The notes beneath the pieces were generated by a model. The model was not told the DNA's origin and searched no databases. It saw only the letters and a list, made by a program, of their open reading frames with translations. 64,000 bases of DNA from contig NZ_JACSDK010000022.1 of assembly GCF_014925385.1 (NCBI RefSeq), forward strand, positions 1 through 64,000. Reading direction: 5' to 3'. A program made the position numbers and the translations under genes. Numbering within the stretch: the stretch's first letter is position 1; the number at the start of each line of letters is the position of its first letter. Of this stretch, positions 1-64,000 are shown piece after piece. The DNA is from Pelagibius marinus (lineage in GTDB: Bacteria; Pseudomonadota; Alphaproteobacteria; Kiloniellales; Kiloniellaceae).

Positions 1-1106
<1,106 letters not shown>

Positions 1107-1278
1107 CGCTTCCCCCTGAAGACGTTGTCGTTTGGAATCTTGTCGAAGGAGGGCAGTGTAGGACCCGGGAAGGCAGCCTGCCACCCCAGGGGGCGACACA
1201 ATTTTGGCTAGCTGAGACTAGGCCGGACAGGGGGATTGCGGCTATGATAGCGCAAACAGTCTTACGGAGAACGACCTG

Positions 1279-2007
1279 ATGGATGACGCCTTGACCCAGG
1301 CACGCATCGACCTGGCCGCCGCGCTGCGCCTGGCCGCCCGCTTCGATCTCAACGAGGGAATCTGCAACCATTTCAGCTATGCGCCGCCGGAGCGCCCGGA
1401 CGCCTTTCTGGTGAACCCTTTCGGCAAGCACTGGTCGCAATTGACCGCCAGCGATCTGCTGCTGGTCGACCACGACGGCAAGGTGCTGGAGGGCGGCGGC
1501 GAGCTGGAGACCACGGCCTTCTGCATCCATTCGCGCATCCACCGGGAACACCCGCGCGCCGCCTGCGTGCTGCACACCCACATGCCTTACGCGACGACGC
1601 TGACCTCCCTGGAGGATACGCCGCTGGAGCCGATCAGCCAGAACGCGCTGCGCTACTACAACGACGTCGCCTACGACGGCAGCTACAACGGCATCGCCAC
1701 AGAGGTGGAGGAGGGCGCGCGCATCGCCGGCGCCCTGGGCGACAAGCGGGTGCTGTTCCTCGCCAACCACGGCGTCGTGGTGGTCGGCCCCAACATCGCC
1801 AAGGCCTTCGAGGACCTCTACTACCTGGAGCGCGCCTGCCAGGTGCAGGTGCTGGCCCACTCGACCGGGCGCCCGCTGCGCCGGGTCAGCGACAACATCG
1901 CCGGGGCCACCTTCAAGGATCCGGCCGCCGAGCAGCACTATGCCGAGGCGCACTTCACCGCGCTGAAGCGCCTGCTCGACGCCGAGGACTGCAGCTACGC
2001 CAGCTAG
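1279..2007 (+). CDS. Class II aldolase/adducin family protein
   Basis: A 242-residue single-domain class II aldolase/adducin protein. Family members are zinc-dependent sugar-phosphate aldolases, epimerases or decarboxylases, but the adducin-like branch often has unknown substrate. The zinc-ligand region HTHMPYA lies near residue 100 and a third histidine is in ANHGVVV near residue 165, so the metal site looks intact. The N-terminal segment NEGICNHFSY corresponds to the phosphate-binding loop region. A good ribosome binding site (GGAGA) lies 9 bases before the ATG. It is followed 16 bp later by a VOC-fold gene, so the two probably form a small operon. The substrate cannot be read from sequence. 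It is clearly distinct from the otnC-like member of the same superfamily at 43.6 kb. Confidence 0.85.
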   Translation: MDDALTQARIDLAAALRLAARFDLNEGICNHFSYAPPERPDAFLVNPFGKHWSQLTASDLLLVDHDGKVLEGGGELETTAFCIHSRIHREHPRAACVLHTHMPYATTLTSLEDTPLEPISQNALRYYNDVAYDGSYNGIATEVEEGARIAGALGDKRVLFLANHGVVVVGPNIAKAFEDLYYLERACQVQVLAHSTGRPLRRVSDNIAGATFKDPAAEQHYAEAHFTALKRLLDAEDCSYAS

Positions 2008-2023
2008 CGAAAGAGGAATAGGA

Positions 2024-2407
2024 ATGCATCACAGCCGACTTGCCTGCCTGGCGATCGACTGCCAGACCGACGACCTGGACAGGGAAGCGGCCTTCTGGGG
2101 CGCGGCCCTGGGCATGGCCGTCCGGCCGCGGAGCCCGGAAGAGGGTGAGGAGAACTACCGCGACCTGGAGGAAGCCGAAGGCCAACCCATTGTCCTGCTG
2201 CAGAAGGTCACGCACCCCAGCCGCGTGCACCTGGACATCGAGGCCGACGACATCGAGGCCGAGGTGAAGCGCCTGGAGGCCCTGGGCGCCAAGCGGGTCG
2301 CCCAGGTCCGCACTTGGTGGGTGATGGAGGCGCCCAGCGGCCACCGCTTCTGCGTGGTGAAGCCGCAGCGGGCCGATTTCCCGAAGGGCGCCAATAGCTG
2401 GCCTTAG
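2024..2407 (+). CDS. VOC superfamily (glyoxalase/bleomycin-resistance fold) protein
   Basis: A 127-residue protein with the paired beta-alpha-beta-beta-beta pattern of the vicinal oxygen chelate fold. It starts with LACLAIDCQTDDLDREAAF, has the central segment HLDIEADDIEAEVKRLEALG and closes with the typical APSGHRFCVV strand. The pattern is closest to the Glyoxalase_6-like subgroup, where the chemistry is usually unassigned. It follows the aldolase-like gene by 16 bp with its own AGAGGAATAGG ribosome binding site, which suggests cotranscription. Candidate metal ligands are present (H69 region and a late E), but the metal site is not certain. No specific function is claimed. Confidence 0.8.
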   Translation: MHHSRLACLAIDCQTDDLDREAAFWGAALGMAVRPRSPEEGEENYRDLEEAEGQPIVLLQKVTHPSRVHLDIEADDIEAEVKRLEALGAKRVAQVRTWWVMEAPSGHRFCVVKPQRADFPKGANSWP

Positions 2408-2417
2408 GCGAGTGGTG

Positions 2418-2855
2418 TCACGGATCATCCCAATCCGGCAGCAGCTTGCTGAGTTCGCTCTTGATATCGAGGTCGAAGGCAACCCAGCCTCTTGAGGCCT
2501 TGCCAAGGGAAACGCGAATGAACAGGAAGTCCTCTGTCGAGGTGCGCAGCACGTAGAGGTATCGGCGGAAAGTGTTACCCAGCGCCTCTTCCTGCAGAAG
2601 ATCCAGGTATTCGAAAGTCTCTCCCTCGGCGAGGAACCCGTCGAAAACAAGGTTTTCGATCTGCCGGCCGCTCTCGGCGAAGAGCTCTTCCATCTTTTCG
2701 GAGAAAGGCTCCCTGTCATTCGCGAGCAGTGGATTGAAGATCTCATCCAGAACTTGCTCCGGGTCGTCATAGGCTGGTGATGCGGCTAGAGCTGGAAGGT
2801 TGTTGAGGGCGAAAAAGGCCAGAATTGCGGCCAAGCGCGCAGCGAGTCGCCACAT
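2418..2855 (-). CDS. Small secreted protein of unknown function
   Basis: About 145 residues with a clear Sec signal peptide: basic MWRLAAR start, hydrophobic core and cleavage near PALAAS. The mature part is acidic and helical at first (DDPEQVLDEIFNPLL) and then more beta-like. I chose the ATG at 2855 because an AGGGA motif sits at proper distance before it; an ATG three codons upstream (2864) has that motif too close. It is not recognised as a named family. It lies tail-to-tail with the VOC gene (10 bp gap), so it is an independent unit. The mature protein is probably periplasmic; no lipobox or membrane anchor is visible. Confidence 0.65.
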   Translation of the reverse strand: MWRLAARLAAILAFFALNNLPALAASPAYDDPEQVLDEIFNPLLANDREPFSEKMEELFAESGRQIENLVFDGFLAEGETFEYLDLLQEEALGNTFRRYLYVLRTSTEDFLFIRVSLGKASRGWVAFDLDIKSELSKLLPDWDDP

Positions 2856-3045
2856 GAGATTCATCCCTGGTTGCTGTGGTGCGGCTCCGAGGCGCAGGAG
2901 GCCATGCCGCGAAACGGCGAATTCCAGCCATTTTGAATTCAGGGGCGAAATCGCGCAATAGTTGGGTTCGTTAACGACTGTGAATTGTTTTCAGTTAAGC
3001 TGTAGGTCTCGATGGGGCTTCGGGTTTGCACGAACTGGTGGGTAG

Positions 3046-3855
3046 ATGAGGAAACGCTTGATGGTCTGGGTCTGGGGAGCGCTAGGCGGTTACGTCTTCA
3101 TCGTGCTGGTGATGTTCCTCGCCCAGCGCAACCTCATCTATCCGGCCGCCGCCGTGAACCCGCGCGTCGAGGACCACAACCTGCCGGGCCTGGAGAGCGT
3201 CGAGACGGACAGCCATCCGGGACTGACGCTGACCCACTGGTTCCATGCGCCCAGCGATCCCGAACTGCCGCTCATCGTCTTTTTCCACGGCAACGCCAGC
3301 GACCTGAACAACGCCGTCGCCAAGATGCGGCCTTTCATCGAGGCCGGCTTCGGCTTGCTCGCCACCGGCTACCGCGGCTACAGCGGCAATCCGGGACGCC
3401 CCAGCGAGGCGGGTCTCTCCGCCGACGCGCGCTCGGTCATCGACTGGGCGCACCACCAGGGCTACGAGGCCGACCGCCTGGTCTATTTCGGGGAATCGCT
3501 CGGCACGGCCGTGGCGGTGAAGATGGCCAGCGAGCGGCCGCCCTCGGCGCTGGTCCTGGAAGCCCCGCCCAGCTCCATCGCCGACGTGGCGGCGGCGCAC
3601 TACTGGTACCTGCCGGTGCGCCCGCTGCTCCGCGATCCCTGGGATTCGCAGTCGCGCATCCACACCATCCGCTGCCCGCTGCTGATCCTGCACGGCGAGA
3701 ACGATCCGGTGGTGCCGGTCCGCTTCGGGCGCAAACTCTTCGAAGCGGCGATCGAACCCAAGGAAGCGATCTGGCACCCCACGGCATTGCACACCGATAT
3801 CCTGGATGACCCCGAGGTGGTGCGCCAGGTGATCGAGTTCCTCAGGACGCGCTAG
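3046..3855 (+). CDS. Membrane-anchored alpha/beta hydrolase (ABHD12/13, BEM46-like)
   Basis: A 269-residue serine hydrolase with one N-terminal membrane anchor (about residues 6-26) and a catalytic domain facing the periplasm. The oxyanion-loop FFHGNAS, the nucleophile elbow GESLG (serine near 152), the acid-containing ENDPVVP and a late histidine in ALHTDIL make up a complete triad. This pattern matches the ABHD12/ABHD13/BEM46 group; some eukaryotic members are lysophospholipases or thioesterases, while bacterial members are mostly uncharacterised. A second ATG at 3061 has a better-placed AGGA and is a possible start. The 3' end overlaps the convergent cyclase gene by 14 bp. Substrate is unknown. 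Confidence 0.85.
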   Translation: MRKRLMVWVWGALGGYVFIVLVMFLAQRNLIYPAAAVNPRVEDHNLPGLESVETDSHPGLTLTHWFHAPSDPELPLIVFFHGNASDLNNAVAKMRPFIEAGFGLLATGYRGYSGNPGRPSEAGLSADARSVIDWAHHQGYEADRLVYFGESLGTAVAVKMASERPPSALVLEAPPSSIADVAAAHYWYLPVRPLLRDPWDSQSRIHTIRCPLLILHGENDPVVPVRFGRKLFEAAIEPKEAIWHPTALHTDILDDPEVVRQVIEFLRTR

Positions 3856-5035
3856 CTCTACGGGCAGCCTCTCCGACGAGGACATAGGTGTCCAGGGATC
3901 CCCTGTTCTTGCCTTCGATGATCCCTCGGTGCTCGCAGTCGAGCTGATCCTTGACGCGGTGGTAGGTGGCATCGGACAGCACGACTTGGCCGGGCTCGCC
4001 GTTGGACTCCATCAGCGCGGCAATGTTCACGGCATCGCCCCAGATGTCGTAGGTGAATTTCTTGCGGCCTACGACGCCCGCCATGACGGGGCCGGTATGA
4101 ATACCGATCCTCAGTTCCCAGGGCACGAGCTTCATCTTTTGGCGCTGCCGGTTCACCTGAGACATGAAGTCACGGATTTCGATGGCGGCTTGGCAGGTAT
4201 CGAGCGGATGGGAGCGGTTCGCCTCAGGCAGGCCGCCGGCGCACATATAGGCATCGCCGATCGTCTTCAGCTTTTCCAGATTGTGCCGCTCGATGATTTC
4301 GTCGAAAGCGGAAAAATACTGGTGCAGGTCGTTGACCAGGGTGTGCGGCTCGGAACTCTCCGCAATGCGTGTGAAGCCTTTGAAGTCGGTGAACATGATC
4401 GTGACGCTGTCATGGTAGCGGGGCACGACCTCGCCATCGGCCTTTAGCTCCTTGGCGATCTTGGCGGGAAGGATGTTGAGGAGCAGTTTCTCCGACTTCT
4501 GTTTCTCTTCTTCCAGTGCCTTGCGGGCGCCGCTAAGCTCGATGAGCTTCCGCCGCAGCTCCAGATGGGTCATGGTTTCGCGCGCCAGGCGACGCAGCGA
4601 GTCAAGCTGCTCAAAGGAAGACTCCCGCGGTTCGAAGTCGAACACGCAGACCGTCCCCAAAGCATAGCCTTCCTGATTGATCAGTGGCATGCCGCAGTAA
4701 TACCGGAAGTGTGGCTCGTTCTTTACCGCGGCCTGATCGCAGAAGCGCGCATCCGCAGCGAGATCCTTCACCTCGAGCAGATCGTTGTTACAGATTGCCG
4801 TTGAGCAGCAGGTGCCGCGGGGCAGGTAGGCAAGGTTCGGCGGCAGGCCGTACTTCGCCTTAAGCCATTCCCGAGTGTCGGCGATGATATTGATCAATCC
4901 AATCGGGCAGGCGCAGAGTTGCGCCGCCAGTTCGGCGATGTCGTCGTAAGACATCTCGGGCGGCGTATCGGTGACACGATAGCTTTCGACCGCAGCGAGA
5001 CGTTCCGCCTCGTTGTCGGGAACGGGATAGTTCAT
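3842..5035 (-). CDS. GAF domain - class III adenylate cyclase
   Basis: A 397-residue soluble signalling protein. Residues about 25-165 form a GAF-like sensor domain with several cysteines (CAC, TCCSTAIC, YYCG), a short coiled linker follows (about 165-190), and a class III nucleotide cyclase domain occupies about 205-390. Metal-binding aspartates are in FTDFKG (D217) and GDAYM (D261). The base-selecting pair K257 and D330 is of adenylate rather than guanylate cyclase type. N337 of the transition-state pair is present, but the usual arginine four residues later is Leu341 (VNIAALMES). Activity is therefore uncertain: catalysis may be weak, or an arginine may come from elsewhere. The gene is monocistronic, converging on the hydrolase gene. 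Confidence 0.85.
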   Translation of the reverse strand: MNYPVPDNEAERLAAVESYRVTDTPPEMSYDDIAELAAQLCACPIGLINIIADTREWLKAKYGLPPNLAYLPRGTCCSTAICNNDLLEVKDLAADARFCDQAAVKNEPHFRYYCGMPLINQEGYALGTVCVFDFEPRESSFEQLDSLRRLARETMTHLELRRKLIELSGARKALEEEKQKSEKLLLNILPAKIAKELKADGEVVPRYHDSVTIMFTDFKGFTRIAESSEPHTLVNDLHQYFSAFDEIIERHNLEKLKTIGDAYMCAGGLPEANRSHPLDTCQAAIEIRDFMSQVNRQRQKMKLVPWELRIGIHTGPVMAGVVGRKKFTYDIWGDAVNIAALMESNGEPGQVVLSDATYHRVKDQLDCEHRGIIEGKNRGSLDTYVLVGEAARRASAS

Positions 5036-5263
5036 CGGCGGTCTCCGATCTGACCTAGGCGCGGAAATCGCTTCTCAGAGCGTCGCGCGCGAAGGCGAAC
5101 AGGTAGGAAAAAGAATAGACGAGAAAAGGTACAACAACTAGACGCGATGGCCTGCATCCAAATGCCGGACCGCCTTGTACTTGCATCGCTCAGGAACTCT
5201 CAACCACAGAGCGGCAGCCCTGCGTCATGGCGATCGACCTGCCATCAAGGGGACGCAGCCGCG

Positions 5264-6891
<1,628 letters not shown>

Positions 6892-6895
<4 letters not shown>

Positions 6896-7635
6896 CCTAC
6901 CATCTCCCTGGGGGCCGCCTCGGGCTGCCCGGCCTTCACCAGCGGCGGCACGCCGTGCAGCACCTGGGTGATCTGCGCCATGATGGAGATGGCGATCTCC
7001 GCCGGGCTCTTGGCGCCGATGGCGAGACCGATGGGTGCATGAATGCGGGAGATCTCGTCGTCGCCCAGGCCCTGTTCGCGCAGGCGCTCGATGCGCTTGG
7101 CGTGGGTCTTGCGGCTGCCCAGGGCGCCGACATAGAAGGCCGGCGAGCGCAGCACCACGCCCAGCGCGGGATCGTCCAGCTTGGGATCGTGGGTCAGCAC
7201 CACCACGGCGCTGCGGTGGTCCGGCGCCAGGGCGGTCATGGCGTCGTCGGGCCAGTCGTCGATGAGCTGCACGCTGGGGAAGCGCTCGGCGTTCGCCCAG
7301 GCCTTGCGCGGGTCGATGATGATGACCTCGTAGCCGGCCACCTGCGCCATGGGCACCAGCGCCTGGGAGATGTGCACGGCGCCGACCACCAGCAGGCGCA
7401 GCGGCGGATTGTAGACGTGGACGAAGAGGTTGGGGTGCTCGGGCAGCGGGCCGCTGCGGTCGGCGGTGATGGCCGCCGTCACCGCGGCCTGCTGGCCGGC
7501 GTCGAGCGACAACTCACCCAGGTTGTCCCCGTCCGCTTGGAGGAGCTGGCGTCCGTCGGTCAGGTCCGTGACCAGCGCCGTCGGCTGCTTGGCGGCGCGG
7601 GCTTTTTGCAGCCGGTCGAGGATCTCGCGTTTCAT
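6892..7635 (-). CDS. XdhC-family protein, Rossmann (C-terminal) part (CoxF-like)
   Basis: A 247-residue protein whose second half is the XdhC_C Rossmann domain. It shows LLVVGAVHISQALVPMA for the nucleotide-binding strand-loop-helix, VIIIDPRKAW, VLTHDPKLDDPAL and YVGALGSRKTH, followed by IHAPIGLAIGAKSPAEIA. XdhC proteins bind the molybdenum cofactor, assist its sulfuration and insert it into xanthine-dehydrogenase-family enzymes. Here the usual single XdhC is split: the CoxI part is the adjacent upstream gene, overlapping by 4 bp. The first 70 residues are weakly conserved. Works with the neighbouring CoxI-like and MobA-like proteins in maturing the Cox enzyme. Confidence 0.88.
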
Positions 7636-7973
7636 TCGACGTTCTCGACGAAGACCTTGACGGTGCCGCCGCAGGCCAGGCCGACGTCCCAGGCCTGTTC
7701 GTCGCTGACGCCGAACTCCAGCAGCTTGGGCGGCGCACCCTCCATGATAGCCTGGGCTTCGTGCACCACCGCGCCCTCGATGCAGCCGCCGGAGACCGAG
7801 CCCTGCAGGCGCAGGGTATCGTCGACGATAAGCTGGCTGCCGACCGGCCGCGGCGAGGAGCCCCAGGTCGTCACCACCGTGGCCAGGGCCACCTTGTGGC
7901 CCTCGTCGCGCCAGCGCGCGGCCTCGGCCAGCAGGTCCTCTGCCTTTCCTGTCGTCACGTTCCCGTTCGCCAT
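7632..7973 (-). CDS. XdhC-family protein, N-terminal CoxI part
   Basis: A 113-residue stand-alone XdhC_CoxI domain. The conserved VALATVVTTWGSSPRPVGS and SVSGGCIEGAVVHEA motifs, plus GLACGGTVKV near the end, identify it. These two glycine- and cysteine-containing loops are the family hallmark and are implicated in handling the molybdenum cofactor. The gene overlaps coxE by 19 bp at its start and the XdhC_C gene by 4 bp at its end, placing it in one translationally coupled run. The split from its Rossmann partner is common in cox clusters, so it is not a broken gene. Confidence 0.88.
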   Translation of the reverse strand: MANGNVTTGKAEDLLAEAARWRDEGHKVALATVVTTWGSSPRPVGSQLIVDDTLRLQGSVSGGCIEGAVVHEAQAIMEGAPPKLLEFGVSDEQAWDVGLACGGTVKVFVENVE

Positions 7974-9211
7974 GTCGTCATTCCTTCCTCACGCCGCATC
8001 GCGGGCCGGCTCAGGACCTGCGAGAGGTCGCTCAGGCTTTCCAGGTTGTGCACCGTCCTGAAGTCGTCCACGTGCGGGATCAAGGCTTTCGCCCCCAGTG
8101 ATTTTGGTTGGTAGCCATCGTAGCGCAAGAGCGGGTTCAGCCAAATCAGCCGCCGGCAGGACTTGTGCAGGCGCTCGACCTCGCTTTCCAGGCTCTCGGC
8201 GTTGTCGCGGTCCAGGCCGTCGGAGATCAGCAGCACCACGGCGCCCTGGCCCAGCACCCGCCGCGCCCAGGTGACATTGAAATCGTGCAAACAGGCGCCG
8301 ATGCGGGTGCCGCCGGCCCAGTCGACCACGTTCTCGGCGACCTTCTCGATGGCCACGTCGACGTCCTTCTGGCGCAGGTGGCGGGTGATGTTGGTCAGGC
8401 GGGTGCCGAACACGAAAGTGTGAACGCGGTCGCGGTCGTTGGTCACCGCGTGCATGAAGTGCAGCAGCATGCGCGAGTAGCGGCTCATGGAGCCGGAGAT
8501 GTCGCAGAGCACCACCAGGGGCGGGTGGCGGCGCTGCGGCTTCTTGAAGCGCAGGGGGATGGTGTCGCCGCCCTGGCGCAGCGCCGCGCGCATGGTGGCG
8601 CGCAGGTCGGCGCGCCGGCCGCCGCCGGGCCGGAAGCGGCGGGTCGGCACCTCCATGATGGGCAGGCGCATGTTCTGGATCGCCTGCTTGGCCTCGGCCA
8701 GTTCGGCCGCCGACATCTTCTCGAAGTCGGTGGTCTGCAGCACCTCCTTGCTGGAGAAGGTGAGGGCGGCGTCGATCTCCTGCTTCTCCTCCTCCCGGTC
8801 GGGCTCCTGGTCTTCACCGTCCTTGGGCCGCATGGCGTCGGCCAGGCGGCGGCTCAGCTCCTCGGCCGCGTCGGGCTTCTGCCCGGCCAGGGGCGTGATG
8901 TCGGGCAGCAGCAGCGCCATCATGCGCTGCAGGATCTCCGGGTTGCGCCAGAAGACGTGGAAGGCTTGGTCGAAGAGCTCCTGCTGGTCGCGCCGGTTCA
9001 CGAAGACCGCGTGCAGGGTCCAGTAAAAGTCGTCGCGCCGGCCCAGGCCCACCGCCTCGATCGCCTTCAGGGCGTCGAGCACCTTGCCCGGGCCGACCGG
9101 CAGTCCGGCGGCGCGCAGGGTGCGGGCGAAGTAGAGGATGTTCTCCGCCATGCGCCCGCCGTCTCCGCCGGGACCCGCATATTCCGGGGCATTGCCTTGT
9201 GCTTCCACCAT
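7955..9211 (-). CDS. coxE: CoxE-like VWA-domain protein
   Basis: A 418-residue protein with a helical N-terminal region (PVGPGKVLDALKAIE) and a C-terminal von Willebrand A domain. The MIDAS signature CDISGSMSRYS and later ISDGLDRD are complete. CoxE proteins act with MoxR-type AAA ATPases (CoxD) in assembling the metal centre of CO-dehydrogenase-family enzymes. A matching ATPase gene lies at 9640-10569, separated by a small opposite-strand gene. An acidic linker (about 150-170) separates the two parts. The ATG at 9211 gives a weak-looking 20-residue extension; the ATG at 9151 (MAENILYF) is a credible alternative start. Confidence 0.9.
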   Translation of the reverse strand: MVEAQGNAPEYAGPGGDGGRMAENILYFARTLRAAGLPVGPGKVLDALKAIEAVGLGRRDDFYWTLHAVFVNRRDQQELFDQAFHVFWRNPEILQRMMALLLPDITPLAGQKPDAAEELSRRLADAMRPKDGEDQEPDREEEKQEIDAALTFSSKEVLQTTDFEKMSAAELAEAKQAIQNMRLPIMEVPTRRFRPGGGRRADLRATMRAALRQGGDTIPLRFKKPQRRHPPLVVLCDISGSMSRYSRMLLHFMHAVTNDRDRVHTFVFGTRLTNITRHLRQKDVDVAIEKVAENVVDWAGGTRIGACLHDFNVTWARRVLGQGAVVLLISDGLDRDNAESLESEVERLHKSCRRLIWLNPLLRYDGYQPKSLGAKALIPHVDDFRTVHNLESLSDLSQVLSRPAMRREEGMTTWRTGT

Positions 9212-9378
9212 GGGCCGATCCTAGCGCAGCCGGGCCGCGCCGCCCAGCGGCGCCCGCGTCTCGCCTATGAGAAATTCTAGGCCATGGAATGAGGAGATGT
9301 CGTTTGTCGCCGGGGGTTTGCGGCCGCACATCCTGAGCGAAACCGCGGGCATGCGCCCTGCAGCAAAGGAGATGAGAT

Positions 9379-9609
9379 ATGGCGACACCGAACTGCCCCT
9401 CCCACGGCCCGCGCGACAGCCTGAGTCGCGACGGCTTGATCCCCATTCCCTATGGCGGCGACCGCCTGGCTTTCAGGATGGCCCTGGGGGCCTTGGCAGG
9501 GCTGCTGCTGGCGCTGGCCGCCAGCTTGTCGCCTGAGGAGGAGAAAGGCGCCCCTGCGGCGGAGCCGCTGCGGTTACCCGGCAGCGCGACGGTCCCCGAG
9601 CTTCCTTGA
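9379..9609 (+). CDS. Small single-pass membrane protein, unknown
   Basis: A 76-residue reading frame on the strand opposite to the surrounding cox genes, in the 428-bp space between coxE and coxD. An excellent ribosome binding site (AAAGGAG, 8 bases before ATG) supports it. The product has a polar N-terminus, one hydrophobic segment (about residues 32-49, rich in Leu and Ala) and a proline-rich tail. It resembles no family I know. Codon use is GC-rich at third positions like its neighbours. It may be a real small membrane protein or a chance frame with a good RBS. Confidence 0.5.
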   Translation: MATPNCPSHGPRDSLSRDGLIPIPYGGDRLAFRMALGALAGLLLALAASLSPEEEKGAPAAEPLRLPGSATVPELP

Positions 9610-9639
9610 AACCGGATCCGGCCGGCGGGGCCGCGGACC

Positions 9640-10569
9640 TCAGGCCATGGCCAGTCCGGTCAACTCCGACTTCACCTCGCTGAGGATGCGCGCGGCCTCG
9701 CTGCCCTGGATCTTGGCGATGTCGTCCTGGTACTTCAGCAGCACGCCCAGGGTGTCGTCCACGGCCTGGGGGTCGAGCGCCACCTTGTCGAGCTGGGTAA
9801 GGGCCTCGGCCCAGTCCAGGGTTTCGGCGATGCCAGGTGCCTTGAAGAGGTCCTCGTTGCGCAGCGCCTGCACGAAACTGACGATCTGGCGCGACAGCTC
9901 GGCGGGCACCTGCGGCGCCTTCACCTTCAGGATTTCCAGCTCGCGCGCGGCGCTGGGGAAGTCGACCCAGTGGTAGAAGCAGCGGCGTTTCAGGGCGTCG
10001 TGAATCTCGCGCGTGCGGTTGGAGGTGATGATGACGATCGGCGGCTCGGCGGCGGCGATGGTGCCCAGCTCGGGGATGGTGATCTGGAAGTCGGAGAGTA
10101 CCTCCAGCAGGAAGGCCTCGAAGGGCTCGTCGGTGCGGTCCAGTTCGTCGATCAGCAGCACCGGCGCGCCGCGTTCGTCGGGGCGCAGCGCCTGCAGCAG
10201 CGGCCGCTCGATGAGGAAGCGTTCGTCGAAGATGTCGCCGCTCAGTTTCTCGCGGTCCTGCTGGCCGGCGGCTTCTGCAACGCGGATCTCCACCATCTGG
10301 CGCGGGTAGTTCCACTCGTAGACTGCCGCGGAGACGTCCAGGCCTTCATAGCATTGCAGGCGCACCAGCCGGCGGCCCAGGGTCTCGGCCAGCACCTTGG
10401 CGATCTCGGTCTTGCCGACGCCGGCCTCGCCTTCCAGGAACAGCGGCCGGCAGCGTTTCAGCGCCAGGAAGAGAACGGTCGCCAGGTTGCGCTCGCCGAT
10501 GTAGTTGCCGCGCGCCAGCAGGCTCAGGGTATCGTCAACGGAATTGGGCAGGGGGGCCCGATCGGCCAT
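9640..10569 (-). CDS. coxD: MoxR-family AAA+ ATPase (CoxD-like)
   Basis: A 309-residue AAA+ ATPase. Walker A GEAGVGKTE lies near residue 45, Walker B VLLIDELDR near 140, sensor 1 IITSNRTREI near 182, and the arginine-finger region has ALKRRCFYHW. This is the MoxR subgroup found in cox clusters, where CoxD with CoxE is thought to refold or load the apo-enzyme so that the metal site can be completed. It follows the ydbH-ynbE-ydbL cluster by about 48 bp on the same strand, so it may be cotranscribed with those unrelated genes instead of with coxSLM. Functional pairing with CoxE at 7955-9211 is strongly supported by family knowledge. Confidence 0.92.
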   Translation of the reverse strand: MADRAPLPNSVDDTLSLLARGNYIGERNLATVLFLALKRCRPLFLEGEAGVGKTEIAKVLAETLGRRLVRLQCYEGLDVSAAVYEWNYPRQMVEIRVAEAAGQQDREKLSGDIFDERFLIERPLLQALRPDERGAPVLLIDELDRTDEPFEAFLLEVLSDFQITIPELGTIAAAEPPIVIITSNRTREIHDALKRRCFYHWVDFPSAARELEILKVKAPQVPAELSRQIVSFVQALRNEDLFKAPGIAETLDWAEALTQLDKVALDPQAVDDTLGVLLKYQDDIAKIQGSEAARILSEVKSELTGLAMA

Positions 10570-10617
10570 GGGAACAGAACTCGCTCTATCTGAGGTGGGA
10601 CCGCGGTGGGACGGCCC

Positions 10618-10956
10618 CTATTTTTGCAGCCAATCCCCGTCGGCTGTCAAAATCCACGTGCCGTCGGGCACCTGCTTGACGATCTTCGCGGCGTAGACCT
10701 TGCCGACCTCGCCCAGGGAGACGCCCAGCTTGGCGGCCTCCTTTTCGTAGATCTCGCGGCGCTTGGCGTTGATTTCGACGACAGCGTCCTTGAGGTCGGA
10801 ATCGCGCGCCACGGCGAAGCCGTCGAAGCGCTCGCCGATTCTGCCGGTGGCCCGGAGGTCGTCCAGGGACTGCGCCGAAGCCGGGGCGGCGAGCAGCGGC
10901 AGCGCCAGCGTCGCCGCCATGAGGAGGGAGAGGAGTGAGAACCAACGCCGTGTCAT
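10618..10956 (-). CDS. ydbL: YdbL-family periplasmic protein (DUF1318)
   Basis: A 112-residue protein with a signal peptide (cleavage near ASAQS) followed by the YdbL/DUF1318 domain. That domain has LDDLRATGRIGERFDGFAV, a lysine- and arginine-rich helix (EINAKRREIYEKEAAKLG) and a C-terminal VPDGTWILTADGDW. In Escherichia coli ydbL is the last gene of ydbH-ynbE-ydbL, whose product is proposed to help the YdbH-YnbE lipid bridge between inner and outer membranes. The same order is kept here, which supports the assignment. The next downstream gene is coxD. Confidence 0.88.
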   Translation of the reverse strand: MTRRWFSLLSLLMAATLALPLLAAPASAQSLDDLRATGRIGERFDGFAVARDSDLKDAVVEINAKRREIYEKEAAKLGVSLGEVGKVYAAKIVKQVPDGTWILTADGDWLQK

Positions 10957-11006
10957 GATCGATCCTTTGGGGTCTGTCCGTGGCCTTGTCTGGAAAGAAG
11001 CGCCTG

Positions 11007-11210
11007 CTAGAAGATATCCGGGTTTTGCTGGATATCCTTTTCCGCCTGTTCTTCAATCTTTACGCGGACTTCCGCGTCCAATTTCACATTCAGGTTTATC
11101 GTGATCGGCTCCTTCGGCGCTTCAACCTGGACCTTTGGGGTGCAGGCGGCGATGGCGAAGCAGAGGAGAATTCCCCCCAGAGCGGTGTCACGACCGCTAA
11201 AGCTGCTCAA
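11007..11210 (-). CDS. ynbE: YnbE-family outer-membrane lipoprotein
   Basis: A 67-residue lipoprotein. The signal sequence ends in a lipobox-like IAAC near residue 23, and the short mature part reads TPKVQVEAPKEPITINLNVK and then an acidic helix, as in YnbE. YnbE sits in the outer membrane and contacts the C-terminus of the bridge protein YdbH, here the gene directly upstream. A 145-bp gap separates it from ydbH, with a small inverted repeat (CCCTCT/AGAGGG, 11235-11251). It is 50 bp upstream of ydbL. The E. coli-like order makes the call firm despite the small size. Confidence 0.88.
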   Translation of the reverse strand: MSSFSGRDTALGGILLCFAIAACTPKVQVEAPKEPITINLNVKLDAEVRVKIEEQAEKDIQQNPDIF

Positions 11211-11355
11211 TTCGTCTCTCCCCTTCTGTCGGAACCCTCTCGGAAAGAGGGCCGAAACACAAAGCTAACATAGCAACCAAGCCTTGCCGCTGCTATGCGA
11301 TCTACCGGGTGATTCGTAAGAAGACTGCCGTTTATCCCCACTCCGTACAAGACGC

Positions 11356-14300
11356 TCAATCCCCCAGCTTCCAGGCCCGGCGCAGGGCGTCGTCGGAAAG
11401 GCTGTAGCCCAGCCGCAGCGCCTCCAGGACGCTGGTAATGTTGCTTTCCAGGTTGATGTTGAACTGGAAGGGCTGGCCGTCCAGCACCGCCGGGTTCTGC
11501 CCCAGGGTCGACAGGCGGACCGTGGCGTCGTTGGCGGCGGTCTTGTTGACGGTGACCGAGAGGCTCTCGTAGTGGAAGTCCTCCAGCGCCTGGATTGCCA
11601 GTTCGACGGTTTCGCCGCCGCCGGCGAGCGCCGAGCGCAGCGCCTCGAAACGGAACGACAGGCGGCCCGGACCCTGGGCCTCGAAGCGGCCGTCCTCGAC
11701 GACGATGTCGTCGGCGCCGAAGACGATGGGGACCTTGCCTTTCAGGGTGCCGCTGCCGGCCAGGCCTTCGACCCCGATGAGGCGGAAGAATGTGTCGAGG
11801 TCCAGGGCATCGGTGCCCAGGACGACCCGGTTCTGCGCCGCCGCGGGATCGAGGTCCGCCGGCTCGATGTGCCAACGCCCGCCGCCCAGGTCGAAGCCAC
11901 CCTCCGCAATGCGCAGGCGCGGCGGGGAGGCGATGGAGAAGGCTACCGCGATCTTCTCCACCGGCACGCCGGCTTCCAGGCGCCTGAGGGTCAGTTGCTG
12001 GCCCGGCTTGGCAGTCGGGGGCAGCAGGCTGTCCAGGGTCAAGGAGAGATCCAGGCCTTCCACCTCCACAGGGCCGCTGAAGGACAGCCCGCTGAGGATG
12101 ACCCGGCCCTGTTCGGCCGCCGGGTCGCGCGGCCAGGCGAAACTGGCCTTGGCGTTGAACGTGCCGTCCACCTCCTCGAGGGACGCCAGCAGCGGGGAGA
12201 GCTGTGCCGGCTGCAGGCCGTCCGGTGCGAAGGCGAGAAGCTTGCTGGCGGCTTCGATGCGGGCCGCGCCGCTGTCCTCGTAGCGGGCGGTGAGATCGGC
12301 GAGCGCGGTGGCCCCATCGCTCAGCCAAAGGTGGGCCGTGACGTCGTAGCCGGCGCCTCGACGGGAGAAGTTGCCGTCCAGGATCAAGGGGGCGATCACG
12401 GGGTCCGGGACCGCGGCCTGGAGGGCGACGACGCCGAAGCGACCGGAGGCCGGCCGGAAGCTGCGGTCGAAATCGACCTCGGCGGACAGCTTGCCGGTGG
12501 TGAGTCCGCGATCCGGCACCTCGACGTTGTCGACGTGGACTTCGCTCCAGGCTTCGAAATCCCCGCTGTCGCTGGACAGCCCGCCGACGGCAAGGGAAAA
12601 CGCGCCGAGGCGCAGCGCCTGTGCTGTGTCCTCGGCAACGACCTGCAGCTCCGCGCCGTTGTTTTCGACCGCCCGCAGGCGGTAGCGGTATCCCGCGGCC
12701 TCGGGCTCGACGTGGAACTGGGCTTCGCTGAGGCTGAACGCCAGGGGGGCTTCCAGGCGCAGCGGCAGGGTGCCGCCCAGTTGATCCATTGCCAGCCGTC
12801 CCTCGCGGGTCAGCGCAAGGTCGAGCCCCTGCGGGCCGAAGTCGACGTCGAGGGGCAGGGTGAGCGAGAGGTTCTCCACCACGCGCCCGGCCCGGGTGTA
12901 GCGTTTCAGGGCGCCTTTCGCCTCGACGCTTCCCTTGAAGCCCGTCACCTGCTGCTTTGTGCCCAGGGTAGCGTCGCCCTGGATGGCGGCGGTGATCTGC
13001 AGGCCCTGGTCGCTGCTGCCCTGGGCCGCCACGGCGACCTTGGCCTCGCGCGGCGGCCAGGGCGGGGAGGCCGCGATGGCGAAGGGCAGGTCGCCGCCGG
13101 CTTTGAGAGTCAGGGACAGGCCGGAGGTGATGAGCGGCAACAGCTCCTCTGGTGCACCGAGGCGCCGCAGGTTGGCCATGGCCGGGTGCTCCACCCGCAC
13201 CGCGGCGTCCTGGCTGAGGGTGAGGGTCAGCGTGCGGCCGCTGCTCTCGGCCACCAGCGGCAGGTGCGCGGAGAGGCCCTCGGTGCCGTCGGCCAGGCTG
13301 ACGTCGGCCAGGATGGCGTCGCCCTTCAGGGTCAGTTCAGCCTGGGACAGCTGCGCCAGCAGGGACTCCAGGGTTTGCGGCAGGGCCGCCTCGGCGCTCC
13401 GGACGCTGCGCCCTTCGGCCTGCACGATCAGGGTTCCGGCGGTGATCTGCGGGCCGGGCAGGGTAACTAGGCGCGCCAGGCCGCCGGCGCTGCGCACCTC
13501 GCCCTGCAGCGTCAGCCGCGCTTCGCGGCGCGCCGCTGCCGCGGGCGGCGCGCTCGCGGTGACCTCGAGCGTCAGGTCTTCGCCTTCGCCCTTGAGGTGC
13601 AGGCTCGCTTCGCTCAGCAGCGGGTTGCCGACGATCCGCAGCCGTCCGGTGGAAAGGTCGAGCGGTGCTCCCTCGCGCGGCGCGTAGCGCAGGTCGCTGA
13701 GATCCAGGTCGGCGCTGGCCTGGGGGGCGTCGCCGCCAAGCCCCTCCACGGAGAGCCGTCCGCTGAAGCCGCCGACCGTCAGGCCCTCCCAGTTCAGCAA
13801 GCCCTCGCTGAGGCCGGCGGTGACCTGCAGGACGCCGGCGGGATCGCGGCGCCCTTCCAGCTGGGCGTGGAAGCGCCCGAGGGGGCTGTCGAGGTTCAGC
13901 GTGCTGCTGGCCAGCAGGCCGCCGTCTTCGGCGGGTTCCACGACGCCGGTGAGCTCGGCGGTCATGTCGCCTGAGGGGGTGGCGAAGTCCACCTGCGCGT
14001 CGGTCAGCGTGACGACCGGGACCGCCGGGGGAGTGGAGGGCGTCTGCGTGGCGGGCCCGGCGCTGCCGGCAGCCTCCTTCGCATCGCCGGTGAAGTGCTC
14101 CAGCAGCGGCTGCAGGCTGCCCAGCAGCGGGGCCTCGCCGGTGACGTCGAGGCGCAGCCGCAGCCCGGTGATCTCGGCCCGCGTCACCCGCGGCGTCAGG
14201 CCCTCCCAGGCCAGCGCGAGGGCGACTTCCTGCGCCGCGACCTCGCGGTCATCGCCCAGGGCGACGTTGCGCGCCGTGACCGCAGCGGGGGTTAGGCCTG

Positions 14301-14475
14301 TGACCTCCAGATCCTGGACGGTGACACCCTGGTCCTGCAGGTAGGCGACGGCGGCGCGGGTGGCGAGGGGCGCGCGCAGCAAGACGGCCGCGACGACGGC
14401 GGCCAGCAGAAGCAGGCCGAAGACCACCAGGAAGCGGCGGGCGCCGCGCCGCGCAGGGACATCACCTTGTGACAT
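11356..14475 (-). CDS. ydbH: YdbH-family intermembrane phospholipid transport protein (AsmA-like)
   Basis: A 1039-residue protein with one N-terminal membrane anchor (about residues 14-34, LVVFGLLLLAAVVAAVLL) and a very long, repetitive beta-rich periplasmic part of alternating hydrophobic strands. This is the architecture of AsmA/TamB/YdbH bridge proteins, which form a hydrophobic groove carrying phospholipids to the outer membrane. The C-terminal part (ESNITSVLEALRLGYSLSD) matches the YdbH end that is followed by YnbE and YdbL. It is longer than E. coli YdbH (about 880 residues). It is preceded by a terminator (14517-14551), so it probably starts its own transcription unit inside the cox region. 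Confidence 0.9.
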   Translation of the reverse strand: MSQGDVPARRGARRFLVVFGLLLLAAVVAAVLLRAPLATRAAVAYLQDQGVTVQDLEVTGLTPAAVTARNVALGDDREVAAQEVALALAWEGLTPRVTRAEITGLRLRLDVTGEAPLLGSLQPLLEHFTGDAKEAAGSAGPATQTPSTPPAVPVVTLTDAQVDFATPSGDMTAELTGVVEPAEDGGLLASSTLNLDSPLGRFHAQLEGRRDPAGVLQVTAGLSEGLLNWEGLTVGGFSGRLSVEGLGGDAPQASADLDLSDLRYAPREGAPLDLSTGRLRIVGNPLLSEASLHLKGEGEDLTLEVTASAPPAAAARREARLTLQGEVRSAGGLARLVTLPGPQITAGTLIVQAEGRSVRSAEAALPQTLESLLAQLSQAELTLKGDAILADVSLADGTEGLSAHLPLVAESSGRTLTLTLSQDAAVRVEHPAMANLRRLGAPEELLPLITSGLSLTLKAGGDLPFAIAASPPWPPREAKVAVAAQGSSDQGLQITAAIQGDATLGTKQQVTGFKGSVEAKGALKRYTRAGRVVENLSLTLPLDVDFGPQGLDLALTREGRLAMDQLGGTLPLRLEAPLAFSLSEAQFHVEPEAAGYRYRLRAVENNGAELQVVAEDTAQALRLGAFSLAVGGLSSDSGDFEAWSEVHVDNVEVPDRGLTTGKLSAEVDFDRSFRPASGRFGVVALQAAVPDPVIAPLILDGNFSRRGAGYDVTAHLWLSDGATALADLTARYEDSGAARIEAASKLLAFAPDGLQPAQLSPLLASLEEVDGTFNAKASFAWPRDPAAEQGRVILSGLSFSGPVEVEGLDLSLTLDSLLPPTAKPGQQLTLRRLEAGVPVEKIAVAFSIASPPRLRIAEGGFDLGGGRWHIEPADLDPAAAQNRVVLGTDALDLDTFFRLIGVEGLAGSGTLKGKVPIVFGADDIVVEDGRFEAQGPGRLSFRFEALRSALAGGGETVELAIQALEDFHYESLSVTVNKTAANDATVRLSTLGQNPAVLDGQPFQFNINLESNITSVLEALRLGYSLSDDALRRAWKLGD

Positions 14476-14516
14476 AAGGGAAAGTTAGCGCAGCAGGCGC
14501 GGGAACGCGATTCCGC

Positions 14517-14551
14517 AAAAGAAAGGGGGCCGGTCCTGGCGGGCCGGCCCC
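14517..14551 (-). terminator. Rho-independent terminator after coxSLM
   Basis: On the minus strand a perfect 8-bp stem (GGGGCCGG/CCGGCCCC at 14526-14533 and 14544-14551, 10-base loop) is followed, after one further C, by TTTCTTTT. It lies 33 bp past the stop of coxM and upstream of ydbH, in the right orientation to end the coxG/S/L/M transcript. This implies that ydbH and the later cox accessory genes use another promoter. Confidence 0.75.
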
Positions 14552-14583
14552 AGTATTCTCTCTGCAGTTTTTGCGGAAGGGGG

Positions 14584-15379
14584 TCAACCCGCCGCGGCGA
14601 CCGCCCGCTTCAGCATCACGCCCACCAGGTTGGCGCGGTATTCCGCCGAAGCATGGAGATCGCTGTTCAGCCCGTCGGAGGACACGCTGATGTTGGCAAC
14701 CGCGTCGGGCGAAATGCTACCGCCCAGCGCCGCCTCGGGGTCGCCGAGGCGGAAGAGCGCGGGGGCCGGCTCCGGTGACGGCCACCCGCACGCCGGCCGG
14801 TCCCGAGCTGACCATGACGCCGACGATGGCGTAGCGCGAGGCCGGGTTGGCGAACTTCGCGTAGGCCGCTTTCTCCGGCACCGGGAAGGTCACGACGGTG
14901 ACGATCTCGTCCTCCTCCAGGGCCGTCTCGAACATGCCGAGGAAGAAGTCGTCGGCCGGGATATCCCGCTTGTTGGTATGGACCGTGGCACCGAGCCCGA
15001 CCAAGCCCGCCGGATAGTCCGCCGCCGGATCATTGTTGGCGATGGAGCCGCCGATGGTGCCGCGGTTGCGGACCTGGGCGTCGCCGATGCCGTCGGCCAG
15101 GGCGGCGAGGGCCGGGATCTTGGCCTTCACCGTGGCGTCACCTGCCACCGTGGCATGAGTGGTCATGGCGCCGATGACGATGTTGCCGCCTTCCTCCTTG
15201 ATTCCCTTCAAGGCGGCGATGCCGCCCAGGTCGATAATGTCGGAGGGGCTGGCGAGACGCTGCTTCAAGGTCGGGATGAGGGTCTGGCCGCCGGCCAGGA
15301 TCTTGCCGTCACTGGCCCCGGTCAGCGCCTTGGCGGCGTCTTCCACGGAAGCGGGGCGATGATGATTGAAGTCGTACAT
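14584..15379 (-). CDS. coxM: Aerobic CO-dehydrogenase-type FAD-binding (medium) subunit, frameshifted
   Basis: FAD-binding subunit of the molybdenum hydroxylase, passing electrons from the 2Fe-2S subunit to acceptors. From the ATG at 15379 the frame runs [15 protein letters not shown], then the FAD-loop [10 protein letters not shown] and [16 protein letters not shown], both characteristic. It then breaks after VTGAGP at a run of five C residues (14761-14765, minus strand); the uncorrected frame stops at 14717 after an unrelated tail. Removing one C restores [14 protein letters not shown] and a normal family C-terminus ending LKRAVAAAG with stop at 14584. That gives 264 residues, a usual length. 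Either a genuine recent mutation or a homopolymer sequencing error; the repaired tail is fully conserved, so the lesion is recent or artefactual. Confidence 0.88.
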
Positions 15380-15394
15380 TTTCCGGTTCTCCCC

Positions 15395-17758
15395 TTATTC
15401 CGCGGCCTGGGCATGCTGGTTGGCGAGGCGCCAGACCTTCTCCGGCGTTGCCGGCATGTCCATGGACAGGATGCCCAGTGCGTTGGTGATGGCGTTGATG
15501 GTCGCCGCCGGCGCCGCGATGGCGCCCGCTTCACCGCAGCCCTTGACCCCCAGCGGATTGTGCGTGCAGGCGGTCTGGGTCATGCCGACGCGGAAGGACG
15601 GCAGGTTGTCGGCTCGCGGCATGCAGTAGTCCATGTAGGAGCCGGTCAGCAGCTGGCCGCCGTCGTCGTAGACGGCCCTTTCCAGCATCGCCTGGCCGAC
15701 GCCCTGGGCAATTCCGCCGTGGACCTGGCCCTCGACCACCATGGGGTTGATGACGTTGCCGAAGTCGTCCACCGCGACCCAGTCGACGATTTCCGTCATG
15801 CCGGTCGCGGGATCGATCTCCACCTCGGCGATGTGCACGCCCGAGGGATAGGTGAAGTTCAGCGGATCGTAGAAGGCCGTTTCGTCCAGGCCCGGCTCCA
15901 GGTCCTCCGGGTAGTTGTGCGGCACGTAGGCGGTGAAGGCGATCTCGGCGATCGACTTCTCCTTGTCCGTGCCCTTCACCCGGAAGGTGCCCTTGTCGAA
16001 CTCCACGTCGTCGACCGAGGCCTCCATCAGGTGGGCCGCGATCTTCTTCGACTTCTCGATGATCTTGTCGCAGGCCTTGGAGATGGCCGAGCCGCCGACC
16101 GCGAGCGAGCGCGAGCCGTAGGTGCCCATGCCCATGGGGATGGAGCCGGTGTCGCCGTGGACCACCTCGACGTTCTCGATCGGCAGGCCGAGCGTATCGG
16201 CGACCAGCTGCGAGAAGGTCGTCTCATGGCCCTGACCGTGGCTGTGGGTGCCGGTGAAGACCGACACCGTGCCGGTGGCGTTGAAGCGCACCTGGGCCGA
16301 TTCCCACAGGCCGACGCCGGCGCCCAGCGAGCCGACCACCGCCGAGGGGGCGATGCCGCAGGCCTCGATATAGGCCGAGAAGCCGATGCCGCGCAGCTTG
16401 CCCTTGGCCTCGGAGGCCGCCTTGCGGGCCGGGAAGCCGTCGTAGTCGATCATCTCCAGGGCCTTGGTCATGGAGGCGTCGTAGTCGCCGATGTCGTACT
16501 GCAGGGCCACCGGCGTCTGATAGGGGAACTGCTCCGGCTTGATGAAGTTGCGCCGGCGGATTTCCGCCGGGTCGATGTTCATCTCGCGGGCCGCCACCTC
16601 GACCAGGCGCTCCACCACGTAGGTCGCCTCCGGCCGCCCGGCGCCGCGGTAGGCGTCGACCGGCGCGGTATTGGTAAAGGCCGATTTCACGTTCACGTAG
16701 ATCACCGGCGTGGTGTATTGGCCGGCCAGCAGCGTGGCGTAGAGGTAGGTGGGAATGGAGGTGGCGAAACTGGAGAGGTAGGCCCCCATGTTCGCCGTGG
16801 TTTCGACCTTCATGCCCAGGAACTTGCCGTTCTCGTCCATGGCGAGCTGGGCATGGGTGATATGGTCGCGGCCGTGGGCGTCGGAGGTGAAGGCCTCCGA
16901 GCGGTCGCCCGTCCACTTCACCGGCGCCCTGACCTTCTTGGCCGCCCAGGTGCAGACGGTCTCCTCCGCATAGCAGAAGATCTTCGAGCCGAAGCCGCCG
17001 CCGACGTCCGGGGCGATGACCCGCAGCTTGTTCTCGGACAGGCCGAGTACGAAGGCGCAGAGGATCAGTTTCAGCAGGTGCGGGTTCTGGCTGGTCGAAT
17101 ACAGCGTGTAGCTGTCGGTGCCGCCGTCGTATTCGCCGATCGCCGCGCGCGGTTCCATGGCGTTGGGGATCAGGCGGTTGTTCACCAGGTCGACCTTGGT
17201 GATGTGGGCCGCCTTGGCGAAGGCGGCGTCGGCCTCGGCCTCGTCGCCCAGGACCCAGTCGTAGCAGAGGTTGCCGGGCGCCTCGTCATGGACCAGCGGG
17301 GCGCTGGAACTCAGCGCCGTTCCCAGGGTCGCGGCGGCAGGCAGTTCCTCGTAGTCGACCTCGACCGTCTCGCCGGCTTCCTTGGCCTGGGCGTAGGTCT
17401 CGGCGATGACCACGGCGACGTGGTCGCCGACATAGCGCACCTTGTCGCGGGCCAGCGGAAAATGCGGCGGCGCCTTGTGCGGGTCGCCATGGCGGTCGGT
17501 CACGACCCAGCCGCAGGGCAGGGAGCCGACGTTGTCGGCCTCCATGTCGGCGCCGATGAAGACGGCGCGCACGCCGGGGCTCTTCTCGGCCTCGGCCTTG
17601 TTGATGCCCTTGATCTTGGCGTGGGCGTGCGGCGAACGCACGAAGTAGGCATAGAGCTGGCCCGGACGGTTGATGTCGTCGGTATAGCGGCCCTGGCCGG
17701 TGAGGAAACGGAAGTCTTCCTTGCGCTTGACGCTGGCGCCAATTCCGGTGTCTGACAT
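15395..17758 (-). CDS. coxL: Form II CoxL-type molybdopterin-binding large subunit
   Basis: A 787-residue molybdenum-containing large subunit of the xanthine dehydrogenase/aerobic CO dehydrogenase family. Molybdenum cofactor motifs (DVGGGFGSK near 251, [18 protein letters not shown] with the catalytic glutamate) are all present. The active-site loop is AYRGAGR at residues 369-375, which defines form II (BMS-type). Form I, the proven CO-oxidising group, has AYxCSFR. The substrate is therefore uncertain; CO oxidation should not be assumed. Gene order S-L-M also fits form II. coxS lies 4 bp upstream and coxM 15 bp downstream. Confidence 0.93.
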
Positions 17759-17762
17759 GATC

Positions 17763-18230
<468 letters not shown>

Positions 18231-18420
18231 GGAGTATCTCCCTTCCTTGACCTCCGAACGAAATGTCCGGCTTTTCTTGTTTTTTTCTGGCCGCGCGGCA
18301 TCCCCAGGGCGCCAGGCGGTATGAATTCCTCGAACCGTGAAGTCTGTTGCCGCGCGCGAGTCACGTCAAGGGGGGCGGCCTGCAGGCTTCATGAATTTTT
18401 CATCACAATGACGAACTTGC

Positions 18421-19047
18421 TCAAAGGGCGAAGATGGCGATCAGGATCAGCACCGCGACCAGCAGACCGGTGACCCAGACGCCCAGCGAGGCGCCGGCCC
18501 CGACGTCCGCGTCGGAGGGTTCGGGCGCCGGCTCCTGAGCCGCTGGCGGGGCGGCGGGCTGCGGGGCGGCGGCAGGGGCCGCCGGGGTGGGCCCCGCTTC
18601 GGCCGGCGCGCCGCCCACGGTTTCCGCGAAGCGGGAAAAGAAGTCGTCGGCCATCTTCTTGGCGGTACCGTCGATGAGGCGCGAGCCGATCTGCGCCAGC
18701 TTGCCGCCTACCTGGGCGTTGACGTCGTAGTTCAGCAGGGTGGCGGCCCCGTCTTCCTCCAGGCTCACCTTGGCGCCGCCCTTGGCGAAACCGGCGGCGC
18801 CGCCCTTGCCTTCGCCGGAGATGGTGTAGCCCTTGGGCGGATCCAGGTCGCTCAGGGTGACTTCGCCGGCAAAGCGCGCCGAAACCGGGCCGACCTTGGC
18901 CCGTACCTTGGCGGTGAAGGAGGTGTCGGAGGTCTTTTCGATCTCCTCGATACCCGGGATGCAGAGACGCAGTACCTCGACGTCGTTCAGAGCCTCCCAC
19001 ACGGTCTCGCGCGGTGCTTCGATGCGGTATTGGCCGGTCATCTGCAT
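18421..19047 (-). CDS. coxG: CoxG-family SRPBCC membrane-anchored protein
   Basis: A 208-residue protein. Residues 1-145 form a CoxG-type SRPBCC domain (MTGQYRIEAPRETVWEALND, then CIPGIEEIEK and GKGGAAGFAKGG). A proline- and alanine-rich linker (about 146-185) and one C-terminal transmembrane segment (about 187-207) follow, so the domain is tethered to the inner membrane facing the cytoplasm. CoxG proteins anchor or recruit CO dehydrogenase to the membrane and are linked to quinone delivery. It is the first gene of the cox run, with 190 bp before coxS; the spacer shows no clear element. Confidence 0.92.
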   Translation of the reverse strand: MQMTGQYRIEAPRETVWEALNDVEVLRLCIPGIEEIEKTSDTSFTAKVRAKVGPVSARFAGEVTLSDLDPPKGYTISGEGKGGAAGFAKGGAKVSLEEDGAATLLNYDVNAQVGGKLAQIGSRLIDGTAKKMADDFFSRFAETVGGAPAEAGPTPAAPAAAPQPAAPPAAQEPAPEPSDADVGAGASLGVWVTGLLVAVLILIAIFAL

Positions 19048-19195
19048 GGTTTCGTGATTACCCCTTTCCCCGTGGTGTCCCAGGCGGCGGCGCCGCCGCG
19101 TCTGGAAACTGTAAAAGGCGGGAAGGAGGCCCTTGCCTCTCCCGTCCGCTCGTTCCGCTCAGAATTGACGTTCCACGCCCGCGGATCAAGTCCCC

Positions 19196-19217
19196 CCTTG
19201 GTCCAATAGGACCAGGG
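19196..19217 (-). terminator. Hairpin between livF and coxG, possible terminator
   Basis: An inverted repeat with arms CCTTGGTCC and GGACCAGGG (one wobble pair) and an AATA loop lies about 30 bp past the stop of livF on the minus strand. No U-run follows, so it may be a Rho-dependent or processing structure. It suggests that the transporter transcript ends before coxG. Confidence 0.35.
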
Positions 19218-19247
19218 CCGCGCAGCCGCGCTCGTGAGTTGTCTGCC

Positions 19248-20114
19248 TTAGCCGCCGAGGAAAAGGCGTCCGACCTCCGGGTCCTCAAGCAGCCTGTCGC
19301 CCATGTCGGCCATGGCCAGCTCACCGGAGACCAGCACATAGCCGATGTCGGCGAATTCCAGCCCCTTCTTGGCGTTCTGCTCCACCATGATGATGGTCTT
19401 GCCTTCGCCCCTCTGCAGGTCCTCCAGGATCTCGAAGACCATGTCGATGAAGCGGGGCTCCAGGCCGATGGAGGGCTCGTCCACCAGCAGCACCTCCGGG
19501 TCCATCACCAGGGCACGGGAAATCTCCAGCAGCCGGCGTTCGCCGCCCGACAGGACCTTGGCCGCGTGCTTGCGGCGCTCGGCCAGGCGCGGGTACTTCT
19601 CGAAGATCTGCTCGGCCTTCTCCTTGGCCTGGGTGGGTTTGTGCATCAGATAGCCGCCCATCCAGAGGTTCTCCTCGACGGTCATGCCGGGGAAGACCGA
19701 TTTGTCCTGCAGGATGTAGGCGACCCCGGCCGAACGCAGCTTGTCCTTGGGCGACAGCTTGGTCACGTTCTTGCCGTTGATGTTGACCGCACCGCCGAAG
19801 ATGTTGGTGAAGCCGAAAATGGAGTGCAGCACCGTCGACTTGCCCGCGCCGTTGGGTCCGATGAGGCAGAGCGACTGTCCCTTGCCGACCTGCAGATTGA
19901 ACTCGTGCAGGATCTGCATTTTGCCGTAGCCGGCGCGCAGCCCCTCGATCTTCACGAAGTCGTCGTTCTTGGCCAACTCCGCCAGGCGGCTGGGCGGGAT
20001 GCCTTCCTTGGCCAGCTCGGAGGCCTGGCGGTTGACGTCCTCGACCGAGATGACGGTCTCGACGCCACCGTGGCCATAGCCGCGGATCTGCTTGCTCGGT
20101 CCTTGGTCGCTCAT
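19248..20114 (-). CDS. livF: LivF-type ABC transporter ATP-binding protein with N-terminal extension
   Basis: Second ATPase of a branched-chain-amino-acid-type importer (HAAT family). Walker A IGPNGAGKST lies near residue 85, the Q-loop is YILQDKS, the signature is LSGGERR and Walker B is VLLVDEPS. It is 288 residues against about 235 in typical LivF. The extra 52 residues before FVKIEGLRAGYG contain EDVNRQASELAKEGIPPSRL and resemble no domain I know. The start is supported by a TGATG overlap with the livG stop codon, so the extension is probably real. Acts with the genes at 20114-24302. Confidence 0.92.
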   Translation of the reverse strand: MSDQGPSKQIRGYGHGGVETVISVEDVNRQASELAKEGIPPSRLAELAKNDDFVKIEGLRAGYGKMQILHEFNLQVGKGQSLCLIGPNGAGKSTVLHSIFGFTNIFGGAVNINGKNVTKLSPKDKLRSAGVAYILQDKSVFPGMTVEENLWMGGYLMHKPTQAKEKAEQIFEKYPRLAERRKHAAKVLSGGERRLLEISRALVMDPEVLLVDEPSIGLEPRFIDMVFEILEDLQRGEGKTIIMVEQNAKKGLEFADIGYVLVSGELAMADMGDRLLEDPEVGRLFLGG

Positions 20115-20860
20115 CAGTGCGCCCCCAGATAGGCGTCGATGACGCGCTGGTCGTTTTGGATCTCGTCAGGATCACCTTCGGCCAGCATCTCGCCGTGGGC
20201 CAGGCAGTAGATGTGCTCGGCCAGGTTCATGATGACCCGCATGTTGTGCTCGATGACGAAAAGCGTGATGCCGAACTCCTCGTTGGCTCGCTTGAGGCGG
20301 TCGATGAGGCCGTTGATCAGGGTCGGATTGATGCCCGCCGTGGGCTCGTCCAGCAGCAGCACCTTGGGCTCGTTCATCAGCGCCATGGCGAACTCCAGCA
20401 GCTTCTGCTGGCCGAAAGAGAGGTCGCCGGAGAGAAGGAAGCGCTTCTGGTAAAGGCCGACGAATTCCAGCAAGGCCTCGGCCTTTTCCTTCTGCTCGGC
20501 GGAGTAGCTCCTGAACATGTCGGCCAGTGTGGTGTGGCGGTGCGGTACCGAGATCAGCATGTTTTTCACGCAATCCATCTCGCCGTAGATGCGCGTCTGC
20601 TGGAAGGTGCGCAGCAGACCCAGGCGGGCGATCTGCGGCACCAAGAGGTTCGAGATCTCCCGGCCCTCGAACTTGATGGAGCCGCCGTCGATCGGGTGAT
20701 AGCCGACGATGGAGTTGAACAGCGTCGTCTTGCCGGAGCCGTTGGGGCCGATCAGGCCGGTGATCTTGCCTTCCGGCACGGAGATCGAGACCTCGTGGTT
20801 GGCGCGCACGCCGCCGAAGGACTTAGAGACCTTCTCGACGGCAATCATCGTGGGGTTCAT
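20114..20860 (-). CDS. livG: LivG-type ABC transporter ATP-binding protein
   Basis: A 248-residue ATPase with Walker A IGPNGSGKTT, LLVPQIARLGLLRTFQQ around the Q-loop, signature LSFGQQKLLE (SFGQQ instead of SGGQ, as in LivG proteins), and Walker B VLLLDEPTAGINP. The C-terminal helix (EHIYCLAHGEMLAEGDPDEI) is the LivG type. It overlaps livM by 4 bp upstream and livF by one base downstream, so the three are translated together. Confidence 0.93.
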   Translation of the reverse strand: MNPTMIAVEKVSKSFGGVRANHEVSISVPEGKITGLIGPNGSGKTTLFNSIVGYHPIDGGSIKFEGREISNLLVPQIARLGLLRTFQQTRIYGEMDCVKNMLISVPHRHTTLADMFRSYSAEQKEKAEALLEFVGLYQKRFLLSGDLSFGQQKLLEFAMALMNEPKVLLLDEPTAGINPTLINGLIDRLKRANEEFGITLFVIEHNMRVIMNLAEHIYCLAHGEMLAEGDPDEIQNDQRVIDAYLGAH

Positions 20861-22008
20861 TGGCCGGCCTCCTTGGCGCCCTGAGAGGCGCTTTGGGGGC
20901 CGCCGGCGGAGGCACTCAGCCGCTGGTCCACCGTGATACCGAAGCGTTCAGGCCACTTGCGCTGCATCCAGCCCATTATGCCTTCCTGGAAGAACACCAC
21001 GTTGACGACGATCAGCAGGCCGAGGGCGACCCACTGCCAGCCGAGCAGGTAGGTCCAGGTGACCTCCTTGACGATGTGGAAGAGGGTGGCGCCGATCACC
21101 GGACCCCAGAGGGTGCCCTTGCCGCCCAGCAGCGCCATGACCACCATGAAGATGCCGAAGGTGGCGGCGGGGAAGGCTACCTCGAGGGGCTCGACGAAGC
21201 CGGTCAGGTTGCCGAAGACCGCCCCGGACATGCCGAGGAAGAAGGCGGCCACGGACCAGGCGACCAACTTGTGCCGCAGCGTGTGGATGCCCATCGCCTC
21301 GGCCTTTTCCTCGTCGTCGCGGATGGCGTTGATGGCCAGGGCGAAGCGGGTCGAATAGAGCCAGCGCAGGAAGACGAAAGTCAGGATCGCCAGCATCAGG
21401 AACATGATGTAGAAGACCACCGACTTCTCGTGCGGCAGCCCCGGGTAGACCGGCATGGCGATACCGCTGCCGCCGCCGATCCATTGCCAGGTGCTCGCGA
21501 GCTCGCGCGCCGCCAGCGCCAGACCGAGCGTGCCGATGGCGAAGTAGGGGCCGCGCAGGCCGAAGACGATGCGCCCAAGGACGACCGCGAGGATCACGCA
21601 GCCGACGGCAGCCACGCCGGTACCGACGATGAGACTGAAGAAATAGTCGCCGTAGTCGAGCACCAGCTGCTCGCCGCCGCGCGCCGAGGTATATGTGCCC
21701 ACGTCGGTGAACATGCCGACCTGCACCACCGCGCAGATGTACATGCCGGCGCCGAAGAAGAAGATGTTCCCCAGCGAGTTATAGCCCATCTGGCCGCCGC
21801 AGATGTCCCAGGTCAGGGCGAAGAGGATCATCAGCCACAGCAGCGCGATCTGGGTCGTGTAGGACGGGAAGATGAAGGGCGCCACGATGCCGAAGGCCAT
21901 GATCAGGCCGTAGACGTAGAGCGGCGTCCGGTCGGGATTGAGCTCGATCCTGCCACTGTCGGCGGCCGGACCGCCGGCTTGCGAATGCAGTGTGTTGTCG
22001 CTGGTCAT
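20857..22008 (-). CDS. livM: LivM-type ABC transporter permease
   Basis: A 383-residue inner-membrane permease with about ten hydrophobic segments. It has the BPD_transp_2 family signature around NAIRDDEEKAEAMGI (the cytoplasmic coupling loop) and GKGTLWGPVIGA. An unusual N-terminal hydrophilic stretch (about 25 residues) precedes the first membrane segment, and the C-terminus has a serine- and glycine-rich tail. Forms the translocation pore with LivH, 3 bp upstream. Confidence 0.93.
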   Translation of the reverse strand: MTSDNTLHSQAGGPAADSGRIELNPDRTPLYVYGLIMAFGIVAPFIFPSYTTQIALLWLMILFALTWDICGGQMGYNSLGNIFFFGAGMYICAVVQVGMFTDVGTYTSARGGEQLVLDYGDYFFSLIVGTGVAAVGCVILAVVLGRIVFGLRGPYFAIGTLGLALAARELASTWQWIGGGSGIAMPVYPGLPHEKSVVFYIMFLMLAILTFVFLRWLYSTRFALAINAIRDDEEKAEAMGIHTLRHKLVAWSVAAFFLGMSGAVFGNLTGFVEPLEVAFPAATFGIFMVVMALLGGKGTLWGPVIGATLFHIVKEVTWTYLLGWQWVALGLLIVVNVVFFQEGIMGWMQRKWPERFGITVDQRLSASAGGPQSASQGAKEAGQ

Positions 22009-22011
22009 GGC

Positions 22012-22914
22012 TTACTGCACCACCTGTCTGTGCTGCGCCAACTGGATCTGGCGCCAGATCAGCACCAGCAGCAGCAGGATCAGGGCCGTTGCCTGCTGGA
22101 ACTCCAGGCCCAGAACGAAGCCCGAGTACTGCTCCGCCACGCCGAGGCCGAGGCCGGTGATGATCACGCCGGGGATGTTGCCGAGGCCCGCCGCGGTGAC
22201 GATCACGAAGGCGCGGATCGAATGCGGAATGCCGTAAAAGGGCTGGATCACCCAGATCATGGAGACGAGCACGCCCGCGGCGCCGCAGATGGCGGCGTTG
22301 AGGGAGTAGGTGAAGGCGTAGACCCGCTCGGTATCGATGCCCATGATCTTGGCGGCGCGGGCATCCTGTGCCGTCGCGCGGATCGCCTGACCCATGCGGC
22401 TCTTCTTCATGAAAGTGATGACCGCGGCGGCGAGCAGGATGCAGAGGAAGAAGGAGATGACCTTGATTTCCGCCACCGTCACCAGACCGCCCAGGATGGC
22501 GTGGGTCTGGAAGCCCGATTCGGCGGTACGCACCTCCGGCCCATAGGCGAGGTTGAGCGCCTGCTGCAGCACCAGCGCGATGCCGAAGGTCGCCAGCAGC
22601 GAGGTGAAGAGGTCGCGCGTGATCACATAGCGGATGATCGTCAGATAGAGCACCCAACCGAAGGCGAACATGATGACGATGACGATCGGCATGGAGAGGA
22701 TCGGGTGGACCCCCAGGGTGCCGAGGTGCCAGGCGAGGTAGCCGCCCATGATGACGAACTCGCCCTGGGCCAGGTTCTTGACGTTCATAACGCCCCAGAC
22801 CAGCGCCAGGCCATAGGCGGCAAGCACGAAGATGGCGCCGATGAAGAGGCCGTCCAGCAACAGCTGTACGTTCAGAACCGGCGCCAGCGTAAGCAGGTTT
22901 ATGTTGTCGAACAT
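22012..22914 (-). CDS. livH: LivH-type ABC transporter permease
   Basis: A 300-residue permease with about eight membrane segments. It has the LivH pattern: LFIGAIFVLAAYGLALVWGVMNVKNLAQGEFVIMG in the first segments (given by position, residues 14-48) and the coupling loop QAIRATAQDARAAKIMGID. Substrate specificity lies with the binding protein encoded just upstream. It is 110 bp from the livK-like gene, with a strong hairpin between (22985-23012). Confidence 0.93.
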   Translation of the reverse strand: MFDNINLLTLAPVLNVQLLLDGLFIGAIFVLAAYGLALVWGVMNVKNLAQGEFVIMGGYLAWHLGTLGVHPILSMPIVIVIMFAFGWVLYLTIIRYVITRDLFTSLLATFGIALVLQQALNLAYGPEVRTAESGFQTHAILGGLVTVAEIKVISFFLCILLAAAVITFMKKSRMGQAIRATAQDARAAKIMGIDTERVYAFTYSLNAAICGAAGVLVSMIWVIQPFYGIPHSIRAFVIVTAAGLGNIPGVIITGLGLGVAEQYSGFVLGLEFQQATALILLLLVLIWRQIQLAQHRQVVQ

Positions 22915-22984
22915 TTGAGTCCTTCGCCCGAACTAGCCCGGCAAGGCCGGCTTACGAAGCCGGGACCTTAGGGAGGAAAAGCGA

Positions 22985-23012
22985 CTGCCCCCGCCCGGTT
23001 GGGCGGGGGCAG
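22985..23012 (-). terminator. Strong intercistronic hairpin between binding-protein gene and permease genes
   Basis: A perfect 12-bp stem (arms CTGCCCCCGCCC and GGGCGGGGGCAG, 4-base loop) lies 12 bp past the stop of the binding-protein gene. On the minus strand it is followed by TCGCTTTTCC. Such partial terminators or RNA-stabilising hairpins commonly follow periplasmic binding-protein genes, giving more binding protein than permease. Confidence 0.7.
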
Positions 23013-23024
23013 AAGGGCGAAACC

Positions 23025-24302
23025 TCAGTACATAGCCTCGCGCGGCCAGACCAAGGGGTCGGAAGCGTATTTGGACGGGGCGACAACCTTGTACTCGCCG
23101 CCCTGGATCTGCCGCAGCACCATCGGCTTGGCGATGTTGTTGCCGGCTTCCGAGAACTTGATTGGGCCGTAGAAAGTTTCCATATCCGTCGCCGAAATGG
23201 CGTCACGCACCTTGTCCGTGTCGAAGGAGTTCGCCCTCTCGAAGGCCTCCTTCCAGACGATCACGGCAGCCGAAGCCTGGGCCGACTGGTAGGGCACGTT
23301 CTTGTAGCCATCGTAGCTCGACTTGAAGAGCTTGTCGTAGTCCGCGGCGGAGCCGAAATACTTGTCGGAGTAGCTCAGCGTCTCGGCCCACTGGGTCGGG
23401 CAGAGGAAGCCGTCGGACGCGGCGCCGAACTGGGCCACCACCTTGGCGCCTTCGCAGTGGGTCATGGCGATCATCGGCACGTCGACCTGCAGTTCCTTGA
23501 TCTGACGTGCGGCGGTGACGGCGCCCTTGTTGTGGCCGGAGATCACGAGGAGATCCGGCTTCAGGGCCTTCACCTTGGTCAGCGTCGCCGAGATGTCGGA
23601 GAGGTCAGCCGGCATCTTGTCGTCGATGACGGTCTGCATGCCGAACTTCTTCATGTCCTCGACCACGCCGGCGCGGACGTCCTGCGAGAAGGCGTCGTTC
23701 TCGAAGACCATCGCGACGCGGACGTCGGAGGCCTTCTTGCCGTTCTTCTCGGCCACTTCGGCGGCCAGGCTCACCGCGCTGGCGAGATACTGCTCGGAGG
23801 TCGACAGCACCGCGAAGAGGTACCTGTAGCCCTTGTTGAACAGAGCGCGCGAGGCGCCTTCGGCTTCGATCATCGGCACCTGGTACTTCTCGGTCACCGG
23901 CGCCGCGGCGATGGTCGTGGCCGAGCTGTAGGGGCCGAGGATGTACTGGACGCCGTCCTGCTCGATCAAGCGCTCCAGCAGCTGGGCGGTACGGGCCGGG
24001 GTCGATTCGTCGTCGTAGTACTGGACCTTCAGCTTGTAGCTTTTGCCGTTGACGGTGACGCCGCCCATCTCGTTGATCTTCTTGACCGCGAGATTGTAGC
24101 CGTTCTGGGTGTCGACGCCGTTGGAGGAGTACTTGCCGGTCAGCGAGATCGCCGAACCGAGGATGATGGTATCACCTTCAATCTTGGCGCTGGCCGGGCC
24201 GGCAGCGATAAGGCCGGCGGCAGCGCCGGCGAGAACAAGACCGGAGAAGGTCCGGGCCCCAATCGTTTTCCGAGCCTTCACAGGCGCGTTGGTGGATTTC
24301 AT
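23025..24302 (-). CDS. Branched-chain-amino-acid-type ABC transporter substrate-binding protein
   Basis: A 425-residue periplasmic binding protein with a signal peptide (cleavage near PASAK, about residue 39) and the Peripla_BP_6 fold: IILGSAISLTGKYSSNGVD, the hinge ILGPYSSATT, and EGASRALFNKGYRYLF. These resemble LivJ/LivK-like proteins that bind amino acids, amides, urea or small organic acids; the ligand cannot be read from sequence. First gene of the five-gene transporter operon. A probable promoter lies at 24377-24404. Physical closeness to the cox genes is suggestive but not proof of a shared substrate. Confidence 0.92.
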   Translation of the reverse strand: MKSTNAPVKARKTIGARTFSGLVLAGAAAGLIAAGPASAKIEGDTIILGSAISLTGKYSSNGVDTQNGYNLAVKKINEMGGVTVNGKSYKLKVQYYDDESTPARTAQLLERLIEQDGVQYILGPYSSATTIAAAPVTEKYQVPMIEAEGASRALFNKGYRYLFAVLSTSEQYLASAVSLAAEVAEKNGKKASDVRVAMVFENDAFSQDVRAGVVEDMKKFGMQTVIDDKMPADLSDISATLTKVKALKPDLLVISGHNKGAVTAARQIKELQVDVPMIAMTHCEGAKVVAQFGAASDGFLCPTQWAETLSYSDKYFGSAADYDKLFKSSYDGYKNVPYQSAQASAAVIVWKEAFERANSFDTDKVRDAISATDMETFYGPIKFSEAGNNIAKPMVLRQIQGGEYKVVAPSKYASDPLVWPREAMY

Positions 24303-24376
24303 AGATGGCCTCCCTCATTCCAAGCAGATTTTCCGCTTAGTTCATTTCTGCAACTTCAACCGTGCAGTTGGCATGA

Positions 24377-24404
24377 ATAATAGAGGGGTGGCGTTCGGAC
24401 GCAA
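24377..24404 (-). promoter_or_regulatory. Candidate sigma70 promoter for the transporter operon
   Basis: On the minus strand a TATTAT -10 box (24377-24382, five of six consensus bases) is preceded after 16 bp by TTGCGT (24399-24404, weak -35). Transcription would start about 70 bp before the ATG at 24302. Assigned by pattern only. Confidence 0.4.
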
Positions 24405-24820
24405 GTCCTGCAAACAGTCCCGATTGCCGCAGAGGCCTGAAAAACAGCCTGGAATTGAAGAATTTGCCGCTGTGCCGGGCACGCTGGATGGCGGTTATGG
24501 CCTTTGTGGCGGTGCAGTATGGGAGGAGATTCTGGCGTGCCGTCTGCCGACCGTGGCGGTGGAGATCTTGTTCGCACGATCGTCAGTGCAGGAACGTTTG
24601 GCGGCGAAGCGCGCGGCGATTGGGCCGATGCAGCCGGGGTATGAGGCCGGGCGAATTGGCCGGGCCGGGACTCCGGCGGTCAGGACCAGGGCCGAAATCC
24701 GACATTCCGCGCGGATATCAGCGTCACGCCACGTCTTTTGGGCGATAATGCCTTGCAGAATAAACCTGCGGTAGGCGGTGGAAAGAAGGACGGGCACGGC
24801 GCGGCGCCGCGAGGCCAAGA
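24405..24820. other. Intergenic stretch without recognised gene
   Basis: About 415 bp between the transporter promoter and the antiporter operon's 3' end. Frames run through it on both strands, but none has a ribosome binding site with a start, a signal or a family resemblance, and the composition is mixed. I see no RNA gene or repeat in it. Confidence 0.5.
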
Positions 24821-24837
24821 CCCCCGCTGCTCGGGGG
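24821..24837 (-). terminator. Hairpin after the antiporter operon
   Basis: Inverted repeat CCCCCG/CGGGGG with a 5-base loop, 3 bp past the stop of the last antiporter gene on the minus strand, followed by TCTTGG. The stem is strong but the T-run is short, so it is a probable but not ideal terminator. Confidence 0.5.
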
Positions 24838-24840
24838 CGA

Positions 24841-26565
24841 TCAGAGCAGATAGACCGCCATGTAGCCGATGAAAAGCACGGCAATCCACAAGGCGGCGGC
24901 CCCGATCGCCCAGTCGCGGGCGAGCAGACCGTCGCGGGCGCTTTCCGCCACATCGTCGTCGTCCTTGGGGGCGAGGAGGGAGCGCGTGGGCGGGTGCAGC
25001 AACCCCCGCAGGCCGCGCAGCCGCGCCTCCAGCCACGTCCTGAGGGCGCCGAGCGCGCCGTAGCCGGCCGCACCGGCGCGTGCCAGGACGACCCGCCACA
25101 GCCAGTCCCAGTCCAGGCTGATCGTCAGCGTGCGGCGCATCAGCGGCAGCAGCAGGAAGAAGGCGAGGCCGGAGAACAGCAGAAGTTGCAGGTAGTAGAC
25201 GACCTTGGCGCCCTTGTAGGGCACGTAGGTGACCGGATAGGGCAGGAGGTCGTAGAGCGGCTGCGGGTAGACGCCGAGCAGGATGCAGAGCGCGGCGAAG
25301 ATGGCCATGGCGAGGCCCATGTTCCAGGGCGCGTCCTTGGGGCGCAGGCCGGAATCCTTCTGGAAGAAGACGAACCAGGGGAACTTGATGCCGGCATGCA
25401 GGAAGACGCCGGCCGAGGCGGCGGCGAGCAGCATGTAGACCAGGCCGAGATGCTCCATGGCCGCCGCCTCGGAGATCATCGTCTTGGTGGTGAAGCCCGA
25501 GGTCAGCGGGAAGCCGGAAATCGCCAGCGCCCCGACGATGCCGCAGGCCGCCGTCAGCGGCATGGTGCGGAACAGGCCGCCGACGTCGGTGCAGAGGGTC
25601 TTGCCGGTGCGGTAGACCACCGTGCCGGCGCTCATCAGCAGCAGCGCCTTGTAGATGATGTGGGCGAAGGCGTGCGCCGCGGCGCCGTTCAGCGCCATCT
25701 CGGTGCCGATGCCGATGGCGCAGACCATGAAGCCCACCTGGTTGACGATCGAGTAGGCCAAGATGCGGCGCACGTTGTTTTCCAGGAGGGCGTAGATGAT
25801 GCCGTACATCACCATGTAGAGACCGACGCCGATCAGCACCGGTTCGCCCGGGAACAGCAGAATCAGCGCCAGCACCGCGGTCTTGGTGGTGAAGGCGGAA
25901 AGGAACACCGATCCGGTCGGGCTCGCCTCCGGGTAGGAGTCGGCCAGCCAGGCCGACACCGGCGGCGCGGCGGCGTTGACCAGCAGGCCGATCAGCACCA
26001 TCCAGGTCGCGAAGTCGACCGCGCGCAGCGGCTGAACCGCCAGGGTGCCGGTCTGCATGATGACGCCGACGATGCCCACCATCAGGATCACGCCGCCGAG
26101 GAGGTGCATCACCGCGTAGCGGAAACCGGCGCGGCGCGCGCCCGGCGTGCCGCCGCACAGCACCACAAGGGTGGAGAACAGCGCCATGATCTCCCAGTAG
26201 ACGAACAGGGTGACGAGGTCGCCGGCGAAGCTGCAGCCGATGGCGCCGCCGGCATAGGCAGAGGCGGCGGCGAGCTCCTGCCAGCGCGCCTGACGGAAGG
26301 CGAAGAGGCCGCCGGTGAAGGCCATGAGCGCGAAGACGGTTGCGAAGAGCCGGCGCAACGAACTGCCGACGATCGGCGTCAGCTCATAGCTGAGGAAAGG
26401 AAGCGTCGCGACGGTTCCGTCGGGCACCTGCCAGACCGCCCAGAGAGTCAGCAGGGGCGCGACCAGGATCACCGCGGTGCGCAGGTGACTGCGCGTCAGG
26501 CCGATCAGCAAGGCGCCGGCGAAGAGGATCAGGGCTGGGGGCAGTCCCTCAATCATCGCCGGCAT
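24841..26565 (-). CDS. MnhD/NuoM-like antiporter subunit (third copy, lacks TM7 lysine)
   Basis: A 574-residue polytopic membrane protein of the proton-conducting Proton_antipo_M family, with about 14-15 membrane segments and a hydrophilic loop near 500-545 (HPPTRSLLAPKDDDD). The TM5 glutamate equivalent is kept (E125 in YWEIMAL). The position of the essential TM7 lysine, found in ALKAAVFPLHAWL of the 498-residue paralogue, is Asn197 (LLVNAAAPPVSAWL), and the adjacent histidine is serine. It may have lost independent proton pumping or use another residue. Its start overlaps the 88-residue gene by 17 bp. Last gene of the antiporter operon. Confidence 0.9.
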   Translation of the reverse strand: MPAMIEGLPPALILFAGALLIGLTRSHLRTAVILVAPLLTLWAVWQVPDGTVATLPFLSYELTPIVGSSLRRLFATVFALMAFTGGLFAFRQARWQELAAASAYAGGAIGCSFAGDLVTLFVYWEIMALFSTLVVLCGGTPGARRAGFRYAVMHLLGGVILMVGIVGVIMQTGTLAVQPLRAVDFATWMVLIGLLVNAAAPPVSAWLADSYPEASPTGSVFLSAFTTKTAVLALILLFPGEPVLIGVGLYMVMYGIIYALLENNVRRILAYSIVNQVGFMVCAIGIGTEMALNGAAAHAFAHIIYKALLLMSAGTVVYRTGKTLCTDVGGLFRTMPLTAACGIVGALAISGFPLTSGFTTKTMISEAAAMEHLGLVYMLLAAASAGVFLHAGIKFPWFVFFQKDSGLRPKDAPWNMGLAMAIFAALCILLGVYPQPLYDLLPYPVTYVPYKGAKVVYYLQLLLFSGLAFFLLLPLMRRTLTISLDWDWLWRVVLARAGAAGYGALGALRTWLEARLRGLRGLLHPPTRSLLAPKDDDDVAESARDGLLARDWAIGAAALWIAVLFIGYMAVYLL

Positions 26566-26815
26566 CCTTGTCGTAGTAGTCGTCGGGCCGCTTCAGGACG
26601 AAGCCCAGGCCCTTGGCGGCGAGCACCATGATCAGGCAGGACAGGAAGCCGTAGACGGCGCCGAAGGCGTACCAGCCGTCGATGCCGAAGTGGCCGTCGG
26701 TGCCGGTCAGAAACTGCACGCCGACGGTCAGCAGCAGGATTGCGATGAAGATCAACCACAGCAGCCGGATCGATGCGGGCCGCACCAGCCAGTGGTCGTC
26801 CTTGGGGTTCGTCAT
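26549..26815 (-). CDS. Small two-pass membrane protein in the antiporter operon
   Basis: An 88-residue protein with two membrane segments (about 19-37 and 48-69) and an acidic C-terminus (RPDDYYDKDAGDD). It has no similarity to Mnh A-G subunits that I recognise. It sits between two MnhD-like genes, 31 bp after one and overlapping the next by 17 bp, so it is cotranslated with them. It is probably an accessory subunit of this antiporter type. The frame has coherent hydrophobicity and codon use, so the gene is believable. Confidence 0.75.
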   Translation of the reverse strand: MTNPKDDHWLVRPASIRLLWLIFIAILLLTVGVQFLTGTDGHFGIDGWYAFGAVYGFLSCLIMVLAAKGLGFVLKRPDDYYDKDAGDD

Positions 26816-26846
26816 GACAGTATCCCCCTCGTGGTCGTCGCCTTCA

Positions 26847-28349
26847 TCAGGGCAGCCCCATGGAAATCTCGCTGGCGAGCTGCAGCGCCGGCTGGTGGAA
26901 GAAGAAGAAGGCGATCGTCAGGGCCGCGGTGATCGTCAGCGCCAGCACGGCCGGGAAGGGCGCTTCGCCGTGGTCCTTCTTTACCCCTGAGGCAGCCGCG
27001 GCGCCCACGCTGCCCGGCGCTGCTTCCTCGCGGGCAAACCAGGCAAGCACGATGATCGGCAGGAAGTAGCCCGCGTTCAGCGCGGTGCTGAGCACGACGG
27101 TCGCCATGGCCACGTAGTTGTCGGCCTCGTAGGCGCCGGCCAGCAGGTACCATTTGGAGATGAAACCGCCGGTCGGCGGCACGCCGATCATACTGAGCGC
27201 GCCGATGGTGAAGGCGGCCATGGTCCAGGGCATGCGCCGGCCGATGCCGCGCAGCTGGTGCACCTCGGTCTTCTTGGAGGCGGTGTAGATCGCGCCGGCG
27301 GCGAAGAAGAGGGTGATCTTGGCGAAGGCGTGGGCGGCGATGTGCAGCACCGCGCCGACCTCGGCCAGCGGCTTAAAGAGCGCGGCGGCCAAGACCACGT
27401 AGGAGAGCTGCGAGCAGGTCGAGTAGGCGAGCAGGCGCTTCAGGTTCTGCTGGCGCAGGGCGACCAGGCTTGCGGCGAGAATGGTGAAGGCCGCGGCATA
27501 GAGAAGCCAGTCGGCGCTGGGGGTCGCGGCCAGGAAGTCGACGCCGAAGACGTAGAAGATGACCTTCAGAATGCTGAAGACGCCGGCCTTCACGACGGCG
27601 ACGGCATGCAGCAGGGCGCTGACCGGGGTCGGCGCGACCATCGCCGCGGGCAGCCAGCGGTGCACCGGCATGATCGCCGCCTTGCCGATGCCGAAGGCAT
27701 AGAGGCCGAGCAGCAGGCCGACCGCCGGGCCGGCGATGTGCCCCGCCAGGATCCCGCCGTCCGTAAAGTCGCCGGTGCCGGCGACGCCGTAGGTCCAGAT
27801 GACCGCCGGAAGGAAGAGGCCGATGGAGGTCAGCAGCAGCAGGCCCAGGTAGACGCGGGCCGAGCGCACTGAGTTCTCATCGCCCTTGTGGGTCACCAGC
27901 GGATAGGTCGAGAGGGTCAGCGCTTCATAGAACAGGTAAAGCGTAAAGAGGTTCGCCGCGAAGGCGACACCGATGGCGGCGACGATGGCGAGGGCGAAGA
28001 AAGCGTAGAAGCGGGTCTGGTGCTTCTCGTTGTTGCCGCGCATGTAGCCGATGGAATACAGCGAGTTCACGATCCACAGCCCGGAGGCGATGATCGCGAA
28101 GAGCATGCCCAGGGGCTCGACCTCGAAGGCGATATCGATACCCGGCACCAAGGTGGCGATGTGCACGGCGGGGCGGGCGCCGGCCAGCACGTCGGGCAGC
28201 AGGCTCAGCACGTTGGCGGCCAGCAGGACGGAGGTCGTGAGGGTCACGGCCTCGCGCAGGTTGGCGCTGAAGCGCCCGGCCAGCAGGATGCCGAGGGTTC
28301 CGGCCGCGGGCAGCAGGATCGCGGCGAGGATGGCGGCTTCGGGGCTCAT
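26847..28349 (-). CDS. mnhD: MnhD/NuoN-like antiporter subunit (second copy)
   Basis: A 500-residue Proton_antipo_M protein with about 14 membrane segments. Key residues are kept: TM5 glutamate E142 (FYEALTL) and TM7 lysine K223 in GIGKAAIMPVHRWLPAAM. Acts in the inner membrane in Na+(K+)/H+ exchange as part of a hetero-oligomeric complex. Starts 25 bp after the previous MnhD-like gene. Which of the three D-like proteins corresponds to canonical MrpD cannot be settled by inspection. Confidence 0.92.
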   Translation of the reverse strand: MSPEAAILAAILLPAAGTLGILLAGRFSANLREAVTLTTSVLLAANVLSLLPDVLAGARPAVHIATLVPGIDIAFEVEPLGMLFAIIASGLWIVNSLYSIGYMRGNNEKHQTRFYAFFALAIVAAIGVAFAANLFTLYLFYEALTLSTYPLVTHKGDENSVRSARVYLGLLLLTSIGLFLPAVIWTYGVAGTGDFTDGGILAGHIAGPAVGLLLGLYAFGIGKAAIMPVHRWLPAAMVAPTPVSALLHAVAVVKAGVFSILKVIFYVFGVDFLAATPSADWLLYAAAFTILAASLVALRQQNLKRLLAYSTCSQLSYVVLAAALFKPLAEVGAVLHIAAHAFAKITLFFAAGAIYTASKKTEVHQLRGIGRRMPWTMAAFTIGALSMIGVPPTGGFISKWYLLAGAYEADNYVAMATVVLSTALNAGYFLPIIVLAWFAREEAAPGSVGAAAASGVKKDHGEAPFPAVLALTITAALTIAFFFFHQPALQLASEISMGLP

Positions 28350-28374
28350 GCGAGGGGGCTCATGCGGTCAGGCC

Positions 28375-29871
28375 TCATGGCAGGTGCTGCAGCAGGGATG
28401 CTGCCGCTGCCTGGGAGAGTTTGATCGGCAGGCCGGGCGCCAGGCCGAAGTAGACGTTGCCGAGCACCGCGGCCCAGGTGACCACCAGCAGCATCGGCGG
28501 CGCCTCGTGCCGGCCCTCCGGGCTCCCTGCCTGCGGGCTCTGGAAGTAGGCTGCCTCGACCACGCGCCAGACGTAGACCACCGCCATCAGCGAGCCGATC
28601 AGCACCACGGCCACCACGGCGATGCCGAGGCTGCCCTCGGCCAGCGCGGCTGAGATCAGCAGCCATTTGCTGACGAAGCCGGCGGTGCCGGGAATGCCGA
28701 TGAGGCTGAGGCCGGCGATGACGAAGGCGGCCATGGTCCAGGGCATGCGCTTGGCGGCCCCGGCCAGGTCGCCGAGCCTGAGCCCCTGGATGTGCATGCC
28801 CAGGCAGGCGACGGCGAGGAAGAGCGCGCCCTTGGCGAGCGCGTGGTTGAAGATGTGGATGATGCCGGCCGAGAGGCCGGTGGCGCTCAGCAGGCTGACG
28901 CCCAGCATGATATAGCCGATCTGGGCGACGGAGGAATAGGCGAGCAGGCGCTTCAGGTTGCGCTCCATCATCGCCACGCCGGAGGCCAGCAGGATGGCGA
29001 GCAGGGCCAGCGGCATGAGGAAGTGGGAGAACTGGAACTCGTGGCCGGGCAGGTTGCCCTGGAAGACCAGGAAGTCGAAACGCAGCAGCACGTAGATCTG
29101 CACCTTGGTCGCACAGGCCGCGAGGAAGACGGTGACCGCGTGTGGCGCGTAGGTATAGGCGTTGGGCAGCCAGGCGTGCAGCGGAAAGACCGCGGCCTTC
29201 AGGGCGAGGCCGACGATGATGAAGCCGGCCGCGGCCAGTACCGGCCTCTGGTCGGCGACCTCGTGGACGCGCTGGGCCATGTCGGCGAGGTTCAGCGTGC
29301 CGGTCATCATGTAGATCAGGCCGACGCCGATCAGGTAGAAGGTCGCCCCGATGGTGCCCATGACCAGGTACTTGAAGGTCGCCGGCAGCGCGCGCCGGTT
29401 GGGCCCGGCGGCGATCAGGATGTAGCTGGCGAGGGAGGAAACCTCCATGAACACGAAGATATTGAAGGCGTCCGCCGAGACCACGATGCCGGCAAGGCCG
29501 GCCAGTGCCAGCATCCAGGCGCCGTAGAACAGCGGCTGGCGCGCGTCGTCGATGTCCACGTCAAGGCTGCGCCGCCCGGCGAGCAGGGCCACCAGCGAGG
29601 CGCCGGTGACCACCAAGAGCAAGAGGCTGGTGAGGGCGTCGACCCTGATCTCGATGCCGTAGGGGGCGGCCCAGCCGCCCACGGCGTAGCGGTACTCGTC
29701 GCCGGAAAGCACGCCGGCGGTCAGCGAGACGGCGATGGCGAAAGCCATGGCGCTGGCGGCGCTGGCGGCGGCCCAGGCCAGGCCGCGCGGGCGCAGCAGC
29801 ACGACAAAGGGCGCCGACAGCAGCGGCACCACAACCTGCAGGACCGCCAGGTGGTAGGCTTCGACGCTCAC
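28375..29871 (-). CDS. mnhD: MnhD-like antiporter subunit (first copy)
   Basis: A 498-residue polytopic protein of the same family. TM5 glutamate E143 (VFMEVSSLASY) and TM7 lysine K225 (LALKAAVFPLHAWLPNAY) are present. It starts inside the end of the MnhC gene (4-bp overlap), which is the normal C-D order of Mrp operons, so this copy is the likeliest true MrpD equivalent. Confidence 0.93.
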   Translation of the reverse strand: MSVEAYHLAVLQVVVPLLSAPFVVLLRPRGLAWAAASAASAMAFAIAVSLTAGVLSGDEYRYAVGGWAAPYGIEIRVDALTSLLLLVVTGASLVALLAGRRSLDVDIDDARQPLFYGAWMLALAGLAGIVVSADAFNIFVFMEVSSLASYILIAAGPNRRALPATFKYLVMGTIGATFYLIGVGLIYMMTGTLNLADMAQRVHEVADQRPVLAAAGFIIVGLALKAAVFPLHAWLPNAYTYAPHAVTVFLAACATKVQIYVLLRFDFLVFQGNLPGHEFQFSHFLMPLALLAILLASGVAMMERNLKRLLAYSSVAQIGYIMLGVSLLSATGLSAGIIHIFNHALAKGALFLAVACLGMHIQGLRLGDLAGAAKRMPWTMAAFVIAGLSLIGIPGTAGFVSKWLLISAALAEGSLGIAVVAVVLIGSLMAVVYVWRVVEAAYFQSPQAGSPEGRHEAPPMLLVVTWAAVLGNVYFGLAPGLPIKLSQAAAASLLQHLP

Positions 29872-30227
29872 TGCCGGTCAAGCTCCCTGATCTCGTTCTC
29901 CTCGACCGAATCGTAGGCTTCCTTGATGCGCACGATGATGGCGAGCCCGAGGGCCAGGGTCGAAATTCCGACCACGATGGCTGTCAGGATCAGGACCGAC
30001 GGCAGCGGGTTGGAGAACACCCGGCCGGTGACGTCCGCGTGGAAGATCGGCGCCGTGCCGCCCTCGACCGGGCCCATGGAGATGTAGAGCAGGAACACCG
30101 CGGACTGAAACAGAGACAGCCCGATGAGCTTCTTGACCAGGTTGAGCTTCGCGGTGACCGCATAGAAGCCGATCATCAGCAGGATCGCGAAGACCCAGTA
30201 GTTGTACAACTCGAGGATTTCCATCAC
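29868..30227 (-). CDS. mnhC: MnhC/NuoK-like antiporter subunit
   Basis: A 119-residue three-segment membrane protein of the NuoK/MnhC family: IGFYAVTAKLNLVKKLIGLSLF, then LPSVLILTAIVVGISTLALGLAI. NuoK-type subunits line part of the proton path. Overlaps its upstream and downstream neighbours by 4 bp. Length is typical. Confidence 0.94.
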   Translation of the reverse strand: MMEILELYNYWVFAILLMIGFYAVTAKLNLVKKLIGLSLFQSAVFLLYISMGPVEGGTAPIFHADVTGRVFSNPLPSVLILTAIVVGISTLALGLAIIVRIKEAYDSVEENEIRELDRQ

Positions 30228-31222
30228 TTCGCCCCGCGTGCCGCGAAGGAATGGAAGATGCTGATGAGCACGCCGGTGACCGTGACGCCGACGCCGGCCT
30301 CGATCACCAGGATGCCGTAGTGCTGGCCGTGCACCGGGTCGTGGGCGAGTACCGAGTAGTCGAGGAAGTTGCCGCCCAGCAGCATGCAGGCCACGCCTGT
30401 GAAGCCGTAGATCAGGGGACCGGTGGCGGCCATCAGTCTCAGCAGCCAGGCCGGCAGGGCCTGCCGCGCCTGCTCCTCGCCCTCGAGAAGCGCGTAGAGC
30501 ACGACGCTGGCGGCGACGATGACGCCGGCCTGGAAGCCGCCGCCCGGACTGTAGTCACCGTGGAACTGGACGTAGAGCGCGAACAACAGGATGAAGGGGA
30601 TCAGCAGGCGGCCGACCACCCGTGGAATCTGGTAGTGGCGCAGCCCGGTCTTGCCGGCAAAGGTCATGGCCGGTGACACCTTCGGCTGGCCGACCGGCGC
30701 CTTGCCGAGCAGGAACAGCACGCCGATGCCCGCGGTGAAGACCACGAAGGTCTCGCCCAGCGTGTCGTAGCCGCGAAAGCTGGCCAGGACGGCGGTGACC
30801 ACGTTGGGCACGTCGATGTATTCGGGAGTCTTCTCCAGATACCAGGGCGCCACGTGGAGCTGCGCCGGGGCGTTCGGGTCGCCGAGGCGCGGCATGTCGA
30901 AGGTGGCGTAGACCAGGACCGCGGTGATGACCGTCACCACGGCGAGGGCGGCCGCGCGGCCGGCGGTGCCGGCCCGCTCGTTCTCGGCGGTGAGCGCCAG
31001 CGCGCCGAGGAACAGCACCGTTGAGATGCCTGCGCCGACGGCGGCCTCCGTCAAGGCGACGTCGGCCGCATCGAGCAGGAAGAAGATCATCGCGCTCATG
31101 AGGCTGAAGATGCCCGACAGCATGGCGGCGGCGAAAAGGTTCTTCGTCTGCACGATCGCCAGCGCGGTGATCACCATCAAGGTGAGCAGGAAGATGATGA
31201 AGAAGACGGTGAAAACGGTCAT
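30224..31222 (-). CDS. mnhB: Fused MbhD/MbhE-MnhB antiporter subunit
   Basis: A 332-residue membrane protein joining three modules. Residues about 1-100 resemble MbhD/DUF4040 (DVALTEAAVGAGISTVLFLGAL). Residues about 110-175 resemble MbhE (RGYDTLGETFVVFTAGIG). Residues about 195-330 are MnhB (HGDYSPGGGFQAGVIVA, and the C-terminal GILVIEAGVGVTVTG). In classical Mrp operons the first two parts form the C-terminus of the large MnhA; here they are fused to MnhB and the MnhA N-terminal pump domain is missing. That is the arrangement of Mbh/Mbs-type modules. Confidence 0.93.
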   Translation of the reverse strand: MTVFTVFFIIFLLTLMVITALAIVQTKNLFAAAMLSGIFSLMSAMIFFLLDAADVALTEAAVGAGISTVLFLGALALTAENERAGTAGRAAALAVVTVITAVLVYATFDMPRLGDPNAPAQLHVAPWYLEKTPEYIDVPNVVTAVLASFRGYDTLGETFVVFTAGIGVLFLLGKAPVGQPKVSPAMTFAGKTGLRHYQIPRVVGRLLIPFILLFALYVQFHGDYSPGGGFQAGVIVAASVVLYALLEGEEQARQALPAWLLRLMAATGPLIYGFTGVACMLLGGNFLDYSVLAHDPVHGQHYGILVIEAGVGVTVTGVLISIFHSFAARGAK

Positions 31223-31548
31223 GAGCGCGGCTCTTGTCGCCAGGGCTTCGCCAGTCCCGGATTGATGCCCGCCAGGAGGGCGGCGCTGGCCAGCGCATTG
31301 GCGGCGGTCGGGCTGGTGAACAGCATGAAGATCAGGATCGCCGCCAGCTTTACCGTCTCAAGAGTGATGCCCGCCTGCAGGACCAGGCCGCCGAGGACCA
31401 GCATTGCGCCCAGCGAGTCGGTGACACTGGCGGCATGCATGCGGGTGTAGAGGTCCGGCATGCGCAGGGCGCCGATGCCGCCGACCAGCACGAAGAAGCC
31501 CCCGACGGTGAGCAAGACCCAGCTTGCGACGTCCACGACCATGGCCAT
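31219..31548 (-). CDS. mnhG: MnhG antiporter subunit
   Basis: A 109-residue, three-segment MnhG/PhaG-family protein (GGFFVLVGGIGALRMPDLYTRMHAASVTDSLG by position, residues 13-45). I start it at the ATG at 31548, 5 bp after the mnhF stop and behind a GGGGGAG ribosome binding site; an in-frame ATG at 31593 would overlap mnhF and add a polar tail. It is coupled to the MbhD-MnhB gene by a 4-bp overlap. Confidence 0.93.
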   Translation of the reverse strand: MAMVVDVASWVLLTVGGFFVLVGGIGALRMPDLYTRMHAASVTDSLGAMLVLGGLVLQAGITLETVKLAAILIFMLFTSPTAANALASAALLAGINPGLAKPWRQEPRS

Positions 31549-31552
31549 GCTG

Positions 31553-31837
31553 CTACTCCCCCTCTTTTTCTTCGGCCAGGCTGCGCTGGGCACGCACCCG
31601 GAAGAACTCGAGCACCGCCAGCACGCCGATGAAGTTGATCAAGGCGTAAGTCAACGCCAAGTCGAGAAAGTCCGGCCGGCCAATGAAGAAAGCGGCCACC
31701 GCCAGCAGCAGCACGGTCTTGGTGCCGAGCATGTTCACCGCCAGCACGCGGTCGTAGACGGTGGGCCCGATGAGGGCGCGCGCCAGCGCGAGGGCCATGG
31801 TTACGAGGATGGCGACGATCACGGCGTAGTAGATCAT
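31553..31837 (-). CDS. mnhF: MnhF antiporter subunit
   Basis: A 94-residue protein with three membrane segments, MnhF/PhaF family: ALARALIGPTVYDRVLAVNMLGTK, and RPDFLDLALTYALINFIGVLA near the C-terminus. The ATG at 31837 overlaps the mnhE stop codon (TGATG), which fixes the start even though the frame stays open upstream. Order E-F-G is that of Mrp operons. Confidence 0.93.
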   Translation of the reverse strand: MIYYAVIVAILVTMALALARALIGPTVYDRVLAVNMLGTKTVLLLAVAAFFIGRPDFLDLALTYALINFIGVLAVLEFFRVRAQRSLAEEKEGE

Positions 31838-32334
31838 CAGCGGTCCCCGAGGCTCGCTACCCGGCGGTCCATTTCGCCCGACATCAGGTCTTCGGCGCCT
31901 TCCTGGGTCAGGGCGTGGACCTTCAACTCGCCCTGATGCAGGTCGAGGGTCAGGGTTCCGGGGGTCAGCGTGATGGAGTTGGCGAAAATTACCTGACCGA
32001 TAGGGCCGACTGCGCTGGCCTTGAGCTCGATGTAGCGGGCGCTGATCGGCAGGCGCGGGTTCAGCACCACCTTGGTGACCGCCAGGCTGGACATGACGAT
32101 CTCCTTGATGAGCCAGCCCCAATAGGTCAGCAGACGCAGGCTGATGGTCAGCGCGAAGATTTCCCGATTGAAGTAGCCCATGCGCCAGACGATGACCAAG
32201 GTCGCCAGGCACGAAAAGGCACCGAGGCCGAGCAGCAGCGGATCGAAATGGCCCGACCACAGCACCCAGGCCGCCGCGAGAAAGCAGAGCAGCATCAGCA
32301 TGCCGCGCAACGTGGCTGCAGGATTCTTCTTCAT
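31837..32334 (-). CDS. mnhE: MnhE antiporter subunit
   Basis: A 165-residue MnhE/PhaE protein: two or three hydrophobic segments (about 11-60), then the family's conserved SLAVTKVVLNPRLPISARYIEL and NSITLTPGTLTLDL. First gene of the eight-gene antiporter operon. I chose the ATG at 32334 because it gives family length; the frame is open 330 bp further upstream without similarity. A ribosome binding site is weak. Structural role in assembling the antiporter complex. Confidence 0.92.
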   Translation of the reverse strand: MKKNPAATLRGMLMLLCFLAAAWVLWSGHFDPLLLGLGAFSCLATLVIVWRMGYFNREIFALTISLRLLTYWGWLIKEIVMSSLAVTKVVLNPRLPISARYIELKASAVGPIGQVIFANSITLTPGTLTLDLHQGELKVHALTQEGAEDLMSGEMDRRVASLGDR

Positions 32335-32738
32335 CGACCCGGCAGCGTCCGTCTGCGCTTTAACAGGGTGAGGTTTCTCACTCAGCCAGCAACTCCCTGT
32401 GTCTTGTCGTTTTTTGGCCCACCAAAGGACTGCCCGTTTCAGGCGGAACGAGCCTACTGACGGAGCCGCGCCGGTCAAGACAAACCGGCCGGGAATCGGC
32501 AGAATCGTGTGGCTAGCATGGCCAGGATACCAGCTTGGTATGACGATCCGACCAGCTTCGACGTTCCACGCCGCAAAGTGGTCTGTATCTTGGACCCAAA
32601 GGCACCTCGGGCGAATCGCACAGGCCGCAAGTGATCTGTCGGAGGCGCCGGCAGACCCCGGCAAAGGGGATCGCCAGGAAGCTCACGCGAGGGTAGATTC
32701 CGCTTCTCGATTCCCCTCACAGCCGTGCAAGGCAGACC
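32335..32738. other. Divergent intergenic region between antiporter operon and nucleoside hydrolase
   Basis: About 400 bp holding the promoters of the minus-strand mnhE operon and of the plus-strand nucleoside hydrolase gene. Apart from one inverted repeat (listed separately) I find no gene, RNA or repeat; frames crossing it lack starts and family resemblance. Confidence 0.6.
32527..32541. promoter_or_regulatory. Operator-like inverted repeat
   Basis: A perfect inverted repeat with arms ATACCA and TGGTAT and a 3-base centre, about 200 bp before the nucleoside hydrolase start and 190 bp before mnhE. Size and symmetry suit a GntR-type or similar dimeric repressor. No regulator gene is adjacent. 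Prediction from symmetry only. Confidence 0.3.
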
Positions 32739-33686
32739 ATGGTCTCCAGTCCCAGACCTATTATTATCGACACCGATCCCGGCCAGGACGACGCCATCGC
32801 CATCCTGCTGGCCCTGGCGTCCGATGAGTTCGAGGTCCTGGGCATCACCGTGGTGGCGGGCAACGTGCCGCTGGCGCTGACCGAACAGAACGCCCGCAAG
32901 GTCTGCGAGCTGGCCGGGCGGCCGGAGGTGAAGGTCTTCGCCGGCTGTTCCCGCCCGCTGGTGCGCCCGCAGGTGACGGCGGAGGCGTGGCACGGCAAGA
33001 CCGGCCTGGACGGCCCCGACCTGCCGGCCCCCACCATGCCGCTGCAGAAGCAGCACGCCGTCGACTGGATCGTCGACACCCTGCGCGCGGCCCCGGCCGG
33101 CAGCATCACGCTCTGCACCCTGGGGCCGCTCACCAATATCGCGACGGCGCTGATCAAGGCCCCGGACATCGCCCCGCGCATCGCCGAGATTGTCATGATG
33201 GGCGGCGGCTTCTTCGAGGGCGGCAACATCACCCCGGCCGCCGAATTCAACATCTACGTCGATCCGCACGCCGCCCATGTGGCCTTCACTTCGGGCGTCA
33301 AGTTGACCATGCATCCGATTGATGTGACTCACAAAGCCCTGATGTCGAAGGCGTGGATCGACTCCCTGCGCGCGCTCGGCACGCGGACCGGCGCCGCGGC
33401 CGCGGCCATGTTGGACTTCTACGAACGATTCGACATGAAAAAGTATGGCTCGGAGGGCGGCCCGCTGCACGATCCCTGCGTGCTGGCCTACCTGCTGCGG
33501 CCGGAGCTCTTCGGCGGCAAGGACTGCAGCGTGCAGATCGAGACCGGCTCGGAGCTGACCATGGGGATGACCGTCGTCGACTGGTGGAACGTCACCCCCA
33601 TGCCGCCTAACTGCAGGGTGATAAATCAGATCGACGCCGCCGGTTTCTACACCCTGATCGGCGAGCGCCTGGCGCGGCTGCCCTGA
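32739..33686 (+). CDS. Inosine/uridine-preferring nucleoside hydrolase family protein
   Basis: A 315-residue N-ribosyl hydrolase that cleaves nucleosides to base and ribose for salvage. The calcium-binding N-terminal signature DTDPGQDDAIA is intact (residues 11-21), as are TLGPLTNIA, MMGGGFFEGGNITPAAEFN (ribose-binding region) and the late HDPCVLAYL with the active-site His-Asp. A ribosome binding site (AAGG) precedes the ATG. It stands alone in front of the antiporter gene at 33749. Whether it prefers purine or pyrimidine nucleosides cannot be read. Confidence 0.93.
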   Translation: MVSSPRPIIIDTDPGQDDAIAILLALASDEFEVLGITVVAGNVPLALTEQNARKVCELAGRPEVKVFAGCSRPLVRPQVTAEAWHGKTGLDGPDLPAPTMPLQKQHAVDWIVDTLRAAPAGSITLCTLGPLTNIATALIKAPDIAPRIAEIVMMGGGFFEGGNITPAAEFNIYVDPHAAHVAFTSGVKLTMHPIDVTHKALMSKAWIDSLRALGTRTGAAAAAMLDFYERFDMKKYGSEGGPLHDPCVLAYLLRPELFGGKDCSVQIETGSELTMGMTVVDWWNVTPMPPNCRVINQIDAAGFYTLIGERLARLP

Positions 33687-33748
33687 AGTCCGGCGCAGTT
33701 CGATGAAGCTGATGATGTTTTGGCTGGGTAGAGGGTAGGAGGTCCCGG

Positions 33749-34975
33749 ATGCTGCCGGTCATTGCCTGGCTGCTCTGCCTGTTCTTGGTTGCCCGCATCT
33801 TTGGCGTGGCGGCGGAGCGCATCGGGCAGTCGGCGCCGGTGGGCGAGCTTCTCGCCGGGGTCTTGCTGGCCCTGGCACTGGCGCTGCTCGGACCCCTGAA
33901 CGGCTTCGTGGCCACCAACGACGCTATCCCCTACCTGGCCGATATCGCCGCCCTGGCGATCTTCTTCCTGGTGCTTCAGGCCGGTGTTGAATTGGCGCCG
34001 AAGGAGGTCTTCGCTGCTTCCCGCGGGGCCCTGCTGGTGGCGCTGGGCGGCGTGTTGCTGCCGCTGGCCCTGGGCGTCGCTCTGGCGTGGTGGGCGATTC
34101 CGGACTCGGAACTGAAGCTGGCTCAGGCCCTGGTAGTCGGCGTGGCCATTTCGGTGACCGCCATCCCCGCCACGGCAAGGGTGTTTGAGGAACTCGGCCT
34201 GCTGCACAACCGGCTCGGCGTCATGGTGCTTTCCGCCGCCTTGATCGACGATGTCTTCGGCCTGCTGCTGCTGGCCGCCGTGACGACGGTCGCCACCACC
34301 GCCGGCGGGGTCGACCTGGCCGGTCTCGGGTGGCTCGCGGCCAAGGCCGCCGGATTCTTCGCGGTGACCAGCCTCCTCGGCGTCCACGTCTACCCTCATA
34401 TCAGCGGGCGCCTGCGGGAAGAGAAGGTCATGGCGCTGGAATTGAGCGCCCTTGTGGCGGTCGGCCTCGCCTATGCGATCCTGGCCGAAGCGCTCGGGTT
34501 GCACTGGGTGATGGGGGCCTTCATGGCCGGCCTGTTCTTCGAGCCGCACCGCATCGGCCGCCGGCCCTATGAAGACATGCGGCTCGTCCTGGCGGCTATA
34601 TGCAGCGGCGTGCTCGGCCCGATGTTCTTCGTTTCGATCGGACTCCAGGTCGACCTCGCCGCCGCGGTGGCCGAGCCGCTGCTGCTGGTGCTGGTCATAT
34701 CCGCCGCCTTCCTCGGGAAGCTGGTCGGCGCCGGCCTGCCGGCACGGTTGCTGGGCTTTGACAGGCGCCAAGCCTGCGCCATAGGTGTCGGCATGTCGGC
34801 GCGCGGTGCGGTCGAGCTGATCATCCTGGGCGTAGTGGCCGAGGCCGGCGTCTTTACGCCCGGCCCGGAGAACGGTGTCGTCGGCAGCCTGTTTTCGATG
34901 CTTGTTCTCATGGCGGTAGTGACGACCTTGGTGACACCGCTTGCCCTGCGCTGGCTGCTGAAGCGTGATGACTAG
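33749..34975 (+). CDS. CPA2-family cation/proton antiporter (KefB/NapA-like), membrane domain only
   Basis: A 408-residue Na+/K+:H+ exchanger with about 12-13 membrane segments. The ion-binding Asp pair typical of electrogenic CPA2 members is in LIDDVFG (about residues 170-176), and SARGAVELI near 352-360 matches the crossed-helix motif. There is no C-terminal TrkA-N domain, unlike KefB/KefC, so regulation by glutathione or NAD is unlikely through that module. It starts 62 bp after the nucleoside hydrolase and overlaps the next gene at the stop codon. Confidence 0.92.
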   Translation: MLPVIAWLLCLFLVARIFGVAAERIGQSAPVGELLAGVLLALALALLGPLNGFVATNDAIPYLADIAALAIFFLVLQAGVELAPKEVFAASRGALLVALGGVLLPLALGVALAWWAIPDSELKLAQALVVGVAISVTAIPATARVFEELGLLHNRLGVMVLSAALIDDVFGLLLLAAVTTVATTAGGVDLAGLGWLAAKAAGFFAVTSLLGVHVYPHISGRLREEKVMALELSALVAVGLAYAILAEALGLHWVMGAFMAGLFFEPHRIGRRPYEDMRLVLAAICSGVLGPMFFVSIGLQVDLAAAVAEPLLLVLVISAAFLGKLVGAGLPARLLGFDRRQACAIGVGMSARGAVELIILGVVAEAGVFTPGPENGVVGSLFSMLVLMAVVTTLVTPLALRWLLKRDD

Positions 34976-36134
34976 CATTGCCGCGCTGAAGCCGAGGCCC
35001 CGCTTCATCGGCAGCGAGATCTACCGCCGCTCGACCTACGGCGGGCGCCATCCGCTGGCGATCCCCCGGGTCTCCACCTGCATCGACCTCTGCCGCGCCC
35101 TCGGCTGGCTGCCCTCCGAGAGCGATCCTTGCGGGGTCTATATCGACAGCCCGCGCGCCTCGGCGGCGGAACTGGCGCGCTTCCACGACCCGGCCTACAT
35201 CGAAGCCGTACAGCGCGCCGAGGCGGACCAGGACCTGCCGGCGGAACAGCAGGTCCGCTTCAATCTGGGGCGCAACGGCAATCCGATCTATCCGGAGGTC
35301 TTCCGCCGCCCGGCCACCGCCTGCGGCGCCTCGATTCTGGCCGGTCGCACCCTGGCGGCGGGCGCCGCGGCGCTCTACAGCCCGGCCAGCGGGACCCACC
35401 ACGGCCGCCCGGACCGGGCCAGCGGCTTCTGCTACTTCAACGATCCGGCACTGGCCATCCTGGCGCTGCTCGACGGCGGCCTGGAACGGGTCTTCTACCT
35501 GGATGTCGACGCCCACCACGGCGACGGCGTGCAGGACGCCTTCCACGACGACCCCCGGGTCTTCACCCTTTCCATCCACGAGAACGCCCGCTGGCCCATG
35601 GATCAGGCGGGGGCCGTGCAGGGGGCGGGGACACTCGACGACCGCGCGGGCGGGCAGGCGCGCAACCTGCCGGTGCCCGAGGGCTTCAACGACAGCGAAC
35701 TGGACTTTCTGATGGAGGCGGCGGTGCTGCCGTTGATCGAGGGCTTCGCGCCGCAGGCACTGGTCCTGCAGTGCGGCGCCGACGCCCTGGCCGAGGATCC
35801 CTTGAGCAAGCTCGCGCTTTCCAACGGCGCCCTGTGGCGGGTGGTGGCGCAGGTCAAGGGGCTGGCGCCGCGCCTGCTGGTGACCGGCGGCGGGGGCTAT
35901 AACCCCTGGTCCGTGGGGCGCGCCTGGGCCGGAGTCTGGGCGACCCTGAATGGCTTCGAGGTGCCCGAGCGCCTGCCGGCGGCGGCCGAGGCGGTGCTGC
36001 GCGCCCTGGAATGGCGCCACAGCCGGGGCCGTAACCCGCCGGAGGCCTGGTTCACCACCCTGGCCGACGCGCCGCGTCCCGGGCCGCTGCGCCCGGAAAT
36101 ATGGCAGATCGCCGCCGCGGTGCGGGCGCCCTAG
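34968..36134 (+). CDS. Histone-deacetylase-family (class II type) zinc amidohydrolase
   Basis: A 388-residue arginase-fold deacetylase. With numbering from the ATG at 34968, zinc ligands are D181 and H183 (DVDAHHGDG) and D272 (CGADALAEDP). The catalytic histidine pair is H144-H145 (GTHHG) and the transition-state tyrosine is Y311 (GGGGYN). Bacterial members act on acetylpolyamines, acetyl-CoA synthetase (AcuC) or short-chain acyl amides. The start overlaps the antiporter stop by 8 bp; a GTG one codon earlier is possible. Coupling to an antiporter gene is unexplained. The protein's substrate is not deducible. Confidence 0.92.
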   Translation: MTSIAALKPRPRFIGSEIYRRSTYGGRHPLAIPRVSTCIDLCRALGWLPSESDPCGVYIDSPRASAAELARFHDPAYIEAVQRAEADQDLPAEQQVRFNLGRNGNPIYPEVFRRPATACGASILAGRTLAAGAAALYSPASGTHHGRPDRASGFCYFNDPALAILALLDGGLERVFYLDVDAHHGDGVQDAFHDDPRVFTLSIHENARWPMDQAGAVQGAGTLDDRAGGQARNLPVPEGFNDSELDFLMEAAVLPLIEGFAPQALVLQCGADALAEDPLSKLALSNGALWRVVAQVKGLAPRLLVTGGGGYNPWSVGRAWAGVWATLNGFEVPERLPAAAEAVLRALEWRHSRGRNPPEAWFTTLADAPRPGPLRPEIWQIAAAVRAP

Positions 36135-36167
36135 ACGCGCCGCACGGCTGCGGTTACATCTAACGCC

Positions 36168-36638
36168 ATGAAACGGCTTTTATCTCTCGTCATCCTGCTG
36201 GCTGCCATGACCCTCCCCGGGGCGGCGCTGGCCCAGTCCGGGCCGCTGGTCGCCTTCGGCACCGGCGAGCTCAACATCGAAACCGCCTCCGGCGAGAACC
36301 ATTCCTTTCAGGTGGAGATCGCCGAGACCCCCGATCAGCGCGCTCAGGGGCTGATGTTCCGCCGCCAGATGGCCGCGGAGGCGGGCATGCTGTTTCTCTT
36401 CGAAGGCGGCTCGCAGGAGCGGGCGATGTGGATGAAGAACACGCTTATCCCGCTGGATATGCTGTTCATTGACGAGGCGGGGAAGATCGTGCGCATTGAG
36501 CAGCGCACGGTGCCGCATTCCTTGCGGGCGATCAGATCGGGCCAGCCGGTGGCGGCTGTGCTGGAACTCAATGCCGGGACGACGTCACGTCTCGCGATCG
36601 AACCCGGTGACCGGGTGATCCATCCAGCATTCAATTAA
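36168..36638 (+). CDS. DUF192 family secreted protein
   Basis: A 156-residue protein with a signal peptide (cleavage near ALAQS, residue 22-23) and one DUF192 domain: EIAETPDQRAQGLMFRRQM, MLFLFEGGSQERAMWMKNTLIPLDMLFID, closing with LAIEPGDRVIHP (long stretch given by position, about residues 71-100). The fold is known from structural genomics; no biochemical role is established. Many alphaproteobacteria carry it as a single exported copy, often near a cold-shock gene, which is absent here. Likely periplasmic. Confidence 0.9.
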   Translation: MKRLLSLVILLAAMTLPGAALAQSGPLVAFGTGELNIETASGENHSFQVEIAETPDQRAQGLMFRRQMAAEAGMLFLFEGGSQERAMWMKNTLIPLDMLFIDEAGKIVRIEQRTVPHSLRAIRSGQPVAAVLELNAGTTSRLAIEPGDRVIHPAFN

Positions 36639-36772
36639 AACAAAGTTCCCGGGAACTCTCTAACAACCGTCTAAGAGACTCTAATGTCTCGAGGAGCCTG
36701 AGTGCATCGACCTCACAAAGGGGTCCTCATCCGGCTTGCGCCGGTACCACTCAACAGTACGCAGGAAGCGTC

Positions 36773-37069
36773 TTAGGCTTCCGGATCCAGGGCAACCTGT
36801 TCCATCGCACGCCAGCCTTCGCCGGCCGCGACCAGGCAGCTCATGCCCTGCGGGGTCGTCACAATGATCGACCAGGTGGTGCCGTTGCCGGTGCTGAGCA
36901 CCTCGACCAGACCGCCGTTGTGGGTCACGCCCAGAGCCACGGGCTGCTCTTTGTACTTCTGCTGCAGAACCTGCAGGACGGAGTCTCGCTGATCACACTG
37001 AGGCTGCGCCATCGCTACGCTGGTGCTAGCGAGGGCGAGTCCAGCGCCGAGCGCTAAAATCTTCCACAT
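36773..37069 (-). CDS. Small secreted protein, unknown
   Basis: A 98-residue protein with a signal peptide (MWKILALGAGLALASTS, cleavage near AMAQP). The mature part has two cysteines (C30 region and SCLVA), a segment VLQQKYKEQPVALGVTHNG and a conserved-looking GEGWRAMEQVA end. The ATG at 37069 is preferred because GAGG sits 8 bases upstream; an ATG at 37081 lacks this. It belongs to a type of short exported proteins common in alphaproteobacteria for which I know no function. A promoter and a palindrome lie upstream. Confidence 0.75.
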   Translation of the reverse strand: MWKILALGAGLALASTSVAMAQPQCDQRDSVLQVLQQKYKEQPVALGVTHNGGLVEVLSTGNGTTWSIIVTTPQGMSCLVAAGEGWRAMEQVALDPEA

Positions 37070-37115
37070 GATAAGCCTCATTCTTCGTTTGACGGTCAGC
37101 GAAACCTCTTCGCCG

Positions 37116-37144
37116 ATGTAACGAGTCTTTCATGTGCGAGTGAA
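37116..37144 (-). promoter_or_regulatory. Candidate promoter for the 98-residue secreted protein gene
   Basis: Minus strand TTCACT (37139-37144) and TTACAT (37116-37121) with a 17-bp spacer, 47 bp before the start at 37069. Each box matches four of six consensus bases. Position and spacing fit; no more than a pattern match. Confidence 0.35.
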
Positions 37145-37150
37145 GATGCT

Positions 37151-37178
37151 GTTAACACCTGCTTAAGCATGAGTTAAC
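37151..37178. promoter_or_regulatory. 28-bp imperfect palindrome, operator-like
   Basis: Outer arms GTTAAC at both ends and a perfect 10-bp core TGCTTAAGCA; 24 of 28 positions are symmetric. It lies just upstream of the candidate -35 box of the secreted-protein gene and 29 bp past the stop of the methyltransferase gene, in an AT-rich patch. It could be an activator or repressor site, or a stem in the 3' end of the methyltransferase transcript. Confidence 0.4.
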
Positions 37179-37206
37179 GACCTAGGACAAATTTCGACTA
37201 CAAGGC

Positions 37207-37875
37207 CTAGGAATTCTGTTTATGAGCGAGCATGATTCCGTCGCCCAGAGGCAGCAGAGAGCAGTTAACTCGTTGGTCTACTGATATTTTTGCATTGAGG
37301 GCGCGAATAGCTTCGGTATCGCTATCATTTGCAGTCGAATCTATTACCGAGCCACCCCACAAAACATTATCAACGGCGATGAGTCCGCCCGGACGCAGCA
37401 GTTCGAGTGCGCGTTCGTAATAAGAATCGTAGTTGGATTTGTCGGCATCGATGAAGACGAAATCGTAGGTTCCGGCGCCGCCGGCGGCGATCAGGGCGTC
37501 CAGTGTCTCCACTGCCGGGGCGAGGCGCAGGTCGATTCGCTCGGCGACTCCGGCCTCCTGCCAATAGCGTCGGGCGACAGCAGTGGTCTTCTCGTTCACG
37601 TCGCAGGCGATGAGGCGGCCGTCCGGCGGCAGGGCCAGGACCACAGCCAGGGCGGAATAGCCGGTGAAGGTGCCGACCTCGATGCAGCGCCGCGCGCCCA
37701 TGAGACGCGCCAGCAGCGCCATGAACTGGCCCTGGTCCGGCGAGATCTGCATGCCGGCGGCGGGCAGGCCCGCGGTCTCCTCGCGCAGGCGGCGCAGGAT
37801 CTCCGGCTCGCGCAGGGAGTTCGCCAGCAGATAGTCGTAAAGTGCGTCGCTCAGTCCGATGCTGCGTCGTGCCAT
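37207..37875 (-). CDS. Class I SAM-dependent O-methyltransferase (CCoAMT-like)
   Basis: A 222-residue cytosolic methyltransferase of the Methyltransf_3 family. It shows the SAM loop IEVGTFTGYSALA (about residues 64-76), the acidic LIACDVNE, the metal-binding FVFIDADKSNYDSYYE and DNVLWGGSV. Family members methylate catechol-type hydroxyls with a divalent metal, but the bacterial substrate is unknown. I start it at the ATG at 37875, behind AAGGAGG; the frame is open about 160 bp further upstream, where it overlaps the DUF1491 gene. Sits 28 bp from that gene, perhaps cotranscribed. Confidence 0.92.
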   Translation of the reverse strand: MARRSIGLSDALYDYLLANSLREPEILRRLREETAGLPAAGMQISPDQGQFMALLARLMGARRCIEVGTFTGYSALAVVLALPPDGRLIACDVNEKTTAVARRYWQEAGVAERIDLRLAPAVETLDALIAAGGAGTYDFVFIDADKSNYDSYYERALELLRPGGLIAVDNVLWGGSVIDSTANDSDTEAIRALNAKISVDQRVNCSLLPLGDGIMLAHKQNS

Positions 37876-37903
37876 GGGGCCTCCTTGCCGGGGAGAGCGC
37901 CGT

Positions 37904-38239
37904 CTAAAGCAGCTTGCCCTCGAAGGGATGGTTACCGTCGCGGTCCTCGATCTCCACCACCCAGACGTCCGGGTCGCGTTTGACCGCCCGTTCGATATAG
38001 GCATCGGCGTCGGCTTCCGCCACCAGTTCGCCACCCAGCGCCGGCATCCAGGCGATGGCGCCCTCCATGTCCCGGGTCTGACTCAGCACCTTCACGCCCT
38101 GGTCCAACTGGTTGAGCTTCAGGATCAGCATGCCGCTGTTCTTCTCGCCGCGGTGGACCACCGTCGCCGGGATACCGTCGACGATGCAGCGCTTGATGTG
38201 CGCCTTGATCCACAGTTCGGCCGGCAGGCGATCGTCCAT
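37904..38239 (-). CDS. DUF1491 family protein
   Basis: A 111-residue soluble protein: LPAELWIKAHIKRCIVDG, followed by the GEKNSGMLILKLNQLDQGVKVL segment and WVVEIEDRDGNHPFEGKLL at the end (each quoted part is a piece of a longer match). This is the alphaproteobacterial DUF1491 family, of unknown function, usually near translation or cofactor genes. It follows prfC by 27 bp on the same strand and precedes the methyltransferase. Confidence 0.9.
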   Translation of the reverse strand: MDDRLPAELWIKAHIKRCIVDGIPATVVHRGEKNSGMLILKLNQLDQGVKVLSQTRDMEGAIAWMPALGGELVAEADADAYIERAVKRDPDVWVVEIEDRDGNHPFEGKLL

Positions 38240-38266
38240 ATCAGAAAGGGCCCGACTCGCCGTGCA

Positions 38267-39853
<1,587 letters not shown>

Positions 39854-40087
39854 GCTCTAGTGGGTCAAAGGGGCGGTCTTAAGGGCGCTCTCGGGGCCTG
39901 GGCTGCCCGGAAAATGGGGCTTTGGCGCCGATTTTACAAGCGTTTCCCGGTGTTTCGCGCGGCAGAAGCCGCCCCGGGAGCCCGTGGCGGGTTGGTTTCT
40001 TGCACCGGCTGCCCCAATTGTCCTACTGGCTCCGGCTCGGGCGCCTGTGCTAGCCCTGCCAAACCACTGACAACAAGGGCAGATTCC

Positions 40088-40474
40088 ATGGCCTCGCTGA
40101 CTTCCTGGTCCCCCCATGTCCTCAGCCTGCTGCGCGTCGCTTCCGGCGCGGCCTTCCTGGCGCACGGCACCATGAAGCTGCTGAACTTCCCGCCGGGCTA
40201 TTCGCCGGAGTTGATGTCGATGCCGGGCGCCGCCGGAGTCATCGAGCTGGTCGGCGGCGCCCTCCTGGTGCTGGGCCTCTTCACCCGCCCGGCCGCTTTC
40301 GTCTGCTCGGGGACCATGGCCGTCGCCTATTTCGTCGCCCATGCGCCGAAGGGTTTCTTCCCGGTGCTGAATGGCGGCGACGCGGCGCTGCTCTACTGCT
40401 TCGTCTTCTTCTACCTGGTCTTCGCCGGCCCCGGCCCCTGGTCCCTGGACGCCATCGTCAGGAAGAAGAGATAG
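40088..40474 (+). CDS. DoxX family membrane protein
   Basis: A 128-residue four-segment membrane protein of the DoxX/YqjF-like family: LRVASGAAFLAHGTMKLLNF, PGAAGVIELVGGALLVLGLF, MAVAYFVAHAPKGFFPVLNGG and a last segment YCFVFFYLVFAGPG. I start it at the ATG at 40088, giving the family's usual beginning; the frame is open upstream without similarity. DoxX proteins are associated with membrane redox or thiol stress functions, but this subgroup is uncharacterised. A decayed copy of its last 30 bp recurs at 41.3 kb. Confidence 0.88.
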   Translation: MASLTSWSPHVLSLLRVASGAAFLAHGTMKLLNFPPGYSPELMSMPGAAGVIELVGGALLVLGLFTRPAAFVCSGTMAVAYFVAHAPKGFFPVLNGGDAALLYCFVFFYLVFAGPGPWSLDAIVRKKR

Positions 40475-40483
40475 GATGCCCCA

Positions 40484-41068
40484 TTAGCCTAAGTCCTGGG
40501 GCACATCCGCTTCCAGGTGGCGCAGGACCCTCCAGCGTAGCACTACTGCCCACACGCCGGCGCATGAGATCGCAAGTCCAATCAGTGCCAGGAAGCCTGT
40601 GAGCAAGGTAATGCCGAGGTCTCCTGTGTCTATGGTGAGGACGAGCATCAGCACGCAAAATGCGAAGAAAAGTAGGCCGCAGATCAACGCGATCCACGGT
40701 TTGGCTGGATGCTGGTTGGCGATATTGGCCCTCCGCTCGGCGGCGGTGAACAAAGGTACGTCAGATTTCTTCAACCCGTGGGTCCAGCCTCGGACCTTTA
40801 TGACGTAGTGGGCCAGTAGAGCGAGCAGCAGTAAGATGCCGCCATACCGAAATACGCCATCCATATGCGTACGCCATGCCGCTGCCGTAAAGCCAATGAC
40901 GAATAGGTCAAGGAACGTTGTGATTCGGCGATAGCGCTCGATTTCCTTGCAAAGGGCTTCGGAAGGAACTTCGTAGCCTGCTCCGAGCATCCACCAGGGA
41001 AAGAATATTCTGGTACCGTCGCGAGTGGTCTTGAAAGCGCTGTGTTGCTTCTTCGGATTGGCTCGCAT
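40484..41068 (-). CDS. Four-pass membrane protein of unknown function
   Basis: A 194-residue protein with a hydrophilic N-terminus (about 45 residues), then about four membrane segments (about 50-66, 74-90, 125-145, 152-175) and a charged C-terminus. I recognise no family. Composition is noticeably less GC-rich than neighbours (for example around 40640-40690 and 40830-40900), which hints at acquisition. It lies tail-to-tail with the DoxX gene, 9 bp apart, and between the DoxX 3' end and its imperfect repeat. Probably an independent, poorly conserved gene. Confidence 0.65.
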   Translation of the reverse strand: MRANPKKQHSAFKTTRDGTRIFFPWWMLGAGYEVPSEALCKEIERYRRITTFLDLFVIGFTAAAWRTHMDGVFRYGGILLLLALLAHYVIKVRGWTHGLKKSDVPLFTAAERRANIANQHPAKPWIALICGLLFFAFCVLMLVLTIDTGDLGITLLTGFLALIGLAISCAGVWAVVLRWRVLRHLEADVPQDLG

Positions 41069-41434
41069 GGGGCAAATCTCCGTGTCGCCGCGGCAGCATT
41101 AGACTAGCAACCATAGGTTTTGAAGTCCCTAGGGAATTCGCAAATTGAACCGGCATCATGGACAGTCTCGACCAGTCGCGCTTCTACCACCTCTCGGCGT
41201 TGAGTTCCGGCGGTGGCACCAGGCCTGGAGGACCGCTTTGACTGTGAGGTACGTAGTCACCAAGTTTGAGAATGAAGCAGGGGCGCGGCAGGTGCCCTGG
41301 CACTGGACGCCATTGTCCGGAAGATGGGCCGGGCGCGCAGTTTCGCCGGCGCCGGCGTTTCAGATAGGATCGGCCTTTGGCTGGGCGCCGCCGCGGGCGG
41401 CACGTCGTACCTTTGCGGGGGGAGGGCAAACGAG
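41069..41434. other. Intergenic region with a decayed DoxX 3'-end repeat
   Basis: About 365 bp. It contains, near 41300-41332, a degenerate copy of the DoxX gene's end: CTGGACGCCAT and GGAAGA blocks are shared with 40444-40472, and the frame reads LDAIVRK in both. No intact gene is present. The rest should hold the promoter of the tetronate operon, but I cannot point to convincing boxes. Confidence 0.55.
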
Positions 41435-42325
41435 ATGAACGCGGTGATCGTCGGTCTGGGTTCCATGGGCTTCGGCATGGGGCTCTCCCTCCTCAAAGGC
41501 GGTATCGAGACGCTGGGCGTCGACATCAGCAAGGAACGAGAGGCGGCCTTCCGCGAACAGGGCGGCAGCCAGACGCCGCGCGAAGAGGCCCTGGCCAGCG
41601 CCGACGCGGCGGTCGTCGTGGTGGTCAACGCGGCGCAGTCGGACAGCGTGCTGTTTGGCGAGGACGGCATCGCCGCCAGGCTGAAGCCGGGCGCCGTGGT
41701 GATCAACAGCCCGACCGTCTCCCCGGCCTATGCGCGGGAGACCGAGGCCCGGCTGGCGGAGATGGGCCTGCTCTACCTGGATGCGCCGATCTCCGGCGGC
41801 TCGGTCAAGGCGGCCCAGGGTCAGCTCTCGATCATGGCCTCGGGGCGGCCCGAGGCTTTCGCCGCGGCGCGGCCGGCGCTCGACGCCATGGCCGAGACGG
41901 TCTTCGAGCTGGGCGATGCCGCCGGGCCCGGCTCGGCCATGAAGGTGATCAACCAGCTGCTCGCCGGGGTGCACATCGCCGCGGCGGCGGAGGCCATCAC
42001 CTTCGGCATGACCCAGGGCGTTGTTCCGGCCAAGACGGTGGAGGTGATCTCCAAGTGCGCCGGCTCGTCCTGGATGTTCGAGAACCGCGGCCCGCACATC
42101 GCCGCCGGCGACTACACGCCCCATTCGGCGGTCGAGATCTTCGTGAAGGACCTGGGCATCGTCTCCGACATCGCGCGGACGGCGCGCTTCTCGGCGCCGC
42201 TGACCGCCGCCGCTCTGCAGCAGTTCCTCGCCGCCGCCGGGGCGGGCCACGGGCGCGAGGACGATGCGGCGGTGGCCAAGATCTATGCCCGCAACGCGGG
42301 CCTCACCCTGCCGGGAGAGGAGTGA
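41435..42325 (+). CDS. ltnD: L-threonate dehydrogenase-like NAD(P)-dependent beta-hydroxyacid dehydrogenase
   Basis: A 296-residue protein of the 3-hydroxyisobutyrate/6-phosphogluconate dehydrogenase superfamily. Rossmann motif VGLGSMGFGMG starts at residue 6, the substrate loop is DAPISGGSVKAAQGQL and the catalytic lysine helix is SAMKVINQLLAGVHIA. Context with otnK and otnC indicates LtnD/DenD, which oxidises a four-carbon acid (L-threonate or D-erythronate) to the oxo-tetronate. The start at 41435 gives the family N-terminus; the upstream frame has no similarity. Its stop overlaps the otnK start (TGATG). Confidence 0.9.
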   Translation: MNAVIVGLGSMGFGMGLSLLKGGIETLGVDISKEREAAFREQGGSQTPREEALASADAAVVVVVNAAQSDSVLFGEDGIAARLKPGAVVINSPTVSPAYARETEARLAEMGLLYLDAPISGGSVKAAQGQLSIMASGRPEAFAAARPALDAMAETVFELGDAAGPGSAMKVINQLLAGVHIAAAAEAITFGMTQGVVPAKTVEVISKCAGSSWMFENRGPHIAAGDYTPHSAVEIFVKDLGIVSDIARTARFSAPLTAAALQQFLAAAGAGHGREDDAAVAKIYARNAGLTLPGEE

Positions 42326-43581
42326 TGCTGCTCGGCTGCATCGGTGACGACTTCACCGGCTCCTCCGACCTCGCCAACACCCTCGCCAAGGGCGGCATGA
42401 AGGTGGTGCAGTACGGCGGCTTGCCCAAGGGGCCCGCGGCGCCCGACGTGGAGGCCGGCGTGGTGGCGCTGAAGTCGCGCACCAATCCGCCGGGCGAGGC
42501 CGTGGCGCAGTCCCTGGCGGCGCTGGAGTGGCTGCGCGCCCAGGGCTGCCGGCAGATCTTCTTCAAGTACTGCTCCACCTTCGACTCGCGGCCCGAGGGC
42601 AACATCGGCCCGGTGGCCGACGCCCTGACCGAGGCGCTGGACGCGAAGCAGGTGATCGTCTGCCCGGCCTTTCCGGCGACGGGCCGTTCGATCTACCAGG
42701 GCCACCTCTTCGTGAAGGACCGGCTGCTGAACGAGTCCGGCATGGAGCACCATCCCCTGACGCCCATGACCGACGCCGACATCCGCCGCTGGCTGAAACC
42801 GCAGACGCGCCAGCAGGTCGGCCACGTGGACGCCGTCACGGTGCTGCAGGGGCATGAGGCGATCCGCGCCGCCCTGGCGGGCGAGCAGGCGGCGGGGCGC
42901 AACCTCATCGTGGTCGACGCGATCCGCGATGCCGACCTGATGGAGATCGGCGCCGCCGCAAAGAACCTGGCGCTCATCACCGGCGGCTCCGGCGTCGCTC
43001 TCGGCCTGCCGGAGAACTTCCGCGCCGCCGGCCTCATCTCCGGCAGCGGCGCGGCCTGGCAGGGGCTCCCGGGGCCTTGCGCGATCCTCTCCGGCTCCTG
43101 CTCGACGGCGACGGTGGAACAGGTGAAGCGCCATGCCGCCGACCACCCGGCGCTGGAGATCACCGCCGAGGCGGTGATGACGGGCGAGGTGACGGCGGCG
43201 ACCCTGACCGGCTTCCTGCTCGGCCAGGGTGACAGGCTGCCGCTGGTCTATTCCTCGGCCGACCCGGCGACGGTAAAGGCGGCGCAGGAGTGCTTCGGGC
43301 GCGAGGCGGTGGCCGAGGCCATCGAGGGGCTCTTCGCCGAGACCGCGCGGCGCCTCGTCGCCGGCGGCGTCACCCGCCTCATCACCGCGGGGGGCGAGAC
43401 TTCCGGCGCGGTGGTCGAGGGGCTCGGCGCCGAGGCGCTGGAGATCGGACCGGAGATCGACCCCGGCGTGCCGGCCCTGAAGCTGCAGGGCAAGCCGCTG
43501 ACCCTGGCGCTGAAGTCGGGCAACTTCGGCGCGCCCGACTTCTTCGTGAAGGCGGCGCGGCTGCTTGAGGGTAAGCAATGA
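42325..43581 (+). CDS. otnK: 3-oxo-tetronate kinase (four-carbon acid sugar kinase family)
   Basis: A 418-residue DUF1537 (four-carbon acid sugar kinase) protein. The N-terminal domain begins GCIGDDFTGSSDLAN, with FKYCSTFDSRPEGNIGPV for substrate binding. The C-terminal nucleotide-binding domain holds LSGSCSTATVEQV and TAGGETSGAVVEGLG. OtnK phosphorylates 3-oxo-tetronate at C4 with ATP before OtnC decarboxylates it. Start at 42325 overlaps the ltnD stop; its end overlaps otnC by 4 bp. The whole operon is translationally coupled. Confidence 0.93.
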   Translation: MLLGCIGDDFTGSSDLANTLAKGGMKVVQYGGLPKGPAAPDVEAGVVALKSRTNPPGEAVAQSLAALEWLRAQGCRQIFFKYCSTFDSRPEGNIGPVADALTEALDAKQVIVCPAFPATGRSIYQGHLFVKDRLLNESGMEHHPLTPMTDADIRRWLKPQTRQQVGHVDAVTVLQGHEAIRAALAGEQAAGRNLIVVDAIRDADLMEIGAAAKNLALITGGSGVALGLPENFRAAGLISGSGAAWQGLPGPCAILSGSCSTATVEQVKRHAADHPALEITAEAVMTGEVTAATLTGFLLGQGDRLPLVYSSADPATVKAAQECFGREAVAEAIEGLFAETARRLVAGGVTRLITAGGETSGAVVEGLGAEALEIGPEIDPGVPALKLQGKPLTLALKSGNFGAPDFFVKAARLLEGKQ

Positions 43582-44231
43582 GTGACGAGGCGCGGCTCCG
43601 CGAAGCGATCTGCGGCTTCGCGCGCTCGATCTTCGAGCGCGGGCTGACCGGCGGCGCCTCGGGCAACATCTCCGCGCGCACCGCCGACGGCGGCCTGCTG
43701 GTGAGCCCGACCGGGTCCAGCTTCGGGCGCCTCGACCCGGCGCGGCTCAGCCGCTTCGACGCGGCGGGCAAGCTTGTCGACGGCGATCCGCCGACCAAGG
43801 AGATGCCGCTGCACAGCGCCTTCTACGAGACGCGTGGCGACAAGGCGGGGGCGGTGGTGCATCTGCACTCGACCCACTCGGTGGCGCTGTCGATGCTGCC
43901 GGACACCGATCCCGAAAACGTGCTGCCGCCGCTGACGGCCTATTCGATCATGCGGCTGGGGCGCGTGAAGCTGCTGCCCTATTTCCGCCCCGGCGACCCG
44001 GCCATGGGCGAGGCGGTCAAGAGCCTCGCCGGGCGGCGCTCGGCGGTGCTGCTCGCCAACCACGGCCCGGTGGTCGCGGGCAAGGACCTTGAGGCGGCGG
44101 TCTACGCCATGGAGGAGCTGGAGGAGACGGCGAAGCTGGCGCTGCTCACCCGCGGCGGCAACCCCGTCGGCCTCACCACGGAGCAAATCCGCGACGTCGT
44201 GCAGCACTTCGACGTGGACTGGGACTACTGA
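43578..44231 (+). CDS. otnC: 3-oxo-tetronate 4-phosphate decarboxylase (class II aldolase family)
   Basis: A 217-residue class II aldolase-fold enzyme. Phosphate loop GGASGNISAR (about 25-34), zinc ligands HLHSTHS (about 94-100) and ANHGPVV (about 158) are all present. OtnC converts 3-oxo-tetronate 4-phosphate to dihydroxyacetone phosphate and CO2, which enters glycolysis. It completes the ltnD-otnK-otnC operon. The otnI isomerase needed for the L-threonate branch is not seen in the window. Converges on the acetyltransferase gene with 12 bp between. Confidence 0.92.
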   Translation: MSDEARLREAICGFARSIFERGLTGGASGNISARTADGGLLVSPTGSSFGRLDPARLSRFDAAGKLVDGDPPTKEMPLHSAFYETRGDKAGAVVHLHSTHSVALSMLPDTDPENVLPPLTAYSIMRLGRVKLLPYFRPGDPAMGEAVKSLAGRRSAVLLANHGPVVAGKDLEAAVYAMEELEETAKLALLTRGGNPVGLTTEQIRDVVQHFDVDWDY

Positions 44232-44243
44232 CCGCGCCGCGCC

Positions 44244-44996
44244 TCAGGCTGACGGGCTGGTGACGCGGAGTTCCGCCAGTCCGCGCTTTTGCTTTCCACC
44301 GGCTTCGAAGTTCGCCGGGTCGAGCCAGGCCTGAAAGGCCGCCTTGGCCGCCGGCCACTCGCTGTCCAGGATCGAGAACCAGGCGGTGTCGCGGTTGCGG
44401 CCCTTGGTGACCATGGCCTGGCGGAAGATGCCCTCGAAGCTGAAGCCGAGGCGCAGCGCCGCGCGGCGCGAGCCCTCGTTGAGGGCGTTGCACTTCCACT
44501 CGTAGCGGCGGTAGCCCAGCTCGTCGAAGACGCGGGCCATCATCAGGTACATGGCCTCGGTCGCGGCGGGGGTGCGCTGCAAGGCGGGGCTGAAGTTGAT
44601 GTGCCCGACCTCGATGACACCCTGGGCCGGGGTGATGCGCAGGTAGCTGGCGACGCCGATCGCCTTGCCGTTCACCTTGTCGACGATGGCGTGCAACAGC
44701 GGATCGTCGCCCAGGCAGGTCTGCTCCATCCAGGCTGTGTAGTCCTCCAGCGCCGCGAAGGGGCCGTAGGTCAGGTAGGTCCAGTTGCGTCCCTCGGCAT
44801 CGGCGCCGTTGGCGGCGAAGAGGTCGGCCGCGTGGCGCGCGGGATCGAGCGGCTCCACCCGGCAGAAGCGGCCCTCCATGGCGCTGCGCGGCGGCGGCGG
44901 GCAGGGGCCCCAGCCGGGCACGGAAGCGCCGACCGGCTGGCCCAGGGCGTTGGTCTCGTAGGGGTGGTCCAGGGGGTCGTAGAGGCCGGCGGTCAT
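44244..44996 (-). CDS. GNAT family (RimL-type) N-acetyltransferase
   Basis: A 250-residue acetyltransferase of the RimJ/RimL-like group. The acetyl-CoA region GHINFSPALQRTPAATEAMYLM, EWKCNALNEGSRRAALRLGF and the closing FRQAMVTKGRNRDTAWFSI are characteristic (each a part of a longer match). Related bacterial proteins acetylate protein N-termini or small amines. The ATG at 44996 has GGGAG ahead of it; the frame is open to 45089 but without similarity. Stands divergently from the thiamine importer. Confidence 0.9.
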   Translation of the reverse strand: MTAGLYDPLDHPYETNALGQPVGASVPGWGPCPPPPRSAMEGRFCRVEPLDPARHAADLFAANGADAEGRNWTYLTYGPFAALEDYTAWMEQTCLGDDPLLHAIVDKVNGKAIGVASYLRITPAQGVIEVGHINFSPALQRTPAATEAMYLMMARVFDELGYRRYEWKCNALNEGSRRAALRLGFSFEGIFRQAMVTKGRNRDTAWFSILDSEWPAAKAAFQAWLDPANFEAGGKQKRGLAELRVTSPSA

Positions 44997-45106
44997 GTCC
45001 GCTCCCGGGGAGTTGCGCAAATCCTGCCCTCTCTTGCCGTCCGGCGGTCCACCCGGCAAGGGCCAAATGGGGATTTCACGGCGGACCACTTCCGCGGCGG
45101 CACGTC

Positions 45107-45135
45107 TTGCCGCGCCGGGGTCGGCGGCCTATGTT
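45107..45135 (+). promoter_or_regulatory. Candidate promoter upstream of the TPP riboswitch
   Basis: TTGCCG (45107-45112) and TATGTT (45130-45135) are separated by 17 bp; each matches four of six consensus bases. Transcription would start at about 45142, right at the 5' edge of the riboswitch. Confidence 0.45.
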
Positions 45136-45140
45136 GGAGG

Positions 45141-45250
45141 TGTCTCAACGGGGTGCCCCAGCAAGCCAGAGCGGCTTAGGGCTGAGAGTTCGGCGCAGAC
45201 CGGACAACCCGATGAACCTGACCCGGGTAATGCCGGCGGAGGGATTTGAG
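45141..45250 (+). promoter_or_regulatory. TPP riboswitch (THI element)
   Basis: The conserved thi-box blocks are all present and in order: GGGGTGCC, GGCTGAGA, ACCCGATGAACCTGA, then GGGTAATGCCGGCGGAGGG. The aptamer ends about 65 bp before the thiB start, so it can control transcription termination or ribosome access when thiamine pyrophosphate binds. It covers the thiBPQ operon. Confidence 0.95.
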
Positions 45251-45316
45251 CGACAGGCCTCTACCAGACCCGCGTTTCTCAAAGCCAGCCGCCCCATAAG
45301 AGCTATGGAGCGACCG

Positions 45317-46318
45317 ATGCGCTTTTCGACCTTACTTTTCGCCGCCGCGGTGACCGCCGCTGCTTTGCCGGCTCACGCGGCGGAGAAGACTCTCACCGTT
45401 TACACCTATGACGCCTTCACCTCCGACTGGGGGCCGGGCCCGGCCATCAAGGAGGCCTTCGAGGCCGAGTGCGATTGCACCCTGGAGTTCGTCGCGCTCG
45501 ACTCCTCCATCGGCGTGCTGAGCCGCTTGCGCCTGGAAGGGGAGAACAACAAGGCCGACATCGTGCTCGGCCTCGACCTCAACATCCTGGCCGAGGCGCG
45601 CGACAGCGGCCTGCTGGCGCCCCACGGCGTGGCGACGGATGCTCTGGCGCTGCCGGTGGCCTGGGACGACGACACCTTCCTGCCCTTCGACTACGGCTAC
45701 TTCGCCTTCGTCTACGACACGGAGCGCCTCGACAGCCCGCCGGCCAGCCTGAAGGAATTGGTCGAGGCGCCGGACGACCTGAAGATCATTCTGGAGGACC
45801 CGCGCACCTCGACGCCGGGCCTGGGCCTGCTGCTCTGGGTGCGCGCGGTCTACGGCGACGAGGCCCCGGCGGCCTGGGCCAAGCTGGCCAGGAAGACCGT
45901 CACCACCACCAAGGGCTGGAGCGAGGCCTACGGCCTGTTCCTGGAAGGCGAGGCGCCCATGGTGCTGAGCTACACCACCTCGCCGGCCTATCACATGATC
46001 GCCGAGGACGTTGAGCGCTACCAGGCGGCGGCCTTCGCCGAGGGCCACTACATGCAGGTCGAGGTGGCGGCCATGACGAAGTCGACCGACACGCCCGAGC
46101 TGGCGCGGCAGTTCCTGCAGTTCATGCTGAGCCCCGGTTTCCAGAAGAACATCCCCACGGCGCAGTGGATGTATCCGGCGACCGACCTGCCCGAGGGTCT
46201 GCCGTCGGCCTACGACAAGCTGGTTGATCCGGCCAAGCCGCTGCTCTTCGCGGCGGAGGAAGTGGCGGCCAAGCGCAAGGCCTGGGTCGAGGAGTGGCTG
46301 CAGGCCGTCAGCCAGTAA
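45317..46318 (+). CDS. thiB: Thiamine/TPP ABC transporter periplasmic binding protein
   Basis: A 333-residue periplasmic protein with a signal peptide (cleavage near HAAEK). It has the ThiB features LTVYTYDAFTSDWGPGPAIK, NNKADIVLGLDLN, FDYGYFAFVYD and SYTTSPAYHMI. It delivers thiamine, its mono- or diphosphate to ThiPQ. GGAG sits seven bases before the ATG at 45317, so this start is preferred to the ATG at 45305. First gene of the TPP-riboswitch-controlled operon. Confidence 0.96.
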   Translation: MRFSTLLFAAAVTAAALPAHAAEKTLTVYTYDAFTSDWGPGPAIKEAFEAECDCTLEFVALDSSIGVLSRLRLEGENNKADIVLGLDLNILAEARDSGLLAPHGVATDALALPVAWDDDTFLPFDYGYFAFVYDTERLDSPPASLKELVEAPDDLKIILEDPRTSTPGLGLLLWVRAVYGDEAPAAWAKLARKTVTTTKGWSEAYGLFLEGEAPMVLSYTTSPAYHMIAEDVERYQAAAFAEGHYMQVEVAAMTKSTDTPELARQFLQFMLSPGFQKNIPTAQWMYPATDLPEGLPSAYDKLVDPAKPLLFAAEEVAAKRKAWVEEWLQAVSQ

Positions 46319-46339
46319 TCCGCTTCCGGTCTGCCTGTC

Positions 46340-47935
46340 ATGCCCTGGTGGTTGCCCGCCGGCATCGCGCTCGCCCTGGTGGCGGCGGTGGTGGGCGGCG
46401 CGCTCACGGCGCTCGGCCTCGCCGCGCCGGGGCTGGACCTCGCCGGCAACCTGGGGGACGCCTACCTCTGGCGCGTGGTGCGTTTCACCCTGTTCCAGGC
46501 GACGCTCTCGACGCTGCTCTCCGTTGCCCTGGCGATACCCGTCGCCCGCGCCCTGGCGCGGCGCCGCTTTCCCGGACGCGGCCTGCTGCTGCGGCTGTTC
46601 AGCCTCTCCCTGGTGATCCCCACCATCGTCGCCATCTTCGGCATCGCCGCCGTGCACGGGCGCACCGGCTGGGTGAACGACCTCTCGGAGCTGCTGGGGC
46701 TTGGGCGGACGCACTACCTCTACGGCCTGACCGGCATCCTCATCGGCCACGTCTTCTTCAACATGCCCTTCATCGCGCGCATCCTGCTGCAGGCCGTCGA
46801 GGCGGTGCCGCCGGAGACCTGGCGTGTCGCCAGCCAGTACGGCCTGCGCTCGCGCGACATCTTCCGCCTCATTGAATGGCCGGCCATGCGCACGGTGCTG
46901 CCGGGCGCGGCGGGCCTGGTCTTCATGCTCTGCTTCACGTCCTTCGCCGTGGTGCTGACCCTCGGCGGCGGGCCCAAGGCGACCACCCTGGAGGTCGCGG
47001 TCTACCAGGCGCTGCGCTTCGACTTCGACCTCGGCCGCGCCGTCGCCCTGGCGCTGGTGCAGCTCGGCCTCTGCGGGGCCATCGTGCTGGCGGTGCTGCA
47101 GCTCGCGGTGCCGGGCAGCATGACGCTCACCGAGGGGCGTATCTACGAGCGCCCGGACCGTGGCGGCCGGCTGGGCCGCTCGATCGACACGCTCGCCATC
47201 GTCGTGGCCCTGGCGCTGGTGGTGCTGCCGCTCGCCGCCGTCGCTGTCGCCGGCTTCAATCCCAAGACCTTCGAGGTGCTGATCGACCCGCGGCTGTGGC
47301 GCGCCGTCGGGCAGTCGCTGGTGATCGCGCTTTCGGCGGGCGTCATCGCCCTGCTGCTGGGCGGCGCCGTCCTGGTCTCCAGCCGTATCCTGCGCCACCG
47401 CCTGGGGCGGCCAGGCGCGGCGGGGCGGCTGGAGCTCTGCGCGTCGCTCATCCTCGTGGTGCCGCCCTTCGTGCTGGCCACCGGCCTCTTCGTGCTGCTG
47501 CGCCCGGTGGCCGACGTCTTCGCGCTGGGCATGCCGCTGGTCATCCTGGTCAACGCGCTGATGGCGCTGCCCTTCGTGGTGCGTTTTCTCGGTGGGCCGA
47601 TGATGGAGGAGGCGCAGCGCCACGACCGCCTCTGCCAGAGCCTGGGTATCGGCGGCTGGAACCGCCTGCGCCTCGTCGAGTGGCCGAACCTGCGGCGCCC
47701 GGCGGCCCTGGCCCTGGCGGTGGCGGCGACGCTGTCCCTCGGCGACCTGGGCGTCGTCGCGCTGTTCGGCAGCCAGGACTTCGCCACCCTGCCGCTGCTG
47801 CTCTACCAGGCCATGGGTGGCTTCCGCATGGGCGAAGCGGCCGTCGTCGCCGCGGTGCTGTCGCTGCTCTGCCTGGCGCTCTTCCTGACCATCGAATGGG
47901 GCCTCGGCGGCCTGAAGAGGCGCGCCCATGTCTGA
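46340..47935 (+). CDS. thiP: Thiamine ABC transporter permease (two-domain)
   Basis: A 531-residue fused permease with about 12 membrane segments and two BPD_transp_1 domains (about 50-250 and 325-520). Each has an EAA-type coupling loop (ASQYGLRSRDIFRLIEWP; CQSLGIGGWNRLRLVEWP). This duplication is usual for ThiP. It lies 21 bp after thiB and overlaps thiQ by 8 bp. Confidence 0.95.
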   Translation: MPWWLPAGIALALVAAVVGGALTALGLAAPGLDLAGNLGDAYLWRVVRFTLFQATLSTLLSVALAIPVARALARRRFPGRGLLLRLFSLSLVIPTIVAIFGIAAVHGRTGWVNDLSELLGLGRTHYLYGLTGILIGHVFFNMPFIARILLQAVEAVPPETWRVASQYGLRSRDIFRLIEWPAMRTVLPGAAGLVFMLCFTSFAVVLTLGGGPKATTLEVAVYQALRFDFDLGRAVALALVQLGLCGAIVLAVLQLAVPGSMTLTEGRIYERPDRGGRLGRSIDTLAIVVALALVVLPLAAVAVAGFNPKTFEVLIDPRLWRAVGQSLVIALSAGVIALLLGGAVLVSSRILRHRLGRPGAAGRLELCASLILVVPPFVLATGLFVLLRPVADVFALGMPLVILVNALMALPFVVRFLGGPMMEEAQRHDRLCQSLGIGGWNRLRLVEWPNLRRPAALALAVAATLSLGDLGVVALFGSQDFATLPLLLYQAMGGFRMGEAAVVAAVLSLLCLALFLTIEWGLGGLKRRAHV

Positions 47936-48650
47936 GAAGCTCATGCTCCAGGTGGAGGGCCTGACCTTCCGCTACGAGGACATGGAGATGGTTTTCGACC
48001 TCACCGTGGAGCAGGGTGCGTGCCTGGCCGTGCTGGGGCCGAGCGGGGCGGGCAAGTCGACGCTGCTGAGCCTCATCGCCGGCTTCGACAAGCCGCTCGC
48101 CGGCCGGGTGGTGATCGGCGGCGCGGATGTGACTGAGTGGAAGCCCGCCGAACGTCCGGTCACCAGCCTGTTCCAGGAGCACAACCTCTTCGCCCACCTG
48201 AACGCCGGGGAGAATGTCGGGCTGGGGCTCGATCCCGGCCTGCGCCTCGACTCGGCCCACTGGGCGGCGGTGGCCGAGGCCCTGGCGCGGGTCGGCCTAG
48301 AAGGCCTGGAAAAGCGCCGCCCGGCGCAGCTCTCCGGCGGGCAGCGCCAGCGCGTCGCCCTGGCGCGCAGCCTGGTGCGGAAAAGGCCCCTGCTGCTGCT
48401 GGACGAGCCCTTCAGCGCGCTCGACCCGGGCCTGCGCCTGGAGATGCTGGATCTGGTGCGCCAGCTGCAGCGCGAACGGGGACTTACCGTTGTGCTGGTC
48501 AGCCATAATCCGCACGACGCTCTCAGGGTCGCCGGGCAGTCGGCCTTCCTCCACGCCGGCCGGGTGCTGGCGGCGGGGCCGACCCGCGCGCTGCTGGAGG
48601 CCGCCGGACCGCCGGAGCTGCGGGCCTTCCTCGGCCCCGACCCGCTTTAG
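47928..48650 (+). CDS. thiQ: Thiamine ABC transporter ATP-binding protein
   Basis: A 240-residue ATPase: Walker A GPSGAGKST, Q-loop SLFQEHNLFAHL typical of ThiQ, signature LSGGQRQR, Walker B LLLLDEPFSALDPG and H-loop VSHNPHDAL. It powers ThiBP. Last gene of the operon; no terminator with a U-run is evident after the stop. Confidence 0.95.
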   Translation: MSEKLMLQVEGLTFRYEDMEMVFDLTVEQGACLAVLGPSGAGKSTLLSLIAGFDKPLAGRVVIGGADVTEWKPAERPVTSLFQEHNLFAHLNAGENVGLGLDPGLRLDSAHWAAVAEALARVGLEGLEKRRPAQLSGGQRQRVALARSLVRKRPLLLLDEPFSALDPGLRLEMLDLVRQLQRERGLTVVLVSHNPHDALRVAGQSAFLHAGRVLAAGPTRALLEAAGPPELRAFLGPDPL

Positions 48651-48860
48651 CGGCAGGCCCTTTGCGCGCTTCTTTGCCCCGGCGGAGGGCCCAAAAAGGG
48701 GGATTTCCCTATGCTTTCCCTACCGCTATCCCCGGGGATGTTTTAGGTTGGCGGCGGGGGCTGCCTTCGCCCAACCGGCCGCTGCCGGCGGCCGGAAGAC
48801 GGATGGCTAGCGCCACGTAGGCCACGCTCCCACGAAAAAAATTCAGCCAAGTAAGGTGGA

Positions 48861-51260
48861 ATGGGGACGGCACAAAGGGTTCGAGTTGGGGCAGAAGCAG
48901 TCGCCCAGGGACGGGCGCGCTGGCGGCTTGCGGTTTTGGCGGGCCTGCTGGCCGGCGGCTTGATGCTTTCCGGCAGCGGCGCCCCAGGGGCACAGACCGT
49001 CGCGCTCGATACCCCGGCGCCGGTCGAGGGCCGCCTCTATCCGAACGACCTCCAGGACGCCTTCGCGCAGCTCGACCAGTTGGGCCGCTTCTTCGGCGCC
49101 TTCGCCGAGCGCGAAACGAACGGCCTGGCACAGGACCGCTGGCGGCGACTCAGCGTCAACTACCTGGGCACGGCGGAGATCCTGCGTGGCCTGCTGGCGG
49201 AGGGCGGTTTGATCCTGGGGGATCTGCCGCCGGGGCACCGCAGTGGTCTTCTCGACGACGACCGCATCGTCATCGACCGCGATCTCGACGGGCATTGGCG
49301 ACGCGGCAGTGCGCAGCTGCGCGACGAATTGGTACCGGTGCTGATGCAGGGCCTGGCGCGGCGCACCCTGTCCCAGGACTGGCCCTGGCTCGCCGATCAC
49401 CTGCGCGCCGTCGGCGGCCTCGCCAAGCTGGCCGAGGACCCCGCGGCGCGGCCGCTGCTGGCGCGCTTCTTCCAGGCCAAGGACGCCTACATCTGGCTCG
49501 CCATGCAGCGCATCGCCCAGGGCGATCCGGCGGCCCGCCAGGCGATCGCCCGGCGGCAGGTCGCGGTCTTCGAGACCGTCCGCGGCCTGCGCATCGACAT
49601 GGCGGCGACCTTCGGGCCGGCACCGGTGGAGCGGCTGCAGCGCGACTGGGAATCCTATGTGGCGCAGGTCGACGGTTTCGCCGCGACGCGCGGTTGGCTG
49701 CTGCTCGATCCGGCCCTGCGCCGGACCCAGCTGGGCGAGGCGGCCCAGGCCGACGCGGTGGAGCGTGCGGCCTCCGAAGTGGTCGCCACGGCGCCCCGCT
49801 CGGCCCTGGCCGCCGTCCGCAGCGGTGTCGGTCGTCCGTCCGAAGAGAAGCTGCCCTCGATCGCGCCCGCTGCTGAAACAGCGGCGCCGGGCGTCAGCCT
49901 GGGCGATCTGGCCGCACAGGCCAATGCCGAGAAGGTGGCGGAAGAGACCGCGACGGAGGCTCGCCTCGGGGCGCCTCTCGAAACGGCGGTACCGTCGGCG
50001 GAGGCCGTTGACGAACCCGACCCGCAACAACTTCTTTCCCAGCGCGAAGAAGAGCTTGATACCGCGCGCCAGGAGCTGGCCGCCTTGGAGGCCCGCGTCG
50101 CCGAGTTGGATGCGACCTTGTCGGCGCGCGAAGTTGAGACGGAGCGCCTTGAAACGGCCCTGGCCGTGGAGCGCGCGCGCCTGGATGATGCCGAACAGCG
50201 CGCCGCCGCGCAGACGGCCACCGCCGAATCTCTTTCCGCCGAAGTGCGCGAACTGAGCGCGCTGAAAAGCCGGCTGGCCGATATGGAGCGCCAACTGGCG
50301 GCGCGTGGCGAAGAGGCCCGGCGGCTCGAGAGGGCTCTGGCGGCCGAGCGTGCGCGCCTGGCCGCAGCGGAAGCCGAATCCGAAGCGGCGCTGCCTCCCA
50401 CTGAACCTACCGCCGCCGAGGCCACGTCTGCCGAGACCGCCTCTCCCGAGATCACGTCTCCCGGGGCCCTGGCGCCTATGCTCTCACGCATCGAGCAGCG
50501 CCAGCTTTACATCATGATTGCCGTCGGCGTGATCTTCCTTGTCGCGCTGTTGATTTGGCTGCGGGGGCGGCGGCGGGTCCTGGCGGTCGACGAGCCACAG
50601 GCGCCGCTGCTGCTGACGACCGCGGCGTCCGGCGCCATGCCACAGCGCCCGATCATCGAGGTGCCCGAGAGTGCCCCCGAGAGCGCCAGAATGGCGGAGC
50701 CGGCCCCTGCGGTTGCCCCGGAGCCGCCGGAGCTGCCGCGCCTGCGCCTCGAACCGGGCGAGGCTGCGCGGATCAAGGTGAGCGGCGTGCCGCCGATAAC
50801 GCCGGAAGCCAAGGCGACGTTGCGGGCCAGCACGGCCAAGGCCCAGGCCGTCGAGGCCCAGGCGGGCGGGGCGACACCCCAGGTCCGCGAGGCGGAAGCC
50901 GCCGCGCATCCTATGGTGCAGGCCCTGCGCAAGGGCAACCTGCCGCTCTTCGAACTGCTGTTCGGGGAGATCAGCGGCCTGCGCACTCCGCAGCTACAGC
51001 GCGTCGTCTACGGCGGCCAGGGCGAAGACCTGCTGGTCGTCTGCCGCGCTGTCGGCGTCGACAAGCTGCTCTTCGGCTCGATCTTCCTGCTGACCGATCC
51101 GCTGCGCGGCGGCGACGCCGACGAGGATCCAGCGCGGGCGGCGGAGGTTCTGCGCATGTACGACCGTTTACCGCGGCCCATTGCGCGGGAAGTACTGGCC
51201 AAGTGGCGGGAAAGCTGGGGCGAGGGGACAGAGCGCCAGGAGGAGTCGACACTTGGCTAA
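48861..51260 (+). CDS. Large coiled-coil membrane protein with C-terminal DUF2336-like domain
   Basis: A 799-residue protein of no named family. It has an N-terminal hydrophobic signal or anchor (about 22-38) and a helical domain with many conserved-looking aromatic and charged residues (about 55-290). A disordered alanine-rich linker and a long coiled coil (about 390-505, ERLETALAVERARLDDAEQR style) follow, then a second membrane segment (about 549-567). A proline-rich linker leads to a C-terminal helical domain (about 685-780) that resembles DUF2336. The N-terminal half would be periplasmic. Its stop overlaps the mtgA start, suggesting a role linked to peptidoglycan synthesis. An inference from coupling only. 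Confidence 0.75.
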   Translation: MGTAQRVRVGAEAVAQGRARWRLAVLAGLLAGGLMLSGSGAPGAQTVALDTPAPVEGRLYPNDLQDAFAQLDQLGRFFGAFAERETNGLAQDRWRRLSVNYLGTAEILRGLLAEGGLILGDLPPGHRSGLLDDDRIVIDRDLDGHWRRGSAQLRDELVPVLMQGLARRTLSQDWPWLADHLRAVGGLAKLAEDPAARPLLARFFQAKDAYIWLAMQRIAQGDPAARQAIARRQVAVFETVRGLRIDMAATFGPAPVERLQRDWESYVAQVDGFAATRGWLLLDPALRRTQLGEAAQADAVERAASEVVATAPRSALAAVRSGVGRPSEEKLPSIAPAAETAAPGVSLGDLAAQANAEKVAEETATEARLGAPLETAVPSAEAVDEPDPQQLLSQREEELDTARQELAALEARVAELDATLSAREVETERLETALAVERARLDDAEQRAAAQTATAESLSAEVRELSALKSRLADMERQLAARGEEARRLERALAAERARLAAAEAESEAALPPTEPTAAEATSAETASPEITSPGALAPMLSRIEQRQLYIMIAVGVIFLVALLIWLRGRRRVLAVDEPQAPLLLTTAASGAMPQRPIIEVPESAPESARMAEPAPAVAPEPPELPRLRLEPGEAARIKVSGVPPITPEAKATLRASTAKAQAVEAQAGGATPQVREAEAAAHPMVQALRKGNLPLFELLFGEISGLRTPQLQRVVYGGQGEDLLVVCRAVGVDKLLFGSIFLLTDPLRGGDADEDPARAAEVLRMYDRLPRPIAREVLAKWRESWGEGTERQEESTLG

Positions 51261-52065
51261 GTCCCAGCGTCGCCGTGGGCCGGCGCGCAAGGCCTCGAGG
51301 CGCGGTGGCGGAAAGAAGCGCCGCCGCCAGAGCGAGCCCTGGTGGCGGTGGCGGCCTACGCTGCCGGAGCTGCCTGCGCTTCCGGAGGGGCTGCGGCGTT
51401 GGGGCCAGCGCGTGATCTTGGTGCTGCTGCTGGTCTTCGTCGTGCTGCCCCTGGGATTGATCCTGCTTTACCGGGTAGTGCCGCCGCCGGTCACGCCGCT
51501 GATGCTGATCCGGCTGGTCGAGGGGCAGGGGCTCGACAAGGACTGGGTGCCGTGGAAGGAGATCTCACCGCACCTGCGGCAGGCCGTGGTCGCGTCGGAG
51601 GACAATCTCTTCTGCCAGCACAGCGGTTTCGACTGGCAATCCCTGGAAGCGGCGGCCAAGGCCTACGCGTCGGGGGAGCGCGCCGGCGGTGGCAGTACCA
51701 TCTCCATGCAGACCGCCAAGAACCTCTTTCTCTGGCCGTCGCGCAGCATCATCCGCAAGGGACTGGAGGTGCCGCTGACGGCAATGCTCGAGATGCTCTG
51801 GCCCAAGCGGCGCATTCTCGAGGTCTATCTGAACATCGCCGAGTGGGGCCCGGGCATCTACGGCATCGAGGCGGCGGCGCAGCACTACTTCAAACGTGCT
51901 GCCGAGGACCTGACGCCGCGCCAGGCCTCGCAACTCGTCGCCGTGTTGCCCAACCCCCTGGAATGGCGGCCGGTGCCGCCCAGCGACTACGTCGCGCGCC
52001 GGGCCCGCGTCATCCGCACGCGCATCCGCCAGCTCGGCCCCTTGCTCGACTGCGTCAGCGGCTAG
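51253..52065 (+). CDS. mtgA: Monofunctional peptidoglycan glycosyltransferase
   Basis: A 270-residue GT51 enzyme polymerising lipid II at the inner membrane. A very basic N-terminal tail (RRRGPARKASRRGGGKKRRR) precedes one membrane anchor (about 55-75). The GT51 motifs follow: VASEDNLFCQHSGFD with the catalytic glutamate, GGSTISMQTAKNLFLW, LEVPLTAMLEMLWPKRRILE (part) and YLNIAEWGPGIYG. I start it at TTG 51253, which has AGGAGG nine bases ahead and overlaps the stop of the upstream gene; an upstream ATG at 51181 is internal to that gene. Confidence 0.94.
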   Translation: MAKSQRRRGPARKASRRGGGKKRRRQSEPWWRWRPTLPELPALPEGLRRWGQRVILVLLLVFVVLPLGLILLYRVVPPPVTPLMLIRLVEGQGLDKDWVPWKEISPHLRQAVVASEDNLFCQHSGFDWQSLEAAAKAYASGERAGGGSTISMQTAKNLFLWPSRSIIRKGLEVPLTAMLEMLWPKRRILEVYLNIAEWGPGIYGIEAAAQHYFKRAAEDLTPRQASQLVAVLPNPLEWRPVPPSDYVARRARVIRTRIRQLGPLLDCVSG

Positions 52066-52074
52066 ATACCGACT

Positions 52075-52314
52075 TCAGACCCGCGTGTTCGCCTGCATGA
52101 TGGCGAACATCTCCTGCTCCAGGTCGGCGCGGCGGCGGCGCAGCTGGTCGTCACGCTGGGCGTGCGCCGGGTCTTCCTGGGGATTGAGCTTGCGGATATC
52201 GGCGGTGAGCTGCGCATGTTGGGCGCAGAGATCCTCGAAATCGGCGTCCTTGGCCGAGATCCGCGTCAGCATGTTTTTCAGGCGGCTTGCAACGACGTCG
52301 AAGGGTTTGCTCAT
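52075..52314 (-). CDS. DUF465 (YdcH) family small protein
   Basis: A 79-residue all-helical protein: SRLKNMLTRISAKDADFEDL, a second helix LTADIRKLNPQEDP and a C-terminal LRRRRADLEQEMFAIMQ. DUF465/YdcH proteins are short antiparallel coiled coils of unknown function, common in proteobacteria. Lies tail-to-tail with mtgA, 9 bp apart, and is independent of the protease unit 126 bp away. Confidence 0.9.
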   Translation of the reverse strand: MSKPFDVVASRLKNMLTRISAKDADFEDLCAQHAQLTADIRKLNPQEDPAHAQRDDQLRRRRADLEQEMFAIMQANTRV

Positions 52315-52440
52315 GGCGTTTCCTCGCCTGCTTTTTCTCGGCGAATTCTCTGAGGAAGGTTCTACGGTGCCACAGGGGCGGCCCGGAAAATGTCCCAGGA
52401 GCGGTGCCTAGTAGGGTGGTGGAGACGCTCCGGCGTGGGT

Positions 52441-54144
52441 CTAGCAGCCGCCGGTGGGCTGCAGCAGGCCCCAGCCGAAGGTACTGTCGCGCCCCGGCGT
52501 GCCGAGGTCGCGCGCGCTTTGTTGCAGGCTCTCGCGGATCGCCTGGGGTGGGGCGTCCGGCGTTTTGGAGAGCGAAAGGGCGGCCGCGGCCGAGACGAAG
52601 GGCGCGGCGAAGGAAGTGCCGCTGTTGTAGCGTCCGCCCTTGCCGCCGCGGGCGCTCCAGACGTCGACGCCCGGCGCCGCCAAGTCTACGTAGTCGCCGT
52701 GGTTCGCCTCGGAATAGGGTTGCAGGGCGGCGTCAACGGCGGTGACGGCCACCACCGGCGCATAGCCGGCGGGGTAGACAGGGGCCGCGTTGGGCCCCTC
52801 GTTGCCGGCCGCGGCGACCAGCACCATGCCGCTCTGGTGGGCGCGCTCTACGGTCAGGCGCATGACCTGGTTGCCGGGTCCCGACAGGCTTAAGTTCACC
52901 ACGCGCACACCTTGCTGGCCCAGCCAGTCGACCGAGCGGGCGATGGCGTCGGTGGTTCCGACGATGCGGTTGTCGTCCCGCAACGAGAAAATTCCCGCCG
53001 CGAAAAGGCGGGCGGCGGGCAGGAGTCCGCTGGAGCTCGTGCCGGGCGCGCCGACGATGATGGCGGCTACGGCGGTGCCATGGTCGGGCGGCGCCGGCGG
53101 TACGCCGCCGGCGATGAAACTTCGCACCGTGACCTGGCGGTCGGCCAAGGCCTCGTGGCCGATGTCGACGGCGGTGTCGATCAGTCCGACATAGACGGAG
53201 GTCTCGCAGGCGTGCTTCTCGTCGGGCCAGCCGATCAGCGCCTTGGCGTAGTGTCGCGGCGCGGCGCCGGTCTGCGATGCGGCATCAGGCTCGTAGAGCG
53301 TATTGGCGTCAAACAGGGTGGCCGGGAAAGTCTGACGCAGGCTATCGAGCGCCGCCGGCACGTCCTGGCCGCCGGGCACGCCGAGGCGCAGCAGGGCGAA
53401 ACCCAGCGCCGGGAGCTCCTGCAGCGAGCGTACCGCGTAGCCGAGATTGGCGAGCTGCTGAGCCAGGGCCGTGGCATCGGCGATCGAGGCGGTGATGGCC
53501 AGCACCTCGTCGGGCACGATATCGGGATTGGTCGCCGCGGGCTGATTGGCCGGCGGCAGGGGCGTGCCGGGCTGTGGCTGCGCGCCTTGCGGCGGGGTGG
53601 TCGAGCTTCCCGCCGGGCGGCGGGGCTCGGGTTCCCGCCCTAGCGGATCGCGGCCCTTGCCGCGGTCGGCGCCGGGGTCGACCTGCGCCGAGTTGTTCTT
53701 GTCGATGCCGGGGGTGTCCGCCTGCTCGCAGATCTGCACCGGGCGGCCCTGGCCGGACAGCCAGTTTCCGGTGCGGGCTTCCTGAATGCCCAGGACGTAC
53801 CACTTGCCGCGTTCCAGCTTCTTGCTCTTGGGCAGCGTGGCGCGGATCACCCTGTTGTTCCAGGAGGAGACCGGCAGGGCGATGCTGATGTTCGGATCGC
53901 GGATCACCAGCAGGCGCCCGGCGGCGCGGCCGAGGTGGCGGCCGCGCACCTTCACGCGGTCGCCGAATTCCAGGCAGCCTGTATGTCCGATCCCCATGAT
54001 GACCGGCTGCTGGGCTGCGCTGGTGGAGCTCTGCGCCCTTGCGGTGTTCTGGGCAGGCAGCACCGCCGCCAGCGCCGCGACCAGAAGGCCGCCGAGCAGG
54101 CCACCGCGAAGGCGGGACAGCCGGTCTGCGCGCGCGGCGGCCAT
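52441..54144 (-). CDS. Secreted subtilisin-family (S8) serine protease with N-terminal adhesion-like domain
   Basis: A 567-residue exported protease. Signal peptide about 1-37; an N-terminal beta-rich region about 45-140 (GDRVKVRGRHLGR, IPT/Ig-like); a Pro/Gly/Gln-rich linker (150-205); a propeptide-like domain (about 212-285); and the S8 catalytic domain (about 315-560). The triad is D323 (GLIDTAVD), H355 (PDHGTAVA), S511 (SGTSFAAPFV), with oxyanion N448 (AAAGNEGPN). Cleavage between 285 and 315 would free the enzyme. It starts 5 bp after the anti-sigma gene, so one transcript encodes both. I infer it acts in the periplasm or at the cell surface. Confidence 0.92.
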   Translation of the reverse strand: MAAARADRLSRLRGGLLGGLLVAALAAVLPAQNTARAQSSTSAAQQPVIMGIGHTGCLEFGDRVKVRGRHLGRAAGRLLVIRDPNISIALPVSSWNNRVIRATLPKSKKLERGKWYVLGIQEARTGNWLSGQGRPVQICEQADTPGIDKNNSAQVDPGADRGKGRDPLGREPEPRRPAGSSTTPPQGAQPQPGTPLPPANQPAATNPDIVPDEVLAITASIADATALAQQLANLGYAVRSLQELPALGFALLRLGVPGGQDVPAALDSLRQTFPATLFDANTLYEPDAASQTGAAPRHYAKALIGWPDEKHACETSVYVGLIDTAVDIGHEALADRQVTVRSFIAGGVPPAPPDHGTAVAAIIVGAPGTSSSGLLPAARLFAAGIFSLRDDNRIVGTTDAIARSVDWLGQQGVRVVNLSLSGPGNQVMRLTVERAHQSGMVLVAAAGNEGPNAAPVYPAGYAPVVAVTAVDAALQPYSEANHGDYVDLAAPGVDVWSARGGKGGRYNSGTSFAAPFVSAAAALSLSKTPDAPPQAIRESLQQSARDLGTPGRDSTFGWGLLQPTGGC

Positions 54145-54149
54145 GGCAG

Positions 54150-54782
54150 TCAGTACCTGTCGGCGAAGGTGACGACCGTGTCGTTGGCCCGCAGGGCGGC
54201 GAGGGCTTCCTCAACCGTGGTGGCGTTGGGGTCGACCAGGCGCAGGTTGTAGATGCCCAGCGCCGTCGGGCCGTCGGCGATGGAGGCGCCGGCCGACTGC
54301 AGCACTTCGCGGATGTCCTGCTCGGTGGCGTCGGGCGCGAAGGTCACCTGCATCACCGCAGGGGCCTTGCGGGCGATGGTTACGTCGCCACCCGTGGGGA
54401 TCATGCCGGTGTTCATGCCGACCATGACGCCGGCCTGGACCACGATCGCCAGGCAGGCGGCGACGGCCAGGGGGCGCCAGAAACTGGCGACGGTCAGGAC
54501 CTTGCCGGTCATCCTGTCGGCGCTGCCCTTCTGCTGTTCGGCATCCTGCTTGATCTCGCGCTTCAGGCGCTGCAGGCCCAGCTCGCCGGGGCTGTTCTCG
54601 AAGGCCTGCTCCTTGACCTGCTGGCGCAGCTGGCGCAGCAGCTCCACCTCGTCGCGCGCGTGGGCGCTTTCTTCCAGGTAGGCCTCGACCGCCTGGCGCT
54701 CTCCGGCCTCCAAGGTGCCGTTGACGTACCAGGGCAGTAGCAGGTCCAGGTTTTCGTCTCTTTTTCCGTTGTCAGCCATCAT
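54150..54782 (-). CDS. Membrane anti-sigma factor with propeptide-like periplasmic domain
   Basis: A 210-residue single-pass protein. Cytoplasmic part 1-95 has the anti-sigma pattern LLLPWYVNGTLEAGERQAVEAYLE but lacks the zinc ligands (no HxxxCxxC). The membrane segment is 101-123. The periplasmic part (124-210) aligns collinearly with the propeptide region of the downstream protease: DATEQDI...G, then ALGIYNLRL and VEEALAALR match DATALAQ...G, ALGFALLRL and VPAALDSLR. It would bind and silence the ECF sigma factor whose gene overlaps by 4 bp (ATGA). The start at 54782 is fixed by that overlap; an ATG at 54779 is equally possible. Confidence 0.88.
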   Translation of the reverse strand: MMADNGKRDENLDLLLPWYVNGTLEAGERQAVEAYLEESAHARDEVELLRQLRQQVKEQAFENSPGELGLQRLKREIKQDAEQQKGSADRMTGKVLTVASFWRPLAVAACLAIVVQAGVMVGMNTGMIPTGGDVTIARKAPAVMQVTFAPDATEQDIREVLQSAGASIADGPTALGIYNLRLVDPNATTVEEALAALRANDTVVTFADRY

Positions 54783-55333
54783 GACAATCCCATCTCTTTG
54801 AGCCCCGCAAGGCACTTCATCAGTGCCTTTTTCGCGTGAAACATCCTCGTCTTCACCGTGCCCTCGGGGCAGCCGACGATGTCGGCGATCTGCCCGTAGG
54901 GGAGGTCTTCGAAGAAAGCCAGATGGACCACGCTGCGGTGCGCCTCTGAGAGTTGATCAACACAGTGCCGCACCTGTTCCGCATCCTGGGCCGCTGAGAG
55001 CGTTTCTGCTGCGTTGGGAGATTCGTCCTCTGCAATCTCCGGATCCAGCTCCACGCTCTCTCCTGGTTTACGCCGCCGGATCCGGTCGATCGCCTTGTGG
55101 TGAGCGATGCCTAGAACCCAGGTGCTCACCGAGGATCGGCCTTCAAAGCGGCTGGCGCTGCGCCAGACTTCGAACATGACCTCGTTGAGTACGTCGGAGG
55201 CATCGAAGGAATCGTTCAATTTGGAACGAATAAAACGGAAAACGCGTCCCTCGTAGAGGCGATAAAACTCGTCCATCGCCGACTCGTCGCCGTTCGCCAT
55301 TCGGCTCAGCAGCTCTCGATCGTCTTCTGTCAA
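54779..55333 (-). CDS. ECF-family RNA polymerase sigma factor
   Basis: A 184-residue extracytoplasmic-function sigma factor. Region 2 (about 10-80) has FYRLYEGRVFRFIRSKL and DVLNEVMFEVWRSASRFEG. A short acidic linker (about 95-115, PEIAEDESPNAAET) separates it from region 4 (about 125-175) with LSEAHRSVVHLAFFEDLPYGQIA and EGTVKTRMFHAKKAL. No C-terminal sensor domain. Translationally coupled to its anti-sigma factor. It probably controls this array and perhaps other genes; a candidate target promoter lies at 56704-56729. Confidence 0.94.
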   Translation of the reverse strand: MTEDDRELLSRMANGDESAMDEFYRLYEGRVFRFIRSKLNDSFDASDVLNEVMFEVWRSASRFEGRSSVSTWVLGIAHHKAIDRIRRRKPGESVELDPEIAEDESPNAAETLSAAQDAEQVRHCVDQLSEAHRSVVHLAFFEDLPYGQIADIVGCPEGTVKTRMFHAKKALMKCLAGLKEMGLS

Positions 55334-55341
55334 GAGTAGCC

Positions 55342-55365
55342 CCTGTGGCTGGCGGCGGCCACAGG
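55342..55365 (-). repeat. Hairpin between secreted-protein gene and sigma-factor gene
   Basis: A perfect 8-bp inverted repeat (CCTGTGGC/GCCACAGG) with an 8-base loop, 9 bp upstream of the ECF start on the minus strand and 22 bp past the previous stop. It covers the region where the ribosome would bind, so it may lower translation of the sigma factor or mark a processing point. No U-run follows. Confidence 0.4.
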
Positions 55366-55387
55366 CCCGGGACGGGCCTCAGGACGC

Positions 55388-56602
55388 CTAGGGTTTATGG
55401 ATCTCCCTCGCGGGACTGGTCCCAATAATAGCGCCATTAGCATCAATTGCGGTGACCATCCAGAGGTAGCGCTTACCGTCGGCCAGCTGGGCCAGGGTAA
55501 AGGCCTCCAGACTCGCAGAAGTGCGTCCTCCGGGCACGAAGATTCCGGCCGCGGCGGGTTCACCCGCGGGCACCGTCTTGGCGGTCATCTGCTCGGCCGT
55601 TGCCTGGGTGTCACGGGCCGGGTCCAGCGGCTCCGCCGGGCCGCTGGGCACGGCAAAGAAGGAAAGCTGGTAGGCATCGGCGCCGTCCAGGGCGTTCCAG
55701 GAAAAGAGGGTCTCGGCCGTCAGCGGTGTCCCGGGGCGCGGCCCGGTCAACAGGATCTCCCGCAGTGCGGAGAGGGGCGCGGGCCGCGACTTCGGCGTCA
55801 CGTAGTACTGCAGCGTCGGCGCGTCGAAGGCCAGGCCGGGCTCGATCATCCTGAGGCGCACCAGGTGGGTGCCTTCCGCACCGGTCGGCAGCGGCGGGCT
55901 GGTCAGCACCGCGCGCCCGCCGGCGCCGACGCCCTGGCGCACCAGGGCGAGGGGATGGAACATCGGGGCGCCGGCCGTGGAAGTGGCGGAGGCCACCTCC
56001 CACTGCGCCTGCAGCAGGCCGACGCCGCTGGTGTTGATTTCGGCGACGACGCGCAGTTCGCTGTCTTTCGGCAGCACACGGCTGCGCGTCTTGTCGTCGA
56101 ACGTCAGCTCCAGGCGCTGCACCGAAAGGGCGACGGAGCCTTCGCCGGTCGGGGTCACCTCGAACTCACCGTTTTCGGTGGAGTTGTCGGCGGTGTCCGT
56201 GAAAACGCGGCGCAGGGTCAGCGAGGCGCCTTCCTTGACGGCGCGGTAAACCATTGCCTGGGGGATCATGACCACCTCGCGGAGGCGCAAGATTTCCGAG
56301 TACACCTCGCCCTTGGTGGTCTGGGACACGCTGCGGGGCAGGTTGCCCGCGGAAATGCCGTCGATGAACACCTGAACCGCCGAAGACGAAACGGTGCCCG
56401 GATTGGGCGTGTCGGGGGAAATCCGCTCGACGTTCCAGTTCACGGCGACCGTAGCCGGTCCGACGCTCGCAATCCGCGCCTTGGCGGGCGAGGGGGTGAC
56501 GTCGTTGATATAGGCTTCTGCCTGCGGCAGCGCGATGGTCATGGTGGCCAGTGCAGCGGCCAGCACGGCGGGGAGTCGGAGGTTTCGGGCGCCCATGGTC
56601 AT
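55388..56602 (-). CDS. Secreted Ig/Fn3-like protein, paralogue A
   Basis: A 404-residue exported protein: signal peptide (cleavage near PQAEAY) and a mature beta-rich part. It shares with the neighbouring 407-residue gene the beginning ARIASVGPATVAVNW, the centre LTFDDKTRSRVLPKDSEL and LNTSGVGL-like repeat, the LQYYVTPKS segment, an Fn3-like FSWNALDGADAYQLSF, and the C-terminal IIGTSPAREIHKP. No named family is recognised. Probably periplasmic or surface-exposed; it lies between the barrel gene and the sigma factor on the same strand. No catalytic motif is seen. Confidence 0.8.
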   Translation of the reverse strand: MTMGARNLRLPAVLAAALATMTIALPQAEAYINDVTPSPAKARIASVGPATVAVNWNVERISPDTPNPGTVSSSAVQVFIDGISAGNLPRSVSQTTKGEVYSEILRLREVVMIPQAMVYRAVKEGASLTLRRVFTDTADNSTENGEFEVTPTGEGSVALSVQRLELTFDDKTRSRVLPKDSELRVVAEINTSGVGLLQAQWEVASATSTAGAPMFHPLALVRQGVGAGGRAVLTSPPLPTGAEGTHLVRLRMIEPGLAFDAPTLQYYVTPKSRPAPLSALREILLTGPRPGTPLTAETLFSWNALDGADAYQLSFFAVPSGPAEPLDPARDTQATAEQMTAKTVPAGEPAAAGIFVPGGRTSASLEAFTLAQLADGKRYLWMVTAIDANGAIIGTSPAREIHKP

Positions 56603-56703
56603 ATTCCTTGGCTAACGGTTGTCCTTGCTCTTGAAAGCTCTCGTGCAAGGGCAACGGATCGGCTGCCGGGCAGGCTCCCGCCGCTGCTCTTGCTCCCCGT
56701 TTG

Positions 56704-56729
56704 TCGTTGTGACCAGGGGGGAGGTTCAA
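56704..56729 (-). promoter_or_regulatory. Candidate ECF-type promoter before paralogue A
   Basis: Minus strand TGAACC (56724-56729) and CGAC (56704-56707) are 16 bp apart, the usual geometry of ECF sigma promoters (GAAC-type -35). It lies in the 143-bp gap between the two paralogues, about 100 bp before the start at 56602. Pattern only; the specificity of this sigma factor is unknown. Confidence 0.3.
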
Positions 56730-56745
56730 TGAGCGGCGGGCGGCC

Positions 56746-57969
56746 TCAAGGTTTGTAAATCTCCCGTGCCGGGCTCCTGCCGATGACCGCGCCTTCCTTG
56801 TCCAGCGCCTTGACCGACCATTCATAGCGGCGGTCGCCGGGCAGGTGCTCCAGGGTGAAATCCTGCAAACGGACCTCGGTCACCGCGGCCGGGACCACGA
56901 TGCCGGTCAGAGGCGTGAGGCCTCGGACACTCTCGACGTTTGGCGCGCGGTCCAGCGGCACGTCGGTCACCACCTCGTTGGTCGCCACATTGTCCCCCGG
57001 GCCGGGCGGCGCGCCGAAAATCTCCAGCTTGTAGAGATGGGCGCCGGGCAGCGCCTGCCAGGAAAAGCGCGTGGTGAGCGTCAGCGGCGTGCCGAGGCTG
57101 GGCGAGGTGACCAGCATGGGCTGGGGATCCCGCCGCTGCGGCAGCGGGCTCTCCGGCGTCACGTAATACTGGAGCTGCGGCTCGTCGAAGAGGACTTCCG
57201 GGTCGTCCAGCCTCAACCTCACCAGGTTATTGCCCTCGAAGCGGGTGGGCAGCGGCGGGCTGGTGATGGTTACCGGGCGGCCGCCCGCCACGGGCCGGCG
57301 CACCAGGGCCAAGGTCCGGAATACCGGCGTCCCGGCCGTCGTCGCCGCCGTGGCGATCTCCCATTGACCCCGGATCAGGCCGTTCCCCGAGGTGTTGAGG
57401 CGGGCGACGGCGCGCAGGCGCCGGCCCTTGGGGAGCACTTTGAAGCGGGAGCCGTCGTCGAAGCGCAGCTCCATGCGACTGACGTTGAAGGGCGCCGAAC
57501 CGGGACCGGAGGGCGTCAGCAGGGTGGTGCCGGACAGGCTGGAAGGAGGTGTGGTAGGGAGGCTGTCGGTGAAGGTTCGCTGATAGACGATCGGCACGCC
57601 GGACTTGATGGCGCGGAAAGCCACGGCCTGCGGCACGGTAAAGGTTTCGGTGAATATCAGGGACTCCGTGGTGGCCGGCGGTCCGGGTGCAAAGCGTGAA
57701 AGCGGGCGTTGGTTGGTCGCCAGGACGGTGCCATTGACGATCAAGGTCCCGCTCGGCGAGCTGATGGTCCCGGGATTGGAGGGCGCCGAGCCCCCCAAAC
57801 GGAGCACCTGCCAGGTGACGGTCACCGTGCTCGGACCGACACTGGAAACCGGGATACGGGCCTGGGTCGTGTCCACGCTCAAGATACCGGCGAAGGCGCC
57901 AGGGGCGAGCAGCAGCGCGCTTGCCGTGACCAGGAAAACGAGAGCGAGAGGGAGGAAGCGAAGTTTCAT
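56746..57969 (-). CDS. Secreted Ig/Fn3-like protein, paralogue B
   Basis: A 407-residue exported protein, paralogue of the preceding entry. The signal peptide ends near GAFAG. It shares ARIPVSSVGPSTVTVTWQV, MELRFDDGSRFKVLPKG, LNTSGNGLIRGQWE, LQYYVTPES, FSWQALPGAHLYKLEIF and the end VIGRSPAREIYKP with paralogue A, so the two arose by tandem duplication and have since diverged. The gene starts 10 bp after the barrel gene's stop. Function unknown. Two copies next to a barrel suggest they decorate or pass through it, an inference. Confidence 0.8.
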   Translation of the reverse strand: MKLRFLPLALVFLVTASALLLAPGAFAGILSVDTTQARIPVSSVGPSTVTVTWQVLRLGGSAPSNPGTISSPSGTLIVNGTVLATNQRPLSRFAPGPPATTESLIFTETFTVPQAVAFRAIKSGVPIVYQRTFTDSLPTTPPSSLSGTTLLTPSGPGSAPFNVSRMELRFDDGSRFKVLPKGRRLRAVARLNTSGNGLIRGQWEIATAATTAGTPVFRTLALVRRPVAGGRPVTITSPPLPTRFEGNNLVRLRLDDPEVLFDEPQLQYYVTPESPLPQRRDPQPMLVTSPSLGTPLTLTTRFSWQALPGAHLYKLEIFGAPPGPGDNVATNEVVTDVPLDRAPNVESVRGLTPLTGIVVPAAVTEVRLQDFTLEHLPGDRRYEWSVKALDKEGAVIGRSPAREIYKP

Positions 57970-57979
57970 CGGGACGCTC

Positions 57980-60076
57980 TCAATAGGCCACGGGCAATGA
58001 CAGACGGAGGGAGGTAAACGCTTGATATTGCAAGTCGTCTTCGGGGTTGTCGAAATCGTCGTTGGTGTCCTGGATGTGGCCGGTAACCGCCACGGCGATG
58101 CCGAGCCTGTTTACATCGGCTTGGCGCAGTGTCCACACCACCTCGCCGTTCAAGCTGTTGGTATCAGGTGTGTCGCCGTCGCCCATCCGGTGGTTCAGAG
58201 AGTAATACAGCGTAGCGTCCAGCGTTTCCGGAATCACTGTGACATTGGCGCCGAGGTTCAGCAGCAGGCTCTGATTGTCGTCGCCGGTGTCGAGGTCCTC
58301 GAAGTTGTCCCACTGGACGCTGGGCTGTAGCGTCAGCCAGTCGTCGACCAGGAAGTAGGCGCTGAGGCCGGTGCTGTTGTTGCGCGTGTCGCTGCTCAGG
58401 TCGACATGGTCCTCGAAGGAATAGATCGTGTGCGAGAGGTTCCAGTTCCAGGTTTCGTAGTTGGCGCCGGTGCTCAAGGTGAGAGAGCGTGTCGAATTGT
58501 TGGCGTCGTCGTTGGGAGAGTCCTGCGACTTGTCGATCCGGTCGATCTCGTACCAAGAGGCCGAAATGCCGAAGAAGGGCTGGCCGTACCACGGCAGGGA
58601 GCCGTCTTCCAGCGGCTCGATGTAGGGTGTGTAGTTGCCGTTGAAGTAGATGTTGATATTGCGGTCGGTCGGCAGGTAGTCCAGGTCATCGACGTTGTTG
58701 ACCTGGTGGTCGACGCGCAACTGCGCGGAGAACTCGTCCCAGAGGAAATCCGTGTAGACCGACGTCGTCTCGCGGTCGGGTTCCAGGTAGGGGTTGGCCA
58801 GGCTGCTGAAGAAGGTATCAACCTGGTCGCGCTGCACGCCGATGGTCCAGGTGAAGACGCTGCCGTCCAGGGTGGCGCCGCGCAGCGGCTCGAGTGAGGC
58901 CAGCACGGAGTAAGCGTCGGCGGTTTCGGCATCGAAGCCCTGGTCCTTGCCGTCGAAATCGAAGTTGGTCTGTGCATACTCGCCGCGCAGGCGCAGGGCC
59001 TCGTCGAACCACAACGTGTCCGCGGCGATCGACCAGCCGTCGCCTTCGTTGACCACCTCGTCGCTACCGATGCCGAAGCCGCCGTCGCCGCCTTCGCCGG
59101 TATAGAAAGTGCCGGTCAGGACAATGTTGTCCTTCAGGGCTTCGATCGGACGCACCGAGACGGAGGCGCCTTCGACCCTTTCCTCGTTGCGGCTGATGCC
59201 GAGCTCGTGGCGGGTGCCTACCAGGGCTTCGGTGCTCTGCACGAAGCCGGTGACGGAAAGCCGGTCGTCGGCAAGGCCGGTCCGCAGGGAGACGCCGCGG
59301 CGATAGAATCCGGACATGATCAGGTTGTCGATGCCGGTGTCGTGGTCACCGGCGGTGAAGCCGGCGAAGAAGCTGTCCTGCTCGTAGTCGCCGTCGATCC
59401 GGTATTCACTGAAATCGAAGTTGCGCCCGTCGATGCCCAGGTCGATCTGGCTGTTGTAGAGGTAGCTGCCTTGGGCCGAGATGCGCCAGTGCTCGTCACC
59501 GGCTGAGGCCTCGGCGGTGCCGGCGCTCTCTCCCGTCACGTGCTGAGGCGGGGTATCGATGCCGTTTTCGGCAAAGCGGGTATTCACCTCGCCGGCCAGG
59601 TTGGCGTTCACTGACAGGTCCCGGATCAGCTCTGAATGACGGACGTCCAGGCTCCAGTAGCCGCGCTCAAGGATCGAACCGTCGCCGCCGCGCTCTACGA
59701 GGCGCAGGCTGTGGCTGCCGGTTGAAAGCGTCTCCGGTGGCGTAACGACCAGGCGTGCGTTCTCAACCAGAACGAAGGCGGTGACGTCGATGTCGTCCAG
59801 CTCGACCGCGAGGTTCTGGTAGATTGCCGGGTCAAGGTCGGCCGGCAGCAGAATGACGATGGGATCGCTGCGCCCCCGGCTCTCGGAGGGAGTCGCTTCC
59901 AGCTCCGGCACCCAGTCGCCTTGCGCCAGGGCCGGCGGGGCCCCGCAAAGGGCCAAAGCCAGAAAAATCGTCGCCAGCCCGGTGGTGGAACGAGTGGAAT
60001 AACCCCTGGCCGCTTTGCGGCCAGGTAGCACAAAAGAATGCCTGATGCCCTGCGCACCACGCCTACATTCCCGCAT
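57980..60076 (-). CDS. Predicted outer-membrane beta-barrel protein
   Basis: A 698-residue protein with a long signal region (about 1-51, cleavage near ALAQG) and an N-terminal beta domain (about 55-165, IVILLPADLDPAIYQNL, SHSLRLVERGGDGS). From about 185 to the end run alternating hydrophobic strands and acidic turns (DDWLTLQPSVQWDNF, NWNLSHTIYSFEDH), and it closes with the aromatic end RLSLPVAY, as in barrels. No TonB plug, TonB box or porin family is recognised. First gene of the six-gene array. It may be an export or surface-attachment channel for the two secreted paralogues. Confidence 0.8.
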   Translation of the reverse strand: MRECRRGAQGIRHSFVLPGRKAARGYSTRSTTGLATIFLALALCGAPPALAQGDWVPELEATPSESRGRSDPIVILLPADLDPAIYQNLAVELDDIDVTAFVLVENARLVVTPPETLSTGSHSLRLVERGGDGSILERGYWSLDVRHSELIRDLSVNANLAGEVNTRFAENGIDTPPQHVTGESAGTAEASAGDEHWRISAQGSYLYNSQIDLGIDGRNFDFSEYRIDGDYEQDSFFAGFTAGDHDTGIDNLIMSGFYRRGVSLRTGLADDRLSVTGFVQSTEALVGTRHELGISRNEERVEGASVSVRPIEALKDNIVLTGTFYTGEGGDGGFGIGSDEVVNEGDGWSIAADTLWFDEALRLRGEYAQTNFDFDGKDQGFDAETADAYSVLASLEPLRGATLDGSVFTWTIGVQRDQVDTFFSSLANPYLEPDRETTSVYTDFLWDEFSAQLRVDHQVNNVDDLDYLPTDRNINIYFNGNYTPYIEPLEDGSLPWYGQPFFGISASWYEIDRIDKSQDSPNDDANNSTRSLTLSTGANYETWNWNLSHTIYSFEDHVDLSSDTRNNSTGLSAYFLVDDWLTLQPSVQWDNFEDLDTGDDNQSLLLNLGANVTVIPETLDATLYYSLNHRMGDGDTPDTNSLNGEVVWTLRQADVNRLGIAVAVTGHIQDTNDDFDNPEDDLQYQAFTSLRLSLPVAY

Positions 60077-60312
60077 TGCCCTACCTTTCGGTCCACCCCC
60101 CGGCGATCGAATTTAAGGGCGACTCTCCCACGTCACGCGCATCCTATTATCCTGAAAGTTGCCTGGAAGGAAGAGCGAGGTTGCCTCTAGTACTGAATTT
60201 CTTGCCGGCTGGGGCTTCAGGGCTACCGCTTTGGGTCGTCGAGACTATGCGCTAACCTCCAGAAACCCGGGCAATTTTGCCGATCCGGGGTCAGTGAGGG
60301 GAAAACCGCACA

Positions 60313-61140
60313 ATGAGTGCTGAAATGAAGAATAAGGCGAGAAGGAAGGAAATTTTCCGGCTTTCCCAGGTAAAGATGGATAAAACCATCGGCAAGAGCG
60401 CCTATCAAAAGAAGCTGACCGAAGAACAACTGCGCCTGCGTCAAATCCAGCAGGCCTATCTGGCCACCGGCGACCGGGGGATTATCGTCTTCGAGGGCTG
60501 GGACGCCGGGGGCAAGGGCGGGACGATCCGCCGGATGAGTGCGGTCATGGATCCCCGCGGTTTCAAGGTCTGGCCCATTGCCGCGCCGCGTGACGTCGAC
60601 AAGGAGCGCCACTTCCTCTACCGCTTCTGGGAGAGGGTGCCGCCGGTCGGCGCCATCTCGGTCTTCGACCGCTCCTGGTACGGGCGGGTTCTGGTGGAGC
60701 GTGTGGAAAAGCTGGCCGCCCAGGAAGCGTGGAAGCGCGCCTACCGGGAGATCAACGAGTTCGAGCGGATGCTGATCGACGATGGTGCCCGGATCGTGAA
60801 GATCTTCCTGCACATCACGCCGGAGGAGCAGCTCACCCGCTTTGAGCAGCGCCTGGCCGATCCCATGAAGCGCTGGAAGCTGACCTATGAAGACTTCCGC
60901 AACCGCAATCGCCGGCCGGACTATGAAAAGGCGATCGACGACATGATCACGCGCACCTCGACGGTACGGGCGCCCTGGCACGTCATCGCCGCGAACGACA
61001 AGAAGTACGCCCGGATCGAAGCCCTGAGGGTGGTCACGGAGACCCTGTCCCGCGGTGTCGACCTCGGCCCTCGGCCCATGGACGAGGAGGCCAAGGCGCT
61101 GGCGCGGGCCGTGTTCGGGAGTTTGCCCGATGGCCTATGA
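60313..61140 (+). CDS. ppk2: Polyphosphate kinase 2 family protein
   Basis: A 275-residue PPK2-family kinase that transfers phosphate between polyphosphate and nucleotides. Walker A GWDAGGKGG (residues 62-70), the lid-region PRDVDKERHFLYRFWERVP (part) and Walker B VFDRSWYGR (117-125) are intact, and NRRPDYEKAIDDMI follows. It looks like a single-domain class; whether it favours ADP, AMP or GDP cannot be read. Divergent from the barrel gene with 236 bp between; overlaps the convergent ligase gene by 6 bp. Confidence 0.94.
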   Translation: MSAEMKNKARRKEIFRLSQVKMDKTIGKSAYQKKLTEEQLRLRQIQQAYLATGDRGIIVFEGWDAGGKGGTIRRMSAVMDPRGFKVWPIAAPRDVDKERHFLYRFWERVPPVGAISVFDRSWYGRVLVERVEKLAAQEAWKRAYREINEFERMLIDDGARIVKIFLHITPEEQLTRFEQRLADPMKRWKLTYEDFRNRNRRPDYEKAIDDMITRTSTVRAPWHVIAANDKKYARIEALRVVTETLSRGVDLGPRPMDEEAKALARAVFGSLPDGL

Positions 61141-62358
61141 GGGTGGGCTGGAGCTCTCCGCGGTCTTGCCGCCGCGCAGTTCCCCGGCGGCCAGCAGCGC
61201 GATCGGCAGCCACAGGGTGATCCACTCACGCCCCAGGTTCTGCAGCAGGCTGCGTGAATCGAAGAGCGAGGCGCCGAATCCGTAGGCCAGCAGCATGAGG
61301 TAGATGGCCTGGCCGCGGCGCAGCCGCCCCAGGGCGAGCCAGAGCGCATAGCCGATCAGCGCGGTGAACAGCAGGGTGGCCGGCAGGCCGCCGTAGATCT
61401 GGTTGGCCAGGACCAGGTTGTGCGGCGAACGCTGGGGGCCTTGCTTGCCGGTGAAGGTGATGTCCGTGAGGCTGCCGTAGCCGAACCAGGGGCGCTCGGC
61501 GATAGCCGCCAGAGCCTGCTGCCACAGTTCGAAGTGGCCGCTCTGGGCTCTTTCGTAGAGCAGCGTAATCGGTCGTTGATCCGTCAGGACCGCGGCAAGG
61601 GCCGCGGCGGCGGTCAGGGCGAGGACGGCGAGCGCGATCCGCCGGTCGGCGGTCAGCAGACCGAGGGCTAGGGCGAGCGTCAGGGCCAGCAAGGGGCCCC
61701 GGCTGCTCGTCAGCAGCATGAACAGGACACAAATGGCGATCACGCCGAGCCACAGAAGGCGTTCCGGCCAGCTCGCGGCGCGCGGCAGCAGGACGAAGGC
61801 GCTCAGCAGGGCCACGAAGCCGTAAAGCGTCGCCCCGATCACCGGTTGGGAAGCGAGCCCGAAGGCGGTGAAGCGCCATCCCTGAGTATTCAGGCCGGAC
61901 GCCGCGCCGGCGAAGAGCACCAGCAGCGTGGCCGCAGCGGTCAAGGCGAGCCAGAAGGACAGCCGCCGCTCCAGGCCGGGCTCGCGGGCGGCCAGCAGCA
62001 CGGTAATGGCGAAGAAGACGGCCAGCAGCGCCGTTACGCGCAGCAGATCGGCCATCTCGTCCCAGTCGAAGCCCTCGCCGAAGAATCCTGCGGCCAGGAA
62101 ATAGCCGGCGTAGACCGCCGCCAGGCGAACCAGTCGCGAATCCCAAAGGCGGCCGGCGTCGAGCGCGTAGAGGTTTACCAGGAAGACCGGCAGGCCCAGG
62201 ACGTAGAAGAGGTTACGGTGCCCGCGAGTCTCCAGCACGAAGGCGGCGCAAAGCAGCAGGATGTAGACCGCCGAAAGGACATCGATGCGCGTGACTACGC
62301 GATAGAGCTTTCTTGCGGGGGTAGGTCCGCTGCGGGTTCCGTGTTCTCTGTCGGCCAA
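61135..62358 (-). CDS. O-antigen ligase/polymerase-like membrane protein
   Basis: A 407-residue protein with about 11-12 membrane segments. The Wzy_C-type large loop is seen in LTSSRGPLLALTLAL and GYGSLTDITFTGKQGPQRSPHNLVLANQIYG (about residues 293-330, longer part given by position), where the R..HN pair is characteristic. Such proteins join O-antigen or other glycan chains to lipid A, or polymerise them. It overlaps the upstream glycosyltransferase by 64 bp, so the two are coupled. No other polysaccharide genes are present nearby. Confidence 0.85.
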   Translation of the reverse strand: MADREHGTRSGPTPARKLYRVVTRIDVLSAVYILLLCAAFVLETRGHRNLFYVLGLPVFLVNLYALDAGRLWDSRLVRLAAVYAGYFLAAGFFGEGFDWDEMADLLRVTALLAVFFAITVLLAAREPGLERRLSFWLALTAAATLLVLFAGAASGLNTQGWRFTAFGLASQPVIGATLYGFVALLSAFVLLPRAASWPERLLWLGVIAICVLFMLLTSSRGPLLALTLALALGLLTADRRIALAVLALTAAAALAAVLTDQRPITLLYERAQSGHFELWQQALAAIAERPWFGYGSLTDITFTGKQGPQRSPHNLVLANQIYGGLPATLLFTALIGYALWLALGRLRRGQAIYLMLLAYGFGASLFDSRSLLQNLGREWITLWLPIALLAAGELRGGKTAESSSPPS

Positions 62359-63392
62359 GGATAGGACTCGGAAGGGGGCTGGGCGAAACTGCGTTCCAGG
62401 ATGTACTTCGCGACGCGGTGCGACGCAAACATGGAATGGGCGGCGCGCCAGCCGGCCTCGGCGACGCTGCGGCGCCGTGCATCCTGACGGGCGAAGTGGT
62501 CCAGCTTGTCGACCAGCTCCTCCAGGCCATCGAAAAAAGCGATCTGGTCTTCGCTGAACAGGTCCTGAAATCCGGTGCTGCGCGAGACGAAGGTCAGCAG
62601 GCCGTTGCCCAGCAACTGGCTCATGCGGTCGGAGGCATAGAGGTAGACGTTGTCCGGACGGCTCATGTTGAAACCCATGCGGGCGTTGTTCATGGCCTCC
62701 AGGAAGGCTGCCCCGCGCAGCGGGGGGCTGCCCGGCAAGCCGCGGATGTCGGCTTTCAGCGCGGGCAGTCGCTCCAGCGCCTGCTGCAGGAACTGCACCC
62801 TCGCGTCGCCGCCGGGGCTGACGGCGAAGAAGAGGTCGAAGTCCTGATCGCTGTGCGCGAAGGCGCGGCCGATGTCGATCGCCGGGTCCACCGGGTTCGG
62901 CATGAAGTAGACCTTGGCGCGACGGTCAGGTGCCACGCCGTGGATCGGGGCGGCCGTGGTGACGAAGATGGCATCGACGCTGTCTGCGCGGCGCAGCAGG
63001 CGCCCGCGGTTGGCCGCGTCGGTCAGAGTGTCGACGTTGCGAAAGGCAATGCGCAGGCCGGGGTTCTCTTGGCGCAGGGTCTCCAGCGTCGCGTTCTCGA
63101 TGATCTCGCAATGGCCCATCAGCAGCAGGTCCGGGCGGAAGTTGCGGGCGGTCTCGATCAGCTTGCGGTTTGCGGCGCGCCGCCCCGGGCCGGTGGAGAG
63201 GAAGGGAGTGGAGCCGCGCGCCACCTCGCGGTCGTTGAAGACATGCAGGTTGCAGCCCAGGCGGATAAAGCCGTGCAGCAGCTTGGGCATGATCATGTAG
63301 TAGTCTTCGCCCAGTTCGCGCCCGAAAACGTTGCCGACAACTAGGACCTTGCGGCCGGTGTGATCGCGGGAGGGCAGGGGCGAGGCGTTCAT
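62295..63392 (-). CDS. CgeB-like glycosyltransferase (Glyco_trans_1_2 family)
   Basis: A 365-residue cytosolic glycosyltransferase of GT-B shape. The N-terminal domain (about 15-180) has LVVGNVFGRELGEDYYMIMP, DLLLMGHCEII and IAFRNVDTLTDAAN. The C-terminal domain (about 200-345) has RMSQLLGNGLLTFVSRSTGF, IAFFDGLEELVDKL and RRSVAEAGWRAAHSMFASHRVAKYI (part), typical of CgeB-like C-termini. The start at 63392 is chosen because it gives the family N-terminus; an open frame extends upstream to 63695, past the tRNA. It partners the O-antigen-ligase-like protein. Donor and acceptor are unknown. Confidence 0.85.
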   Translation of the reverse strand: MNASPLPSRDHTGRKVLVVGNVFGRELGEDYYMIMPKLLHGFIRLGCNLHVFNDREVARGSTPFLSTGPGRRAANRKLIETARNFRPDLLLMGHCEIIENATLETLRQENPGLRIAFRNVDTLTDAANRGRLLRRADSVDAIFVTTAAPIHGVAPDRRAKVYFMPNPVDPAIDIGRAFAHSDQDFDLFFAVSPGGDARVQFLQQALERLPALKADIRGLPGSPPLRGAAFLEAMNNARMGFNMSRPDNVYLYASDRMSQLLGNGLLTFVSRSTGFQDLFSEDQIAFFDGLEELVDKLDHFARQDARRRSVAEAGWRAAHSMFASHRVAKYILERSFAQPPSESYPWPTENTEPAADLPPQESSIA

Positions 63393-63536
63393 GAAGGCCG
63401 GTATGGTTGTGCGGGGCGACTCGGCGCAGCTTAGACTAAATGGCCGCCGCGCCGGTGCAAGAGGCTTGGCGCCGGGGCCGCCAGGGGCGCTTTGTCGTTG
63501 CCAAATGCGGGGCGAGACCCTAGGTTTTCCGCGCAT

Positions 63537-63614
<78 letters not shown>

Positions 63615-63681
63615 CCGACACATCTCCCGGGGCCGCCGGACCCGCCGCGGCGCCGGCACAGCATCAGCCGGGAGCAAATTC

Positions 63682-64000
63682 ATGGCGCTCGCCAAGCTCG
63701 ATCACGTCAACCTCCGCACCGCCCGCCTTGCGGAAATGTGCGCGTTCTACATCGAGGTTCTGGGCATGACCGAGGGCCCGCGCCCGGCCTTCGGTTTCGG
63801 CGGCGCCTGGCTCTACTGCGGCGGCGAGGCGACGGTGCATCTGGTGGAGGTGGCCCGACAGCCGGCCCCCGAGGGGGAGCTGCGCCTGGAGCACTTCGCC
63901 TTCCAGGCCTCGGGCCTGGCGGATTTCCTGGCCCTGCTGAAGGCGCGCGGCGAGGCCTACCGCATCGGCGTCATCCAGGACTTCGGCATCATCCAGGTCA
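63682..64000 (+). CDS. VOC superfamily protein, truncated by window edge
   Basis: The first 106 residues of a glyoxalase-fold protein: LDHVNLRTARLAEMCAFYIE, GMTEGPRPAFGFGGAWLYCGG and LEHFAFQASGLADFLALL (consecutive parts of one match). A GGAG ribosome binding site precedes the ATG. It begins 69 bp after the tRNA. Histidines at H8, H54 and H71 regions could bind metal, as in glyoxalase I-like proteins, but the rest of the protein is outside the window. Confidence 0.85.
   Translation, partial: MALAKLDHVNLRTARLAEMCAFYIEVLGMTEGPRPAFGFGGAWLYCGGEATVHLVEVARQPAPEGELRLEHFAFQASGLADFLALLKARGEAYRIGVIQDFGIIQV

Follow-up and report, generated by a model that had tools for sequence, protein, structure and literature searches.

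How a membrane anti-sigma factor perceives its signal is, to our knowledge, not understood for most such proteins, and the locus studied here raises the question of what the periplasmic domain of one of them may recognise. The window, which denotes the whole stretch of 64,000 nucleotides from Pelagibius marinus that was analysed, carries on its minus strand the gene order up3-up2-up1, ECF sigma factor, anti-sigma factor and S8 (subtilisin-like) serine protease. The sigma factor gene (54779..55333) has a TTG start and encodes 184 aa with Pfam matches to Sigma70_r2 (3.1e-16) and Sigma70_r4_2 (8.8e-14); the gene of the membrane anti-sigma factor (54150..54779, 209 aa) follows directly, with a 1-base overlap with the sigma stop, and the protease gene (52441..54144, 567 aa including a signal peptide, Pfam Peptidase_S8 at 9.3e-38) starts 5 bp past the anti-sigma stop. 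The genes, their coordinates and the distance of 5 bp stated in the original prediction (52441-55333 overall) proved correct on recheck. The closest named genomes for the locus are those of Pelagibius and other Kiloniellaceae, and a profile search of genome contigs with the full-length anti-sigma alignment returned mainly Pelagibius and close kin. ECF-type promoter patterns occur within the window at a frequency expected by chance.

Upstream of the sigma gene and on the same strand lie up1 (55388..56602), which encodes a secreted protein of no Pfam family and stands beside the sigma gene in many relatives, its paralogue up2 (56746..57969), which is conserved in relatives, and up3 (57980..60076), whose large secreted product has no Pfam match, is conserved upstream in relatives and, judged from its sequence, is probably an outer-membrane barrel. 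All three conserved secreted proteins (window 55388-60076) are encoded ahead of the sigma factor in many relatives, whereas Bradyrhizobium-type loci do not have them there.

The 209-aa protein has the features of a membrane anti-sigma factor, as its gene adjoins that of an ECF sigma factor and sequence reading gives it a cytoplasmic N-terminal domain, one transmembrane segment (residues 103-122, minus strand 54414..54473, hydrophobic run PLAVAACLAIVVQAGVMVGM) and a C-terminal periplasmic domain. Family models match it below their cut-offs, the NCBIfam anti-sigma model at 4.6e-11 and 43.1 bits (cut-off 100) and zf-HC2 at 13 bits (cut-off 22.2). The periplasmic domain (residues 141-209, minus strand 54153..54359) was identified as S8-prodomain-like through PF22148 (Fervidolysin N-terminal prodomain), AlphaFold, PDB matches and profile-profile comparison.

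AlphaFold modelled this domain with a pLDDT of 90.3 and with the beta-alpha-beta-beta-alpha-beta order of subtilisin propeptides. The top Foldseek probabilities (0.99) belonged to subtilisin propeptides and the EpiP prodomain, and POIA1 and a furin-bound prodomain were also listed. VIA-align against the PDB ranked four subtilisin propeptide chains as the best (Z 6.8-7.2 over 62-63 residues, rmsd 2.7-3.0), followed by unrelated ferredoxin-like proteins at Z 6.5 and below (6.0-6.5). Since a propeptide Z of about 7 is only modestly above that of the unrelated proteins, and the ferredoxin-like fold is very common, structure alone does not prove homology. The S8 protease was modelled with a pLDDT of 89.5 overall, and its own prodomain (residues 209-286, minus strand 53287..53520) at about 96 with the same beta-alpha-beta-beta-alpha-beta order. 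The model of prodomain plus catalytic domain superposes on unprocessed pro-subtilisin E over 331 residues, compared with about 258 for mature subtilisins; as the longer superposition includes the prodomain, the latter is modelled at its classical place. Different predicted folds for the two domains had been named beforehand as a reason to abandon the relationship, and the predicted folds agree.

At the sequence level, the window pair shares 18 identities over 70 aligned positions (26%; anti-sigma residues about 141-209, S8 residues about 209-286), in line with the roughly 17 over about 60 first counted. A comparison of broad profiles with hhalign, using the anti-sigma domain from 66 loci and S8 prodomains from 62 loci, gave P=8.6e-5 and a score of 28.3 over 67 collinear columns. 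None of 200 column shuffles reached this score (8.9 +/- 2.0, maximum 20.8) and the reversed profile scored 9.3, so the profile-profile check that had been recommended places the similarity beyond chance; narrower profiles gave P=0.0025. PF22148 scored 21.1 bits against the isolated anti-sigma domain of the window (cut-off 21) and 18.5 bits, below that cut-off, against the whole protein, and it matched 17/25 homologues of the domain at E<=1 (best E=1.6e-5). The same model gave no match to the proteases' own prodomains, the prodomain of the S8 protease being too divergent for PF22148 yet plain in the predicted structure, and a profile of the anti-sigma domain searched against PDB chain sequences found no matches. 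On the combined evidence of sequence profiles and predicted structures, the anti-sigma periplasmic domain is a remote homologue of S8 prodomains with the same fold.

The original prediction had gone further and described the domain as a copy or mimic of the propeptide of the neighbouring protease. A recent copy found no support, as the higher similarity of own pairs over swapped pairs that pairwise alignment suggested (p ~5e-4) was not confirmed in a fixed alignment (p 0.04-0.23), which amounts to no robust own-pair excess; the related proposal that the anti-sigma and S8 prodomains co-vary fared no better by this measure. The lack of such an excess points to an old divergence instead of a copy, thus the two domains appear from their sequences to have diverged long ago, and "distant relative of S8 prodomains" is the better description.

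The survey of genomes that had been called for found an S8 gene beside the domain-bearing anti-sigma gene at 63/68 assessable loci in Pseudomonadota, and these 63 loci span 19 families. The non-redundant set comprises 66 loci (63 with S8, L053 and L054 without it, and one truncated where its contig stops), and the 68 are its assessable members plus L121-L123, all three without S8; the domain without an S8 protease nearby, which was to count against a functional meaning, is therefore rare (5/68). At the order level, 21/23 assessable full-domain loci have an adjacent S8 gene (L031-L052 minus L042, which was left out because the contig ends there; the exceptions are L053 and L054), at the class level all 13/13 more distant loci have one, and at the phylum level S8 was found inside 1.5 kb at 27/29 loci, two of them already counted, with wider flanks adding more. 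In 59 of the 63 loci, the protease gene follows downstream with the same orientation; two loci have it upstream, and another two carry it on the opposite strand. As controls, 30 anti-sigma loci of the same class were collected via zf-HC2 and S8 was sought within 1.5 kb: none of the 29 control loci lacking the domain had S8 (0/29), and the sole control locus with S8 inside this distance was the sole one bearing the prodomain-like domain. The difference between 63/68 and 0/29 corresponds to a Fisher p of 6e-20, a value that is overstated because relatives were counted and some loci were given wider flanks than the controls; at an equal 1.5 kb the comparison is 27/29 against 0/29. In an independent annotated collection, 3/3 plasmid loci (Methylocapsa, Sphingomonas and Sphingobium) likewise include a gene for a serine protease, and the linkage to S8 is retained where the up genes are absent. 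The conserved unit consists of ECF sigma factor, anti-sigma factor and S8 protease, the last with its catalytic triad and own prodomain retained. Since the domain is tied genetically to S8 proteases across 19 families and shares their prodomain fold by remote homology, the functional link between protease status and sigma release that had been suggested for this locus is likely.

Several loci depart from this arrangement. L053 and L054 have a prodomain-like domain with no S8 gene nearby, and in the one related genus to which L053, L054 and L055 belong, these loci hold a second anti-sigma-like paralogue with the domain or a truncated form of it, with no sigma or S8 gene nearby; the genus also has an anti-sigma/S8 pair with no adjacent sigma gene. 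Distant relatives of the domain at L121:4953-6391, L122:1379-6268 and L123:1153-5701 have no S8 gene, and a caspase-like peptidase gene (Peptidase_C14) is close, in L121 directly downstream of the anti-sigma gene. L121-L123 are weak matches to the domain, and a swap of the peptidase partner is possible. At L057, L059, L060 and L061, an S8 protease with a similar prodomain, Asp/Gly-repeat linkers and divergent orientation stands next to an ECF/anti-sigma pair in which the periplasmic domain bears no relation to the prodomain, thus linkage of S8 is possible with another periplasmic domain as well.

The protease of the window combines the S8 profile with the Asp/His/Ser triad and the oxyanion Asn (Asp323, His355, Ser511 and Asn448; catalytic domain at 52468..53199, minus strand). 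Among the partners, the catalytic Asp, His and Ser are kept wherever the gene is complete, and the protease has its own prodomain at 62/62 loci examined. The window protease also carries an N-terminal domain ahead of a Pro-rich linker (residues 45-140, minus strand 53725..54012), which has no Pfam match and is kept in close relatives. In the sphingomonad/beta/gamma branch, the partners of L102, L124, L125, L126, L131 and L132 keep Asp/His/Ser and are missing the AAGN motif of the oxyanion-hole Asn, which suggests a weakened catalysis and a regulatory role for these putative enzymes. The partners of L082 and L106, encoded on the strand opposite to the anti-sigma gene, have a lipobox (LLSAC and LLLSGC, respectively), which would tie the protease to the membrane.

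A bearing on the direction of the presumed interaction comes from the end of the anti-sigma domain. The propeptide of subtilisin BPN' has 77 residues, the final ones lying in the active site, and the model of the anti-sigma domain aligns to its residues 7-71. In 38/66 anti-sigma domains the chain ends 1-3 residues past the last strand, and the remaining ones have tails of 4-18 residues without a common motif, so the C-terminal tail by which a trans-acting I9-type inhibitor fills the active site of a protease is missing in most members. The original prediction had allowed for an anti-sigma factor that keeps the protease inactive; for inhibition of the classical kind this is not borne out, as most members stop just before the segment that would fill the active site. 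With this tail missing, sequences and models favour docking over classical inhibition as the role of the domain.

We propose that the three genes encode one signalling unit, in which the anti-sigma factor would tether the ECF sigma factor to the inner membrane and its periplasmic S8-prodomain fold would serve as docking site for the co-encoded periplasmic protease. Docking would use the protease surface normally covered by the protease's own prodomain, in competition with it, and would be limited to protease that has shed this prodomain, so that the domain would read the presence of mature protease. As a consequence of docking the anti-sigma factor would be lost. In the simplest case the S8 protease would act as site-1 protease and make the first cut, which a partner that is a protease could do, and a general intramembrane protease would then free the sigma factor; a site-2 type M50 protease is encoded in the genome. 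That the domain docks the mature co-encoded protease and thereby triggers sigma release is our best explanation, to which we assign a probability of about one half. It is favoured by fold and homology, linkage, the kept triad, the lipoboxes of L082 and L106, the missing tail, the M50 protease and the precedent of RsiV, and weighed against it are the common fold, the modest Z, the likeness of own and swapped pairs, and the loci L057, L059, L060, L061, L053 and L054. Wider in scope and more tentative is the view that a widespread Pseudomonadota unit may exist in which the anti-sigma factor uses a propeptide-like domain without the tail to recognise its own subtilase and is in turn cleaved by this enzyme, which would be a dedicated bacterial site-1 protease that acts once its own prodomain has been removed.

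Other readings of the same evidence have to be weighed. Low identity (26%) and a common fold could be taken to mean that the similarity is chance, or a shared fold that reflects neither common descent nor a functional connection; however, profile-profile, Pfam, structural and linkage evidence are concordant, and in view of the linkage and profile results chance similarity is very unlikely. It is also conceivable that the anti-sigma domain acts in the reverse direction, inhibiting or chaperoning the protease from the membrane in the manner of trans-acting I9 inhibitors, so that with sigma off the protease would be held at the membrane, and sigma and protease would be freed together. S8 prodomains both inhibit their proteases and assist their folding, an established property of the family that agrees with such a role. 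The fold is common to propeptides and the inhibitor POIA1, and RsiV likewise inhibits the enzyme that it senses (PMC5014341). On the other hand, the C-terminal active-site segment is missing in most members and at every locus examined (62/62) the protease comes with a prodomain of its own, which leaves the reverse direction, including the joint release of sigma and protease, unlikely in our view.

It is likewise rather improbable that the domain binds something else, such as the N-terminal domain of the protease, a surface protein encoded upstream or a peptide generated by the protease, with the S8 gene being merely a sigma target. The extra N-terminal domain on the protease, the many functions served by the ferredoxin-like fold, and the S8 genes that adjoin ECF/anti-sigma pairs with a different periplasmic domain would all accommodate another ligand, but the linkage is far stronger for the prodomain-like domain (63/68 vs 0/29) and it holds where the upstream genes are missing.

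The literature on anti-sigma factors with propeptide or subtilisin, which was covered in part, contained no such system, in agreement with the original prediction, and the gene neighbourhood may already be tabulated. No description of the domain's identity and meaning was found in it; the near-constant pairing of the domain with a protease gene suggests control of gene expression by a protease through an undescribed route. A sensing domain and its likely partner are hereby named for a unit present in 19 families of Pseudomonadota, with a mechanism that is directly testable. If true, subtilases would join the bacterial proteases that initiate regulated proteolysis, of which the site-1 enzymes described to date belong, as far as we know, to other families, and a protease prodomain would have been reused as a receptor domain. 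A functional parallel would be regulated intramembrane proteolysis in animals, in which the subtilase S1P/SKI-1 makes the first cut in a transcription regulator held at the membrane; the regulators themselves are unrelated. Fervidolysin-type S8 prodomains (PF22148) and subtilisin propeptides (PDB 1spb, 1scj, 1r6v) resemble the domain in fold and sequence profile, but they stand on the same chain just before the S8 catalytic domain, whereas here the domain is the C-terminal part of a separate membrane anti-sigma factor and mostly has no active-site tail. POIA1 (PDB 1itp, 1v5i), a trans-acting I9-type protein, is likewise a propeptide-like domain apart from its protease, but it is soluble and has a C-terminal tail, while the domain of the anti-sigma factor is anchored in the membrane and in most members lacks the tail. 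A precedent is RsiV of Bacillus subtilis (PMC5014341, PMC4183432), which likewise controls an ECF sigma factor from the membrane and has an extracytoplasmic domain for an enzyme that is the signal for anti-sigma loss: RsiV engages lysozyme at its active-site pocket, this binding is needed for site-1 cleavage, and RsiV also inhibits lysozyme (PMC5014341). A Pfam scan of the anti-sigma protein gave no match to the family of the RsiV extracytoplasmic domain, and while RsiV binds a foreign hydrolase and is cut by signal peptidase, the presumed partner here is a co-encoded protease of the cell itself.

Follow-up and report, generated by a model that had tools for sequence, protein, structure and literature searches.

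How might a secreted protease, a transcriptional switch and a set of surface proteins that are encoded side by side function together? Such an arrangement occurs in the window analyzed here, a 64,000-nucleotide stretch of Pelagibius marinus DNA, wherein six ORFs, all on the minus strand and spanning positions 60076-52441, code in order for an outer-membrane barrel, two secreted proteins, an ECF sigma factor, an anti-sigma factor and a subtilase. The main point of our analysis, absent from an earlier sequence-only reading of this locus, is that the sensor domain of the anti-sigma factor is predicted to have a subtilase-prodomain-like fold.

Organization of the gene cluster and its products

From the barrel to the subtilase the genes are separated by 10, 143 and 54 bp, a one-base overlap (-1) and 5 bp, in agreement with the sequence-only reading of six same-strand genes. 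That reading had also taken every product other than the sigma factor to be exported or membrane-bound, and we indeed find hydrophobic N-termini in the barrel, both secreted paralogues and the subtilase, and a single transmembrane segment in the anti-sigma factor. The cluster comprises two modules, namely the sigma/anti-sigma/subtilase trio and the barrel with its Ig/FnIII-like secreted protein.

The barrel protein P0001 (698 aa; 57980..60076, minus strand) is seen in its AF2 model (mean pLDDT 80.6) to possess an N-terminal Ig-like beta domain (residues ~73-145) followed by ~26 barrel strands (153-697), which bears out its earlier designation as a barrel. Searches of P0001 against Pfam at E ≤ 1 and against NCBIfam found no family, and a PDB sequence search with its profile returned nothing useful. 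The top Foldseek rows are FimD/PapC ushers, MtrB and TonB-dependent receptors, and VIA superposes the barrel on MtrB (6r2q_B; Z 17.1, rmsd 5.4, 449 aligned residues), its rows starting at residue 130 and so barely covering the Ig-like domain. Both chaperone-usher and two-partner secretion identities were rejected, there being no Pfam usher or NCBIfam match for the former and no Pfam/NCBIfam match for the latter, with a likeness in fold only (for the usher, by Foldseek); an MtrB-type electron conduit was set aside as well, no multihaem cytochrome partner being seen among the six cluster proteins, which all have 0 CXXCH motifs. A conserved and probably structured leader (60007..60131, minus strand), found in Pelagibius only, overlaps the start of the barrel gene; in the alignment of eight genomes 92% of cells are paired and four pairs show double changes. 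A known RNA family was ruled out as its identity, as the search against Rfam yielded no family for it and the matches listed are weak and located elsewhere.

Secreted paralogue A (407 aa; 56746..57969, minus strand), with an N-terminal hydrophobic segment and an Ig/FnIII-like C-terminal domain, and paralogue B (404 aa; 55388..56602, minus strand) share 44% identity across 399 aligned positions, and their earlier description as paralogues stands. Ig_Rha78A_N is matched by 8 of 24 relatives and fn3 by 4 of the 24. The calls of an ECF sigma factor and a subtilase are likewise upheld, with all domains exceeding the Pfam cut-offs: the sigma factor (184 aa, TTG start; 54779..55333, minus strand) has sigma-70 regions 2 and 4 (Sigma70_r2, 3.1e-16; Sigma70_r4_2, 8.1e-14), and the secreted S8 subtilase (567 aa; 52441..54144, minus strand) matches PF00082 at 9.3e-38, with a D323/H355/S511 triad plus N448 as its catalytic residues. 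An N-terminal prodomain of its own (residues 211-285; 53290..53514, minus strand) was aligned by hhalign with the anti-sigma domain described below.

A predicted prodomain-like sensor in the anti-sigma factor

In its AF2 model the anti-sigma factor P0005 (209 aa; 54150..54779, minus strand) consists of a cytoplasmic anti-sigma domain (residues 1-63), a transmembrane helix (101-121; near 104-122 by sequence), a disordered linker and a periplasmic domain. The first-ranked VIA match is RslA (3hug_F; Z 7.8, rmsd 2.3, 56 aligned, residues 6-63); the HxxxCxxC zinc motif is absent from P0005, zf-HC2 is matched by 16 of 25 relatives at E ≤ 0.1, and a PDB sequence search with the anti-sigma profile gave nothing useful. 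We propose that the low-confidence linker (residues 122-139; 54363..54416, minus strand; pLDDT <50 at 123-136) may be a site of cleavage.

The periplasmic domain, which extends from residue 140 to 209 and thus up to the stop codon (54153..54362, minus strand; AF2 pLDDT 94-97), resembles the prodomain of the adjacent subtilase. Its confidently predicted beta-alpha-beta-beta-alpha-beta fold matches solved prosegments by AF2, Foldseek and VIA: the highest-probability Foldseek rows are 1spb_P (0.99), 1scj_B and 3whi_B (both 0.98), none with an E-value <0.001, and the second-ranked VIA row is the BPN' prosegment 1spb_P (Z 7.0, aligned on prosegment residues 7-71). Other VIA rows include pro-subtilisin E, PC1/3, POIA1 and fervidolysin. 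Ferredoxin-like folds are common, which makes such a match weak when taken alone, and the unrelated EF-1 beta, SerB and RRMs score almost as well as the prosegments in both Foldseek and VIA. In profile comparisons PF22148 matches P0005 at E 0.0027 and 18.5 bits, below its cut-off of 21, and 10 of 25 anti-sigmas at E ≤ 0.1 (best relative 3.1e-5). The profile of the periplasmic domain aligned with the prodomain of the adjacent subtilase with an hhalign score of 24.1 (probability 31%), as against ≤13.3 for 30 column shuffles and 8.7 for the cytoplasmic domain of the same anti-sigma factor used as a control.

In the structure alignment the last residue of the window's anti-sigma factor superposes on prosegment residue 71, where the chain stops, and the C-terminal tail that would enter the active site is absent. 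Among 30 barrel-linked copies, 25 carry D/E/N at position 71, and the helix-cap pair [EDQ]/[DEN] occurs in 20 of these 30 and in none of 17 non-barrel copies, the window's copy having D/Y; PMC6993865 describes Glu69/Asp71 of BPN' as helix caps and Glu/Asn in a stand-alone malarial inhibitor.

Conservation of the association across genomes

We then considered gene neighborhoods in 32 barrel loci drawn from 84,980 species genomes. The order barrel-par-sigma-anti-sigma-subtilase, par being the Ig/FnIII-like secreted protein that is present as a duplicate in Pelagibius, is intact in 21 of the 32; in four more all five genes lie within ~14 kb but are split in two units, five loci are interrupted by a contig end, and two (L170, L172) have barrel and par without the trio. 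No promoter common to both transcription units of the split loci, or across genera, was found, and four genes analyzed between the split halves of L149 matched no Pfam family at E ≤ 0.01. As the same gene order is conserved in two bacterial classes, the Alphaproteobacteria and the Gammaproteobacteria, the cluster is far beyond chance.

The sequence-only reading had regarded the six genes as one linked system, which may serve in surface assembly, and held that their association would be incidental if related genomes kept the trio and the barrel apart. The parts do occur apart, as the trio is widespread in Pseudomonadota and is found alone in most of those other than the barrel-bearing ones, and the barrel occurs alone in two genomes of the order (G026, G028). 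However, barrel-linked members require just 2 changes on the sigma-factor tree, versus 19.2 with shuffled labels, which argues against an incidental association and suggests that it probably represents one old and stable event. One linked system is thus supported, the barrel/Ig-like module having probably joined the trio once and stayed with it in Alpha- and Gammaproteobacteria. Anti-sigma and subtilase adjoin in 27 of 30 matches collected by anti-sigma similarity alone, among them 24 of the 25 that have the prodomain profile, and the corresponding count for RskA-type (RskA_C) anti-sigmas, used as a control, is 0 of 12. In all three plasmid records an annotated serine or S8 peptidase adjoins the anti-sigma or is two genes away.

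Proposed mechanism and its alternatives

With the computed architecture, prodomain-like fold, gene linkage and conserved association in view, we narrowly favor a switch in which the cluster's own secreted subtilase governs the ECF sigma/anti-sigma pair, the barrel and its Ig-like partners being cargo regulated along with it. The steps that we infer, from binding and cleavage to the direction of control and autoregulation, would be as follows. The anti-sigma factor would tether the sigma factor to the inner membrane, and its periplasmic domain would be a tethered copy of the subtilase prodomain, which in the barrel-linked clade may mostly retain the subtilase-docking sheet and the helix-cap end without the tail that blocks the active site. 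The mature subtilase, rid of its own prodomain, would dock on this mimic and cut the disordered juxtamembrane linker as a site-1 cleavage, upon which ordinary intramembrane proteolysis would release the sigma factor to transcribe the operon. A candidate signal freeing the protease is its engagement in maturing the barrel or the Ig-like partners.

The mimic could instead be a tethered inhibitor or occupancy sensor, which by binding the subtilase would restrain it or gauge its amount and would itself stay uncut, with variants in which binding alters the anti-sigma factor, or the anti-sigma factor mainly quiets the protease at the membrane until its targets arrive, in a negative feedback. This we consider unlikely, albeit worth serious attention: PMC10580911 and PMC6993865 describe prodomains as transient tight inhibitors, with a C-terminal tail that is helpful and in some not essential, a tail of at least six residues is present in 7 of the 30 barrel-linked copies, and the 5 bp between the anti-sigma and subtilase genes favors matched production. 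Nevertheless, the chain terminates at position 71, leaving no inhibitory tail, in 20 of the 30, and a disordered linker between membrane and domain fits cleavage. It is also conceivable, if distinctly improbable, that the domain is a ferredoxin-like sensor for another ligand, with the subtilase as a downstream effector maturing the barrel or the Ig-like proteins and the prodomain likeness a convergence. The fold is indeed common, Z values between 5 and 7 are unremarkable, and anti-sigmas without the prodomain are also near a subtilase in L088, L089 and L092, so that a linked subtilase is not a feature of the mimic alone; yet prosegments are the top-probability Foldseek matches, the matching Pfam family is itself a subtilase prodomain, the subtilase neighbor is nearly constant where that profile is found, and convergence would need to hit upon the fold of the neighbor's own prodomain.

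That the locus combines two unrelated adjoining modules, the trio regulating other genes and the barrel/Ig-like pair being constitutive, strikes us as very improbable. The common occurrence of the trio without the barrel, the barrel-par loci without the trio and the two solitary barrels are in its favor, but it accords poorly with the identical gene order in two classes and the few changes on the tree. Returning to the subtilase-controlled switch, we find it evenly balanced whether it typifies a widespread class in which the anti-sigma sensor is a captured subtilase prodomain copy, read by a secreted subtilase acting as a site-1 protease, with the tail-less mimic of one clade as a docking site. 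Such a class would offer a proposed logic for an orphan sigma/anti-sigma/subtilase arrangement recurring across Pseudomonadota; since the sensor would copy the prodomain of the enzyme, both would have one recognition surface.

Comparison with known systems

Canonical ECF sigma/anti-sigma pairs with regulated intramembrane proteolysis include RseA-DegS and RsiW-PrsW. The present system shares with them the ECF sigma factor, a single-pass anti-sigma factor (here with an RslA-like anti-sigma domain) and a proposed site-1 then site-2 proteolysis, and differs in that the site-1 role is proposed for a secreted subtilase encoded alongside, whose prodomain the sensor would copy. The periplasmic domain shares its predicted fold with the BPN' prosegment, POIA1, Plasmodium SUB1-ProM and Toxoplasma MIC5; most barrel-linked copies also share with such prodomains and stand-alone inhibitors a domain end at the Glu-x-Asp/Asn helix-cap position, but they are fused to a transmembrane anti-sigma factor and mostly lack the active-site tail. 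According to PMC8999054, ECF54-type sigma factors have a conserved subtilase neighborhood and have been proposed to be controlled by subtilase or CHAT proteins; the subtilase neighbor is thus shared, whereas that proposal concerns sigma factors without an anti-sigma factor, which is present here. Of the known barrels, MtrB gives the fullest superposition, but the cluster differs from MtrB/PioB in the missing CXXCH haem motif, and the barrel differs from both these and the ushers in its N-terminal Ig-like domain and from the latter also in the want of a Pfam usher match. The proposed switch also gives a handle on this barrel family, which is without a Pfam or NCBIfam name.

A literature search in PMC, outside which most subscription papers lie, found no paper on an anti-sigma factor linked to a subtilase or a prodomain. 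In the SREBP pathway of eukaryotes, the site-1 protease is a subtilase that makes the first cut in a membrane-tethered regulator. The idea of such a first cut by a subtilase would be shared, whereas the substrate differs from the anti-sigma factor here, and we know of no prodomain mimic in the SREBP case. If our proposal is true, subtilases would join the set of proteases by which bacteria unlock transmembrane switches, in parallel to the eukaryotic site-1 protease.

Organization and distribution of the cluster

The sequence-only reading had placed six genes on one strand at 52441-60076, and we recovered both coordinates and spacing: all lie on the minus strand, separated by gaps of 10, 143, 54, -1 and 5 bp. 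By name, the nearest relatives of this genome belong to Pelagibius (Kiloniellaceae). The genes encode, in order, a barrel protein (698 aa), two secreted paralogues of 407 and 404 aa that share 44% identity, an ECF sigma factor (184 aa, TTG start), an anti-sigma factor (P0005, 209 aa) and a subtilase with an intact triad (567 aa). Pfam gives a clear name to just two of these, the sigma factor and the subtilase; the barrel and the first paralogue had zero Pfam matches at E <= 1, the second paralogue had a single chance-level row, and NCBIfam returned nothing for any of the three. The paralogues contain an Ig/FnIII-like domain, which, by our reading of the alignment, appears to sit C-terminally, and in the AF2 model of the barrel about 26 strands follow a beta domain at the N-terminus. 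Its fullest superposition was on MtrB (VIA: Z 17.1, rmsd 5.4, 449 aligned); because a CXXCH search of all six cluster proteins found no haem motifs, this likeness is one of shape only. Like the sequence-only reading, which had suggested surface assembly or surface sensing, we can offer a guess: the barrel and the paralogues may have a surface or export role.

Within the order, 24 of 61 genomes have barrel matches and 26 of 61 have anti-sigma matches; across 84,980 species genomes, 32 barrel loci were detected, and their genes were placed with in-house profiles. The order barrel-paralogue-sigma-anti-sigma-subtilase is kept in 21 of these, including Pelagibius, Kiloniella, Sneathiella, both Methylophaga loci, an Acidiferrobacterales bin and others. 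At four (L148, L149, L151, L166) it is divided into two units, anti-sigma-subtilase and barrel-paralogue-sigma, within about 14 kb, five (L153, L158, L164, L165, L173) are interrupted by contig ends, and two (L170, L172) have the barrel and paralogue without the sigma/anti-sigma/subtilase trio. Two further genomes of the order (G026, G028) carry the barrel with neither paralogue nor trio nearby. All eight Pelagibius genomes have the paralogue in duplicate, as do G027 and L163, the latter with one short copy.

A conserved leader (60007-60131, minus strand) lies over the barrel start in eight Pelagibius genomes. It shows strong conservation and four predicted helices, with 92% of cells paired and 4 pairs with double changes; one predicted helix pairs with the G-rich stretch ahead of the start codon, which might mask the ribosome site. 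It has no Rfam family, and an exact-pattern search matched 6 of 41 genomes, every one of the same genus and at the barrel. A TPP riboswitch over the Rfam cut-off is present at 45139-45262 (plus strand).

A prodomain-like domain in the anti-sigma factor

The AF2 model of the anti-sigma factor, built from 26 aligned sequences, runs from a helical anti-sigma domain through a TM helix (101-121) and a stretch with pLDDT under 50 (123-136) to a beta-alpha-beta-beta-alpha-beta domain (143-208, pLDDT 94-97); at a pTM of 0.38, it does not predict how the domains lie relative to one another. VIA placed the anti-sigma domain of RslA at the top (Z 7.8 on residues 6-63), followed by the subtilisin BPN' prosegment (Z 7.0 and rmsd 2.7 over 62 aligned positions, residues 140-209 matched to 7-71). 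Further rows were pro-subtilisin E, PC1/3, POIA1, EpiP and fervidolysin; unrelated ferredoxin-like proteins reached Z 6.8. The highest Foldseek probabilities likewise fell to prosegments (0.99, 0.98, 0.98); its best E-value belonged to EF-1 beta, and every E-value was >= 0.001. In sequence comparisons, the fervidolysin prodomain family PF22148 matched 10 of 25 anti-sigma factors at E <= 0.1 (best 3.1e-5), P0005 lying below its cut-off. The anti-sigma profile scored 24.1 against the prodomain of the adjacent subtilases (P 0.0005, probability 31%), as against at most 13.3 for 30 column-shuffled profiles and 8.7 for the anti-sigma cytoplasmic half.

In 1spb and 3whi the final residue of P0005 aligns to residue 71 of the prosegment, and in 1scj to residue 371, which is 71 by our reading of that entry's numbering. 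As set out in portions of PMC6993865, Glu69 and Asp71 of BPN' serve as caps for the protease's two surface helices; at those positions a stand-alone, propeptide-like inhibitor from malaria parasites has Glu and Asn. Among 30 barrel-linked anti-sigma factors, a set that includes close relatives, 25 carry D, E or N at position 71, and the pair [EDQ]/[DEN] is present in 20 as opposed to none of 17 other anti-sigma factors, which suggests that this putative docking end is a trait of the barrel-linked clade rather than of the whole family. The chain stops exactly at position 71 in 20 of the 30, and these therefore lack the active-site tail.

Linkage of the trio

The trio is older and wider than its association with the barrel. 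With the anti-sigma protein as the sole query, 397 genomes of the phylum yielded 30 matches beyond its own genome; at these loci, all of which we examined, a subtilase directly adjoins 27 and a sigma factor is present at 29. The subtilase-less exceptions are L134, L142 and L184, the last of which gives no match whatever to the anti-sigma profile and is probably spurious. Of the phylum loci matching the prodomain profile, 24 of 25 have a subtilase, the exception being L134. There, a caspase-family (C14) protease gene (7950-8756) occupies the downstream, subtilase position. All three plasmid matches (Sphingobium, Sphingomonas, Methylocapsa) adjoin a sigma factor, and a peptidase annotated as serine or S8 lies either beside the match or two genes upstream of its sigma factor. 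On the Sphingomonas plasmid a putative TorF-family porin (L198:5816-6472) follows the trio, which makes this the second instance of a trio neighbouring an outer-membrane channel.

As a control, none of 12 RskA_C anti-sigma loci had a subtilase within the 1.5 kb searched on either side. Against the linkage, however, a divergent subtilase also lies 0.1 to 2.5 kb from each of three anti-sigma factors of another type (L088, L089, L092). These three represent other sigma/anti-sigma pairs of the order; in L088 and L089, the two scanned, the C-terminal part of the anti-sigma factor gave a weak 17 kDa-antigen-like match. Orphan anti-sigma paralogues with no sigma factor or subtilase nearby occur at L090 and L091, in two genomes that also carry the cluster, and that of L091 is without the prodomain.

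When the sigma factors were arranged in a tree of 57 rows, 2 changes sufficed to account for the 30 that are barrel-linked, against a mean of 19.2 after shuffling, and none of 500 shuffles came down to 2. This is in keeping with a single joining of barrel and trio and one loss (L123), although several long branches make the details unsure.

Proposed mechanism and comparison with known systems

We posit that the mature subtilase would dock on the prodomain mimic of the anti-sigma factor and cut its disordered linker, after which intramembrane proteolysis would release the sigma factor to transcribe the operon, protease gene included; the direction of control is likewise inferred. That the subtilase thus makes the first cut and frees the sigma factor we hold to be slightly better than an even prospect. 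Alternatively, the anti-sigma factor might act as a tethered inhibitor of the protease, which we regard as rather unlikely. According to portions of PMC10580911 and PMC6993865, prodomains act towards their own proteases both as inhibitors and as preferred substrates, and in some the tail is dispensable for inhibition, observations that fit a tethered inhibitor too.

We came across no account, in the literature searched, of an anti-sigma factor whose sensor is a subtilase prodomain. The nearest printed idea found is the proposal, in a portion of PMC8999054, that subtilases control ECF54 sigma factors; in contrast to the trio described here, the ECF54 sigma factors of that proposal are, as that portion presents them, without an anti-sigma factor.
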